A stretch of DNA of 64,000 nucleotides from Malus domestica (taxonomy: Eukaryota; Streptophyta; Magnoliopsida; Rosales; Rosaceae): positions 811,001 to 875,000 of the forward strand of contig NC_091672.1 of assembly GCF_042453785.1 (NCBI RefSeq). Reading direction: 5' to 3'. Below, in pieces: positions 1 to 64,000 of this stretch. Made by a program: the position numbers and the translations under genes. Each line of letters starts with the position of its first letter. Positions within the stretch are counted from its first letter, which is position 1. The notes beneath the pieces were generated by a model, which saw nothing but the letters and a program-made list of their open reading frames with translations, was not told where the DNA came from and did not search any database.

Positions 1-1383
1 ATGCGAGATGCTGATCAGGGAGGATCAATCGTCAATATATCTTCCATTGCTGGTATTAATCGTGGACATTTGCCTGGAGGTACAGCATACATTTGTTCAA
101 AGGCTGGCGTAAACACCTTAACAAAGGTATTATCTCTAACATGCTCATAGGGAAAATCATATTAATCGCGTAAGTTGAAGGCATTCTATTTTTGTTTCTT
201 TTGGCCTATATATGAAATATAAGAACTTGAAGGGACACCTGCCTCCTGAGAAACATAAGGCCGAAATTGTACATGGAGTGCATGATGACTTTTTTGGAGT
301 GCCAAACATAGACTGAAGGACCAAAATCTGCCTAGGAGTATTTCAATTCTTTTTTAGTCTTGTAGAGGAATATTGCCATTGAGGCTATGGGCTATACCCT
401 GTACTTTCCCTTATGCGCCCATTTTAAGCCGGTTTTGATTCTCGGTCTCTTTAGTTCATTAGTCGTAACATCTAAATGCCAAAATGCTTGCCATCTTCAT
501 GTGCTGTAACTTTTGTATGGGGAATTCCCAAAGACTTGGAAGTTTTTTGGCGTAAGCTTAACCAAGTTACCAGACTTTACCCAAACTTAATTAGTATCCA
601 ATTTCATCTCTGGCTCAACCCAAATAATGTGTTTCTTTGTTGGGTTAAGTTCAGAGCAGCTTGGGTTATCATCAGTCACTAAAGTGAGTTTACACAAAGC
701 TGTGGTTACCGCAAGCTCATGGTCGAAGTTTCCAGTTTGAACCATTGTACATCCTAGACATTGATCATTGTGGATTAGATGCTTGTCGAAAGGAAAAGTG
801 GAGGTGTTAAGAGAATTGAAGTTACTAGAATTGGGAATGAGACACAGTAAAACTAATATGACGGACACCAACACTATCATTGCCTATTCTTTCTTTCCCA
901 TTTTAAGATTTTATCCTCAACTTTGTCATAGCACCGGTACTACCTTTGCTTATTCTCTCGTTGTTTTATTTTTCTCTCATAAGTTTCACTATTTGTATTT
1001 CGTTTTGAGAATTTTCTTAAGGATTATGTTCTGTAGTTCTCTGCACATCGTAGTGTGGGTGACGGCTTTGATGGAACTATACTAAATCTTATTATTTTAA
1101 CCAGACTATGGCTATGGAGTTGGGGGTGCACAAAATCAGAGTGAACGCAATATCACCTGGACTTTTCAGGTCGGAAATTACGGAGGGTCTTATGCAAAAA
1201 AAATGGATACCCAATGTGGCTATGAAAATTGTCCCTTTACGAACATATGGGACTTCGGATCCAGCATTGACATCGCTACTTAGATATTTGGTACATGACT
1301 CTTCTGAATATGTGTCTGGCAACATTTACATTGTTGATGCAGGAACCACCTTGCCAGGTGTTCCTATTTTCTCTTCCCTCTGA
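1..1383 (+). CDS. Short-chain dehydrogenase/reductase, 3' part (partial gene)
   Basis: Two coding exons are visible, 1-126 and 1105-1383, joined by a GT-AG intron; the gene starts before the window. The first exon contains the SDR segment with the catalytic YxxxK (Tyr-Ile-Cys-Ser-Lys) and, before it, the beta-strand Asn-Ile-Ser-Ser with the catalytic Ser. The second exon carries the typical [10 protein letters not shown] strand, the substrate-loop region, and the C-terminal Gly-Asn-Ile-Tyr-Ile-Val-Asp-Ala-Gly strand of classical SDRs. Such proteins are NAD(P)H-dependent oxidoreductases of the FabG-like type (3-oxoacyl-ACP reductase family). The substrate cannot be told from this part. The TGA stop at 1381-1383 is followed by an AT-rich 3' UTR. 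The reading frame is intact and the family call is secure; the exact enzyme is not. Confidence 0.88.
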
Positions 1384-2800
1384 AGTTTTATGTAGATTTG
1401 TACTCATGAGGAACAGAAAAGAGTAGAGAAATAAATAAACGTACGATGAATACGTAAGGAAGCCCCTGACAAGTTCAAGATTTATGAATAATAGAAGGTA
1501 TGGCGGAATTCATTTTGTGGACTTACTGTTAGATTTTTATGTGCATTGAGATCATTTATGACATTGTTGCAAAACAGATTTTCAGTTTTAATTTTCAATT
1601 TTTCGTCAGACATGAAGAAGAGTGAAGGATGGCGGACGGATGTGGAAGAAATGTATACTACGAAATGGTACACTGCATCGAAACTAAAAATCAAAATTGA
1701 GAATTTGGCTACGGTTATATGTTGTAATGACATCCAATGACCATATCTACAACTGTCAATAGTATGATTATATTAAGTATTTCAATGTACCTTGCAGATT
1801 CCACCAAATATACACATTTGGAGCAAAATAAGGAAGGATTTCCTTTCGATGTATGTGCTTGCTTATCTTACGGTCTTTAATGTCACAAACCAAAACAAAC
1901 TCGCCAAAGAAAATTGTCCCTAGATTGTAATAAGTTAGATGGCAAGCTATCCTTGTCCAATACTCATCATAATTTTGGCCAACAAAATGCCAAATCTCCC
2001 GCCCCATAAATGTAATCCGTTGCATCCGTCCATGAATCTTTGGACGCTGGATCGTAGTCATGGGTTGATAGCTGTTTACGGGGCGAGAGTGACGAGACAG
2101 AGAGCACCAAGTGAGCAAGCCTTTTACTTCTCATACATTTCATTCAATTTTTTGCCATCAGATCGAATGAATTGAAGATCAACGATAAAACACTAAACAT
2201 AGATGAATGCAAGGTAATAATGGGAGTGAATAACACTATCAATTAGCTTTTGTCCTTTGGGTCAAATAGGAAGGAAGCTGTATAGTTTTACCGTATTTCC
2301 CTCTTGACCTCCCTACTGTCATCTCCTCCTCCGCTAACCTTTCCTGTGCGCGTGCAAAATAAATTACACAATACAAGATCAATCTCGTACCGGCGATGGC
2401 GACTGTGCCCGCTCCCGGAAAGCTGTCGTAATTGAGGTTAGCGGCTATCAATTCAATTTTACTATCAATTCGTTGGGAAATTTTAGGAGTAATATTATTA
2501 TTTTTGTAATTATCATCAACATGGTTTGATCAAAATGTTAGGGTTTGTGGATTGAGATTGAGATTGTGATTGAGTTTGCGATTGCGATTAAGTTGTCAAG
2601 ACAAATGAGGAATGTGAAGGGAACACTTGCAGGATTCGGTGGGGGGGGGGGGGGGGGGAATGTTGAGGCTTCCTATTTGTCAAGTCGTAATTTCAGCACT
2701 GTAATGCCTCTGTCTCCGTCTCTTTTCCATATGATTCAACAATTACACCCATCTCTTAATTCGTTCTTTGTCGTAATTAATTTGTATGATCCCAGCAGCA
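1384..2800. other. Intergenic, no gene recognised
   Basis: This stretch holds the 3' flank of the SDR gene and AT-rich DNA without a recognisable protein family. A minus-strand open frame at 1768-2118 and several shorter ones match nothing I know. A run of about 18 G residues lies at 2641-2658. Confidence 0.5.
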
Positions 2801-2811
2801 GCAGCATCGGG

Positions 2812-4592
2812 TTTTAAAAGACATTCCGGAATTTGTAAAGATTGTAGAAGTTGGTCCGAGGGATGGACTGTAGAATGAGAAGCACATTGTTCCTACCGCT
2901 GTCAAGGTTCAATTGATTCAAATGCTTGTTTCTTCTGGCTTGCCTGTTGTCGAGCCTACAAGTTTTGTCTCCCCAAATGGTCCCTCAGGTTAACTTTAGA
3001 CATTTTGTCTATGCTTCCATCAATTCACATTATGTAGCATATTCAATTATACATTGGACAAATGTTGTTCTTCTGTGGTTGTTTCGTGTCTGCCGCTTCT
3101 GAGCAATCAATCAGTTCCTTGTTTTCTAATGCTTTTCTCTTTGTTTTTTTTCTTGTTTCATACTGTTTGTGTAGTTCCATTGCGCCCCCTTGAAACCTTA
3201 ACAAGTTTTCATTTGTCAAGGGAATCTCTGAAGCATCTTTAAAATTATTCTTCATTGGCTATGGGTTTTCATGGCTGACTTTCTTCCCTGTCTTGCTCAT
3301 CTTTCAATTAAGAAAAATAGAACATAGAATTGTGACCAAAACTAAACTTCCTAATTTTGTTTAGTTAGTGCTCCGCTTGTATATACATGATTGAGCTACC
3401 ATAAACCGTAAGGTTAACCGTGTATTTTGTGTGTTAACTTCTATGGGTTTCTTTCCTCTCCAAGTACTGTCGTTCCAATGCTTGAAGCTGTTATTGGCAT
3501 GGTCCCGACTGACATGCCTGCTGTCCATTTTAATGAAACTTATGGGCAAGCTCTTTCAAACATACTAGCGTCACTCCAGGTAATCCACATTGCTTTTGAA
3601 TTTAGCAGGAAATTAAATAATATGTAGGTAGTTATAAATTTTGATATGGTTCGAGCTGACAAAATTAAAGTGTTAGTCCTCAGGCTAATTGTGTTTGTCT
3701 TGAAATTTTTTACCCCGATTAACACTATCAATAAACAGTTCATGTTTGAAAGGTTTTCAGAATTCATGCAGGAAAGTGCAAAGACTTAATTAATAGGTGT
3801 AGCAAAGTGTAAATGCCTCAATAATAGTTATTTAAAATCCTAGAAGATGTACAACGAAGTACATTTGGCACTTATTAAGGGACAAGGACGGTACTTAATA
3901 TGCCCTTGCCAACTCAATGGTCTGAGAGGACTAGTTTGGAGCGCTAGCAGTTCTTGTGGGTTCATCGTTGCTAAAATGAAGTGATAACAAGCTCAATGAA
4001 GTTGGTTCGGACATGCAATTTGGATTGGAAGTCATCTACATAGTCTTGAGCTTGTCACAGTTAGTGTGATGAACATCAAAATAAGCAAATGGAGCTCTTG
4101 AAGAAGGTGCATAATCCAAAATATAAGCTCAAACTTGAGAAAGTGAGCAATATTTGGAATCTGAACTCAAACGAAAGACAATAGATTTATTTATCGGCAC
4201 TTCAACACATTAAGTTGGGGCCCAAGGAAACAATGACACAATGAGAAATCACCAAACTGATTCCCATTCTTGTGACTACATGATTCTGTGGACTATACTT
4301 TTAGAATTCCGACTAATCTTAATGACATTTATTGTATTGGCAGATAGGAATCAGCACAGTGGATTCATCAGTATCAGGTCTTTGGGGTTGCCCGTATGCT
4401 AAAGGAGCTTCCGGAAATGTTGCCACGGAAGATGTTGTGTACATGCTGAATGGACTTGGAGTGAAGACCAATGTAGATGTTAAAAAACTCATGTTGGCTT
4501 GGGACTTTATCAGTAAGCACTTGGGGCGCTCATCTGGTTCAAAGACAGCAGTTGCCTTGGGTAAAGACACAGCTCCTGCCTCGAAGCTATGA
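2812..4592 (+). pseudogene. HMGCL: Hydroxymethylglutaryl-CoA lyase pseudogene
   Basis: Three remnants of the mitochondrial leucine-degradation enzyme that splits HMG-CoA into acetyl-CoA and acetoacetate are recognisable. About 2820-2987 encodes PEFVKIVEVGPRDGL, then a TAG where the family has Gln, then NEKHIVPTAVKVQLIQMLVS and the SFVSP strand. Its end has lost bases relative to the conserved PKWVPQ, although the exon-end GT is still there. The second remnant, about 3465-3579, encodes the VVPMLEAV...HFNETYGQALSNILASLQ segment. The third, 4344-4592, encodes GISTVDSSV...GCPYAKGASGN to the C-terminus, with Trp in place of the first Gly of the GGCPYA loop. Several central exons of the family (roughly from the ADAKDV segment to GDTIGVGTP) are missing between the first two. 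Introns survive, so this is a decayed gene copy and not a retrocopy. A functional paralogue probably exists elsewhere. Confidence 0.87.
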
Positions 4593-5149
4593 GGTACCAC
4601 CACTAGATTGTGCAAGTCTCAATGTGTTACGCTCTAAATTTATTGATACCTGAAATAAAGAGGGGGAGTCACTGTAAGTTGTTTTGGTGATGTGTGATGT
4701 ATTGATACAAGTACATTTGTGCAAAGCAAATGTGAGGTGAATCAAATTAGAGAATTGATGAGGACTAGATGGAGACTTGAGGCATGTTTGGTGACCCGGT
4801 TGGGATAGATTGTGACCAATTGAAATGGACATGAGTTCAGTCTGTTGTTTGTTGTGTTAAAATGTGAGATAGACATGATGAGTTATGAATCCAAATTAGA
4901 GTGGGTTATTTAATATATCCTTACAGGTGAATGGGTGCTGAGATAAAATTATTGAAATTACCAACCGGCAAATGGATGGGTCGTAGAAATAGGTGGATGG
5001 GGACGTCGGGAGGAGTGTCCGGAGTTGGATTGGGTTCGACGTAAAATATAGAGGGGTTATATGATGTTGTTGCTGTCGAAAGCAGCGTCCACACCTCCTC
5101 GTCGGCAGCCGTCGAGTCGCAGGTCACCAATATTTGTCTCTCAATTTTT
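4593..5149. other. Intergenic, nothing recognised
   Basis: Moderately AT-rich sequence downstream of the HMG-CoA lyase pseudogene. I see no gene or clear repeat here. Confidence 0.4.
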
Positions 5150-5573
5150 TATCGTTGGTTTCAGTATGGTTACCGTACCAAAACTTTTGTACCATTTACC
5201 ATTCCAAAATTTTGGTATTGCAAAATCAATTATCATTACCGTGACAAATTTTCAGTACTACCAACGTTTGGTATGTCAAATAGTTGGTTGACATGGTATG
5301 GTAATTGTAAGTACCATTTTGTTTCGAGCCATTTTTGTGGTTGACATGATTTTATATATATTTCATGTACTAAACACTAAATATATATAATAATATAGAT
5401 TTATATTTTTCAGTACAGTACGGTAATGCCGTGGTAATGGCATCGAATACTAAGACCGTACCAGAAAACTTTGGTTTAGTACATTACCGTGCCATTACCG
5501 ATTGAGACAAAAAGCTTGGCACAAAATCGGTATGATACGATTGGCACGGTAATTTGACAAAAATCCACCCCTA
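5150..5573. repeat. Foldback MITE-like repeat rich in GGTA/TACC
   Basis: The left half carries many copies of TACCGTACC- and TTTGGTA-like words. The right half carries their reverse complements (GGTACGGTC- and ATTACCGTGCC-like words) around an AT-rich core at 5345-5415, so the two halves can pair. The right edge ends in a CCACCCCTA-like string typical of many plant hAT-type MITEs. Ends and target duplication are not sharp. Confidence 0.5.
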
Positions 5574-5814
5574 CCTATAATGTAGCTTAACATCAACATA
5601 ATAAGGGTAGAACAAAGTTGAAGAAAATATTATGCACAAAATGCATGAGACATGGCGATACATTTACAGGAACAGGAAAGTATGATTACATTTATAGGAA
5701 AAGGAAAAGGAAAGTATGATGAGACATGGCAATTTGGGACCTCATTGGCGATTAGTCCTATCCTTCGAGGTGTAGAATACCTCAGGCTTGGGCCAAAAAC
5801 ATAAAAAAAAAAAA

Positions 5815-5960
5815 TCACAAACTTTTAATCTATACAATTTGGTAAGTAGTGGCCGCATGTTCTCACTCTTCATTATTATTAAGTAGGGGTCTCATGTTCG
5901 ACTCTCATGACGATATCTATCCTGCATGGTCTCTTGTGATGCCGCCACCTCTGCAATTAT
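5815..5960. repeat. SINE-like dispersed repeat fragment
   Basis: The words AAGTAGGGGTCTCATGTTCG and GACTCTCATGACGATA resemble a pol III B box and its flank. The same stretch, in diverged form, recurs at about 19650-19750. It looks like a degraded SINE or a similar short dispersed repeat. Confidence 0.35.
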
Positions 5961-6121
5961 CGTTATCCTTCACACAGCCCACCAGTTATTGCCCTAACCT
6001 AAAATCATAGAGGAAAAATGGTCCAAAAAAAAGAGAGGATAAAAGGGAGGATGAGGAGAAAACAAGTGCTGCAACTTTATGGATTTGAAAGGAAAAAACA
6101 GGGAGGTGCCTAAATTTCTAC

Positions 6122-9100
6122 CTAATTTACCATCGGCTTCTTGACAATCTTAACACTGTCGTAGAAGCGCCTAAGCTCCTTCATAGCCTTTTCCTCGATC
6201 TGAATTGACCGAATTGGTGACGGTTGATCTACCTCCGGTTTGAACCACCGGTTCACTCCAGAAGTATCCAGTGGCGATCCCTGACCACTTGTGACTGAGA
6301 ATCCGGTGGTTTTTGTCTTTGGACTCTGGGATACACTCTGGTGTTGCTTGCCCTGCTTTGAGACATAAAAAGACGGGTAAGAGTTCCGTAAATTAAATCC
6401 GTCAAAACATCATCACTGGCAATGCAGTAACAAGAACGTAACCCAAAGTTAAAATACAGAATTCCTAACACATAAGAAAGATAATAAAATGTCGGCACAC
6501 ATAGTATGCGAGAAAGAGGGTGCAAATCATATACCTGCTGCATTTGGATGTCCCTCAGAGATGGGCGAGAAACAAGGGGAGGAGTTCCTGAAGCAGTCCA
6601 AGAAGGTGTGCCTCTATCTCCATCAGATGCCAGTGGAGTATGGGTTGAAACCAACGGTATTGGCTTGGAAGGTAAAAAAGAACTCAGACGAATCTTTCCA
6701 TCACTTCTATCATCGAAAGGATCTTCTGGGTGACTTTTGTTCCCAGTTGACTGACTCTCCTTGGTTTTTCTTTGCTCATCCTGAATCTCGCGAAGGGATG
6801 CAAACCCTTTGGAAAATTTAGCACCACCCCATGCTGGGCCTTCACTTTTTGGGGATGGTGGAGGGGGTGCAACATGCTTGGGGGCATCATCAAGAGCGCC
6901 ACTCAAGAACATAGAAAGCCCACCCTTTTTATTCTTCTTCTTGGACACTATTGGTGATGAACACTTGTTATTTGTTAGGTTTAAATTGTCCTTCTTAACA
7001 CACAAAGCTGACTCTTGATTGGTTTGGCTTGTCGCAATCCCTTCAATCATGGCATGCTCCTCCTATCACACGTAAAATTTCAAACAATTTAGAAAATGAG
7101 ATGAATTGCTTGACATACATAATATAAAACTTCTGTTCACACTAAGCCATATAACATATTTAAACAAACACAAGGGTCACAAAAATCAAGCCCATGTTTA
7201 GCAAGAAGGCAATAATCTGATGAAAATTAAGAAATGCAGGTTATAATAGTGGGCAAATAGCATGGCAAGATCAAGCTAAATGATTGCGCTAGTGTGTGCG
7301 CCTTGATGTTTAATATATACATTTTCCCATCTAGGTGGGGTGAAGTGATATAGGAAGTAATTAAGGGAAGGTCAAATTCAATACCTCTATCTACATAATG
7401 CTTCATTATGCACATGCTAAACCCGTAAATCCTTATTATTGAAAAGATTCCCAAGCCCATTTAAAGTTTCAAACGTCACAAAAGAAAAACAAAATCAGCT
7501 TAACATGAACTGACAAAAGATTTGTAGTCGATAACCATCACTTACTCAATCTTGATAAGAAAATTAATTCAAAAAATTCACAAGCTCACCTTATCCTTTG
7601 AGGTTTGAGAGGTTTCAGTATTCAAGAAACCATTTGCATGGTTTAGTTCTCCTTCATTTCCCGAAAAACACAAACCTATATCCACTTGTGTTGCCATCTT
7701 TTTGTTCCTTTTCTTCTGTTTTTTTGATGGCTCAACCTTTTTGTTCCCTTTTCCATCTAGCAAAACTGACGATGGTGTCTTCAACTGTGGTGTCTCAACT
7801 GGAACACCAAGCTCAGCCAGCGAGCTCTCTAGAGCTGACCTCGTTTGGAGCTTTGCAATTTGCTGGTCATCAAGAACTTGCCCCCTAGACTGTTTTGCTT
7901 CAAGCATCTCAATCTGCTGCAGCTTTTTCCGCAAGGCTCGAACTTGCTTTTCAATACCATGATTTGGATCATCTTTGGGTTGAAGAAAGGAATCTGCTCT
8001 TTGGTGGATTTCATTTTTCCAGATGGATTGCTCTGTATGGCCATCACGCGTCCTTTGAACCTCACCGTTACTATCTTCCTCTTCACTATAAATAATAGCA
8101 GGAAAAGTAGCTGTAGGAGTTGGGAAACAACGGTAACTCCATGGTTCAGATGACCTTAGGTCCAATACGTTTTCAAGGTTAGCTAGAACATCTGGTGAAG
8201 CACTAGCAATAGCTTGTGATGATACTGTAAAAATATAGTCAAGGTTGCGTATGGCAATCTCCTGCAGTTAAAAAAAGAACAGCCCCAATAATTAAAATCA
8301 ATTAATATAACATGTAAAATAGAAAGCTTTGCATCACAAGTTGCAAAACCAGAAGCATAAGACAATGGCGCAGCTCAAATATCAAATGTTTTTTGGACAA
8401 ATTTTAGGAAAATACAAAGACCTATCTGATAATTTCAGCCATCAGTGATACGCCCATCCAACCACACACACAGACACAGAGGGAGGGAGAGAGATTCAAA
8501 TCAGGTACAATTTGAGACAGATTAAAAGTTAAATAACTTTTCTTTCAAATATTGAGCAGTCAAAGAATACCTCACAGTACTTCCGCAAATCATCTGCCAC
8601 GAGTGAATCGGCAATTTCGAGCAGTTGAATAGTATTTCGTGGCTCCACTAGATTCTCTGCAGCCACTTTTTGACAAAGACTTTTCAAGCTCGGTATGGGC
8701 TTCTTCCCAGCATCATCATTTTGGATAGTAGGTAAAACATTGTCAGACTCCATGTCATTGAACATAAGATCTTCATCAAGCTCTTCTAGCTCATCTTTGG
8801 CATTTGACTTCTGCTTCGGAGGGTTATTGGAAGTGTAGGCAGGGTGATAAAGGGAGCCAATAATCAACAAGTGTGTTTCGCCTACAGAAACTGAAGTAGC
8901 CCGCTTCGTACCATGTAACCGAGTCGCAACTGGTGGCTTATCCTTACCATTCTTCCCATCCCACATGTAAACATCACCTGTAGCTGTAACTGCGGCAGTC
9001 CAGTATTTCCCTGCAGATATGTTCACCATACTTCTTCCACTCAATGAATACAGCTGTACAAACAAACAAAAGAACGGAGAGAAGATTAGTGATTTAACAT

Positions 9101-12058
9101 GTGTCGCCCAAAGGATAAAACAATCAACAAATCACTAATTTACTAAAGTAAAACCTGCTGGCTTCTGAAATCCGGATCTGATGACACCCAATAAAATAAT
9201 GCGCCATCATCTGTCAGAGCTGTGCTATATACCATCCCTGCAGCTATAGAAACCACATGAAGCCGTTCCTTGCGATGAAACTTCAAAGTGGTAGTTCCAC
9301 TCTTTTTCAAGTTTCTTGCAATTAAAACACGTTTTGGCGTGACAATGCGATGACCCCAAGTGTATACCTGGCACATAAATACATACAGAATTAGGCTCAA
9401 ATAAAGCAAATAGAGGAAAGTTTTCACAAGATCCCAGGCACGAACATAGTCTATAAATGTATCGTGAAATGAATACCAGATAAAAGTACTAATGTTTGAG
9501 CCTATTGAAAAATATGCAATTTTAAATCAGGTTCAAAATTACCTCCCCATCAACTCCCAATATAATTGTGTGATATTTTGCTGCTGCAACCCCTTTAAAA
9601 ACCTTGCCTTTCAAGGATTCAACTAATCTTGGGGTGTAGTTTGAAGCAGAGTTAGATGTACCATAGCCAAGCTGACCTTCCCTATTGCACCCCCATGTGA
9701 AAACTTCACCACCGTTTGAAACAACAGCAGTGTGCTTGTTGGCGGCAGCAACTGCAACAACTTTTGACCTAAGGGAACTCACTCTACGAGGTGTAGGTTG
9801 GGTATCCACGGAAGTGTAGCCAAGCTGACCCTCTACATAACATCACGTGAATGAATCAATTTTCTATGGTCGTCAATCTCAGCAATAAATTGATCACAAA
9901 TCAATTTTCTTACAAGTTGAATTGTGAATGTAGCCATTGACTAAAGAATACAAAATTTGTGTTTCTTTTATTATGATCAGTAAGTAATTTGAAAATTGCA
10001 AACCCTTTTAGTTGGCAGTTTAAATCCCCATATGATTTACCTCTATTGGACCCCCAGGTGAACACTTCCCCACCCTCCGTAGCAATAACGGTGTGATGTT
10101 TAGCTGCCGCAATTGCCTTCACCCGACGGGACCCTATACCAAATGTCACGTGACGCGGTGTGATAACTGCAGCTTGACCGCTGAAATGCATATAATAAAA
10201 TGGATTTGACTGGCGATTCGCAAAAAAGTGTAACTAGGTAAAGCACGCAGATTTCAACTGATTAGCCACATTTTTTTAGTGAAAGGTGACAAAACTCGAC
10301 TTCTACTTCATACAGTGAATAAACCTTCAGAAATATACTGCCTTTTAACTTTGCATCTCATCTTTTTACAAGTTCAAGATGAAAAGTTCCTTCAACGTAG
10401 AAGCTACATTCATACATAAGGACAAGCATAATAGTGTACCCATACATGGATATATAATGTTAGGAGTATTACACACTTAAATTTGGTTATGTTAATGAAT
10501 TTAATTTGTCCAAACAATTCACACATTAAGAACTGTTTGGTACCTAATTTTACACAGTATGTGGAAATGCTAAATCAACCGAGGTTATAAACTTATAGTA
10601 TAGTAAATGTCTGTACCTGTGTATATCAAAATCAGGGTGACCAAGTCGTCCTCCTCTTCCAAACCCCCAAGTGTAGACTTCTCCTCGAGAAGTGACTGCC
10701 ACACTATGGAACTTAGCAGCAGAAACCAACTTGATTAAAGAACAACGAAGAACATCAACCTTGCATGGTAACTTTTGTATGTGTGCATTTCCAGTTCCAA
10801 GTTGATAGTTTGTACCACTTCCCCAACTATAAACCTCCGTCGTAACTGAAGACAACAACAGGAATCAGCTAATCTCTAAGCACAAGTAAGATCAGTCTGA
10901 AAAAATATATTATGATCCTCAGAAACCTTGGCGAAACACAGCGGTAGATACCAGAGTTGTGTCCATTTTGAAGAGCTTGCAAGACAGGCCCAGAGAGGAG
11001 ATCAATAGGTGTTCGAGATTTAGAATCCTCTAGTGTGATAGAAGCACCAGACTGGAGAAGTATACTTGCCACTGCAAGATGACCAAAATGGAGAGCTCTG
11101 TGAAGGCTACTCCATCCAGATTCCCCATCCTGCAATAAAGGATACGAAGGGCCATGCAAAGAGAAATCATAAATACCAGTTTCGATATTAAATGAAAATT
11201 AAAAATGAAACCCAACCAAAACACAAAAGTATCACTCAAAATATCAATTCATTTTGTTATATGAATGAATCTTACTTTCCTGATCCAACTGTTTGAAATA
11301 ATTGGAAATTATAGCCTTCAGAAAGTAAAAGCATTAAAAAAACCATAAAATCACAAAATTGTCACATTCTTTGCAAATGAGGCCTATTTGTAAAAATTCA
11401 TGGCCAAACAGTTTTAAATTGTAGTTATCTAAAAATTGAGTAATTCTTTTATTTACCTTTTTTTTACATGGTAAAAACTTAGATTAGCAATTTACTAGAA
11501 ACTCAACATGGAAATTAAGTGAAACAAATGATATCATATCATGGGATGATATCATAGCAGTTCGATTATATCCTTGACCTCCGGTTGCTTTAGGTCTCTA
11601 ATAATTTGCTATTTCCTAGAACATTTATTTAACTGCAGGTCTGATTAACTGAATTTTATGGAAGTCACAACAGACAGCAACTCAAAAACACAATTGGCAA
11701 TAAGAAATAAATAAATCTCAAGTATATAAAACAAACAGCTTAATAGCCAGTAGCAACAACATAAAAGCATTCATGTCACATAATGATCAGTAAAGTAACA
11801 AACCCTAATATCTGGGTCAGCGCCAGCCGCAAGAAGCCTCCTAACAATGGGAATGTGGTTTCTCCATGTTGCAATATGAAGAGGAGTGAGACCAAAAATG
11901 TTTCTTGAATTTATATCACCACCACTCTTCTTCAGTAAACCTAGTGCTGAATCCACATCAGCCAATGATCCTTCTCGCACAACAAAGCAAAGATCTTTCT
12001 GGGTTCCAGTCGACAGAAATTTGCGAGGAGGCTTTTGTCCTTGAGGTGAGGCTTCCAT
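6122..12058 (-). CDS. Ankyrin-repeat and RCC1-repeat protein (At3g03790-like), ten coding exons
   Basis: Exons (minus): 12058-11804, 11129-10952, 10845-10617, 10180-10041, 9832-9543, 9367-9155, 9053-8571, 8261-7590, about 7062-6535 and 6352-6122. Phases agree and give about 1072 residues. Residues 25-120 form ankyrin repeats (GLTPLHIATWRNH, GWSSLHRALHFGH). About residues 145-430 are RCC1 propeller blades (VYSWGSGTNYQLG, VYTWGFGRGGRLG, VFTWGCNREGQLG). A BTB/BACK-like helical part follows (NTIQLLEIADSLVADDLRKY). The C-terminal third is Lys/Ser/Pro-rich with a predicted coiled coil (KQVRALRKKLQQIEMLEAKQ). This matches the plant ankyrin-RCC1 family related to animal inhibitor of Bruton kinase. 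The role is probably scaffolding, and the biochemical function is not established. The start is the ATG giving MEASPQGQ, preceded by a 5'-UTR exon. The gene is divergent from AAPT1. Confidence 0.9.
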
Positions 12059-13114
12059 TAGTATAAAAAACAAGGCTGAATGCCACTACGTAACGATTAA
12101 TATGTTGTCACCAGACAAGTAGAATGTCAGTTCATGACCAACAAACCCTGGAGGCTCTTGTTGAAGTTGGTGTCGTCTAATCCATGTTCCACTTGATTTC
12201 CAATCCAATATCTAGATAGCCAAGTAGCTATGCCAGCGTCGGCATCCTTGTGCTGAACACAATCCCCTCACAGACCCCAATCACCGTTCCTCCTCTAACA
12301 GAGACATTCAGTAGACAAGTGACGCGAGAGACTGTATTCGAAGTTACTCTGACAGTACAATATACCCTTCACGCTGACCAACTGAAACAAATTTGAAACA
12401 ACATTAACAATTAAACAAATTGCACGGGTTGCCAAAAGGATATATTACCTATGTCGTACAGCTACACCCTGAATGACTGCCAATTCCATCCTAAAAATGC
12501 TAGAAATGAAAGTAAAATTCTACCCCAAATTACGTAGATGCTTTTTTTTTTTTCACATATTGGCAATTAATGGGCAGATCACTATATCAGCTCTTACATG
12601 GACCACATTGCTCATCTACTTTCAGTACAGAATATAATTTATCCATACAAGATTTGTTCGTCTACCCACTTCTCCTCATCAGTTGGCCAATAGTCCAATG
12701 ACAAATCGAAAGATGAAATTTTCCAAACAAATCCCCTAATCACTCAATCGATTCCAAATTCAAACTTTAATACCCAATCGATTCAAAATTCAAACTTTAA
12801 CACCCAATCGACTCAAAAATTCAAAATTCAAAGTTCATCACAATAATGACTCGCTACAAATCTACGAATCAAGTTATAATTTTCAAAACCCAAATAAAAG
12901 AAGAATCACATGAATTTGAACAGTACCAATCAAACCAAACCATGCCCACCACCAGAAAAAGGATTTCCGATAAGAAAAATGAGATACGAAACTAACAATA
13001 CTGGAATGGTAAGAAGAGCAATGTGAAGAACAAACTAACCACTAAAAATGGTGGTTCCCAATACCAAAACACACCGAAATACCAGAAAACACCAATACCC
13101 ATTGTCCAGAAACT

Positions 13115-13437
13115 AAAATAAATCACAAAAACAGAGATAATTAGCTCAGAAATTAACTCACCAACTCAAATAGATCCCACCATTCCAAAATAAATCATTA
13201 AAATTTACCCAAGAAAAGGATAACACGAAAATAAATCACAAAAACAGAGATAATTAGCTCAGAAATTAACTCACCAACTCAAATGGATCCCACCATTCCA
13301 AAATAAATCATTAAAATTTACCCAAGAAAAGGATAACACGAAAATAAATCCCAAAAACAGAGATAATTAACTCAGAAATTAACTCACATCATCAAAATTT
13401 ACCCAAGAAAAGGATAATACGAAAATAAAATCACCTG
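13115..13437. repeat. 113-bp minisatellite, about 2.9 copies
   Basis: Units start at about 13115, 13228 and 13341, each beginning AAAATAAATC(A/C)C(A)AAAACAGAG. The first two are almost identical and the third is internally shortened. Block A' (27.72-27.84 kb) has only one unit, so the array grew, or was lost in the other copy, after the duplication. It lies inside the leader intron of the ankyrin-RCC1 gene. Confidence 0.85.
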
Positions 13438-13449
13438 TTTTTCCTCTGG

Positions 13450-13450
<1 letters not shown>

Positions 13451-13489
<39 letters not shown>
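13451..13489. repeat. GA microsatellite in leader exon
   Basis: About 19 uninterrupted GA dinucleotides, read as CT in the ankyrin-RCC1 transcript. It lies in the putative first noncoding exon. The A' copy near 27847 has only about six units. Confidence 0.95.
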
Positions 13490-13493
<4 letters not shown>

Positions 13494-13621
13494 ATTTAAA
13501 GGAGCTCTTGCTGTGTTGCGTTCTGTTCTGAAAAGAAACTGAAAGGCATAAACGCTTCTGAGAGAGAGGAGAGAACCGATTCTTTGAACTAGAAGGGCAT
13601 TTTGGGGATTAAAATTGTTGG

Positions 13622-14813
13622 GTGAAGAAAAATGTGGTGGTTCTTGGATTTGACGGAGATGGCGTTGGCGCGTGTGCTTGCGAGAGAGAGTTGGGTGGTC
13701 TCATGAGCTCTGTTCCGTTTATTGTACGAAACATATTTCTCGCACGCTGAAAATTTTGGACTGGATCTTTCCATTTATTTTGTTCTTATTATTAAAACTC
13801 AAAATTTTCAAACTGCTTTTATTAGTTTTTTTTTTTTATAAAAATTAATATAATATATTAATGTAACTTAATCGGACGATTATTCAAATTTATACAGTTG
13901 CAGAGAGCTTTTTTTAAGTGATTTTTTATTTATGAGAATCTTGACTAGAAGTAGAACCCCAAGTCACTATCTCCCAAAAGTATTGAAGAAATAAACGGGG
14001 CGAGAAGAAACAACTCATCACTAACCCGACCCGACCACACCTCCACGCTCAGACCACGGTTGGCGTTGGAGCCACTCGGTCACTGCAGACGATTAAAAAA
14101 AGTCACTTTCCCCAGAAAAAAAACGGAGGAGAAGGAAATTGGGACCTTTTTTTCGCTGCTTTGCCATTTAGGGGTTGGAACCCGCGAATTAAAATAATAA
14201 GTAAATTTAAAAAATAAAATAAAATCTCTACCTTTTCCCCTTTTCTCTATTGTTTTCGGCCAGCCGCTCATTTGCAGAAGAACCCCTTTTTCTGTTGAAC
14301 CAACGATCTCAAGTCTCAAACAGGTAAACATTTTTTTTTTAAATTTAAATTTAGATTTTGTTTGTTCTTCTCGCGTTTCTCTGATCTGCTTCATCAGTCT
14401 GATTTGCAATTTATTTTGTGAATTTAGATCCATGCATCATATATATCTACCACCCCATTCACCCATTTTTTTGGGTACTTAATTTTATTCACAAAGTTTA
14501 GAGCTTTGGATGTTTTCTTTCTGTTTTGGACAAAATATCTACTGGGTTGTATTCTTTCATTGTTTCTGCATTCTGGGCATTACCCAGATGAGATGATTAA
14601 TGTGTTGAATCACAAAAATTTGAAGTTGGATTTTCGTGTTGATCCAATTATCTTGGGTGGCAAGTTTACAAGCATGTATGATTGTAATCAGTGATGGGTT
14701 TGTTCAGATGCGTGGATTGAGTTATTTCAGTTCGTTTTGGTAGCAGGTTGGTTGTATTGAGGCTTATTTGCATTTTGTTTCGAAGCGAAAAATCGAAGCT
14801 TGATTTGGAAGAG
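13622..14813 (+). promoter_or_regulatory. AAPT1 promoter, 5' UTR and leader intron
   Basis: A leader exon appears to end at 14323 (CTCAAACAG before GTAAACATTT). The acceptor is probably one of the CAG sites between 14700 and 14760. A T-rich leader intron of about 0.4 kb is common in this gene family. The space between the ankyrin-RCC1 gene and AAPT1 may act as a bidirectional promoter. Confidence 0.5.
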
Positions 14814-17800
14814 ATGGGGTATATTGGGGCACATGGTGTGACTGCTTTGCATAAATACAAGTACAGTGGCGTGGATCACTCTTACACTGCCAAATATGTC
14901 TTGCAACCCTTTTGGAGTAGCTTCGTTAAAATCTTTCCCCTTTGGATGCCGTAAGTTTCTTAATCTTCTTCTCTGATTTTATTGATTACTGATTGACTTA
15001 AGTTAACTTTATATACTCTTCTCTTTGGCTTTAATTGGTGCTTTAATTGGTGGGTAAGGTCATGAGTTTTCTGGTGTTATAAGCTTTCATGTTTTGTTCT
15101 CGAATTTAGGTGCATAAGTTTTCTGTTTTAGTAGTTTCTGCTGGGTTTATCATGGATTTATGTTATTCACTAGTCTACGTTTGATACATTTATTTTAAGA
15201 ATACTTCGAAATGGACAAGCAAACATTTGTAGTTTGCACGTCGAGTTCGAGATCTTTAGCTGACTTCATGTAAATTTACAAACCCAACAATATGCAGCTA
15301 TGTTTTGCTTAGAAGATGGAATATTTCTTTTAATTGATAATGCGGACTTACAAGAATGAAAATTTATAGCATTTTTTTTCTGAGACTAGATAATATCTCC
15401 TTCATTGATTATGATTTTTAACATCACATGATTGTGATTTTTGCTGATGTTTGCTAACATTTTCCTTTTTTCCCTGGTTTCTTCCCACTCTTCCGTTTCT
15501 GACTTTTTCTTCAGGCCCAACATGGTAGAGTGACCTTTATTCCCAACTATGCTTAATCGTTTTTTCAAACTGTTGCCTTTCTATTGATGATTATGCTTTA
15601 TTTTTTTGCCAGATAACTCTAACAGGATTCATGTTCTTGCTCACATCTGCTCTGCTTGGCCATGTGAGTGGTTTTTTCTTATCATCTTTTAATTTTCTGC
15701 TGTTAGGTTTTCCTGTTTATAATGCTAATCTTTTAACTCAAGCTTCACATTTAGTTTTAGAAATGTTCACATTTATCTTTTACTCTGGTTTTGGTGTGCA
15801 TGATACTTAAAATGGGAATGTTATTACTTAGTAAGCTTCCCATTAATTTGTGTTATGTGTTTTTCCTAGATATATTCACCACGACTGGATTCAGCTCCTC
15901 CTAGATGGGTTAATTTCGCTCATGGATTGCTACTTTTCTTATACCAGGTTTGCTTAAATACATACATCCAAGCAGAGTTGCCTTTGATTTTTCTGTGGTG
16001 TCCTCTTTATTGTTACACATTGCTGTTTTATTTCTATCTTCATTGTCTCATTTTCTATCACTTTCCTGTTTTTTCACAAAAAAATCTTAGACCTTTGATG
16101 CCGTTGATGGGAAACAAGCAAGACGGACAAATTCCTCGAGTCCACTAGGGGAACTTTTTGACCATGGTAATGCACTGCTATCATGTTTTTTTTTTCTTTT
16201 ATTGCCTTTGTACATTCACAATTGAATATTGATGATTTATATTCTGGCGGATCTCAATGAATTGCAGGTTGTGATGCCCTTGCGTGTGCGGTATGTGTCT
16301 TCGTCTTTTCTGGTCATTTGGTACTCTGGAATTCAAGTTTCTTTTTCATGTTTTATATGTGCTTGTTTAGTTCGAAGCATTGGCCTTTGGAAGTACTGCA
16401 ATGTGTGGAAGATCTACTTTCTGGTTCTGGGTGATTTCAGCTGTTCCATTTTACTTTGCTACTTGGGAGTCGTAAGTTGTCCAACTGAGTTTGATTTTGT
16501 TATTAGTCATTCGGGAATATACCACCTCTTTTTTTTTTCTTGGGGAAAAGAGTGGGGGAGTGGGTTGATTCGATATGCTAGCATATAAGTTTGTTCACTC
16601 CATGACCCTGCATAGAATATTTCACATGTAAAAATAGAATGTTCTGATTTATGACTTTGTTGATCCAGTTACTTTACCAATACCCTAATCCTTCCTGCTG
16701 TTAATGGGCCCACGGAGGGTCTAATGCTGATATATTTGGCCCATTTTTTCACAGCTATCGTTGGTAAACTCCTAATTTCATTCTGCTACTCTACTTGTAT
16801 GTACAGCTTGAAGTTAACTTCTAAACCAATATCTAAAAACTCTTATTTTCTCTAAGTACATTTATTTCTTTACATTTTCAGGTTCTGAGTGGTGGGCTCT
16901 ACAATTTGGAAAGTCTTTGCCTTTTCTGAGTTGGGTCCCCATTCTTAGTGGTAAGGCCAAGCCTAATTTAGTTGATACCATACAAGTGATATTTGGCATC
17001 AAACACTACATTTTGCTAGACTTGACCGCATGCTATATTTCTGTATTTAATTTGCAGTACCTATCTATATAGAGCTCAATGTCTCTTTGACATGTACGCG
17101 GTTTGATTACCTTTTTTATATTTGTTGTGGATGAATATTTCTTTGGCTGCTTCACAACATATACTACTTCCATTGCAGTTGGTCTGAAATTTAATTCCTT
17201 TTTTTTTTTTTAACTTCAGAAATCCCAACATACAAAGCTGTGTTGTATCTAATGATAGCTTTTGCTGTCATCCCAACGCTCACATTCAAGTATGTAATTT
17301 TCTATTCCCTAATTTTTTGAAATTTGAGTCTTAACTTTCTCATGTATAATAATTCTTTCTGTTTTTTCTTTTATAACTTATTCCTGAGCTCTTAATACAT
17401 GTATCATGAATTTTTCAACTCAATTGTTATTTTTCTAATGGTTCTCTATATGGAACCTGTAAATTGTTATCCATACTACTTTTGGCATATCTGTGAAGAC
17501 TCAAGCTACAGAAGCAGGGTTGCATTGCTAACCACACATTGTGGGCATGAACTCAGAACTATTATGTTGCTATCTTCATGATCTTACTAATCTAGAAATC
17601 CTTGGGGTATGGGATTGAATTAATATTACCATTTTCTATAGATATAGCAGCAATCTGGTGTTAATATTCACATGATTTTTTTATTTTTTTTTATTTTTTG
17701 TGAGTGCCTTGGTATAGTTTACCACTTCCCCAAACTATTCATGTGTCAGAGGCTCAGAGCTCACGTATAAACTTAAGAACAGTCCTTTGAAGGCCATTAG

Positions 17801-19330
17801 ACACTTGGACCTTATGTTGGATTATGCTTGTGTGCAGTGTATCCAATGTTCATAAGGTTGTTCAAGCAAGGAAAGCAAGTATGATATTGGCACTGGCAAT
17901 GGTATTGTTTTTATCTTTCGGATTTTATGCTAGTTCTAGACACTTGATTGGCCTAATGGGTGTTTCATGTTGTTTCTTCTCAGATTTACCCTTTTGTAGT
18001 CCTTTTGGTAGGAGTTTTGGCATGGTATGTCTTTATACTTTGCGTCCACCCCTGTTTTTTTTCCTTAAAATTATTGCTATTTTTTATTTCTTTTAAAAAA
18101 TGGTTTCAATGTAGTAATAATTTATTTGCAGGGGTTACTTGTCACCAGCTGACATTGTGGGGAACTATCCACATTTAGTCGTTTTGGGAAGTGGGCTTGC
18201 TTTTGGGTACCTTGTGGTAAGATATCCGTGTTTCTTTATAACCGTATCTTTTGAAAGTGTGGTTTGTCCATCTCGAATGTAATTGCTTACTATCAGGGCT
18301 GTGACTGTGCTAGATTTCCAATGTCGTTCTAAGGGGTCTTGTAGACAACCAAATTGTTTTTTCAACCATTGTTGTTGAAAGGAAAGCTCTGTTTTGGCAG
18401 GGAAGATTGATTCTTGCGCACTTGTGTGATGAGCCAAAGGGTTTGAAAACTGGAATGTGCATGGTATGCAACAATCCCAAAACTGCTGGAAATTTACAGT
18501 CTGTTGAGTGTGTATTTCTTGAAACGCTGTAATAGCAGCATTATATTTCTCAGAATTGGTTAATATCAACAACTTCTGCATGGTTTTTTTTTTATAATTC
18601 AAGACCAGATTATATTACTAACTTCAATATTTATTATTCTGTGCAGTCATTGTTGTATCTTCCATTTGCCATTGCAAATGCACTCACAGCTAAACTGAAC
18701 GATGGGTATGTTGTATTTGATATAATGTCGTGAGCTCTTTAAGTAAAAACGGGATTCTTCTGTTCTTGATAGTCTAGATGTTTCTGATTTCTTGAACTTC
18801 CTGTGTACCTTTTTGTTGCAGAGTTCCTTTGGTTGATGAGAGCTTGGTTCTTCTTGGTTACTGTGCATTTACAGGTATGGTAATTTGTTATGAAGGTCTG
18901 CGTATTGGAAATACATGACACACTACCATTTTTATGGATGTAGTATGTACATACGAATTTCATTACACAGTACCATACCTCGTGGCTGAATTTCACTTTT
19001 CTCTGAATGCAGCGACACTCTATCTTCACTTTGCAACGTCAGTCATTCACGAGATCACAACAGCCTTGGGAATCTATTGCTTTAGGTGAGAATGTGTGTT
19101 ACATTCAAAATCGAAGCATATTACTCACCAAGTCCAAATAATTTTTTGACTAATACAGCCTGAAATTTGATTGAGCATGGTGTTCTGTGCTCATTCTTTC
19201 ACCTAGACGACAGTTTGCTTCCGTTCACCAAATTTTGTTCCTTTTCTTTGGAGTGCCAATTGATACCGTACTTTTGATCCTAACTTGCGGTTTCTTGTCG
19301 AATTACAGGATAACTAGGAAGGAAGCTTGA
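14814..19330 (+). CDS. AAPT1: Aminoalcoholphosphotransferase (choline/ethanolamine phosphotransferase)
   Basis: Eighteen exons: 14814-14950, 15515-15524, 15613-15663, 15870-15947, 16091-16166, 16268-16290, 16371-16471, 16669-16763, 16882-16950, 17220-17289, 17838-17901, 17984-18024, 18132-18216, 18401-18463, 18647-18705, 18822-18874, 19013-19085 and 19309-19330. They sum to 1170 nt, or 389 residues, the same length I recall for Arabidopsis AAPT1. The enzyme joins CDP-choline or CDP-ethanolamine to diacylglycerol in the ER, the last step of phosphatidylcholine and phosphatidylethanolamine synthesis. The CDP-alcohol phosphotransferase motif DG(x2)AR(x8)G(x3)D(x3)D is complete across exons 5-6 (DGKQAR...GELFDHGCD). 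Several hydrophobic helices follow, and the C-terminus is FRITRKEA. The start is the family MGYIGAHGV; an in-frame upstream extension exists but is not family-like. Exon 2 is only 10 nt. Confidence 0.96.
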
Positions 19331-20118
19331 GTTATGCCGGTGTCAACTTTAGGGTACCTTTTATTCTCGGTACATGTATTGTTTCGATAAATACAACATT
19401 AGAAATATTGACATTGCATCCATTTTCTCCTTTCTCTACATCTTTTCCAATTTTTGTTCCGGCCCTGCGGGCTAAGTCGAGAATGATGCAGCTCGAGCGA
19501 GGTTTTTCGTCAGTATAATTTTGTTCTCAGATGAGTGAAGAGAGTGATTAAAATCCATTTCAATTCGTTCTTGCTGTTGTATAAGATTATGTTTTGTTTC
19601 TTTCCGAATAGCGTTACGGATTTGGGCATATTTTCTCTTCCCTTTGATCCATAAGATTTGGTAATTAGGGACCTCATGTTCTCAATCTTCATTATTAAGT
19701 AGGCCTCATGTTTGACTCCTATGAACGATAAATTCGATACCTAAACCCTAGTCCTAATTTCAATTGGTCTATTGTGTGGCTTAGCTTAAGTCCTCGTCCC
19801 AATATCGTCGTTTTAAAAAACAAAAACAAAAAAAAACTTCATTTTCAATATCTTTATGCCTATATTGTAATCTTCAACGGCCTCAACCACAGCTATCACA
19901 TTTATTGTTGTAAACTGAAGGCATTCCATCATCAAAGGAGCAATCGCAACTGGCTCCTATAGGCTACAGCACAGCACATGCTTTCCCCATGTGCTTCCAG
20001 TCGTTAAACCGTTTTTCTTGTTGCTGGACGTAACAGCCAAGATTCATTAGTTGGCAACTCTAAACAACGTGATTACTTATAATCTAATCTAGTATCCATC
20101 TAACAACTAACAACTAAC

Positions 20119-20693
20119 CAGAGGCGGTGCTGAGGGGGAGCGAAAGGTGCAATTGCTCAGGGTCTCCAAATTTGAAGGGCCCCCAATTTTGGTATCTTAA
20201 ATTTATATGTAATAATGTTATATATTAGAAAAAATATTGTTATTAGCACTTTAAAATCTTATAGTGCATTTTTATAAGTGTAAATTTTTTTGTTCTTCTA
20301 AATATAAAAATTTGGAGTGCATAATGAGATAGTAGGAGTGCTAATAACAACACCTTAAAAAACGACTTTCTTTTCAATTTTATTAATTATATAATAATGT
20401 TATATATTCAAGTGAAATTCTAAAGTTAGAGTTTTTGAAGCTTTTTTTCTTTCTTTATTTGCTTGCTTAAGATTGAACTGTTTTTTATTATTTCGTGAAA
20501 GTTATGTTTGTAACTCTTTTTACTTATTTAATGACATTTGTAAACTTACAATTAATGAGTCGTAAAGGTTGTTTGGATTTAAGTTATTATTTTCTAGTAC
20601 TAATATATTGTCATACTTTTAAAATATATATCTTAAAAAGGGGCCTTTTTATAAATTTCGCACAGGGCTCCCGAAATCTCAAAGACGGCCCTG
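20119..20693. mobile_element. Non-autonomous hAT element with 8-bp target duplication
   Basis: The element begins CAGAGGCGGTGCTGAG and ends CTCAAAGACGGCCCTG, imperfect inverted ends of hAT type. It is flanked by perfect 8-bp repeats CAACTAAC at 20111-20118 and 20694-20701. It is 575 bp, AT-rich, with no transposase frame. It sits inside block B and is absent from B', so it arrived after the duplication. It hosts a nested MITE. Confidence 0.85.
20237..20350. mobile_element. 114-bp MITE nested in the hAT element
   Basis: Perfect 14-bp terminal inverted repeats TTGTTATTAGCACT and AGTGCTAATAACAA enclose an AT-rich core. A relative with the same GCACTCCAAA/TTTGGAGTGC type of ends lies at 36820-36908. 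Confidence 0.8.
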
Positions 20694-20840
20694 CAACTAA
20701 CAACCAACCACTGGCCTCGGTTTTTCCTTATCCATTTTTTTCTTCAACTTTACGTTTCAGATTTAAAATGCAACTCATCATTTTCCTCTTTCTTTGACAA
20801 AACGATATCCTAAACTTCTCTGGTTTACATAACCGCAACG

Positions 20841-21894
20841 GCGATTCGTGCCACTTTGTCCCAAAACCTTAACCTCGACCAGAGTAACCTATCGTTTAAA
20901 GAGTCTCGACAAATGGGGAACAAAGAGATGGGGAAGAAACCAAATAAATAACAGATTTCGGGAAGGGGAAAAACAAAGCGAGTCACAACATGTAACGGGC
21001 AAAACGACTGTTAGACGAATAATGCCGTCGTACTCATACAGCATGGAGTAAAACTATCTGCTATATTAAGTGAAATTTAAGCAGTAAAACAAGAGAAAAA
21101 TGGTGTAGGACAAGCACAATTGCTCTCACAAAGTCAACACTTCACAATTCAAATCTAAATTCAGAGTTTAATACACGGTGCAGCCGCTGCATTCAAATTA
21201 TCGTTCAGTCATCAACCGGAAGTGAACAGTCCAGGTCGATTCTTCCTCCATGACTCACCGTAGATGCCTGGCACGACACTATTAAAAAAAAAAACAAATT
21301 AAACCCACATACATTACGGTATTCCAATTCAACTAATGACAGTCCGTAAACATCTGGCAGATCATCTGTAAGAACACTATTAACTTGTATAGAAATAATC
21401 TGTCTAAAAATACTAGCGAAAACCTCAGAACTTTTTCAGTTTAAATTGCCACATTTCCTGGACAGTACGTAGAGGCCACAAAAACCTATCGAAATTATGT
21501 GACCGAAGGAGATATAAACCCTTCAAAATGTTCAGGTGTTTTGTTTATGGTGCTTTGAATTCAGAAACTAATTCGAGCATTTGTTAGACAGCCCGTTATG
21601 AACAGAGAGAAATTCTTCTATGCCAAAATAGATGAGTAAACTAGAGTGAAGGTATACGAACAAAACTCAACATCTATACTAGTATTAAGAAGTTGAAAGC
21701 CACAAAGGAGGCTAAACCATGAGATGTAAACTGATTCCTTTTTAAATGGCATCCCAATCCCACATTACATACTGGCTCGTGATACTATCACATCCAAAAA
21801 CATCATAGCAAAGTACATATAGTGAAGTCTAATATAACATAATGATAAGATTTTATCACCTAATGATATCGGACAAGAGAAGGATGTTAGAATG
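20841..21894. other. 3' flank and likely 3' UTR region of ssSPT
   Basis: No independent gene is recognised. A possible minus-strand spliced exon at 21278-21212 would follow a GT at the ssSPT stop. It is more simply 3' UTR or chance. Confidence 0.4.
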
Positions 21895-22869
21895 TTACCT
21901 CTTGCCAAACTCCATTAAATATCGCGACACATTGAAAAACACGAACCACAGCAACACAATGACCAAAGTATCTGTCAAGATTAAGGAACTGAAAAATGCA
22001 ATATAACAGCAGAGAGGAAGCTGGAGAACCCTAAACTAAATCTGACAAAAAATGATGGGATAATTAGTAAAAATCTTGAATCCTCATCAGTATTACTTCC
22101 TCAAAATGCATTTTTCCGGCTATTCATCAAGAGCTATAGCATTGCACCATATGGCAGATGCTGATGACCAAAAACACAATTTTTTAGGATACTTATATAT
22201 GACAGTATGGTAGAAAAAAGTAAAACAAGCTCAGAAATATGGTCAGTTCTTACTTCTCAGTACACGTTGATATGAGAAACTGCCAAAGAAGAGGCACCTT
22301 TCCAAATCATAACAGCAAGAAGAAATTTCTTACAAGCTCAAGAAAAATGCCAAGGGCCATTTGATAACTAGTTCGTTCTTAGTTTTTAGTTTTCACTTTT
22401 TGTGCTTGAGATATGAGGGAAGTATACAAAAAATGGAGGGAAGAAGAAGGTGATGACAGAGAGGTGAAGAAATAAAGAAGAAGGAATAAAACATAGTCTT
22501 GAAAGTGAACACAACTTGAAATGATTTTGGTTTTTAGTTTTGATTTTGTGTGTCTTTCCTTTTATTACATCTCTCATTTCTCCCATGTATTTCCCTCTAT
22601 CTCTACACAAAATGAAAATTACAAACGAATGTTATCAAACGTTCTTAATTGTACACTCTAGACTCACATGTTAAAGGAAATAAGTTTAATCATAAAAGTA
22701 TGTAAACCTATGTGATCTCTAAACTAAAACAAGACAAATATCAAGATGAACGAAGAAGAAAAAAAGATGTAAAACGTAGGATACTGAAGAGACAACGCTC
22801 CCACCAATCCAACATATAGAGCCCAAATGTGACATTGTAGAGATAGATCTTTCGTTGAACCCAATTCAT
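21895..22869 (-). CDS. ssSPT: Small subunit of serine palmitoyltransferase, 53 residues
   Basis: Two exons, 22869-22785 and 21971-21895, joined through a GT-AG intron of 813 nt. The protein starts MNWVQRKIYLYNVTFGLYML, then DWWERCLFNTLVIVLLWFV, and ends SRYLMEFGKR. This is the short plant ssSPT family (about 56 residues), which binds the LCB1/LCB2 heterodimer in the ER membrane and strongly stimulates condensation of serine with palmitoyl-CoA, the first step of sphingoid-base synthesis. One membrane helix spans about residues 28-44. Cys replaces the Tyr I expect after WWER. The stop TAA overlaps a GT that could act as a donor (AG/GTAACA), so a longer spliced tail is possible but unlikely. The acceptor-like TTTGTAG about 12 nt before the ATG implies a leader intron reaching into block A'. 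The frame is too small for routine gene finders. Confidence 0.93.
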
Positions 22870-23076
22870 AACTCCACAATCTACAAACAATAAGTTAAAA
22901 ATACATAAACAATGTAGAAGAAAATATACATAAGTACATCAATACAAGAAAAATATCAATTCACAGAAATTCCAGTAATATAAAATCTAGTCGGATGAAG
23001 TTGACAGAATAGCTTATAGCTTGGCTACACACACGCGCATGCACGAGTACATGTAAATGTATCTAAGATCCAACCC

Positions 23077-23114
23077 TGAATGACTGCCAAATCCATCTTC
23101 AAACATGCTAGAAT
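23077..23114. repeat. Block A', gene-proximal piece
   Basis: The stretch ACCCTGAATGACTGCCAAAT with the following CCATCTTCAAACATGCTAGAAT matches the ankyrin-RCC1 leader intron at about 12467-12508. It is cut off at a TAGAAT repeat by the 4.1-kb insertion and resumes at 27207. Confidence 0.7.
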
Positions 23115-24769
23115 ACAACAACAACAACAACAAAGCCTTTTCCCACTAAGTGGGGTCGGCTATATGAATCCTAGAACGCCATTGCACTCGGTTTTGTGTC
23201 ATGTCCTCCGTTAGATCCAAGTTTTTATTCTTCTGTTGAGATCTCCATCTAATTCTCCGTTCTCTTGCAAGATAGATCCTAGGTAGCGAAAACGGTCACT
23301 TTTTGTGATCTTCGCTAGATTGCTCCGGTCATTAGTGTGGATAAGTATATAAATGGATAGAGATAGGAAAGCAAACACAAGATGTACGTGGTTCACCCAG
23401 ATTGGCTACGTCCACGGAATAGAGGAGTTCTCATTAATTGTGAAGGGTTTACACAAGTACATAGGTTCAAGCTCTCCTTTAGTGATTACAAGTGAATGAT
23501 TTACTACAAATGACATTAGGAAATATTGTGGGAGAATGATCTCGTAACCACGAAACTTAAGTACCGGAGTGTGGTATCGTCTTGACTTGCCTTATCTGTC
23601 TCATAGGTAGATGTGGCATCTTCTCTGGAAGTACTCTTCCTCCATCCAGGGGTGGTATCTGTAACTGGTGGAGATGCACAAGGTAATGTATCAATTTCAC
23701 TTGAAGCTTACTTGTAGTTTCAGGCTTGGTCAAGCGCGATACAAACCATGTAGTAGGAGTCCCCCAAGTCGCCGAGCTAGGGTATCTGCTGAAAGAGGTG
23801 ACAGACAAGGTAAGCAATCAGAGCTCCGGCTGATTGTTCACATTCTCCCTATCTTGCAGGCAGCATGAAGGATAAAGAGAAGAAAAATGAGAAGAGATGA
23901 TATGGGATACTTTTGCTTTTGAAGAAGTAACTTTCCACAGGCTTATTCTTGAACTGGGCTGGAGGGTTTTCTGGTTTCCTCCAGAGTATAAGGCCAACTG
24001 AAGAATTTGAGGGTCAAAACAAGTCCATCAAATCTAGAGTACGTTCGACCCTGCTGATATGGGATACTTTTGCTTTTGACAGAGTAGTGGATGTATCGGC
24101 ACGTGTGCTGTTACGCTTGTCTCCACATGCTTCCTTGTATCCTTCTCACTTGCCCTAGCTGTTCCTCAGGCAGATGTGGTATCTTCCCTGGAAGCCTAAG
24201 ATGTTGAAGATGAGTACTCGAGAGCAATGCCAGGTAAGTAATTCCAGGCAGTCAGTTCCTGGCTGGAAGCTTGATTCCAAGTGCTGACTGATTGCTCTCT
24301 TTCTCCTTGTCTTGCAGGTAAAAACAAGGCCAAAGGAAAAGACAGGGAAAAAGCATGATATGGGATACTCTTGCTTTTAACCCTGATGATATAAGATATT
24401 CTTGCTCTAGTATAGCTTGTTTACAGAGGTATTATCGGGGGGAAAGAAAGCTGAAAATTTCGAAAGGCTTCGTTGGGAGTGCCCTCTCAGATAAGAGGAA
24501 GGGTTGAGCATTTTTGCAGGTCTGCCTGTCCGTTGGGGATGGATGTCGACATATATAGGAGTCTCCCTAACATCAAGTAATAATGCTATTCCTTTACCCT
24601 GCTTGGTCAGAGCACGGTAGTGGGAGCTGTCAGCTTCACATGTTTTAACTCTGTCAGAGCACTTTGAAAAAGTGGTATGTGGTATCTGGAAAGCTGATGT
24701 TGCGTGTGAAGATTACAGACAAGCTTTATCCAAGGAGATCCAGCTCTTGAAGTTGGGAAAGAGGTGCCT

Positions 24770-25548
24770 CTTCGGTTTTCGAACAAGCAATCCTGTCGGG
24801 GATCTGGCTCTCGAGATTTGGAGAACGATGCCTCTTCGATTTTTGAGAAAGCAATCCTGCTGGGGGTCTGGCTCTCGAGATTCGGAGAGCGGTGTCTCTT
24901 CGATTTTTGAGAAAGTAATCATGGTGGGAGTCTGGCTCTCGAGATTCGGAGGGCGGTGCCTCTTCGATTTTGGAGCAAGCAATCTTGTTGGGAGTGTTTT
25001 CTCGAATGTGAGTAAAGGTTGGGCATGTTTGCTAGTCTACCTTGCCACGAAGCACAGAGGTTGACACACAGGGACTTTCCAACTATCCAGCAGTGGTACT
25101 GTTCCTTTACCCTCTCTTCGATTTTTGAGAAAGTAATCATGTTGGGAGTCTGGCTCTCGAGATTCGGAGGGCGATGCCTCTTCGATTTTGGAGCAAGCAA
25201 TCTTGTTGGGAGTGTTTTCTCGAATGTGAGTAAAGGTTGGGCATGTTTGCTAGTCTACCTTGCCACGAAGCACAGAGGTTGACACATAGGGACTTTCCAA
25301 TTATCCAGCAGTGGTACTGTTCCTTTACCCTCTCTTCGATTTTTGAGAAAGTAATCATGTTGAGAGTCTGACTCTCGAGATTCGGAGGGCGGTGCCTCTT
25401 CGATTTTGGAGCAAGCAATCTTGTTGGGAGTGTTTTCTCGAATGTGAGTAAAGGTTGGGCATGTTTGCTAGTCTACCTTGCCACGAAGCACAGAGGTTGA
25501 CACACCGGGACTTTCCAATTATCCAGCAGTGGTACTGTTCCTTTACCC
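24770..25548. repeat. Tandem arrays: about 63-bp units, then 218-bp units x3
   Basis: Units starting CTCTTCGATTTTTGAGAAAG and containing TCTGGCTCTCGAGATTCGGA repeat at about 63-64 bp up to 24895. Three near-identical 218-bp units then start at 24895, 25113 and 25331. The open frames in this region are by-products of the repeats. Confidence 0.88.
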
Positions 25549-25870
25549 TTATGGGTAATAATATGGTAGCTAGACCTTCAAAATTTATGTGTCTAAACTT
25601 TGGTAGTGTTGTTTCTTTGCTATTCTTTTACCCTTCTTGGTCAGAGCGATGTAGTGGGAGCTGCAAGCTTCACATGTCTCAACTTTGTCAAAGAACTTTG
25701 GCAAAGTTATCTGTGGTACCCATGAGCTACTGTTGCGTGTGGGAAGTGGGTGATTGAACAGTACGATTCATGTGCTTTCTACTTCGCCAGAAATCTTCGA
25801 CAGAATGCCCATAATTTCCGCAAAGCTAAGTGTGCGTGTGACAGGTGCTGACGAGGCTGGAAAAGTAGGT

Positions 25871-26110
25871 GCCTCTTCGATTTCTGAGATCGGCCCTCGT
25901 GGTCTCTGAGCAGCCCAGCTTTTGAGAAAGCAAGCCTCTTCGATTTCTGAGATCGGCCTTCGTGGTCTTTGAGCAGCCCAGCTTTTGAGAAAGCCAACGC
26001 CTCTTCGATTTCTAAGATCGACCCTCGTGGTCTCTGAGCAGCCCAGCTTTTGAGAAAGCAAACGCCTCTTCGATTTCTGAGCAGGCGCCTCTTCGATTTC
26101 TGAAGCTTCG
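25871..26110. repeat. Tandem array of about 63-bp units, four copies
   Basis: Units starting GCCTCTTCGATTTCTGAGAT at about 25871, 25933, 25998 and 26063, followed by a short partial unit. Each contains CGTGGTCTCTGAGCAGCCCA. The start word resembles that of the array at 24.8 kb, so both may derive from one ancestral motif. Confidence 0.85.
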
Positions 26111-26236
26111 TCGAGTGCAGATTTTTATAGGGGCTGACATTAAGTTCCAAAGCACACTTGAATATCCACCAGTAGAAGCTCCATTCTTGCACTTCTAAGA
26201 TCTTGATTTGTCCGACCTCTTCTCTCTTCAACACCT

Positions 26237-26917
26237 TTGAAAATGTCTGGCCCCTCCGACCGTCGTTTTGACTTGAACCTTGTTGAAGAGGTAGCCCCGC
26301 CTTCTCCAGACAACATATGGTGCCCATCCTTCGTCTCCCCTACTGATCCTCTTACTGTTGGGGATTCCGTGATGAAGAATGATATGACCGCTGCGATAGT
26401 GGCCAGGAACCTTCTCACTCCCAAAGATAACAAACTACTTTCCAAACGGTCTGATGAGTTGACTGTTAAGGATTCTCTGGCTCTCAGTGTTCAGTGTGTA
26501 GGTTCTGTGTCTAATATGGTCCAACGCCTATTTGCTCGAACCCGCCAAGTTGAATCATTGGCGGCTGAAGTGATGAGTCTCAAACAGGAGATTAGAGGGC
26601 TCAAGCATGAGAATAAACAGTTGCACCGGCTCGCACATGACTATGCTACAAACATGAAGAGGAAGCTTGACCAGATGAAGGAATCTGATGGTCAGGTTTT
26701 ACTTGATCATCAGAGATTTGTGGGTTTGTTCCAAAGGCATTTATTGCCTTCGTCTTCTGGGGCTGAACCGCGTAATGAAGCTTCAAATGATCAACCTCTG
26801 ATGCCTCCTCCTTCTAGGGTTCTGTCCAGTACTGAGGCTCCGAATGATCCCCCTCCGGTGCCTTCTCTTTCTGGGGCTCTACCGACTGCTGAGACTTCTT
26901 CTAAGCAACCTTTGTGA
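26237..26917 (+). CDS. Uncharacterised coiled-coil frame inside the 4.1-kb insertion
   Basis: An intact frame of 226 residues; the internal start at 26243 (MSGPSDRRFDLNLVEEV) is as likely. The middle (about residues 105-160) is a clear amphipathic coiled coil (ARTRQVESLAAEVMSLKQEI, then HENKQLHRLAHDYATNMKRK). The C-terminal 60 residues are Pro/Ser-rich with three loose repeats of the type (N/S)(D)(Q/P)P-P-S(R/G)(V/A)L. No enzymatic motif is seen. It is followed by an AATAAA-like signal and the element's right end. I do not recognise a function; it may be an element-encoded structural protein or a captured host fragment. Confidence 0.45.
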   Translation: MKMSGPSDRRFDLNLVEEVAPPSPDNIWCPSFVSPTDPLTVGDSVMKNDMTAAIVARNLLTPKDNKLLSKRSDELTVKDSLALSVQCVGSVSNMVQRLFARTRQVESLAAEVMSLKQEIRGLKHENKQLHRLAHDYATNMKRKLDQMKESDGQVLLDHQRFVGLFQRHLLPSSSGAEPRNEASNDQPLMPPPSRVLSSTEAPNDPPPVPSLSGALPTAETSSKQPL

Positions 26918-27206
26918 AGGCTCCCTCTTGTTTGTTTATTTTGACTCAAGTATATATACATATTTGTAACTGATCGGGGATATCAATAAATCAGCTTTCC
27001 TTCATTTCAACGTATTGTGTTAAATACACCAAAGCCTTCTTCGCTAAGTTCTTTGAATTTTCTTTTGTTGAAGCTTGTATGTTGAAGCTTTGTGAGTGGA
27101 GCATGTAGGTTGAGGTAGTGTTCCCTTAATTTCCCGAGTGAGGAAAACTTCTCGGTTGGAGACTTGGAAAATCCAAGTCACTGAGTGGGATCGGCTATAT
27201 GAATCT

Positions 27207-27317
27207 TAGAATGAAAGTAAAATTTTACGCTCGAACTATATAGATATGTTAGCAATTAATGGCAAGATCACTATATCAGCGGTAACATCAACCGGATTGC
27301 TTGCTTGCAATATACAT

Positions 27318-27358
<41 letters not shown>

Positions 27359-27962
27359 ATACCATCATTTTATGAAAACCCAGACATAAACTAAGACTTG
27401 CTTCTGCTCAACTGTTGGCTAATAATCCAATCACAAATTGAAACATAAAAACTTCGAAACAAATCCCCAAATCACCCAATCAACTAAAATGTAAACTTTA
27501 TCACAACTAGCCACAAAACTCACTGATCAAGTAATAATTAACATAAAATAAATAAACTAAATAAAAGAAAAAAGCACATGAATTTGAGTACCAAATTATC
27601 AATCAAAGAAAATAAAGGATTTACAGGAAGAAAATGAACCAACTGACCACCAAAAATGGTGGTTTCCAAAGCACATCAATATACCAGAAAACAATCAACA
27701 CCCATTTTACAAAAACTAGTATAAATCACAAAAACAGAGATAATTAGCTCACCAACTCAATTGGATCGTATCAAATTCCAAAATAAAATCGCAAAATATA
27801 ATTAAGCAATACAAGAATAATATGAAAATACCTGACTTTTCCTCCGCGAGAGAGAGAGAGAATTTAAAAGGCTGTGTTGCGTTCTGTTATTTTCTTTCTT
27901 CAGATAGAGAGGAGAACCGCGTCTTTTAACTAGAAGGGCATTTTGGGGATTATCATTGTTGC
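27207..27962. repeat. Block A', distal piece (copy of the ankyrin-RCC1 leader and promoter)
   Basis: This runs in the same order as 12508-13621: ATGAAAGTAAAATT, GGCAAGATCACTATATCAGC, AAAAATGGTGGTTTCC, the single minisatellite unit, a leader-exon donor (GAGGAAAAGTCAG before GTATTTTC near 27829), a short GA tract at 27847, and AGAAGGGCATTTTGGGGATT at 27930. In minus orientation this places a promoter-like region and first exon upstream of ssSPT. Confidence 0.75.
27317..27359. repeat. AC then AT compound microsatellite
   Basis: About 12 CA units are followed by about 9 TA units. The array is absent from the matching place in block A, so it is copy-specific. Confidence 0.95.
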
Positions 27963-28312
27963 TACCAACTTTGGTTCTCGTTTTCTTGCAGCTTCTTTCT
28001 TTTTTTTTTTTTTTAAGTTACGTGAATATCTTATATTAATTTTTTATAAAAAGAGAAAAACAAAATAGAAAATGTGAGAAGAGGAGGATGAAATGGGATA
28101 AAAAGAGGAGATGAGACAATCCTAGTCCAAAGTTTAATCTTCTTGACTCTACTTTTAACCTTGCACTCTAGAAATAAATAAATAAATTATTTAATTGTTC
28201 AATTAACGTTGTCAAAATTTTAGTCTTTAGACTCAATTGTGCTCGGTTTTACCAGTTAGATGACTAAATTCATTAATTGACTAAATGATATTGGATAACA
28301 GTTAGACTCTAA
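27963..28312. other. Junction between blocks A' and B', no gene
   Basis: AT-rich DNA where the other copy carries AAPT1. No AAPT1 exon remnant is visible here or at 29.31-29.69 kb. Confidence 0.45.
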
Positions 28313-29306
28313 GGGCCCGTTTGTTTGGCTTCGCTAAACATCATTGGATTAGACTGGACTGTAATCCGGTGTTTGTTTCACACGAGGACAACGTTTAATG
28401 AGACTCGCTCCGACTGAGTCCGACTAACAGCTTCGCTAGAGGGTCTTAGCGAGACCCCCGAAATTGGGCGGACTGCTAAGACCACACTACTACGCTTCAC
28501 TCCTACCCGCTTCGTCCTCCCATCTGCCTCTTCCTCGCGTCCCACAACCCATTTCAAACCCAGATCCTGCAAAATCTGCCTCTTCCGCTTCATCCTCCCA
28601 TCTGCCTCTTCCTCTCATCCTCGCCTCTGCCTCTTCCTCTGCAACACCCTTTAATCACCGCTCATATCTGAAACAAAGCTCCACCTACTGCCCAAACCTC
28701 AAAATCCAACCACAAAAATTTTATAAAAAAAAAGGCGAAAAAATAACTACAAAATCCAACCCAAAATTCAAAATCCACACATTGCCAGAAAATTATGAGA
28801 TGACTTTGTAGGCGGAGAAGGCAACGCATGTATCAGAGGAAGGAGAGAGATCCGAATTTTTTTGGCAAAAAAAGGATAAGGAAGGTGGAAATTCTTAACA
28901 GTGGCAAGAGGGTGAAGAGGATGAGCTTGTTTTGAAGGATTTGCGATGAACTTTACACATGCGTTTCGCAGAAAAAGATGGAGGAAAGAAGAAATGGGGC
29001 TGAGCCAGAGGTAGAAGAAAAAAGAAGATGGTTCTGGAGGGGCGTCTGTTTGGAGTAAAGTGAAAGAGGAATAAATATGCATTAAAAAAACATAAAATAT
29101 TATTATATAAACATTAAATAATATAAAATATTACTATTTATGCATTAATTAATATAATATTATAGTTGATTAATTGCTCTGCTTTTTAGTCCGACACTGC
29201 ACCAAACGCTTCACTAAGTTAGTCCAGCTTAGTCTAGTCTAACCCAATCCAGCTTAGTCCCTGAAGCTAATCCAGTCCGAGATAGTCCGGTGCAACAAAC
29301 GCACCC
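28313..29306. mobile_element. hAT-like MITE, about 1 kb
   Basis: The ends are inverted: GGGCCCGTTTGTTTGGCTTC on the left and, reading the right end on the minus strand, GGGTGCGTTTGTTGCACCGG. Further in, GGATTAGACTGGACTGTAAT on the left resembles the many AGTCCAGCTTAGTC-type words on the right. No transposase frame is present. The target duplication is unclear. Confidence 0.6.
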
Positions 29307-29385
29307 AACTGAATAACATGGTTCATCTATTTATATTGGATAACAGTTAGATGACTAAATAATTTCAGAATTTATTGATTGTTAA

Positions 29386-29577
29386 CCCAGATCCTCTCCG
29401 GATCCCCAAAAACTGAGTCTAAGGATCAAATGATCCAGGCTGTTGAAATTTGATCTAACATTTATAAACAGGGGGCCTCTAAAAGTTATAATAATTGTAA
29501 CCGTTAGATCAAATTTCAACGGGCCGGATTATTTGATTTTTAGGCTCAATTTTTTTGGAATCCGAAGAGGATCTGGG
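29386..29577. mobile_element. Foldback MITE, about 190 bp
   Basis: CCCAGATCCTCTCCGGATCC at the left pairs with GGAATCCGAAGAGGATCTGGG at the right (first 20 matched bases). The pairing continues inward (GTTGAAATTTGATCTAAC against GTTAGATCAAATTTCAAC), so nearly the whole element can form a hairpin. Confidence 0.8.
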
Positions 29578-29689
29578 CTCGCTAAGTTGACCTTTAAGAA
29601 TGACTTGGAATCTAAACGGTTAGAATTAGTTGAAGAAATGTTATGAGAAATTCTTTCTTTATCTATTAGTACCATAGTCTAGTGACGTT

Positions 29690-30340
29690 TCACTTCGCTT
29701 GTAAGTGAAAGATTTCTTTGTCGAATTCCATAAATGAGAAATCCTATAACTAATTATGACTTATCTGTCATTTAGCTTAACCCAAATCCTCGCACTTAGT
29801 ATCGTTGTTTTAAAATACCAAGAAAAAAATAAATAAAAATAAAAAACCTCATTATCTTTGGGAACTTTAAAAAAGCACCTGGTACTGTTCACTTTAACGA
29901 AAAACCACATTTTTACACTAAAAAATCAATCCTGGTACTATTCACTTTACTCTTTATTTTGTCTCAACTACAGCTATCATATTTATTTAATATTGTAAAA
30001 TGAGGCAACCTTCCTCCTCAAACAAATTGCAACACATGCTTTCTCCATGTGCTTCCACTCGTTTAATCGTTGTAAAATGAGTTTTTCTTCATCACTAGTT
30101 AGTAGTCTCATAATTTTGAATTTCATTAATGGCAAGTTCAAACCAATTTATCTCCATACTTTTTAGTGTACATAATTTATTGTACTCCAAATAAACAACC
30201 CCCAACTATAACCTTCAGATTTTCCTTCTTAATTTTTAAATTCCATCGTTTTTCGTTTAACTTTGTGTTTTCATTTTAAAATGCAACCTAATCCTTTTTT
30301 CTTTCTTTTCTTTTGACAACGATATTCTAAACTACTCTAA
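29690..30340. repeat. Duplicated block B'
   Basis: Second copy of the AAPT1 downstream block (see 19640-20840). It carries its own MITE insertion at 29860-29962 and ends near 30340, just before the gypsy element. Confidence 0.65.
29860..29962. repeat. Dispersed MITE family, copy 1
   Basis: Contains TGGTACTGTTCACTTTAACG and CCACATTTTTACACTAAAAA followed by TATTCACTTTA. Another copy lies at 44500-44645. The insertion is absent from block B, so it post-dates the duplication. Confidence 0.65.
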
Positions 30341-30488
30341 TTTTATAAAAAAAAAAACATTTCAAGCTCGAGTGAAAGGATGCAAGGCAAACATTAAACA
30401 GTACAAAACTCCAAGGACCCGGCGCCCCAAACACAAATGCAAGACCCTAACCCCCGGGACCCAAATCCGTAACCCTAATTCCTGGCAC

Positions 30489-33400
30489 TGTTATGATCCC
30501 ACATTGACTACACTTATGGGAGTGTAGGGGTTCTTAAGTCCTTGGGGTCCTCCCACCTATTGGACTAGTCTTTTGGGTTGGGCTCTTCCCTTGGGCTTGA
30601 GTACCTAACAATTGGTATCAGCCTCTCGATCCTGAGTCTCCCTCTTGTATGCCCCGCCACACCACCAATTCTCGAATGTCTACTGTTGAATCGCGCCTCT
30701 CCGCCGTGGAAGCTACTCTGGAAGCCATGGGAGCCATTCCTCAGCTGATTCAAGCTTCCACCGCCACTTCCGACGCTCGCTTCACCGCCCTCGAAACCAA
30801 ATTCGTCATTCTCCTGGAGCATCTCCATCGCGACCCTGGTTCTCAAGGCGGTGCTGACTCTTCACACGTACCACCTCCTTTCGTACCAGATCCACCGCTT
30901 CCTCCTCCACTTGTGCCCGATGATGGTGATTTTCGCTGTCTCGACACTCCCGGGTTTCAGCACCGTGATTCTTTTGACGGCGGAGGTTTTACTCCTCGCC
31001 CACAGTGGTCCCATCGTCTGGATTTTCCCCGTTTCTCCGACGGCGATGATCCATCCGCGTGGATCTATAAGGCTGAACAGTATTTTGCTTATTACCACAC
31101 TTTGGAGAATCAGAAAGTGCTGACCGCCTCATTCCACTTCGAGAACGAGCCGCTGCAGTGGTTTCGTTGGCGCGATTGTGTCCATTCCACTCCAACCTGG
31201 GGTGAGTTCACAACTGCTTTGTGACAGGAATTTGGTCCACCGGAATTTGAGGACTGCACTGAGTCGCTCTTCAAGCTCCGCCAAACAGGTCCTCTTCGTG
31301 ATTATATTGTGGAATTCAGGCGCCTTGCCACTCGCACCTCTGAGGTTGGCCCTATTCTCTTGAAGAGTTGCTTTCTGGGGGGTCTCAAGAAGGAATTGCG
31401 TTACGATGTTAAATTGCTTCGTCCTTCCACAGTTCATGAGGCCATTTCCTTTGCTGCCCAAATAGATGCTAAACTCACTGACTTGAAACCCTCTCCCCAA
31501 AAATCTCATCTCCTACATAAACCTCATTTCGCCTTACCTCCACATTCCCTTACTCGACCTCATCCGCACACCCTCCCTTATAAGAAACTCACCCCTGAGG
31601 AAGTTCAACGGAAAAAGGACAAGGGCGAGTGTTGGTTCTGTGATGCAAAGTGGGTTCGAGGGCACAAGTGTGTCCATACTAAACAGCTCATTATGCTTGA
31701 TGTCTGTAATGAGTTGGAGCCTACCGACGGTGAATTGACCTGTGACTTGCCGGAGCCTACAGAGTGTGAATTGCTGGAGCCTCTTGATCCTTCCATCTCA
31801 AGCATGGAGTTAAGTGCTTGTGCTTTCTATGGCACTACTGAGCCACCCACGATACAAACCATGAAAGTGTCTGGGGTGCTTCACACCCTCCCTGTCACCA
31901 TACTCCTTGACTCCGGTAGCACCCACAATTTTGTGGATTCAAGGTTGCTTAAGCAGCTCGGGTGGCCATGTCACACCACCAAACCCTTCGATGTCATGAT
32001 TGCAGATGAGGGTAGAGTTCGCGGTCAAGGCTGTTGCCAACAAATTCCCTTGGAATTGGGAGCATATCGCTGCCACACTGACCTCTACGCACTTCCTTTA
32101 GGGGGTTGCGATGTTGTATTGGGTGTGAAATGGCTCTCCTCTGTGAGTCCAGTCTTGTGGGATTTTCAAAACTTAACCATGGAATTTTGTGTGGGGAAAG
32201 ACCACTATAAACTTGTTCATTCCACTGCTCCAGCGTACTTGGTGCAGGATACTGCTTGTCAACAGCTTGAAAAAGAGTTTAAACACTCTAATTGGGGAGT
32301 CCTCTTGTATTCAATGGAACTTAATCAATTGGAGGCATCAAACTTGACTCACCAGCAACTCCTCGAACTGCAGGGTATGCTCAGGCAGTTTGAAGAGGTG
32401 TTTAAGACTCATACTACCTTACCACCTCCACGGGCTCATGATCACCAGATCCCATTGCTTCCTGGTTCCAAGCCTCCGAGTATTAGACCATACCACTATG
32501 GTCCTATGCAGAAGACTGAGATTGAACGAGCTGTGCAAGAACTTTTAGATGCTGGATTCATCCGACCAAGTCATAGCCCCTTTTCATTTCCAGTTCTCCT
32601 GGTCAAGAAGAAGGAGGGCACTTGGAGACTTTGCATGGACTATCGTGAATTGAACAACATTACCATTAAGGATAAATATCCTATTCCATTAGTGGATGAT
32701 TTGTTAGATGAATTGCATGGCGCTCAGTATTTTTCTAAGCTTGATCTTAGGTCTGGATATCATCAGATCCGTATGCATCCCTCAGATGTGGAAAAGACTG
32801 CATTCCGAACTCACCAAGGGCATTATGAATTCTTAGTAATGCCCTTTGGTCTTACAAATGCTCCTGCCACTTTCCAAGCCCTTATGAATGACATTTTTAA
32901 GCCTTACCTCCGGAAGTTCATATTGGTGTTCTTTGACGACATTTTGGTTTACAGCAAGACTTGGGAGGACCATCTTTCACACATGCACCAAACTTTGGAT
33001 ATACTACAGAACCACCAATTAGCAGTGAAGAAATCAAAATGCTCTTTTGGACAATCACAGGTGGAATACTTGGGGCACATCGTATCTCGTGATGGGGTGG
33101 CTGCGGATCCTACTAAGATTCAAGCAATTATAGATTGGCCAATACCAAAAAATGTCAAAGAGTTGAGGGGATTTCTCGGGCTCTCCGGGTATTACAGAAA
33201 ATTCATCCCCGGTTATAGCAAGGTGTGCCAACCCTTGTACCAACTAACTAAAAAGGATGGATTCATTTGGTCCCCTGAAGCCACGGCAGCTTTCCAAGCA
33301 CTAAAAAGAACAATGACTTCCCCGCAGCTATTAGCCTTACCCAATTTTTCTATTCCCTTCACTTTGGAATGTGATGCCTCTGGCAACGGAATAGGGGCTG

Positions 33401-35533
33401 TGTTGCAACAGAATGGCAGACCTATAGCTTTCACAAGTCAAGCTTTGGGACCACGGAATCAAGCATTGTCTACATACGAAAGAGAGTTGATTGCCATTGT
33501 GAGTGCTGTCAAAAAATGGCACAACTATCTTCAAGGGCGCCACTTCATCATAAAGACAGATCATAGCAGCTTGAAATACTTTCTGAGTCAAAGAACTAAC
33601 ACCCCGTTCCAACAGAAATGGGTGGCCAAATTGTTGGGATTTGATTATGAGATACAATATCGGCAAGGCCATGACAACATAGTGGCTGATGCCTTATCTC
33701 GAGTAGTTGGATCATCCCAATTACAAGAGGAACCTCTCAGTGACTTATTGGAGTGCAAAGCTATAACATACCCCTACTTTGGGTGGCTGGATGAACTTCG
33801 AAGAGGGTTAGAACAAGATAGTTGGATTCAAAGCAAGATACAAGAGGTGCTAGCATATTCTCAAGCTGCTGCAATTGACCCCAATCTGTCCAAGTACCAT
33901 GTAGACAACGGTTTCCTCAAATACAAGGGTCGGATCGTGCTTAGCCCATATTCAAGCTGGAAGCGAAAGGTCTTTTAGGAACATCACTCCTCTCCAAGTT
34001 CAGGCCATGAATGGGTTCTAAAGACTTATCAGAGATTGAAGAGGGGTTTCTATTGGGTAGGAATGAAGAAAGATCTTAGGTCATGGGTGGCTGAATGTCG
34101 AGAATGCCAGCAAAATAAGTATGAAACCATCTCCCCTCCCGGATTACTTCAACCTCTGCCGATTCCTACACATGTATGGAAGGACATAAGCATGGATTTC
34201 ATCACTGGTTTACCCTTGTGCAAAAGCAAATCAGTGATCCTGGTAATAGTAGACAGGTTGTCCAAGTATGCTCATTTCATACCTTTAGCACATCCATATA
34301 CGGCAAGCATGGTAGCTCAGGAATTTGTTGATAATGTGTTTAAACTCCATGGAATGCCCTCTACCATTGTGAGTGACAGAGACACCATTTTCATGAGTGT
34401 TTTTTGGAAAGAATTTTTTAAATTGCAAGGTTCCAAGTTGTGTATGAGCTCGGGTTACCATCCACAGAGTGATGGCCAGACCGAGGTGGTGAATCGGTGC
34501 CTTGAAACTTACTTGCGATGCTTCACTAGCTGTCAACCTAAAAAGTGGCTCCACTGGCTTCCATGGGCAGAATGGAGCTATAACACTTCCTACCACACTT
34601 CTTCAAAGTTCACCCCCTTCGAAGTGGTCTATGGTTATCCACCACCACACATCGCGTCTTATGAGCTTGGCACTGCTAAGTTGGATATAGTGGAGCAAGG
34701 GCTGCTAACTAGGGACAAGCTGTTAGCAATGCTTAGGACCAATTTACAAGTAGCTCAGAACCGGATGAAAACACAAGCGGATAAGCATCGGAGTGAAAGG
34801 GTTTTCGAGGCAGGAGATTTGGTGTATTTGAAATTAATACCCTATCAATTGCAATCTTTGTCATCTCATGCTTACCATAAGCTTCATCCCAGGTACTATG
34901 GTCCTTATGAGGTTTTGGAAAAGATTGGGAAGGTTGCCTACCGGTTGAAACTACCTGAGAATTCAAAAATTCATCTAGTCTTTCATGTTAGTTGCTTGAA
35001 GAAGCACTTGGGAGACAAGGTCACTGCAACTCCATTCTTGCCTACTGTCACTGATGATGGGTTGCTACCACTCGAACCACTTAAGGTGCTACAAAGGAGG
35101 GTCTACAAGAAGGGCCAAGCTGCTGGAGTTCAGTTGTTAATCCAGTGGAAGAACAAAACAGAGGACGAAACTACATGGGAGGATTATGACGAGTTTGCTG
35201 CCAGATTTCCTGATTTCAGTCTTTAGTTCTAACCTTGAGGACAAGGTTTATTTTGTAAGGGAAGGGTAGTGTTATGATTATAATAGTGGTTAGAATAATA
35301 GTGGAATATTATTTAGCTAAATGTTGTTATTGTTAGTGGCCAGCTGGCACTGTGAGATGAATGGTTGTATAAGAACCAAATTGTGGCATTGTTCTGAAAA
35401 AGGAAAATTTGAATTAGAAAACAATATAACAAAAAAATACTTTCTCTCTCTCTCTGTCGTCCTTCCCACCCACCGCCATTGCTAATTGCTACTAGCAGGT
35501 CGAGATAGGGAAATTGGGAGTTGCGTCATAACA
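30489..35533 (+). mobile_element. Ty3/gypsy chromodomain LTR retrotransposon (broken, nearly complete)
   Basis: The element is flanked by the 5-bp direct repeat GGCAC (30484-30488 and 35534-35538). The left terminal piece (30489-30610) and right terminal repeat (35270-35533) both have the TGTTA...TAACA form. A tRNA-Met-type primer site (TTGGTATCAG) follows the left one, and a purine tract precedes the right one. In order: gag from about 30.65 kb with a Cys-rich knuckle-like [14 protein letters not shown]; protease with [12 protein letters not shown]; reverse transcriptase with YRELN and FFDDILVYS; RNase H with LECDASG; integrase with its zinc-binding and core regions; and a C-terminal chromodomain-like segment (IQWKNKTEDETTWEDYDEF). 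The frame has about two interruptions, so it is a fossil, though its coding content suggests a fairly recent insertion. The two end repeats differ greatly and cannot be used for dating. Confidence 0.93.
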
Positions 35534-35538
35534 GGCAC

Positions 35539-36106
35539 CCAATACCAGAACTCAGGACGGAGACTACCGGGACTCAAATCTGGCATGGGACTCCGACTCC
35601 CGGAGCTGAGATACTAGCGGCCAATATTCCGACGACGGGGACACCAAATAGTCATTTACTCATCTATTACATTCTTGTTATTTTGAATGTAATGAACTGT
35701 GGTTTGTAAGAACAAATTTACAAAATGAACAGAAAATGTCTTTGCCAACAACATTTTTCTTACAATTCTGATTTCTTTCTGTTCAATCAAATACCTTTTC
35801 TTTTCTTTTCTTTTATATATGTTCTTCCACTCAACAAAACTTAACAGAAAAATTACACATAGCCACAGGCAATACACTACGCATCGAATGATATAAAGAA
35901 CGAAAAGAATGAATGCAAAACTTGAGTGCACACATCACACCATAAAGAGTGAATCACAAAGCGATTCATCCAAATCCTTACCAAACCTGCAACCTGTTTT
36001 CAATTTAACCCCGTCCTCAAACTGATCACCAGCGCAACATGGTTGTTGAGTGTGTTCATGAAAGAATGTGCATCGAGGTTTGTTTCTCCCACCTGAAACC
36101 TTTGGC
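35539..36106. other. Right flank of the gypsy element and 3' UTR side of the BPA1-like gene
   Basis: No separate gene is seen. The minus-strand open frame at 35935-36183 overlaps the last exon of the BPA1-like gene in another frame. Confidence 0.4.
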
Positions 36107-39100
36107 TTACGCAGCGATTGGATCCTGCATTTGAGGAGAGAGACGCGATTACAATTTACAAATTTACAACAGAACATTACCAAGCATAAATTTACTTCAT
36201 TTCTGGTTCGGATTATATACAGTTACCCTAAATAGTAGGAGATTTGGTTGGAGACACAATTATTCCTCTTGCATTGAATAATTAGTTGAAGATTTAATTG
36301 CTTAATCATTTATTTTTCAAAGGGGTAATGCCCTGGAGTTTCTAGCATATTTGAGCAAGGCATTACAACAGATACAGAGGGTAAGTCATTTCTTAAATTC
36401 AACCTAAAGAAAGATGGATACGGCTTTGTGGCCCTTTAAGGTTGGAAAAATTATGCGTATTATGTTTTAAATTAGAAAAAAACTGTGACTAAAGTACAAA
36501 ATTACAAGTTCTCAGAACTCAACGTAAAATTTTACCAAAACAGAAAAGCAATAATGTAAATAATAATGATAGATAAGTAAACATACCTTTGCCGTCAAGT
36601 TTGAGACAGCCATATGGAACTTTTCTCTGGTTTTTGTACCTGCAACCTGTCCCGCCTTTGCCACCTTACCAAAAGCACCATTTAGCCACGCTGCTCCAGC
36701 AGTCACATACCTGTCAGCACCACATAAGAGTTTGTCAACTAACATTCTCTTCTATTCTCATCTATCAATAGAGATGATTATGCTGTCATTTACACTATCA
36801 ATTCTTTATTTGAGCTGCTATTGGCACTCCAAAACAGTCTTCCCGCATTCCTTCCTAGTGAAATAATAATAAAAGAGGAGTGTAGGGTAACTTGTTTGGA
36901 GTGCTAATAACAATTCCCTTCTTTACTTTTATGTCACTTTTAAGGGGTGAGTCCACTATAGTCAAAACATGAACATAGAACCATCAAACAAACACTAACA
37001 TAGGAAAAACCAGTCCATGGAAAAAGGGTCAACAAAAAGTATTTTTTGGTACACACAGCGATGATGTTTCAGTCATCTATTAAAAGTAATTTGTGAAGAA
37101 CAAGAAAATCAGAACTTGAAACCACAAACTGACTCTAAACAATCCATAGAACTAAAGCGTTATGAGAATGAGTGCTACTTAAGTTAAAGATCCTGGTATA
37201 TGTCAACAAATATATACTACCAAAGTTGTGGAACCCAACCTAGAAAAATTGAAAACACGTGAAGAGCAACCGGGTTTTGTATACCCAATATCAGATTTTT
37301 ATTTGTAGCACATACTATAGAAGTGGCCTATATGAGTATTTTGGTGTTTGAAGAATGTGTACCAAGCAAAAAAGGCTTCAAGTTAAACAAATGAACAATG
37401 TATACCACTACCCTGGTTAATTTACAGACAATCCATTTTGCACTTTCACCATCATTCTTAAAGAAGGCATGCAACAATTTACAGCAGAAAACTGCTAACT
37501 AGATTGACTTTGGGCTCATATACCTGCTTGTTTTGACAGCTGACCCCGTATCATTCAATTTTCTCTCTGCTGCAAATATTGCTGCCATTGTTTTATCTGA
37601 GACATGAAGCCTCTGATCAACAGACTTCACTTTCTCATTAACCACGGAAATGCCTACTGTCAATTTCTCTGTAAGCCCCACTTTCCTGTCAAAGGAAATG
37701 ACCTTCTCTGATGCACTTGCTGTCAACCGATGCTTTTCATCAAATGCTTTAGCCTTGTTCACGGCATCTTGTCCAATAGCCGAACCCCTTGCAAACATAG
37801 TGGTCACCACATCTTGTGCTTTATTAACATACACCCTGGTAGGGGAGCCAGTTTTATCCTGCGAAGAGATAATAAAATACCTTGAGCCCATAAACTAGGA
37901 AATATTTAAAAATAAGTCAACTGCTGAAGATGTTAGGAAACAGAGGTTTCAGCATAGATCACTTGGGTATTTGCTCATCTCTAGCACATCATCAGTCATT
38001 ATCATAATATTGAAGATGGACCAACTAGATGTCGCAATCCAAAAAATGAATGTGCTAGTAGATATTTTATAAGGCAGAAGGCTATGAAATTGGAAAAACG
38101 TACTCCATGTCAAGTCATTAATCTTTGTTTTCTAGTCATGTATTTTTTCTCATTCATACACTACAATGCCCTAAAAGAACAGAGAAATGACATACATGAC
38201 GACCCATGTATATAAACATAAATTTTCATCCGTATTAAAGATCTTATTAGTGATGCAAGGTTTAAATCCCAATGTGGGATTTGACATTCTCAAGTTCTCA
38301 ACACACAATTTTTTCCATTTCCAGTATTTCTGATATCCATTGAAACTGCACTTAAATAACTATATATCTGAAGTTTTTAAACAGGTAAGATTCTTAATAT
38401 CATAAAATATGTGGTGGTGTCATTGGCTACCTCAGCATCTGGTGAAATATTTTCAGCAGGGGCAACAGAATCAGCACTTACAACCATCCTAACCTCCTGC
38501 ATGAATTGCACAAAATGAAATCCAAAGCTTTGGCTGTAGGAAAGAAACAAGATTGCAGACACTTTTAAATGAAGCTTACATGCATCTCAATTGGTACATA
38601 ATTTTGAACAGGAGAAATAGTCACGATCTGATCTACTATTGTTGCTCCCTGCAACCAAAACACAGTTTCCATTATATAGAGCCAAAGAGCAGAAGATTCG
38701 TATTCACTGAAAATGACTCCCAAAACAAGTTAAAACCGACAAAACATTTAATTGAAGAATCTGCTTCTTCAGATGATGTCAAGGAAAGTAGTAGATGTCA
38801 CACAAGTGAATTGAACATGCGACAGCCTTAGATCAAGCATATATAAAGAAATGGATTGTGTAAGTTACACTTCAAACAATTGAAATTTGTAAAATTTGAA
38901 CCAAAAACTAAGCATGCAATCAACAAGCAGCATGGAAAATCCCTTTCTCATAACTTTTTCCATTGACATATCACCATTTAAGATACCAGGGTTCTTTTAG
39001 TGCTTTTCAAAGCAACTCACATTGAGCATACAAATAAAAGCACAAAAAGCCTAGCTTGAAGCTAAAGAAAGTGTTCAATGCTCGCTTCCAAAAAACTGCA

Positions 39101-39949
39101 TATTAATCAACTCCACAGACAACCTCTAAGGAAAACAAAGAAACAAGCATTGATTATGAAGAAAATAATTATTACTTATTAGGCATTGACTTCAATTCCA
39201 AGAAATTGAAAAACAAATTTGAGAACAATACCGATAACAACAACGCGATTTCAAGAGCTTTGGGATCCTTGAAAGTAACAAATGCAGTCTTTGATTTCCC
39301 TGGCTCACTGCACACACAACCAATTCAGCAAACAAGATTAACAACTGCAACAAAAACTTACCACTGAGTTTTTTGCTCACTACATGCAAGAAAGACGATA
39401 AATTTCGAAACACAAATCTGGGTTACAACTTACAGGATATATCTGATTACAAGCTCAAATTTTCAATTTTTGGAAAATAAACTCAAGTCAAATACTTTTT
39501 TCTTCCATTTTCTCAATTGTTTAATGTAAGTATGCATGCATGTAAGTAAATACATATTTTCTTACTTAAGTTGACTCTACCCTTTTACTCTATTTACCTT
39601 TCTTTCCCTCTGAAAATTACCGGGAAAATTAAGAAAAAAATCTTCTCTTCTTACATTTTATTTTCTCGGGAACCAAACAGAATGAAAACCCCTAATGCAA
39701 GTATAAAAATAAAAATAAAAAAACGAAAAATCGTACCGTTGGATATGAATGCGTTCGATTTCCCCAGAGAAGGAGAAGAACTCGTGAATCTCTCTCTCGC
39801 TAGCTAGATCTGACAGTTGCTTTACTTGGACTGTCCTCGTCTGCCCAAAAATAAAATTCAAAATTAAATTTCTAAAATTCACAAAATCTAAGTACTTAAA
39901 AGTAAAATTGTATCTGTAAGTTGGTTTGCTGGAAGACCTGCTGCTGCAT
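36107..39949 (-). CDS. BPA1-like RRM protein (binding partner of ACD11 family)
   Basis: Eight exons (minus): 39949-39938, 39840-39737, 39307-39232, 38648-38580, 38496-38431, 37858-37524, 36710-36587 and 36124-36107. Phases agree and give 267 residues. The first exon encodes only MQQQ. Residues 5-75 form an RRM (RTVQVKQLSDLASEREIHEF, FSFSGEIERIHI, KSKTAFVTFKDPKALEIALL, LSGATIVDQIVTI). The C-terminal half is Lys/Ala-rich and helical (AFDEKHRLTASASEKVISFD, NEKVKSVDQRLHVSDKT, GAAWLNGAFGKVAKAGQVAG) and ends NLTAKDPIAA, as in plant BPA1-like proteins. Those proteins bind the sphingolipid-transfer protein ACD11 and restrain cell death, so a role in stress or lipid signalling is plausible by family only. 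The 4-residue first exon and 18-nt last exon are easily missed. Confidence 0.9.
36820..36908. mobile_element. Small MITE in a BPA1-like intron
   Basis: The terminal inverted pair ATTGGCACTCCAAA and TTTGGAGTGCTAAT has one mismatch. The ends are of the same type as those of the element at 20237-20350. It sits in the intron between 37524 and 36710. Confidence 0.6.
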
Positions 39950-40080
39950 TGTGAGTGTGAGCTCTGTGAAAGAAGGAAAGTCTTCTCCTTTCAGAAGGGT
40001 TGTTGGCGGCGGCGCCGGTGGTTGGTACAGCTATGACTTGGGGGAGAAAAATTGAAGTGCCAACCACCAGACCAAACCAG

Positions 40081-40104
40081 AGAGAGAGAGAGAGAGAGAG
40101 AGAG
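40081..40104. repeat. GA microsatellite upstream of the BPA1-like gene
   Basis: About 12 GA units, read as CT in the leader or promoter of the minus-strand gene, about 130 nt before its ATG. Confidence 0.9.
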
Positions 40105-42333
40105 AAGGAATGTATTTTTGTGGAGATGGGTAGCTTCACAATCATTTTCCTTAAATAACCCTGCTATCTTCTCAAATTTCTCTTTTATTGAACTTCCTAT
40201 TTTGCCCTTTCGGCTTCATTATACGACACCACTTTATGTGCTTTTTAGTTTTTTATTCTACTAATTTCTGTGATTTATTCTTTTTGCTCTTCACAGTTGA
40301 TGCAAAGGGAAGAAATAACAAAGCAAAGTCCCTGACAAGACTTTTCTTTTGGCCCAAGTCATTTTTATGCGAAGCAATTGTAGTAATGATATTTCAATTT
40401 TAACTTAATTGGAGTAATGATTCTTGAACTAAAAATTTATGATTATTGATCTCTTAACACATTAAAACATAGACTATGGTCTTTTTCGTCAATTCCGTCA
40501 TAATTTCTGTCAAATGGCAGATATGGAAAACCAAATGAGAAAATTCTAACAATTATCCCTCAACTTTAATCTAATTAGAGCAATGGTCTCTCAATTTATT
40601 CAGTTGTACCATGATCCCTACACCATAACTCATTTTAAGGGATGTTCTGACATAATTAAGGAAAAATATCGTACCTGCACGTTTTAAGGAATTAAGGAAC
40701 CAATTATCATAATTTTTTTATTGAAAGATCCAGTTAAGTTAAGTTAACTTACCATTGCTACAATTTCTCCTTTTTATGTCACAAAGTTAAATGATCTTAA
40801 ACTTTGAACTACAAGCTTCTTCTTTGTAAGTAAAAAAACATCTAATTAATTAGCTAACTAATTAAATTAGTTTATTTAAAAACTAAAAGAGGCATTTTTC
40901 AAAAAAAAAAACTAAAAGAGGCATAATTGTACATTTAAAATCACCTTTCACATCAAATTCGTTGATATTTCTTTTGATTAATCCTAGAAATGACAAGGGA
41001 ATGGAGTAATATTGTGTTTTCGTTCTTCGTGGTCTCTAAATTGAGATCTCATTGCATAGATGAATGGAAAAATGTTTACCAGTATCGCATAAAGTTCACA
41101 TCGATTATAATCAGAAATTTGTAATTTAAATGTTTACGAGCATTTATCCTTTCATTTTATGTCGGACGATTAATTCCTCCTTTCTCCAATAACGTTTGAG
41201 AAAGGGTTGTTGATGTGTCTATTGAGACATCCTACTTGGAGGGAGTTAGCAACACATTTGGAGCTAGTTGAGTTCTTATTGTTTTGCTTCTCGACAATGT
41301 AAAACAGCGTACTCAGTAATTTCTTTTATAAATAAGAATGGAGAAATTCATACATGAGAACATGTTATTTTTTGAATGGTTGTTTAACATTCTTGCTTTT
41401 AATACAAACATTTATATTTGAATTTAACAAATAACAAAAACAAATTAACGTTTGACAAGAAAATGATTTGAGTAAAAAAATTCAAACTTTTTATTTAGAA
41501 TAAGTGTAAGGGAAGATACAATTCTCTTTGTCATACTATTTTATGAAGAAAAAGAAGGCTAAAAAGATGGGTAGTACAGTAAAAGGACAAAAGCATGTTA
41601 TGACTCCTTTCTTGGTCAATGTGTGGTGCGTTCCAATTGGCCAAAACTGAAATTAGAGTCCGCGCGCCAAACGGGACGGGATGAGTTGGATGGACTTACC
41701 CTTTTTTATTCTTAACTATTCTGTTATTTGTCTTAATCTTGTGTTGGTTTGACCAACCTCTACTCTAACACACAGATCGGATGCTAGTTTTCTACTCTTC
41801 GTATGAAAAAAGTTTTTCAGTTAAAACTAGCCTCTGAAAGTGACATAATTTTTTACTTTAGTCTCTTGTAATGAAAATCGACAGAAGTAGTATTTGAGTT
41901 TTTTATTATAAATTATTCTAGTTAAAAATCTATCAATATTATTGTTAAGTAGAGAGATGGGTTTGACAAAAATATAAAATAAAAAAAAAGGTGGTCACGT
42001 AGTCGTTCTTGCGACAAGTTAACGAGTATATTGATAGATTATTCACGGAAATACCAAAAGTATTTACAGTGAGCAAACGCATGGATCATTTCTATTGATT
42101 TTCATTGTAGGGACTATAGAAAACATTATGTCAATCTCATTGACCATTTTAAATAAAAAAATTGAAAATAACTAGGTTAGATATTTATAAAAAATAATAC
42201 GGCCAAGTAGTATTTTTATTATTTGAAAATGAGAAGTTTCATGTTCGACATAAGTGACAAATATTTATGTTATGTTCAAATATAATCATAACTAATTCAG
42301 TGTGTAGTTTAACTCATTTCACTCCGAGTATAA
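40105..42333. other. Long AT-rich intergenic region
   Basis: No protein family is recognised over about 2.2 kb. At 40430-40740 there are loosely repeated phrases on the pattern of CTCAACTTTAATC / ATTAGAGCAATG / CTCAATTTATTCAG, a kind of degenerate repeat found in plant intergenic DNA. Confidence 0.5.
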
Positions 42334-42734
42334 TTTATTGGGAACTTTAATGAAAATGACTTTGACTAAGTTTATTTTAATAAAAAACATGCTATAACTT
42401 TATTTAATTAAAAACACTTAAATTTTAATGAAAAACACTTAAATTTTAATGAAAATGACAAAATAACTTAAATTTTAATGAAAAACACTTAAATTTTAAT
42501 AAAAAGGACAAAAGAATTTAAATTTTAATGAAAAAGACATAATTTTAATATTAAAAAAAATCTGACGCGCAGATCCACGCGTCCTGACACTGTTATGAAA
42601 CTTACAATACTATTTATGAAACTTACTGCACTGTTTATGAAAACTTGCGACACTTTTTATGAAACATACTACACTGTTTATAAAACTTAACTGTACTACA
42701 TTCTTTTTTCCTCTTCTTGAAAGTTCCCAATAAA
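42334..42734. mobile_element. MITE with perfect 15-bp ends and internal short repeats
   Basis: TTTATTGGGAACTTT (42334-42348) and AAAGTTCCCAATAAA (42720-42734) are a perfect inverted pair. The left interior is made of about five copies of (T/A)AAATTTTAATGAAAA(A/T). The right interior has four copies of a CACT(G/T)TTTATGAAACTTA-like unit. Its right edge lies about 10 bp from the stop of the F-box stump. Confidence 0.8.
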
Positions 42735-42743
42735 CTTTCGTCA

Positions 42744-43043
42744 TCAGAAACTTTCCTCTATTGGATCGGAACGATCAAAAGAAGTCATCATCCTCCCTAG
42801 ATCCACTTTTTTTATGCTTGTCCACTCATCTGTACCAAAATTCACTGTCGGAACTGAGAGACTAAATTGTCTGCATCTTTTGGATACAACACCCACTCGA
42901 GTGAGGTCTTTGAAATTGAGGAAGGAAAGAATACGATGAACAACTTCCTCTGGAAGATCACTAAATTTGTTCATTCCACTTTCAGAGCAAGTTCCTTCAG
43001 ATTCACAACTTATAAATGCCCGAAGCTTACGCTTGCACGCCAT
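42744..43043 (-). pseudogene. F-box protein stump
   Basis: The minus frame starting MACKRKLRAF gives 99 residues. Residues 24-65 are an F-box (FSDLPEEVVHRILSFLNFKD, then LTRVGVVSKRCRQF). F-box proteins recruit targets to SCF ubiquitin ligases through SKP1. Plant members of this FBD/LRR type have 350-450 residues. The leucine-rich and FBD parts are missing here, and the frame stops next to a MITE, so this is probably a truncated copy. Upstream in-frame ATGs exist (43166) but lack similarity. Confidence 0.65.
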
Positions 43044-44499
43044 CGTAGTGACTCTCAAGGCGGTGGTCCGATCCAATAGAGAAAAATAGGATGCCCTTCC
43101 CAAATACCTAATTAAATTCTCACAGAGGCATATCATCAAACACTTTCCAGCCACTACAACAATCAACTAATTTCGGAAAATCCCGAACTAAATCAACATG
43201 CTTTTGGCAACGGAAAGTGTAGAATTAGATAGAAATTCGAAGTTGAAATCCAAGTTTTCAAAAAATCGGATGTTCTGCAAACAGATCGCTTATAGGTGTG
43301 TTTTTTTTTTCTTCTCTTTTTTGTTTCTTTTTGTCTTTTGTCCTTATTATTAAATAATATTAGAAGGTGGTTTTTTATTAAAATGTAAAAATTTAAGGTA
43401 CTTTTCATTAGTTTTCTTTATAATCAATGTATATAAAAAAGTGGGATGCTAGTTTCTTGTCACTGCCTGCTTATGCATTGAGGATAACACCAACACCAAT
43501 ATTTTTTAAAGAGAATATGCTGCATGACATTCTTTATGTGCAAGCACTGTCTCAAAGACAGTAATAACATGCTTTCCATGTTACAAAAATATGTTTCTGG
43601 TCAAAGGTAATTTCATTACCAACAAACAGAAAACATAATTACATAAAAATGCCCAAATACAAAAAATAAGCACACAACAAAAAGAGACCCCAAAAGTAAC
43701 CACAAAGAGCCCAAAACAGAAAAAACCAGCATCCAACGCCGCAAACCAACACCCAACAACTGCCTGAAATCAAGCCAAGCAGTATCCAAAAAGTGGAAGA
43801 GCAAAAGATCGATCGTCCTCCAAAGAGCACACTAGAAGTTGCTGCCACCAATTGAAGGACCAAATTAAGGAAGCTCGCGGGAAGAAGCAACCCACAAGCA
43901 ACAGTGTCAACAATGGCGCACAGATGGAAGGAGGTGGTGTGTATTACCAGCGGAGCCGGAACTAAACGCACCTTCCGAAAGAATTGCGAGGAAGATTAGT
44001 GGTTGCAATTTAAAGGTGGGATCGAGGAGAAACGGGAAGGAGGATGGACGACGGAGAGGAAAAAGAAAGGAAAAACAGAAAGGAGATGCAAAATCATAAC
44101 TAATCACAAAACAAGCCAAATCTTGTGCTACATCGTATCAGCTAACTTCAGTGACTCCATTGGCACGAAGCATGTCAAAACAAGCTGATTACGATACAAA
44201 AGGCCTTGATGCAGTTAGCACGCAACAGTAATCAATATTGATATTGTCCGCGACTCAACCATACATTCAGTTTAATAGGTGTGAGATTTTACACATAATG
44301 TCTCGATACAATAGAATTAGTAGTAGAATTGTTCAATATAATTTGTTAACGATAGATTTGTCAGATTAGATGTTAGATTAAAAAGTTGATAGAGTTCAAA
44401 CCCACACCGTGGTTTAAGGGCAACATTTCTCTCCACCACTATATTAGAGGGCCACTTGCAATATAAGAGCAAATTAACTTCATTAGATTTAAGGAATTT
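43044..44499. other. Intergenic with unclassified repeat-like tract
   Basis: No gene is recognised. The 43616-43970 tract is unusually C/A-rich on the plus strand and open for 110 codons on the minus strand, with Trp/Leu/Phe-rich sequence. It may be a remnant of a LINE or other transposon. Confidence 0.35.
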
Positions 44500-44645
44500 T
44501 AACGAAAAGCACCAAGTACTGTTCACTTTAATGAAAAACCACATTTTTACACTAAAAAGTCAATCCTGATACTATTCACTTTACCTTTTATTTTGTCCTT
44601 ATCATTAAAACTCAAAGTTTTCAAACCTTTTTCATTAATTTTCCT
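44500..44645. repeat. Dispersed MITE family, copy 2
   Basis: Contains GTACTGTTCACTTTAATGAA, CCACATTTTTACACTAAAAA and AAACTCAAAGTTTTCAAACC, matching 29860-29962. A partial relative (AACTCAAAATTTTCAAAC) occurs near 13797. Confidence 0.65.
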
Positions 44646-45541
44646 TTAGATTTATGATATGAGACATACTTCAACGGTTTCAAAACCGTCCACATTAATC
44701 TTGAACGTGTTGGAAAATTTAGTATTATTCTAATATTAAATTTATTAATAGAATGTAAATTTTAAGTGATGTTTTGGTGAAAAAAATGTGTCTATCTTAA
44801 TATGAAATTCAAATAAACAGTTGTAACTTTTAACTCTTCATGAATGGTCACATAATTTCCAAAGTAGCATCTCAACTTTTATAAATAGACAAGTCCCAAT
44901 GTAGTCATGTATCTTTTTTTTTTTTGGTAAAGGTAGTCATGTATCGTTGAGTCCATATGAAAGGGTATTCAACAATTGTGTGATTTATTGGAACCTCGTG
45001 ATTTGAAATGCTATTATTATAAAGACGTGGTTGTTGTATTTTGAGAAACAAGCGCCAATCAACCACTGATAAATAGTGGGGCGTAAAATTGTCTTAAGAT
45101 GAAATCTCTAACATTTGCCTTCACCGCCGATTTTTCAATATTTTCTATTTCACTTCCATGTGCATTTAGTATTATTTATTATTGTTCTTATGCATTAAGG
45201 TTATGTTTAATTACACGATGATTTATTCATTTCCTATATGATTAAAATATAGCAACACTTTAATCTTGAACACACCGAATGGAAAATTATCCAAGATCGT
45301 GGGATGGTTGCTCCGGTTGATAGATTGAGGGCGTGATGTTTCCTCTTTGTACTCCAAAGTGAGAACACGCATGTTATTTTACTTTATATGCATGTGATGA
45401 CCTTTGTCTTAATTTCCTTCAGACACCAGTATGCATGTTTCGACCATTCCATGGAGTTGGTCCCCAACAAAAAAATATGCCAAAAGTCCGCAAGGGAGCC
45501 ATCCAAAACACCACGAGTTTCGATACCACTTTGTATGTTAA

Positions 45542-46295
45542 ATCACGATTTTGATATTCATGCATGCTCCATGCTAAGGCTCGTGGCCTCGTTCTAGCAA
45601 ACGAAACTAGGTACGAATAATCATAAAATAAAATATTATTAAAAACATGAATAGAAAGCACCTTGAAAATAAACTTGAATCCAAAAGCTCTCTAAAGTGT
45701 GCGTGTGTTTTCTCCCATCTTTTTACCCTAATGGCTAAATATCTTATTTATACTAATACAAAATAAAACCCTAAAAGGTCTTAGAATAAAACTAGGAAAC
45801 ATATTAAAATAATAAAACAGAAAATAAAAAGTTTCCTATTTGAACTAGAATTCGGAGTTCTCAGAAAATCAGACTTTTGACCAACCAAATCAACTCTTAT
45901 TTGGTCCCAAAATGTCTATTTTGAAAGCTGGAGACGTTCCCTACAAATATTTAGAATGAATCTTCCTTAAAATATGCCATCTTGACCTTCAAAATACCCA
46001 AAACGTCCAGAAACGTCAATCTGGAAAAGCTGCACGCTGGGCCTTTATTTCTTCACCATGGTCAAACGGTTTGGTAGAAAAATCTAGAATTTTGATACAG
46101 CATCTTGAAAAACTCACGAACATCCTCCAATTGGAATCACTCCAAAATTCATCCGTTTTGTTACTTTTTACTCCAAAGAAAGTCGAATGTCTTACATTGA
46201 AAATACATAACAAAAGTATCAAAAATTCTACAAAAATAACCAATAAATAAATACTAAGAATATGGTAAAATATATAGTATAATATCGACTTATCA
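45542..46295 (-). mobile_element. LTR of a gypsy-type retrotransposon, with a trace of internal sequence
   Basis: On the minus strand the repeat begins TGATAAGTCGATATTATACT at 46295 and ends with CA near 45542. It is followed by AAGTGGTATCGAAACTCGTG, which resembles a primer site, and about 100 bp that may be internal. The TGATAAG start is common to several large plant gypsy lineages. It includes a TATA-like TATAAATAAG near 45750. No coding domain remains beside it. It is a fossil, a solo or truncated LTR. Confidence 0.6.
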
Positions 46296-46308
46296 TTCCA
46301 CTTGGCTC

Positions 46309-46440
46309 GGAGGATATAGCTCAGTTGGTAGAGCTTCGCTGTTGCAATTGCATCGTTAATATTACTGGTTGGTTGTCTAATTGTTTAGGCAATAATGATA
46401 GTATGTTGTACCTGAACCGGTGACTTATTTTTTTCTAAGG
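46309..46440 (+). pseudogene. trnA-UGC: Nuclear plastid DNA fragment: trnA-UGC 5' exon plus start of its intron
   Basis: GGATATAGCTCAGTTGGTAG followed by AGCTTCGCTGTTGCAATT is the 5' exon of plastid tRNA-Ala(UGC). The following GGTTGTCTAATTGTTTAGGC, AATAATGATAGTATGTTGTA and CCTGAACCGGTGACTTA track the start of its group II intron. Most differences from the plastid sequence as I remember it are C-to-T or G-to-A, as expected from methylated-cytosine decay after transfer to the nucleus. It is not a working tRNA gene. Confidence 0.85.
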
Positions 46441-46444
46441 GTAT

Positions 46445-46590
46445 TCATTCATCTTGTAAGTGAAAGATTTTATATTTTACTAGTATAAACGGCAAAGTTA
46501 ATACTTAACTATAACTAGTTAATTGTGTGATTTAGACCAAAAACTTACCTTACCACCCAATATCGTTGTATTAAAAAAGTGGAATTCTAA
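46445..46590. repeat. SINE-like dispersed repeat fragment
   Basis: CTTGTAAGTGAAAGATTT at the left and CCCAATATCGTTGTATTAAA at the right match 29695-29830. The right part also matches about 19795. It looks like one dispersed short repeat family. Confidence 0.4.
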
Positions 46591-46780
46591 AGTGATCACC
46601 AATGAAATTTCACTCATATATATGAAAACAAATAATTTTAGTAACAAGAACACTCTGTCTGACCCCTTTAGCACTTTTCCTAAACCCCAAATTTATGATC
46701 TCTCTCACCCTTGGCTGCTCTCTTGGTAATTATATATTTTCCCTCTTTACACGTAAAGTCAAGGTTAGTTTAATTTTATT

Positions 46781-46972
46781 GAGTACATTTTTTCTCACCA
46801 CCATTTAGTGTGGTGTATGCTCACGCCACCTTATTTATTACCATTAAATGAGTTTGAATTTTGAAATTTGTGTTTATCTACTACACGAATCTTGAAATTC
46901 AAACTCATATAATGATGATAAATAGGGTGGTGAGATACACCACACTAAATGATGGTGAGCAAAAATACTCTC
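46781..46972. mobile_element. MULE-like foldback MITE with 9-bp target duplication
   Basis: The 9-bp AATTTTATT stands on both sides (46772-46780 and 46973-46981). The two halves are almost complete inverted repeats of about 90 bp, beginning GAGTACATTTTTTCTCACCA and, from the right end, GAGAGTATTTTTGCTCACCA. Long inverted ends and a 9-bp duplication fit the Mutator superfamily. Confidence 0.87.
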
Positions 46973-47116
46973 AATTTTATTGGGTAATGTGGAATTTGAT
47001 CTCTCTATTACTTAACACGATTCGATATCAAATTTTTAGAACAACGGTATTGCATCGAATTCAATTGGCTCATCCTCCAAAATAAAATAAATAAATGCCT
47101 AATTGTACTTCTCATG

Positions 47117-47900
47117 TTTTTTTTTTTTTTTTTGAAGAATTGAGTTTAAAAAGAAACCCAAGGCTAAGAAGCCAAACAGAAGCAAGAGAGCCTACGACGA
47201 GGCAAACACAACGAAACTAAGCACCAAGCAAAGCAGTGAGCAGGGATACAACAACCGACACAATCCCTAAGAGAAAGTGTCACCCCAAACCCACCACAAC
47301 TTACTAATGAGGACAAGAAAGACCATCATTACATAATACATGAACTAACGAAGATGGGGGTCTGTCAACCCACACAAAATCACACATCTCCGTAAAACCA
47401 GCTGACGCAAGAACATCCGCTGCCATATTGGCTGATCTTGGAACCCAAGACCAATGACAGTTCTGGAAAGCCGATCCCACCCTTTGAGCTCTAGCCAAAA
47501 TGGGGAAAGCCTCCCAACTGCCATTTTCAAGAGAACCATTTAAACAGGAAATAGCCTGAAGAGAGTCAGATTCAATGATAACAGAGCTGAAACCCAATGA
47601 GGCACCCAATTCACAGCCACGCAGAATCGCAAAAGACTCCGCCACAACAGAAGAAGGAGCCAAAATAGAAGACCTTACCGCTGCCATAAACCGCCCACCA
47701 TCCTGCCTAGCAACCACCCCCGCAAAACCCATCCGAGAAGAATTAGACCAACTAGCATCCACATTAATCTTAACAAAAGGAGAAGAAAGAGGACACCACC
47801 TGACTGCAACAGCCTCCCGAGAAACCAAGACAGGCCGAGCAATACCCGAAGAAGACACAGCAAGCAAAAAATTCCCGATGCATTATGAGACCAAAAAGCT
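47117..47900 (-). mobile_element. 5'-truncated LINE with RNase H domain and poly(A) tail
   Basis: The minus frame at 47867-47304 encodes an RNase H-like (RVT_3) domain: INVDASW with the first acidic residue, GFAGVVARQDGG, AESFAILRGCELG, SVIIESDSLQAISCL, then WSWVPRSANMAADVLA with the final acidic residue. Such domains close the ORF2 of plant L1-like LINEs. An A tract of about 18 on the minus strand (47118-47135) ends the element, as expected for target-primed insertion. The 5' part with endonuclease and reverse transcriptase is missing. The domain frame itself is open. Confidence 0.8.
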
Positions 47901-48215
47901 TCTTGTTTAACTTTTTTAAAAGACGATAATCTACTCTAATTCATTTTCAATTATGGAAAAGTGGATTCAAATTCGTTGCATAAGGAGGAAACACATTAAT
48001 ACCTCACGATAGTGCTTGTTGTATGTATACTTGTTTGTACCCGTTTTAGCATCATTAACTTATGTATTCTAGACCGTTGGATGGAGAAACTATTAAGATA
48101 ACTTTTTATTGTTGTTGACAGATAATATTATGATTTTTAATCTTGAAAAATATCTATTAACAGTTTAGTGGAATTATCTTGACGTTTTTCTATGCAAGAT
48201 ATAAGGATAAAAGAG

Positions 48216-48342
48216 TAGGGGTGTGCTATCCACATCTCTTATTAATTTATGTCATTTGATATTTTTCAACTTATTTAATTCGACGGCGAAAAATTAGAAG
48301 GATGCGAGAAAAGTAAAAAAGAGTGTAGATATCACACCTCTA
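48216..48342. mobile_element. 127-bp foldback MITE
   Basis: TAGGGGTGTGCTATCCACAT at the left pairs with the right end read on the minus strand, TAGAGGTGTGATATCTACAC. The core is AT-rich. TA dinucleotides at the edges suggest a Tc1/mariner-type duplication, but this is weak. Confidence 0.65.
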
Positions 48343-49556
48343 CAAGGAGCAGTGAGTTGGTATTAAGCATTAGCATGTGCTTTTATCCCATAATTCAAAA
48401 TGAATTTGGTCTTTTATGCAACCAATTTCTTTCTGCATGGATGCTGAGATACTTATAAGGGTATGGTCAAGGGAATCTAAAGTGGTGCTCTCTGACTCTA
48501 CAATTCGGCAGACTTATCATTCAAGTCATGCATGTCCCTACCAATAAAAAGTTGCATACGATGAAAAAATGACCTTCAACTCAACACACAAATTAACGCT
48601 CTACATGAAACTTTTTCACACCCTTGAAAAAAATATTAACTACTCCACTAACACGTCAGCACAAATTCAATTTGGTTAAACATCGCTAGGTTGACAACCG
48701 GCGAAAGTGACAATTTGATTAAACAACTTTGTAGAATCAGATCGGCCTAGGAGTCTTGACAATTTGGTTAAACAACAAGCTCTCCTCTTTCAACTGGTTA
48801 TTATCTCAAGTCTCTGCCGGCAAAGTGTTTTTTATTCTTTCACCAAACGACGGCCGAATCATCTTTGTTATAAAGACACTCGTCTCATTTGAGTATCTTT
48901 GCCCCTACAGTTTCATACAGATTCAATGCACTTATATTTTTGCAAATATAGTTAAAGATGTAGAACTTGGTGTTGAAGATTGAATTTAGTAGCAAAAGCA
49001 TAACCTTGTATTTAGATTTTAGAACCCAGCCAAGAGCGTTCCTTATTTGGCTGAGTTCGCCTAATTCAGAAATCAGAAACACATTCCATCATATACTACC
49101 ACACTCAGAAGTATTTGCCCCGCGAAGCTTGGTAGCGGCACACCATCAACAATCAACCACATAAGAATGTAGTTAGTTCATTAAATTACTCAACTTGCGT
49201 ATCACGTAAATTTTTGTAATTTAAGGTCAACAACACTTAAAATGGTACTTCTACAATGCTAAAACGAAAAGAGAGACGGATGAGGCTGGAACGGACTTTA
49301 GAAAAGTTGCTAAAAAGTAGGTCGGTTCATAGTCATTGTCTAATAGGAATCCACCAACCTTTTGATACAATACAAATTTCACATGCTTCGTTTTCCACTG
49401 GACTTCCACTTGTATGAATAAATACACTACTATCCAGCACTACCACTTAACAAAATTGGCATGCCCAAAAAGTGAAAAGAAAAATCCCTTCCTTGGTCTC
49501 CAAGTCATCCCTGCATTAATATGTAGTCTCTGCACTTCAATAACCAATCAAAAATA
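48343..49556. other. Intergenic, includes annexin promoter
   Basis: No other gene is recognised. The last 150 bp before 49557 would hold the annexin promoter and leader. TATAAAT-like words are weak. Confidence 0.4.
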
Positions 49557-50817
49557 ATGCTGGCCATGTCGACTCTCAATTTTGAAACTGAATGCAGAGA
49601 GATTCATGGTTCTTGGGGACAGCTAAACCGATTGGCTCGAGCTTTGGCAAATCGAACACGGCATGAGAGGCAACAGATTAGAGAAACTTACAAGTCAATC
49701 TATGGGGATGACTTGGTAAACAGACTCAAAGATGCAGCTGCTGCTGGGATTTCACCAAAATTATGTGCAGCCTTGTCTATGTGGATGACTGAGCAGCACG
49801 AGCGTGATGCTGTTGTCGTCCGCGAGGCCCTTGATGATCAGAAAGGCGATACAAACTACAACGCGCTTGTAGAGATTTTTGTGGGTCGAAAATCAAGTCA
49901 TATCCTTCTTATCAAGCAAGCATACTACAGAAGATTTTGGAGGCAGTTAGACCAAGATATCATCAACATCGAGCCTCCCAATCCTTACCAAAAGGTAATT
50001 ATCATTAATTAAACCTTGTTATATAGTAATTAATGAAGCCTAAAAAATGAAATAACACACAAAGTTTGCATATTATTCCACAACAGATACTGGTAGCATT
50101 GGTTGCATCACATAAGGCACACCATGCCGACGTTAGCCAACATATCGCAAAGGCGGATGCAAGGAGGCTTTACGAAACTGGGGAGGGGAGTTCCGGTCCC
50201 ATAGAAGAAGCCGTTGTCTTAGAAATACTAAGTAAACGGAGTATTCCGCAGCTTAAGCTTACATTTTCATGCTATAAACACATCTACGGACATGAGTATA
50301 CAGAGGTAATTAATTAACTAATTAACTGTTAATTTCCAATTACAGTTTCACATTCTGCTCAGTTTTGTGGAGTTTTAAACAACAGCTTATTATTTTGTGT
50401 GCTGCAGTCCCTGAAAACCAGAAACTATGGAGAACTTGAAAATGCAATGAAAATGGTAGTACAATGCATCTACAATCCACCTGACTATTTCGCTACGGTA
50501 AATTACTGTTGTATTTATTTTTTGCTAAGTTTAATTTCTTGAGATTAGGAATTGGAGAAGATTAAACTAATGAATTAACTAGTTGAGCTAATTAGCAGAT
50601 GTTGTATGCAAGCATGAAGGGGTGCATCAGCGACGAAGGTGCAGTGCGACGTGTGATGGTGAGCAGGGCAGAAGTTGACATGGATGAAATTAAAAGGGAG
50701 TTTAAGAAGAAGCATGGGATGGAACTGAGAGATGCAATCTGTGACAACATCCCGTCCGGCGACTATAGAGACTTTCTTGTTGCTTTGACGGTCTCGAAAT
50801 CAAATGAATCTGTATAA
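49557..50817 (+). CDS. Atypical annexin (annexin D4/D8-like)
   Basis: Four exons, 49557-49994, 50087-50305, 50408-50497 and 50599-50817, all phase 0, give 321 residues, a normal plant annexin length. All four annexin repeats can be followed: repeat 1 ([20 protein letters not shown]), repeat 2 ([31 protein letters not shown]), repeat 3 ([20 protein letters not shown]) and repeat 4 ([31 protein letters not shown]). The type II calcium loops (GxGT) are not kept: repeat 1 reads GSWGQL where others read GWGTD, and repeat 4 reads KGCISDE. Annexins bind acidic phospholipid membranes through calcium, so this one is expected to bind calcium poorly or not at all. The alternative start at residue 4 (MSTLNF) is equally possible. 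Exon 3 is the source of two fragments near the HSP20 genes. Confidence 0.92.
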
Positions 50818-51752
50818 TTTATGTGTTGAAGCATCATCATTTTATATTTCAACAACTTGGGTTTTGTTTATTGGTTTTATCTTGTTAGTTAAAGTACATT
50901 TTAAACTTAATCTAGCTAGTTATAGCACAAACATGGAATCAATTCCTACTATTACCTCTTAATTAATTTGAAATCGTAGCTAGCACTAAGGATTGAAGAC
51001 TTTTTTTTAATTGAACTAAAAATTAGGTGAGATTAGTCCCTTGATTCTAATCCACAAGACGTATTGCCCCAAATCTCAATTCCAAAGGAGAGAGGACCAT
51101 ATCAATTGGAGGTCCTCCCCCATCCCTATTAAGAAAAATACATAGCTGCAATTTACGTTGTCCACTCAAGTTCACATAAGACGAGAAAGACTTGTGTCCG
51201 CCTGCTGTATACGACTCTAGACTCAATAAACGTGACTGGTTCCTTAGGTGGGTGGAGAGAGTTTGCAAGGACCATGGCCCATGTGTGTGCGAATGGGTTA
51301 CCGTTGGACAAAGTGGATGGTGCCTCCGGTTGGAGAGAAGAAATTGCACTGAAATAGTAATGGTCCTTGCGCCCTCTTTTTTCTTCAACCACTGTACAAG
51401 TGTCATACATGCATACTTTAAATATCAATTATTAACTACCATAGAGTTACTCAGCGTCAGGGATGTATTTTAGACCCATATTTCAAACGACACATCTTGG
51501 ATTTGACTTTTGAGACTCGTAAATCACACGATCTTGACTAGAGAAGGCTACAATGCATTTGTGAGTCTTCTCAGGCTCCAAAATAGTAGATTGTCATAAC
51601 AAAATCATCAGCTGGTTTTATTTTTTAAGAAAAAAAGAAAGAATAAAGCACAAACACCATTAGTAATTTAGACAACTTGAGTTATAATTTTCTTGACTAC
51701 AAGTCTACAACTTGTCTTTGAAGAGGCATAAGATATATCTTACGAGCTTTAT
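50818..51752. other. Intergenic, nothing recognised
   Basis: 3' flank of the annexin gene and AT-rich sequence. Overlapping open frames at 51047-51473 on both strands match no family I know. Confidence 0.4.
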
Positions 51753-52093
51753 GGTTAGTTTGGTATTGTTGTGCTTTGAAAAAAAATTGCTTCTGCTGTG
51801 CTGTGAGAATAAGCGGCTGTGAAATAAAGCTGTAGAGTGTTTGGTAAACTTTTTTGTAAAAATGCTTTTGAAAAAAAAAAGTATTATAGTGTTTGGTAAA
51901 GTTTTATGTAAAACAGATGTGAAAAAAAAGCCGGTTTTTCAAAGCTGGGTTTTGCAGCTTCTTGTTTTTGGCTTTTTTTCATCCAAAACTGTGAAAAAAA
52001 AGCTAAAACTGAATGTTTACCAAACACAAAAAAACTCCCAACTTTTTTTTATACCAGATTTTTTTCAGAATCACCTTAGTACCAAATCAGGCC
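51753..52093. mobile_element. hAT-like MITE, about 340 bp
   Basis: The left end GGTTAGTTTGGTATTGTTGT and the right end read on the minus strand, GGCCTGATTTGGTACTAAGG, are an imperfect inverted pair, followed on both sides by A/T runs. The interior repeats GTGTTTGGTAAA twice. Confidence 0.6.
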
Positions 52094-52467
52094 TTAGTCA
52101 ATTGGTTTCTCACTTGTCACCTATAGATACTTAAGTAGTAAAAATGTTTTTGAAAAACGACTCACGCGTGCTAAAACACTAGTTCGGGTGGTATATTTGC
52201 ACACCCTTAATACTTCAGCGGGTGTTTGTGCAAATTTCTGTCAAATAATTTGGAACCCGCTACGACGTCGTATACACAATAAAAGACATAGGGTTTCAGA
52301 ATTTGCGTGAAATAGAGGTCAAATAGTTCCCAAATTTCGGCTTTTTCATTCCATTTCGGCCGATAAATCCCTGAACCTCCCATAAACCCCACACCCCCTC
52401 CGCAGCTCACAGTGTCGCAGCCCTACTTCCGACGAGCATCGAAACCCAGCAACTCTCCTTCACTCAA

Positions 52468-55180
52468 ATGGACATTGATTCCGATTCCCAGAAAATCAAT
52501 ATCAAATCGCAGGAAGCAGGCGACCCGCCAGTTCCCATGGACTCTGAAAACTCGTCTGCCATCAAGGTACTCTCTCTCTCTCTCTCTCTCTCTCACCTTC
52601 TCTCTCATTCGCACACTAGGATTTGTTTTGTCGAGTTCTTAACTTTATTGGGTTTTTTATTGAACTTGGATTAAGCTTTTTGTGTGTGATTTTGGTCAGA
52701 AGAATGATGGGAAAGAAAATGAGGAGCTTACTAATTCAATGAAGAAACTCCAAGTTGAGGAATCGTCTTCGGGATCAGGGCAGGCAGCGGTGTCCAACTT
52801 CAAGAGAAAACCGGTTATCGTAATCGTTGTGGGCATGGCAGGTAACTTCATCGAATTTGGTTGTTTGACTTGATGCATTTCGGTTCCTAATTTGGTGAAG
52901 AATTGTGTTATTAACTTACCATGTGACTACTCGAAGTTAAGCGATTGAAATGCGTTATGGGTTTTTACTTAGGGAGTGGCAAGACAACCTTTATGCATCG
53001 GTTGGTTTCACACACACATGAATCGAACATTCGTGGCTATGTGATGAATCTCGACCCGGCTGTGATGACTCTCCCGTTTGGTGCCAACATTGACATAAGG
53101 GACACTGTTCGGTACAAGGAGGTGATGAAACAGTTCAATCTTGGACCAAATGGTGGGATTTTGACTTCACTCAACTTGTTTGCTACCAAGTTTGATGAGG
53201 TAAAAACTTGATTTTGAATTTTCACCTTAAATCATTTTGTTGACTAGAGCGTTTGGAGAGCCCTGTGAATGAGACATGGTGCCATTTTGTTACTATCATA
53301 ACCCGTCTTCATAAGCATTCAGAAAAGTTTTGCATCACATGCATAGTACATCAGATTTTATGGTGATCTCATTCAATAACTTTGTATATTGTATTGCATC
53401 GTTGGCTTGAGTACTGGTTCTAATTTTTCATTTTGTTTCCAAATGCATGGCGATTTTGGTTGGATCGATATGACTAAGCTCTTAATGTGGTTCTTGTAAC
53501 TCATGTTTTCTGATTTGCTTCATTCTTTTTTGTCTCGTTTAATAAAAAATGAAATTGTCATCATGATCTAAATTTTCAGGTTATCTCTGTCATTGAGAAG
53601 CGAGCGGATCAGCTTGATTATGTTCTTGTGGACACTCCTGGTCAGATTGAGATATTCACTTGGTCGGCTTCTGGTGCTATCATCACAGAAGCATTTGCTT
53701 CAACATTTCCCACTGTAATCGCGTATGTGGTAGATACGCCTCGTTCAGCTAGCCCAGTTACTTTTATGAGCAATATGTTGTACGCTTGCAGTATCCTTTA
53801 CAAGACAAGGCTGCCTCTTGTGTTGGCATTCAACAAGATTGACGTTGCTCAACATCAGTTTGCTTTGGAGGTATGTTTACAGTTTTAGATGTAGGTGCAG
53901 GCAGGAGAGCTCATGCAGACATAGAATGATACACATATACATAAACACGTTAATGACATACTCGCATCGCTGAAGTGTTTGAATATGGTGTGTCTGCAAG
54001 CCTTTATGGTAAACCATAAGTTAAGTCAGTTGGCCATAATATAAGCAGTAGATGGTTCCAGGAATATATTGCTCGGGCCTAGCAGTAGAATCTGTCTCAA
54101 ACTCAGGTGGTTTATAATTATTTAGGTTTAAAATACCAAACGAATGTAGAGATTGTGCAACAATTCTTTTAGGGGGCAGTTTGTCATACGAAACTCTAGT
54201 AGTGACAGGGAGCAGAGCATAAAACAATCTCGGGGATTATATTATGCAATTTTTCTGAGTATACAAGCTCTGTTCAACCTTATTATGATTCAAGTGTTGG
54301 AATACCATTTTTATATGTCCGGATTTAAGTAGCCTGAAGAAAATTTATATGGAAGAATTGTAGTTCAATCTACTTTGTTTTTGGAATACCGCATTTTTTC
54401 TCTTCCTGTTTTGATTCTGTTCATCTAAATTACTGTCATGCACTTAAGATGCAGCTGTTCTACCATGCTCTTGGGGTTTCTCCATTTTTGCTGTAATCTC
54501 AAACATGTAAAACGTGTTCTTTGATTTTTTTTTTTTACTTTGTCCTGAAAACTGCTGTGTTCATGCAGTGGATGGAGGATTTTGAGACATTTCAAGCAGC
54601 AGTGAATGCAGATAGTTCATACTCTTCAAATTTGGCTCAGAGCCTCTCCCTTGTGTTGGATGAATTCTACAAGAACTTGCGGTCTGTTGGAGTGTCTGCG
54701 GTTACTGGTGCTGGAATGAAGGATTTCTTTAACACCATTGAAGCAAGTGCTGACGAGTACATGGAAACCTATAAGTAATGCTTGAACTTCAAGAACGTAC
54801 CTTCACTCCATGATACAATGCCAGTGGGAATATGTTTATGATGTAGGCCATGATTATATGTATATTTGATCTAGTTTTAATAATTTCCTGCTTCTGATTG
54901 CTTGTATAGGGCTGATCTGGACAAGAGACGGGCAGAGAAGCAACGATTAGAGGAGGAACACAGAAAGGAGAACATGGAGAAGTTAAGGAAGGATATGGAG
55001 AAATCCAGGGGAGAAACTGTGGTCTTGAGCACCGGTTTGAAGGACAAAGATGAGAGGGGTAAAGCCATGATGGATGAGGATGAAGAAGATGAAGCCGAAG
55101 AGGAAGATGAGGTTTTTTCTGAAGATGAGGAAGGTATAGATGAAGATGAAGACGAAGAGGTTGGCAGGTTCTCGTTTTAG
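52468..55180 (+). CDS. QQT2: GPN-loop GTPase 1 (XPA-binding protein 1 / QUATRE-QUART 2)
   Basis: Six exons, 52468-52566, 52700-52841, 52973-53199, 53580-53870, 54569-54774 and 54910-55180, phases consistent, give 411 residues. The P-loop GMAGSGKTT is split across the exon 2/3 boundary. Then come the dimer-forming GPN loop (LGPNGG), the switch DTPGQIEIF, the base-contacting NKID, and SAVTGAGM. The C-terminal 80 residues are first a charged coiled coil ([20 protein letters not shown]) and then a long Asp/Glu tract ending GRFSF. GPN1 proteins pair with GPN2/3 and help assemble RNA polymerase II and bring it into the nucleus; Arabidopsis QQT2 is needed for early embryo divisions. All key motifs are present. 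A CT microsatellite starts right after the first donor. Confidence 0.95.
52567..52594. repeat. CT microsatellite in QQT2 intron 1
   Basis: About 12 CT units directly after the exon 1 donor (AAG/GTACTCTCTC). Confidence 0.9.
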
Positions 55181-55331
55181 TGATGCTTCGTTGCTGGCAG
55201 ATGTTTTTTGGATTGTAAAGTATTAACTCACTAGTTATTAGTTACCAAGGGAATGGATGGTATCACTTGGGGGTGGACGTTGGTAAAGGAGTATTTTTTC
55301 ATCAACTTGTTTGGATGTAAACTTTGTTGGT

Positions 55332-55398
55332 GAAAATGCTATGAAATTGGTCGTACAATGCATGTATAATCCATCTAGCTATTTCGCTACGATAATCG
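55332..55398 (+). pseudogene. Annexin exon 3 fragment, copy 1
   Basis: Matches 50435-50500 of the annexin gene: AAAATGCTATGAAATTGGTC, then GTACAATGCATGTATAATCC and CTATTTCGCTACG. The donor GT after CTACG has changed (CTACGATAATC). It marks the left edge of the HSP20-like duplication unit. Confidence 0.85.
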
Positions 55399-55810
55399 TG
55401 ATTATAAAAATGAACGGTTCTGATTGTTAATAGCAATTATACACTTTTGCTTCCTTGTCGTCAAAAGAACCTTTTTTCACAGTTCACTATAAAGCCTATA
55501 GCTGATGATGTGCTTTGGAAGTGTGCTTTGGAAGTATTAGCATATGCTTGACATCTTAAGGTTGAAGAAATTATTGCCTCAAATTCAATGCAGGAACAAG
55601 AATACTTAGGAAAAGTAAACAAAAAATTAAAGAAATCGAATCATTCTCTTACGAAAGGAAACCCAGAAGAAACCTTAGGCTATAGCTACCTTGTTCCCAA
55701 CCCCTTCAGAATGTATATATAAGACGAGAGAAAGAGAGGCCTTCATATATTTCTTTTGCATTCCCTTGAACTGAGACCCTAAAAGAGAAAAAAAAAAATA
55801 TTTCTCTCCA

Positions 55811-56677
55811 ATGGGAACCAAACCTGCAGCACAGCATGAGCAGCGTCATGAGGATTTTAAACCGCGTTGCCAATGGAAGCAGGAAGGAACTCAGGTTCTT
55901 GAAGTTCATCTACCAGGTATTACTAGGTCAAATCGAATTTTGGCTAAATATCGAGTACTTTTTTATGCATCAATGTAGAGTATACATTGCCTTTCAAGTG
56001 ACTTCCATTCACCGGTTAAATTTCATGAAATTCTTAGCGCATATCTAACTGTGTGTTAAATTCAGTAATGCATGCTATACTAGAATTTTTGTTAAAGGTG
56101 TGATCTAGATTCATAATCCAAATATGAGCTTGTACATGCAATATGTAAGCATGACAATTGTCTGACAACATAAGTTTGGCAAGAGACCCGAGTTTCGTTT
56201 CATCTTCTCTTACATACTTTTTGATTTACTTGTTGATGCATGCGTACAGGTTTCAGAAGACAAGATATTAGAATTCACAAAAACACGACGTTGGGCACCC
56301 TAACGATTAGCGGAGAGCAACCTAGGGTTGAAGAAACTAAATCTGTTGCTTTACCCAGACGCTTCCGTAAGGAGATCAAAATTTCTAAACATTTTAATAC
56401 GGACGGAATCAGCGCTAAGTTTTTCGGTGAAATTCTTTACGTAACTATTCCAAAGGAAGCTCAGCATTCAACATGGTCGTCGGTTAGTGACTACTTAGTT
56501 TGTTTAAGAAGCAAAGTTTCGAGGCCAAGACTGAGCAAGAAGAGGGCTGTGACGGCGGTGGTGATTGTTCTGGTCGTGGCTCTGGGAGTTTATGCAGTGT
56601 CTAGATTTCCAAAGTCAACTAGCTCCCTGATGCCTCTGATCAAGTTCCCTGAATGCCCTTGTAGCAATACTAACTAG
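55811..56677 (+). CDS. HSP20-like membrane-anchored protein (RTM2-like), copy A1
   Basis: Two exons, 55811-55916 and 56250-56677, give 177 residues. The family is an alpha-crystallin (HSP20) fold followed by a C-terminal membrane anchor, as in Arabidopsis RESTRICTED TEV MOVEMENT 2 and relatives. The crystallin part runs from CQWKQEGTQVLEVHLPGFRR through TLTISGEQP, RFRKEIKIS and GISAKFFGEILYVTIPK. A membrane helix follows (AVTAVVIVLVVALGVYAVS, about residues 136-154), preceded by basic residues (RPRLSKKR). RTM2 limits long-distance movement of potyviruses and lacks heat-shock behaviour; the function here is inferred from architecture only. The intron position (after the LPG codon) is the same as in copy A2. 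Confidence 0.87.
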
Positions 56678-57389
56678 TACCGTTGAAAACTGTAATCAAT
56701 TACAATCATAAAGTATTACCAAATACATAAACCACACATTAATGTATATGATTTTAAAGATTTAGGAAAATATAGCTATATGAATATTAATTTATAACCT
56801 ATACTTGCTCATTTGTTATGGAGTAAAAACCTATACTTTTATCCTGTTCAAATAACTATATGAGAGTTCACTTATAACGAAGGGGGAAAGTTTAGAATAG
56901 AAATGGCTATGTTTTTGGCTCATCTATGCTATGCATCAGTTGGTGTTGTTAACCCCATTTGTACTCACACTGAGCATTTATCGTAACAAAAATGCGACTA
57001 TCTTTTCACCTATGTATAACTAATTAAGGAGAGCAAAGCGGCTTGTAGATAACGTTTAAGAGCATTTATCTTTGCAGCCGAAGTCTTGTATATACAAAAA
57101 AAGTATTATTAAGGAAGAAGTTTAGAAATCGAAACTCTGTAGTTAACACACAATTGCAAGCATAGAAGCTTAGGACTGCAAATACATGGGAAATAATGAC
57201 GAATCCTATCGTTAGATCCCTTGAAGCTGAATACACTTCTATTTAACTACAAAATGTTAGAAAGGCGCATCAGCTAGCTAAGATTCTCTGCATGCCTTGT
57301 TTTAAAGAAATGCAAAGACAGAAAGCAAGATATATAAAGGTTAGGATATTAGACAAACTAAAGAACAATTCTTGATCTTTGTAGATCGA
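56678..57389. other. Spacer repeated between HSP20-like copies
   Basis: No gene. From about 56770 to 57390 this region matches 60640-61300 (for example CGAAGTCTTGTATATACAAA, GGACTGCAAATACAT and ACAATTCTTGATCTT). It is the spacer of the duplicated unit. Confidence 0.7.
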
Positions 57390-57501
57390 CCAAGCCTACA
57401 AGAAACCTGTAAAGAACATTATATGTTCTTACGAGGATTTATGCCTTATTGCAAGTTCCCTAAAGAGGATCGAATCGACACTTACAAGATTCCTCTCCAT
57501 G
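57390..57501 (+). pseudogene. HSP20-like first-exon remnant, copy B1
   Basis: Matches the first exon of copy B2 at 61316-61427: GFMPYCKF against DFMPNCKF, then KEDRIDTYKIPLHG against KEEQFDTYQIPLHG. The donor (CATG/GTACTC) is still there. The intron is followed for only about 65 bp before it joins an annexin exon 3 fragment at about 57570, so the second exon is absent. Confidence 0.8.
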
Positions 57502-57565
57502 GTACTCTTCTGTTTCATGTTCTTTGTTTTGTTATTTTTTTTACATATGAAAAAGATGCAAAGAT

Positions 57566-57660
57566 TATATTTGTACAATCCACGTATAATCCAATTATTT
57601 CACTACGATAATCGTGATTATATTTTGTGAGATAAGTTTAATGAATGTAATTTCTTGAAG
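57566..57660 (+). pseudogene. Annexin exon 3 and intron fragment, copy 2
   Basis: TTGTACAATCCACGTATAATCC (first 20 bases matched) and CACTACGATAATCGTGATTA match both the annexin gene and the fragment at 55332, including the same changed donor. The stretch GATAAGTTTAATGAATGTAATTTCTTG resembles annexin intron 3 at 50525. It forms the junction between the two HSP20 units. Confidence 0.8.
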
Positions 57661-58422
57661 AACGTCTGATCAATTCTTATTAGCTACCTTACTCTGGTTC
57701 ACAAAGGTGCACAGTGGCAACCCTCTCGGAGGAGAGAGGATCATAACACTCGGAGGGCCTTTCCTCATCCGAATTGCGTATCAAATTTTCATCATACACA
57801 TCACAAACCAAAATAGTTCATTTCTTACGTCATATAATTTAAAGATCATCGCTCAAAAAATTAACTTAATAAAACAGTTTGATATGGTTAAAATCCTCAT
57901 CAGGAACCGTCAATTTGTTGATAATGGCTAATTGATCCCTAATCTGATTAATTTTTAAAGAGATGATATTAAATAGTTATTGAGAAATTGAACGGTTCTA
58001 ATTGCAGATTGTTAATAGCAATTATACGCTTTGCTTCCTTGTCGGCAAAATAACTTTTTTCCACAGTTCAGTATATACGCTTTGCTTCCTTGTCGTCAAA
58101 ATAACTTTTTTCCACAGTTCAGTATAAAGCCTTTAGCTGATGGTGTGCTCTGGAAGTAGTAGCATATGCTTGATATCTTAAGGATGAAGAAATTATATCA
58201 ATGCAGGAACACGAAAACTTAAGAAGAGTAAAAAATAAAAAATAAAGAAATCGAATCATTCTCTTTTGAAAGGAAACCCAGAAGAAACCTTTTAGGCTAT
58301 ACCTACCTTGTCCCAACCCTTTCAGCATGTATCTATAAGATGAAAGAAAGAGAGACCTTCATGTATTCCTTTTGCATTCCCTATTGAAACCCTTAAAGAG
58401 AGAAAAGAATTATTCATCACCA

Positions 58423-59314
58423 ATGGAAACCAAAACTGCAGTACAGGATGAGCAGTTTTATGAGGATTTTGAACCGTTTTGCCAATGGAACAAGGAGGAA
58501 GGATTTAACATTCTTGAAGTACATCTACCAGGTATTACTAGATCAAATTGATTTTGACTAAATATCGAGTCCTTCTGTTATGCATCAATGTATAGTATAC
58601 ATTGCTTTTTAATTGACTCAGATTCGCCAGTTAAATTTCATCAAATTCTCAGCGCACATCTAGTTGTGTGTTATATTCAGTAATAATACATGCTATACAA
58701 TAACTCCGCTAGAATTTTTGTTAAATTGTAGTCAAGATTCACAGTCTAAATATGAGCTTGTACATGCAATGCGACAATGTGAACATGACAATTGTTTGGC
58801 AAGAGACCAAGTTTCCTGTCATCTTCTCTTACGTAATTTTTGTTTTACTCGTTGATGCACGCATGCAGGTTTCAAAAGACAAGATATTAGAGTTCAAATC
58901 AACAATTTGGGCATCCTAAACATTAGCGGAAAGCAACCTAGGGTTGAAGAAACTACATCTGCTTTACCCAGCCGCTTCTGTAAAGAGATTAAAATTTCTA
59001 AAAATTGTACTACGAACGGAATCCGCGCTAAGTTTTCTGGTGGAATTCTTTCCATAACTATTCCAAAGAAAGCTCAGCATTCTAACGCATCAGCTGGATC
59101 ACACGGGGCAGATAATGCTGCATGGTCGTCAGTTAATGACTACTTAGTTTGTTTAAGAAGCAGAGTTTTGAGGCCAAGACTGAGCAAGAAGACAGCGGTG
59201 GTGGTTATTCTGGTCATGGCGCTGGGAGGTTATGCAGTATCTAGATATCCAAAGTCAGCTAGCTCCCTGAATGCCTTTGATTTGAGGGAACTTCCATCAG
59301 ATCAAGTTCCATGA
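58423..59314 (+). CDS. HSP20-like membrane-anchored protein (RTM2-like), copy A2
   Basis: Two exons, 58423-58531 and 58869-59314, give 184 residues. It aligns end to end with copy A1: CQWNKEEGFNILEVHLPGFK, LNISGKQPRVEETTS, RFCKEIKIS, KFSGGILSITIPKKAQHS, then an extra stretch of about 11 residues (NASAGSHGADN) absent from A1. The basic segment RPRLSKK, a membrane helix (AVVVILVMALGGYAVS) and the tail DLRELPSDQVP follow. The frame is intact. The same inferred role as A1 applies. The two copies differ at many residues, so the duplication is not recent. Confidence 0.87.
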
Positions 59315-61315
59315 ATGCCTTTGTAGCAATACTAGCAAACTAGCAAGTACCGTTGAAAAACTGTAATCAATTATAATCATAACACCATATATATTAATTA
59401 ACCGACTAAAGTAATACCAAATACACAAACCACACACAATATTAAAATTAAAAGATTTAAGAAAATACAGCTTGTGAAATAAAGAGTGGCACTTATAGAT
59501 ATATATATATATTTTTTTAAAGGACTAGTTGGTAGCTTCGCCACCACAATCCACCATTCTAGGGGTTGGGAACAAAAAGATTCACAGAAGCATTTCAATC
59601 TTCTCATAACCATGTTGTGTGGAATATGAGTTTGAAATTTGTCTCCAACTACTAAACCAATTAATGAAGGAAGAGTAGGAAATGAATGAATAAAAAGAGA
59701 TAAAGTGGTAGACGTACGTTCTTTCAAAGATGAAGGATTGGAGGAAGATAATAGAATATTAACATTAAATTCAACGTTTTAGGGAGGGGGGAGAGGGGAG
59801 GGAGGAGGGGCGAGGGAGAAAATAGTGAAGCTTAAATATGAAAAGAAATATCTATTCGATAATGCTTGTGTCTTTGGGGTACTTATTTGTCCTCTTATAT
59901 ACGATTAACGAATTTTTACTATCCAAACATCATAATCGAAATCATTCATTCTCTTTATTATCATTTAAAGATCCTATTTGCAAAAAATCATTTCATTTAG
60001 AGATATTTTAGCCATTCAAATGCATACAACAAATGAACAATTCACCATGAAAATATTACTTGTTACCAAAACCGTTGCAATTTTCTTTTCTTTTTTTTGT
60101 CGAAAAGCTGAACTTCATTAAATTTAAAACATATCATTGCAATTTTTCTTAATATTGCATTACATTGAAGAATAAAATGGGCCGCGAGCCATGGTCACCT
60201 TTGGCCCCTAAGGTGGCTCCGCGCCATTGTACTTGGTTGATGTTTGCTAGGGTATAGCAATGTGTTACCAATGAGAAAAAGGCGCAAAAATAAAAAATAA
60301 TATATTTTAATGCATTAGTGAGTAGTGACCATAGTGGTGTGGCCATTAGTACTTTTTAGCTTTTTTCCCTTATTTTTCTAATTGATAACTTCATTGGTAC
60401 GCCAACAACCACCAAATAACTACTAGTCTTTGTAACTATTGCTCGCTTTTCCGATAGTGGTATTTGCTCATTTGATGATGCTAGAGAGATTAATTATTGT
60501 AATTATATGTTGTAGACCACATGATGCAGCGATTAATGATTATTTTCTTTTAAAAAAAAATATTTAAAAAAAAAATCTAACCATAAACCGGCACATCATA
60601 TTGTCTATCAAATTTAATCTTTCTAGAATTTTCCTTGCTTATTTGTTGGGAATAAAAACCTATACTGTTAGCTTGTTCATATACCCATATGAGAATTAGT
60701 TTATTAAGAAGGGGGTAGTTTATAAATATAAATAGTTGTCTTTGGCTCCGCTATGGTGTTGTTGACTCCATTCCAGAATTTACTGTAACAAAACTACGAC
60801 TATCTTATAACCTATGTATTACTAAGAAGATCGAGCAAAGAGGCTTGTAGAGTTTGTAACAAAAAAAAAAGGCTTGTAGAGCTAGTGGTTAAGAGCATTT
60901 CCCTTTGCAACCGAAGTCTTGTATATACAAAAAAATATTATTAAGGAAGAATTTTAGAAACAGAGAGTCTTTATTTAATACACAATTGGAAGCATAGAAG
61001 CTTAGGACTGCAAATACATTGGAAATAATGATGAATCCAATCGTCAGATCCCTTGAAGCTGAATACACTTTTATTCAACTACAAAATGTTAGAAAGGCAT
61101 CATCAGCTATAGCTAAGTTTCTCTGCATGCCTTGTTTTAAAGAAATACAAAGACAGAAAGCAAGATAAAAGATATTAAACAAACTAAAGAACAATTCTTG
61201 ATCTTCGTAGATCGACCAAGCCTACAAGAAACCTGTAAATAAGATGAAGCTATATATACTATATACCTCTGACAGAGCCAAAAATCTAGAAAAGTAGCTA
61301 GTGACTGATTATCCC
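59315..61315. other. Spacer with about 1.15 kb of unit-specific insertion
   Basis: 59340-59480 and 60640-61315 match the spacer after copy A1. The 59480-60640 piece between them has no counterpart there and is an unclassified insertion containing GA-rich DNA (59780-59830) and no recognised gene. Confidence 0.5.
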
Positions 61316-61798
61316 ATGGATTCCAATGGTGAATTCGTTGACATTATACGTTCTTACGACGATTTTATGCCTAATTGCAAGTTCCTAAAAGAGGAACAAT
61401 TCGACACTTACCAGATTCCTCTCCATGGTACTCTTCATATTCTTTGTTTTGTGTATTTTAACATATGAAAAATATACAAAGTTTATATGTAGATTCACCA
61501 TATTTATTTAAAGCTTGGCCAAAGTTAATAATTCTTTAAGAGACTTCTCATACTATTTGTTTCTTTAATTACACACTTTGCTCATCAATTTTAAATAGAA
61601 GTTTTCTGATACGTTTAAATTTTTGGTTTTCAAGATTGAACAATTCATCAAGCTAGCGTGAACGACAAGAAAGGAACAATAAAGCTGAGGGCCAACGGCC
61701 GATGGGTGGAAGTAGATTGAGCCGCTTCCGCCAAAAATTCAAACTTCATCGCAATGTTTATAACACTAAGGATATTCATGCAAGGTTTGGCAACGGTG

Positions 61799-62567
61799 TG
61801 TTGGATAAATATCAACAATCAATATATATATGCTAATAAATAATAAATGTGAATAAATATATTAATAGAGTATGAGCAAAAATGGAATAATATTAAACAG
61901 ATAAATTGAAGATCGAGGCTTGCATACCGCAATGTCCTTGAAACAGAAATTTCGTCCATACTCAGTGCTTGTAGTTCTACGGGCGTCTACTTCACAAGGA
62001 TTCAAAAATCTAAATTAGAATTCCAGCACCGGAAAACTTGACTTCTGGCGAATTTCCTTGTGGTTCTCTCAGTAAGTATGTTTGGGATTGTAGAAGAAGA
62101 ATTTTCAATTTTTGTGTAATAAATGCTATGTAGATGGATGTATACATAATAGATGTATGCCTGTTCGCAACAGGTATGAGAATGAGATGGGAGACATCTT
62201 CTCAGAAGGGTGCTTTGCTCTCTGCGTTCTTTCATCACCTCAAACTTCATCGAAAAGATGAGTCTGTTGATAAAAAAATAAATAATTAATTAAATTCGAA
62301 ATTAATAAAAAATAATTAATTAAAGAATTTAATTATTAGAGCCCGAGCCCCAAGGCACAAGACCCATTTTTTGATAAATTATCTATTAATTATATATTAA
62401 TTATCAGTCAATTAGTACATCCCAAAGCTTAACCCTTGAGCCCAATCTTATTCTCTATGGTTCATCACTCCAATCATTTTCTACAATGGATAAAGCTTTA
62501 TAAAGTGAGAGAACCTTTAGTAGTGACCAATGTGGGACAATAAAATTTTTACTCAAAATTTCCAACA
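61799..62567. mobile_element. Solo LTR (probably Ty1/copia)
   Basis: Begins TGTTGGATAAATATC and ends AATTTCCAACA, giving the inverted TGTTGGA/TCCAACA edge. A TGTTG direct repeat (61799-61803 and 62568-62572) overlaps the left edge and the right flank, so the exact target duplication is ambiguous. It is about 769 bp with no internal region, so it is a solo LTR left by recombination. The ends and the AATGTGGGACAA phrase near the right end are of copia type. It is a fossil. Confidence 0.75.
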
Positions 62568-62747
62568 TGTTGTACTTACCATAAGACTGCCAAAATGGGA
62601 ACCATTGATGATTCCGAATTTTGATGACACGTCTGATCTATTTGTCTACAACAGTAAGCTTTTCAGGCTAAAAATCAGTAAAAGGGCAATCCTCAGATCA
62701 ATTGCAATAGTTGTTGTTGTGGGTGTGGCTCTTGGAGGTTATATAAC

Positions 62748-63569
62748 CAGTGGCAGATCCACATAGGGACCTGGGAGGTCCCAAGACCCATCGGCGATCC
62801 TAAATCCCTGCTAGAAATTTTCCGGAGACCCCTCGTACTCGAGCAAGAGGTCTGTGCAAGTTGTAGGTTGCAGGTTGCAGTGGTTGTCTTCTTCTCGAAT
62901 AAGATGACCGCACACGGAGAAGAAAGAAAATAGGGACCCTTTCTGCCTCTCTCCTCCTTGCTTTTGCCATGGTCTCATCCATTGGGGCCACCCACTTCTC
63001 CTCCAACCTCTCTCTGTCGTCTGGCAGGGGCAGTACATAAGCCCAAATTTCCCCAAATTATTTCAACCACCTTAGTAATTTTTCTTATGGGTGAAATTTC
63101 CTTCATAAGGTTAGTAAGATGGATATGATTTGTGGGTTGGTGAAATTTGGGGGTGGAGCTGCCATGGCTTCGGGAGAACGGGGAGGGAGGCGGTTGGTGG
63201 AGGTATGGCAGCTGTGTTCATAGTGAGAGAAAAGGTGGATGTTTGGAAACTAGTAAAAGAGAAAAATGGTGTGTTTGGTTAGAAATATAGTGGGAGTTTG
63301 GGGAGAGTTTTATTTGACCGGTATTTTAAATTTAGTGGTCCATATTAGATAATTAATAACTTACGTACTCCCTAGTAACTTATGAAACCTCGTAATGGAC
63401 GCTTGAATTATGATTTTATAATTTGTAATATTGTTTTGCATATGATTTTTGAATTAAATGTATTATATTTAAATTTTAAATGTTATTTTTGTCTATAAAT
63501 TTTTTGACCTTTACTATTGGGACCCCCCGAGTTTAAAATCCTAAGTTTAAAATCCTGGATCCGCCACTG
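62748..63569. mobile_element. hAT element, 822 bp, with 8-bp target duplication
   Basis: The left end is CAGTGGCAGATCC; the right end read on the minus strand is CAGTGGCGGATCCAGG. The flanks TATATAAC (62740-62747) and TATGTAAC (63570-63577) are an 8-bp duplication with one change. No transposase frame is seen. It interrupts HSP20-like copy B2 just after the membrane helix. Confidence 0.88.
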
Positions 63570-63577
63570 TATGTAAC

Positions 63578-64000
63578 CCTAAAATATTTTCCACCTACGC
63601 AATAAAAGTGATAGCTTGTAATTTGAATGGGTGCTAGGGTTTGTTAAGATTGAAGTTACTCATGATTATAGAAGTGTGCTCAATCCTTTTCTCCTATTTG
63701 TACCCATATTTTTAAGAGTATAATTTTCTCCCCTCTAGATCCTTTCTCATCTCCTTCCCTCCTCTTTCACTTACCTCCTTTACTTTCCCTTTCCATAAAA
63801 AAAGTCAACTTAAGATATTGACATGGTTTAATCGTGACCGTTCAAATAGGAAGAAATAGGAGGAGAGAGAATCATACTACCAAAATACCCTTTTTACTTT
63901 AAGAAGGCTTGCTACAGTTGTATCTAATGTTGTCGAAAAGAATGTGACAGATTAACGAAACAGAAAGGTTCACTGCATTTCATTTAATAGGAATGCAAAT
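63578..64000. other. Window end, 3' flank of HSP20-like copy B2
   Basis: AT-rich sequence with a C/T-rich stretch at 63725-63795. No gene is recognised. Confidence 0.4.

Follow-up and report, generated by a model that had tools for sequence, protein, structure and literature searches.

Chimeric duplicates that capture the promoter or leader of another gene are already known. Retrogenes, for example, can recruit host promoters or leader exons. The published outline of the tomato SUN locus describes a Rider-mediated gene copy that lies in an intron of DEFL1, whose promoter is believed to drive it; raised expression is reported, and the ancestral copy remains elsewhere (PMC7072075). For Drosophila yakuba, work on a population sample with RNA-seq describes the shuffling of UTRs and promoters through tandem duplications (PMC5460883). 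We investigated a 64,000-nucleotide stretch of apple (Malus domestica) DNA, hereafter called the window (C12:811001-875000, from a genome of 651 Mb in 19 contigs), in which an ankyrin-RCC1 gene neighbors a gene for ssSPT, a protein that is described in a review as stabilizing serine palmitoyltransferase (PMC9113257). As read from its DNA, the ssSPT gene on C12 is a chimeric duplicate: its leader intron is a hybrid, and an ankyrin-RCC1 start region replaces the native one. The case is unusual because a single genome contains the native state as well as both parents. Titles and abstract openings in the literature on apple ssSPT and Rosaceae chimeric genes hold no account of this locus.

How does the apple locus compare with the described systems? 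As with retrogenes that recruit host promoters, a dispersed copy appears to have gained the start region of an unrelated gene. However, the C12 copy keeps its coding intron, part of its leader intron and its 3' flank, and we therefore rejected a retrocopy or retrogene in favor of a DNA-level duplicate. The arrangement is like tomato SUN/DEFL1, as that locus is outlined, in that a DNA-level copy sits in intron sequence of an unrelated gene, whose promoter would drive it, while an ancestral copy is found elsewhere. In tomato, the host gene DEFL1 is itself hit, the carrier is a retrotransposon and raised expression is described, whereas in apple the ankyrin-RCC1 gene itself remains complete and the copy would be driven by a second version of its 5' end. 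Here no carrier turned up, and the event seems much more ancient. The apple gene also resembles the D. yakuba chimeras, in which the 5' end of a gene, with promoter and UTR, was duplicated and joined to other sequence. Unlike those tandem duplications, as they are reported, the apple case has a dispersed duplicate as its 3' partner, and joining within a leader intron creates no new protein part.

Table 1. Features of the ankyrin-RCC1-type blocks and the ssSPT gene, in window positions.
Feature	Position	Strand	Evidence
Block A: end of the ankyrin-RCC1 promoter, with the leader exon and the greater part of the leader intron	12466..13621	-	Self-comparison; C14 homoeolog 79-89% in pieces
Segment from ssSPT: both coding exons with their intron, 3' flank, acceptor side of native leader intron	20913..23066	-	C3 and C11 alignments
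ssSPT coding region: exons 22869-22785 and 21971-21895, 53 codons and stop	21895..22869	-	Splice model, translation
5' UTR part of exon 2 (predicted), 11 nt	22870..22880	-	Follows acceptor AG 22882-22881
A' part 1: inner stretch of ankyrin-RCC1-type leader intron, fused to ssSPT intron	23068..23114	-	90% to 12466-12505
Young high-copy transposon within A'	23115..27211		97-99% identity over at least 3.8 kb to at least 33 other places (best 34 of 7281 candidates scored, counting this copy)
A' part 2: donor side of ankyrin-RCC1-type leader intron	27217..27831	-	Colinear to 12557-13346 and C14
A' leader exon with CT tract and captured proximal promoter (predicted)	27832..27961	-	86% to 13555-13620; alignment of A and C14 copy of A

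Both gene identities that were originally predicted held up. The C12 ssSPT protein matches Pfam PF11779 (SPT_ssu-like; E 1.3e-21, 76.4 bits against a cut-off of 29.8) and the Arabidopsis chain 7yjk_C (E 4.9e-23), and Pfam detects ankyrin and RCC1 repeats in the ORFs of the neighboring gene. Two ORFs of the gene at 14-20 kb have no Pfam match. The splice acceptor that had been placed about 12 nt before the ssSPT ATG is indeed present, 11 nt before it, and its sequence, TTGTTTGTAG, is common to the copies on C3 and C11. Protein and DNA searches found three ssSPT copies in the genome, on C12, C3 and C11, with identical exon structure and 53 aa each. Three further protein matches, one on C9 and two on C16, were left uncounted at E 0.45-5 (9 of 9 candidates scored). 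The other matches listed in the DNA search, for which the best 40 of 206 candidates were scored, lie in query positions 464-761, a repeat within the coding intron.

According to the original prediction, block A of the ankyrin-RCC1 gene has a second, identically oriented version, block A', upstream of ssSPT, and the two regions were to be compared. Self-comparison of the window bears this out with five colinear same-strand pieces: 13028-13233 with 27636-27830 (73.7%, E 1.7e-29), 12669-12769 with 27401-27500 (80%, E 4e-18), 13555-13620 with 27898-27961 (86%, E 3e-14), 12466-12505 with 23073-23113 (90%, E 3e-7) and 12557-12612 with 27246-27301 (80%, E 1e-6). Two details need amending. The captured sequence is leader intron, as proposed, but most of it rather than half: 969 of the predicted 1053 nt lie inside block A, and beyond the inner end of the block the intron continues to a probable acceptor AG at 12383-12382. 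Moreover, A' does lie upstream of ssSPT, but it is split by a 4.1-kb transposon rather than being one piece. On the other side, the likeness of A' to A stops at 27961 (13621 in A), and A and its C14 counterpart remain alike up to 13719. The exon and promoter side of the A' donor amounts to only about 130 bp.

A genome-wide search with 562 bp of A' (27400-27961) finds three places at E<=0.001, namely A' itself, A and the C14 homoeolog of A (3 of 3 candidates scored). We think an assembly error unlikely, given that A and A' differ by 10-26% in their matched pieces and that the C3, C11 and C14 counterparts lie at separate places. The intron-enhancement motif TTNGATYTG occurs once in the A intron and was not found in the A' stretch 27217-27826.

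Where does the ssSPT gene end and the borrowed sequence begin? The ssSPT segment has piecewise identities of 76-84% with C3:5267564-5269893 and of 73-88% with C11. The C12 copy follows C3 from 20913 to 23026, runs through a CA/CG microsatellite (about 23027-23066) and continues as A' from about 23068, which puts the switch from ssSPT to ankyrin-RCC1 sequence at about 23.03-23.07 kb. We read the gene as chimeric because it leaves the C3/C11 layout in the middle of the leader intron and turns into A'. Its 5' part comes from an unrelated gene that is also present intact, as A of the ankyrin-RCC1 gene on C12 and C14, and its coding part from a gene whose other copies have a different start region. 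The structural capture of the leader that was originally proposed is thus upheld, with the native layout replaced from mid leader intron outwards.

The C3 and C11 copies provide the native state. On C3, the leader exon contains a CT tract and extends to 3004 (L026), and a 515-nt intron then runs to the common acceptor; on C11, the leader exon ends at 2958 (L027) and the leader intron measures 455 nt, these exons and introns being predicted from splice-site readings. The C3-C11 alignment spans the leader exon and promoter (pieces of 80% and 69%) and goes on in pieces to C3:5276572. Because the similarity continues through leader and promoter to that point, the C3/C11 layout appears to be the older one. 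The C3 leader and promoter (671 bp) match C11 alone, simple-repeat matches aside, among the 40 of 67 genome candidates scored, and have no match in the window; within this scope, the native start region is missing from the C12 copy. A leader common to two genes cannot alone separate donor from receiver, and the A-type leader might first have belonged to ssSPT and then been captured by ankyrin-RCC1. We regard this reverse polarity as very improbable, since A is present in the ankyrin-RCC1 genes of both C12 and C14 with similar flanks on both sides, the C3 and C11 ssSPT genes have a different common leader inside a longer mutual similarity, and neither A' nor the C12 ssSPT segment covers more than a short part of those longer stretches.

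We propose that C12 carries an ancestral ssSPT segment fused to a copy of the ankyrin-RCC1 5' end and placed under ankyrin-RCC1-type control, and we consider this explanation likely. An ancestral ssSPT DNA segment of about 2.1 kb, coding intron and 3' flank included, would have been cut within its leader intron and joined to a duplicate of the neighboring ankyrin-RCC1 5' end, comprising about 130 bp of proximal promoter and leader exon together with the larger part of the leader intron. The transcript would begin within the A' leader exon or close to it, and the A' donor (27832) would be spliced over the hybrid intron to the native ssSPT acceptor (22881). The donor, which had been placed at about 27829, is present in A' as an intact CAG/GT with its last exon base at exactly 27832 and GT at 27831-27830, and the predicted splice from 27832 to 22880 pairs it with an intact acceptor. 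The ssSPT acceptor is the natural partner of this donor, because the ankyrin-RCC1 acceptor was not carried along. The hybrid intron now measures 4951 nt, or about 854 nt without the transposon. Upstream ATGs in the predicted leader are confined to the promoter end, at distances of 5 and 20 nt from 27961, and the part from the CT tract to the start codon has none. Since the fusion point falls within the leader intron, the ends of the protein are unchanged, and the product would be ssSPT protein with zero added residues under ankyrin-RCC1-type control.

Could one mobile element have carried and fused both fragments, in the manner of a Helitron or a Pack-MULE? Two gene fragments of separate origin do lie head to tail in one orientation. 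However, terminal inverted repeats framing the chimera (20.9-28.0 kb) are unconvincing: of 33 inverted-repeat pairs, the 25 listed link the neighborhoods of the two outer ends solely through A/T-run matches. We rejected a Pack-MULE on these grounds, and we give a single mobile carrier of either kind little credence.

The transposon within A' is a later addition. It has TAGAAT at both ends, and it must have arrived recently because its copies elsewhere are so nearly identical. This insertion may have damaged the link between A' and ssSPT. The transposon sits between A' and the gene, and the sequence is compatible with a new start, so the C12 copy might instead be expressed from a cryptic promoter in the transposon or in the remaining half of the ssSPT intron. 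We think this unlikely: the stretch at 22.88-23.03 kb is leader-intron interior in both C3 and C11, the 236-aa ORF of the transposon (26207-26917, plus strand) is antisense to ssSPT, and A' retains its intact donor. A native C12 promoter at 22.9-23.07 kb is likewise unsupported, as this stretch is intron in C3 and C11.

Is the C12 copy used at all? Its coding sequence has no stop and no frameshift, its splice sites are intact, and changes private to C12 affect 9 of 162 coding columns versus 126 of 1079 noncoding columns (p=0.021), with 3 of 85 in exon 1. An undamaged frame, undamaged splice sites and the slower change of coding than of noncoding columns suggest, but do not prove, that the borrowed start region is in use, which we regard as likely. 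The same observations speak against a C12 ssSPT that is silent or decaying, with an A' fusion that is merely structural and does not drive the gene. That possibility, to which we assign a rather low probability, gains from the six residues at which the C12 protein is unlike both C3 and C11 (five within positions 33-43), from dN/dS values of 0.31 to C3 and 0.21 to C11 versus 0.06 between C3 and C11, from the young transposon in the leader intron and from the absence of a C14 counterpart. Selection acts less strongly on the C12 protein than on the C3 and C11 proteins. The A' promoter and leader carry 19 private changes in 135 positions, versus 80 in 357 for the distal intron (p=0.044) and 123 in 592 for the A' intron as a whole (p=0.09), so that over the full intron they have no clear advantage in conservation.

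Our genome comparison links similar stretches of C12 and C14, of C3 and C11, and of C16 and C13. These pairs fit the apple homeology outlined in PMC3033827, where chromosomes 3/11 and 13/16 are among four fully homeologous pairs and chromosomes 4, 6, 12 and 14 form a more complex set. Window positions 6.1-13.7 kb align with C14:491463-498926 in pieces that are 79-92% identical, and the C14 locus matched by block A is the homoeologous ankyrin-RCC1 gene. The next C14 match, C14:499388, lies 461 bp beyond and corresponds to window position 52.2 kb, so that in the C12-C14 alignment the stretch from 13.7 to 52.2 kb, ssSPT region included, is missing at this C14 junction.

How old is the fusion? For ssSPT noncoding sequence, K2P distances are 0.214 (C12-C3), 0.253 (C12-C11) and 0.157 (C3-C11); for the leader block they are 0.377 (A'-A), 0.339 (A'-C14) and 0.159 (A-C14). 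The ratios of divergence to homoeolog distance are 1.50 (1.27-1.77) for ssSPT and 2.26 (1.89-2.77) for A' unfiltered, and 1.35-1.42 and 1.41-1.79 after doubtful alignment columns were removed at three thresholds, with every lower bound above 1; after this filtering, the two halves are similar in relative age. Because both halves are more diverged than the homoeolog pairs, the fusion probably predates the apple whole-genome duplication, and the C14 copy would later have been lost. This dating assumes equal rates and leans on one informative residue, position 39, which is V in C12 ssSPT and Arabidopsis 7yjk_C and L in C3 and C11. Faster change on C12, or two separate events, may be the alternative to a pre-duplication date. 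Moreover, since the unfiltered ratios of the two halves differ, A' may have been duplicated first and joined by ssSPT only afterwards.

What would such a fusion mean for apple? Because the C3 and C11 copies retain their own leaders, the ssSPT supply of the whole plant is not rewired. Tentatively, the old fusion may have kept a third, altered ssSPT alive under ankyrin-RCC1 control, as a preserved and neofunctionalized promoter swap; this stronger reading is possible but doubtful. With both parents, the native state and the junction in one genome, the order of events and the regulatory effect are directly testable. If the C12 copy is expressed, it would offer a natural experiment in which the function of the ssSPT protein is uncoupled from its native regulation. 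If the stronger reading is true, the altered ssSPT would have gained a tissue or stress pattern absent from the two native copies, and the locus would represent a neofunctionalized promoter swap within a core lipid pathway.

Alignment of C12, the sequence that carries the window, with its homoeolog C14 showed that ~38.5 kb of C12 (window 13720-52211) is absent at the corresponding C14 junction, which measures 461 bp. This segment has a mosaic make-up, combining a C16-like stretch with repeats and with the ssSPT chimera, an ssSPT-derived segment joined to a copied ankyrin-RCC1 leader and promoter.

The C16-like stretch lies next to the chimera. When compared with its own genome, 14212-19652 matches C16 at 94-95%, and the first 208 bp of the stretch match at 82%; similarity to C13, the homoeologous partner of C16, is weaker and piecewise (77-92%). 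Because C16 is the closer match, the stretch appears to have been inserted into C12 recently, with C16 as its source.

Features in and around the segment absent from C14
Feature	Position	Similarity or location
C16-like stretch	13886-19653	matches C16:4103703-4109501
High-copy repeat, ~575 bp	20119-20693	84-92% to dozens of genome places
Repeat, ~0.2-0.3 kb	22352-22640	within ssSPT coding intron; 71-81% to many genome places
Large diverged direct repeats	55438-61488	77-84% in window self-comparison

The ~575-bp repeat lies directly downstream of the ssSPT segment, and the intronic repeat is common to the C3 and C11 ssSPT copies. The high-copy element that splits the copied leader (23115-27211) encodes a 236-aa ORF on the plus strand, for which a Pfam search returned 0 families over the cut-off. 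Other copies of the element carry at their right end an extra 72-79-bp stretch, resembling query positions 95-173, that is present only partially here. Several C14 copies match the large direct repeats, which are possibly a tandem gene family.
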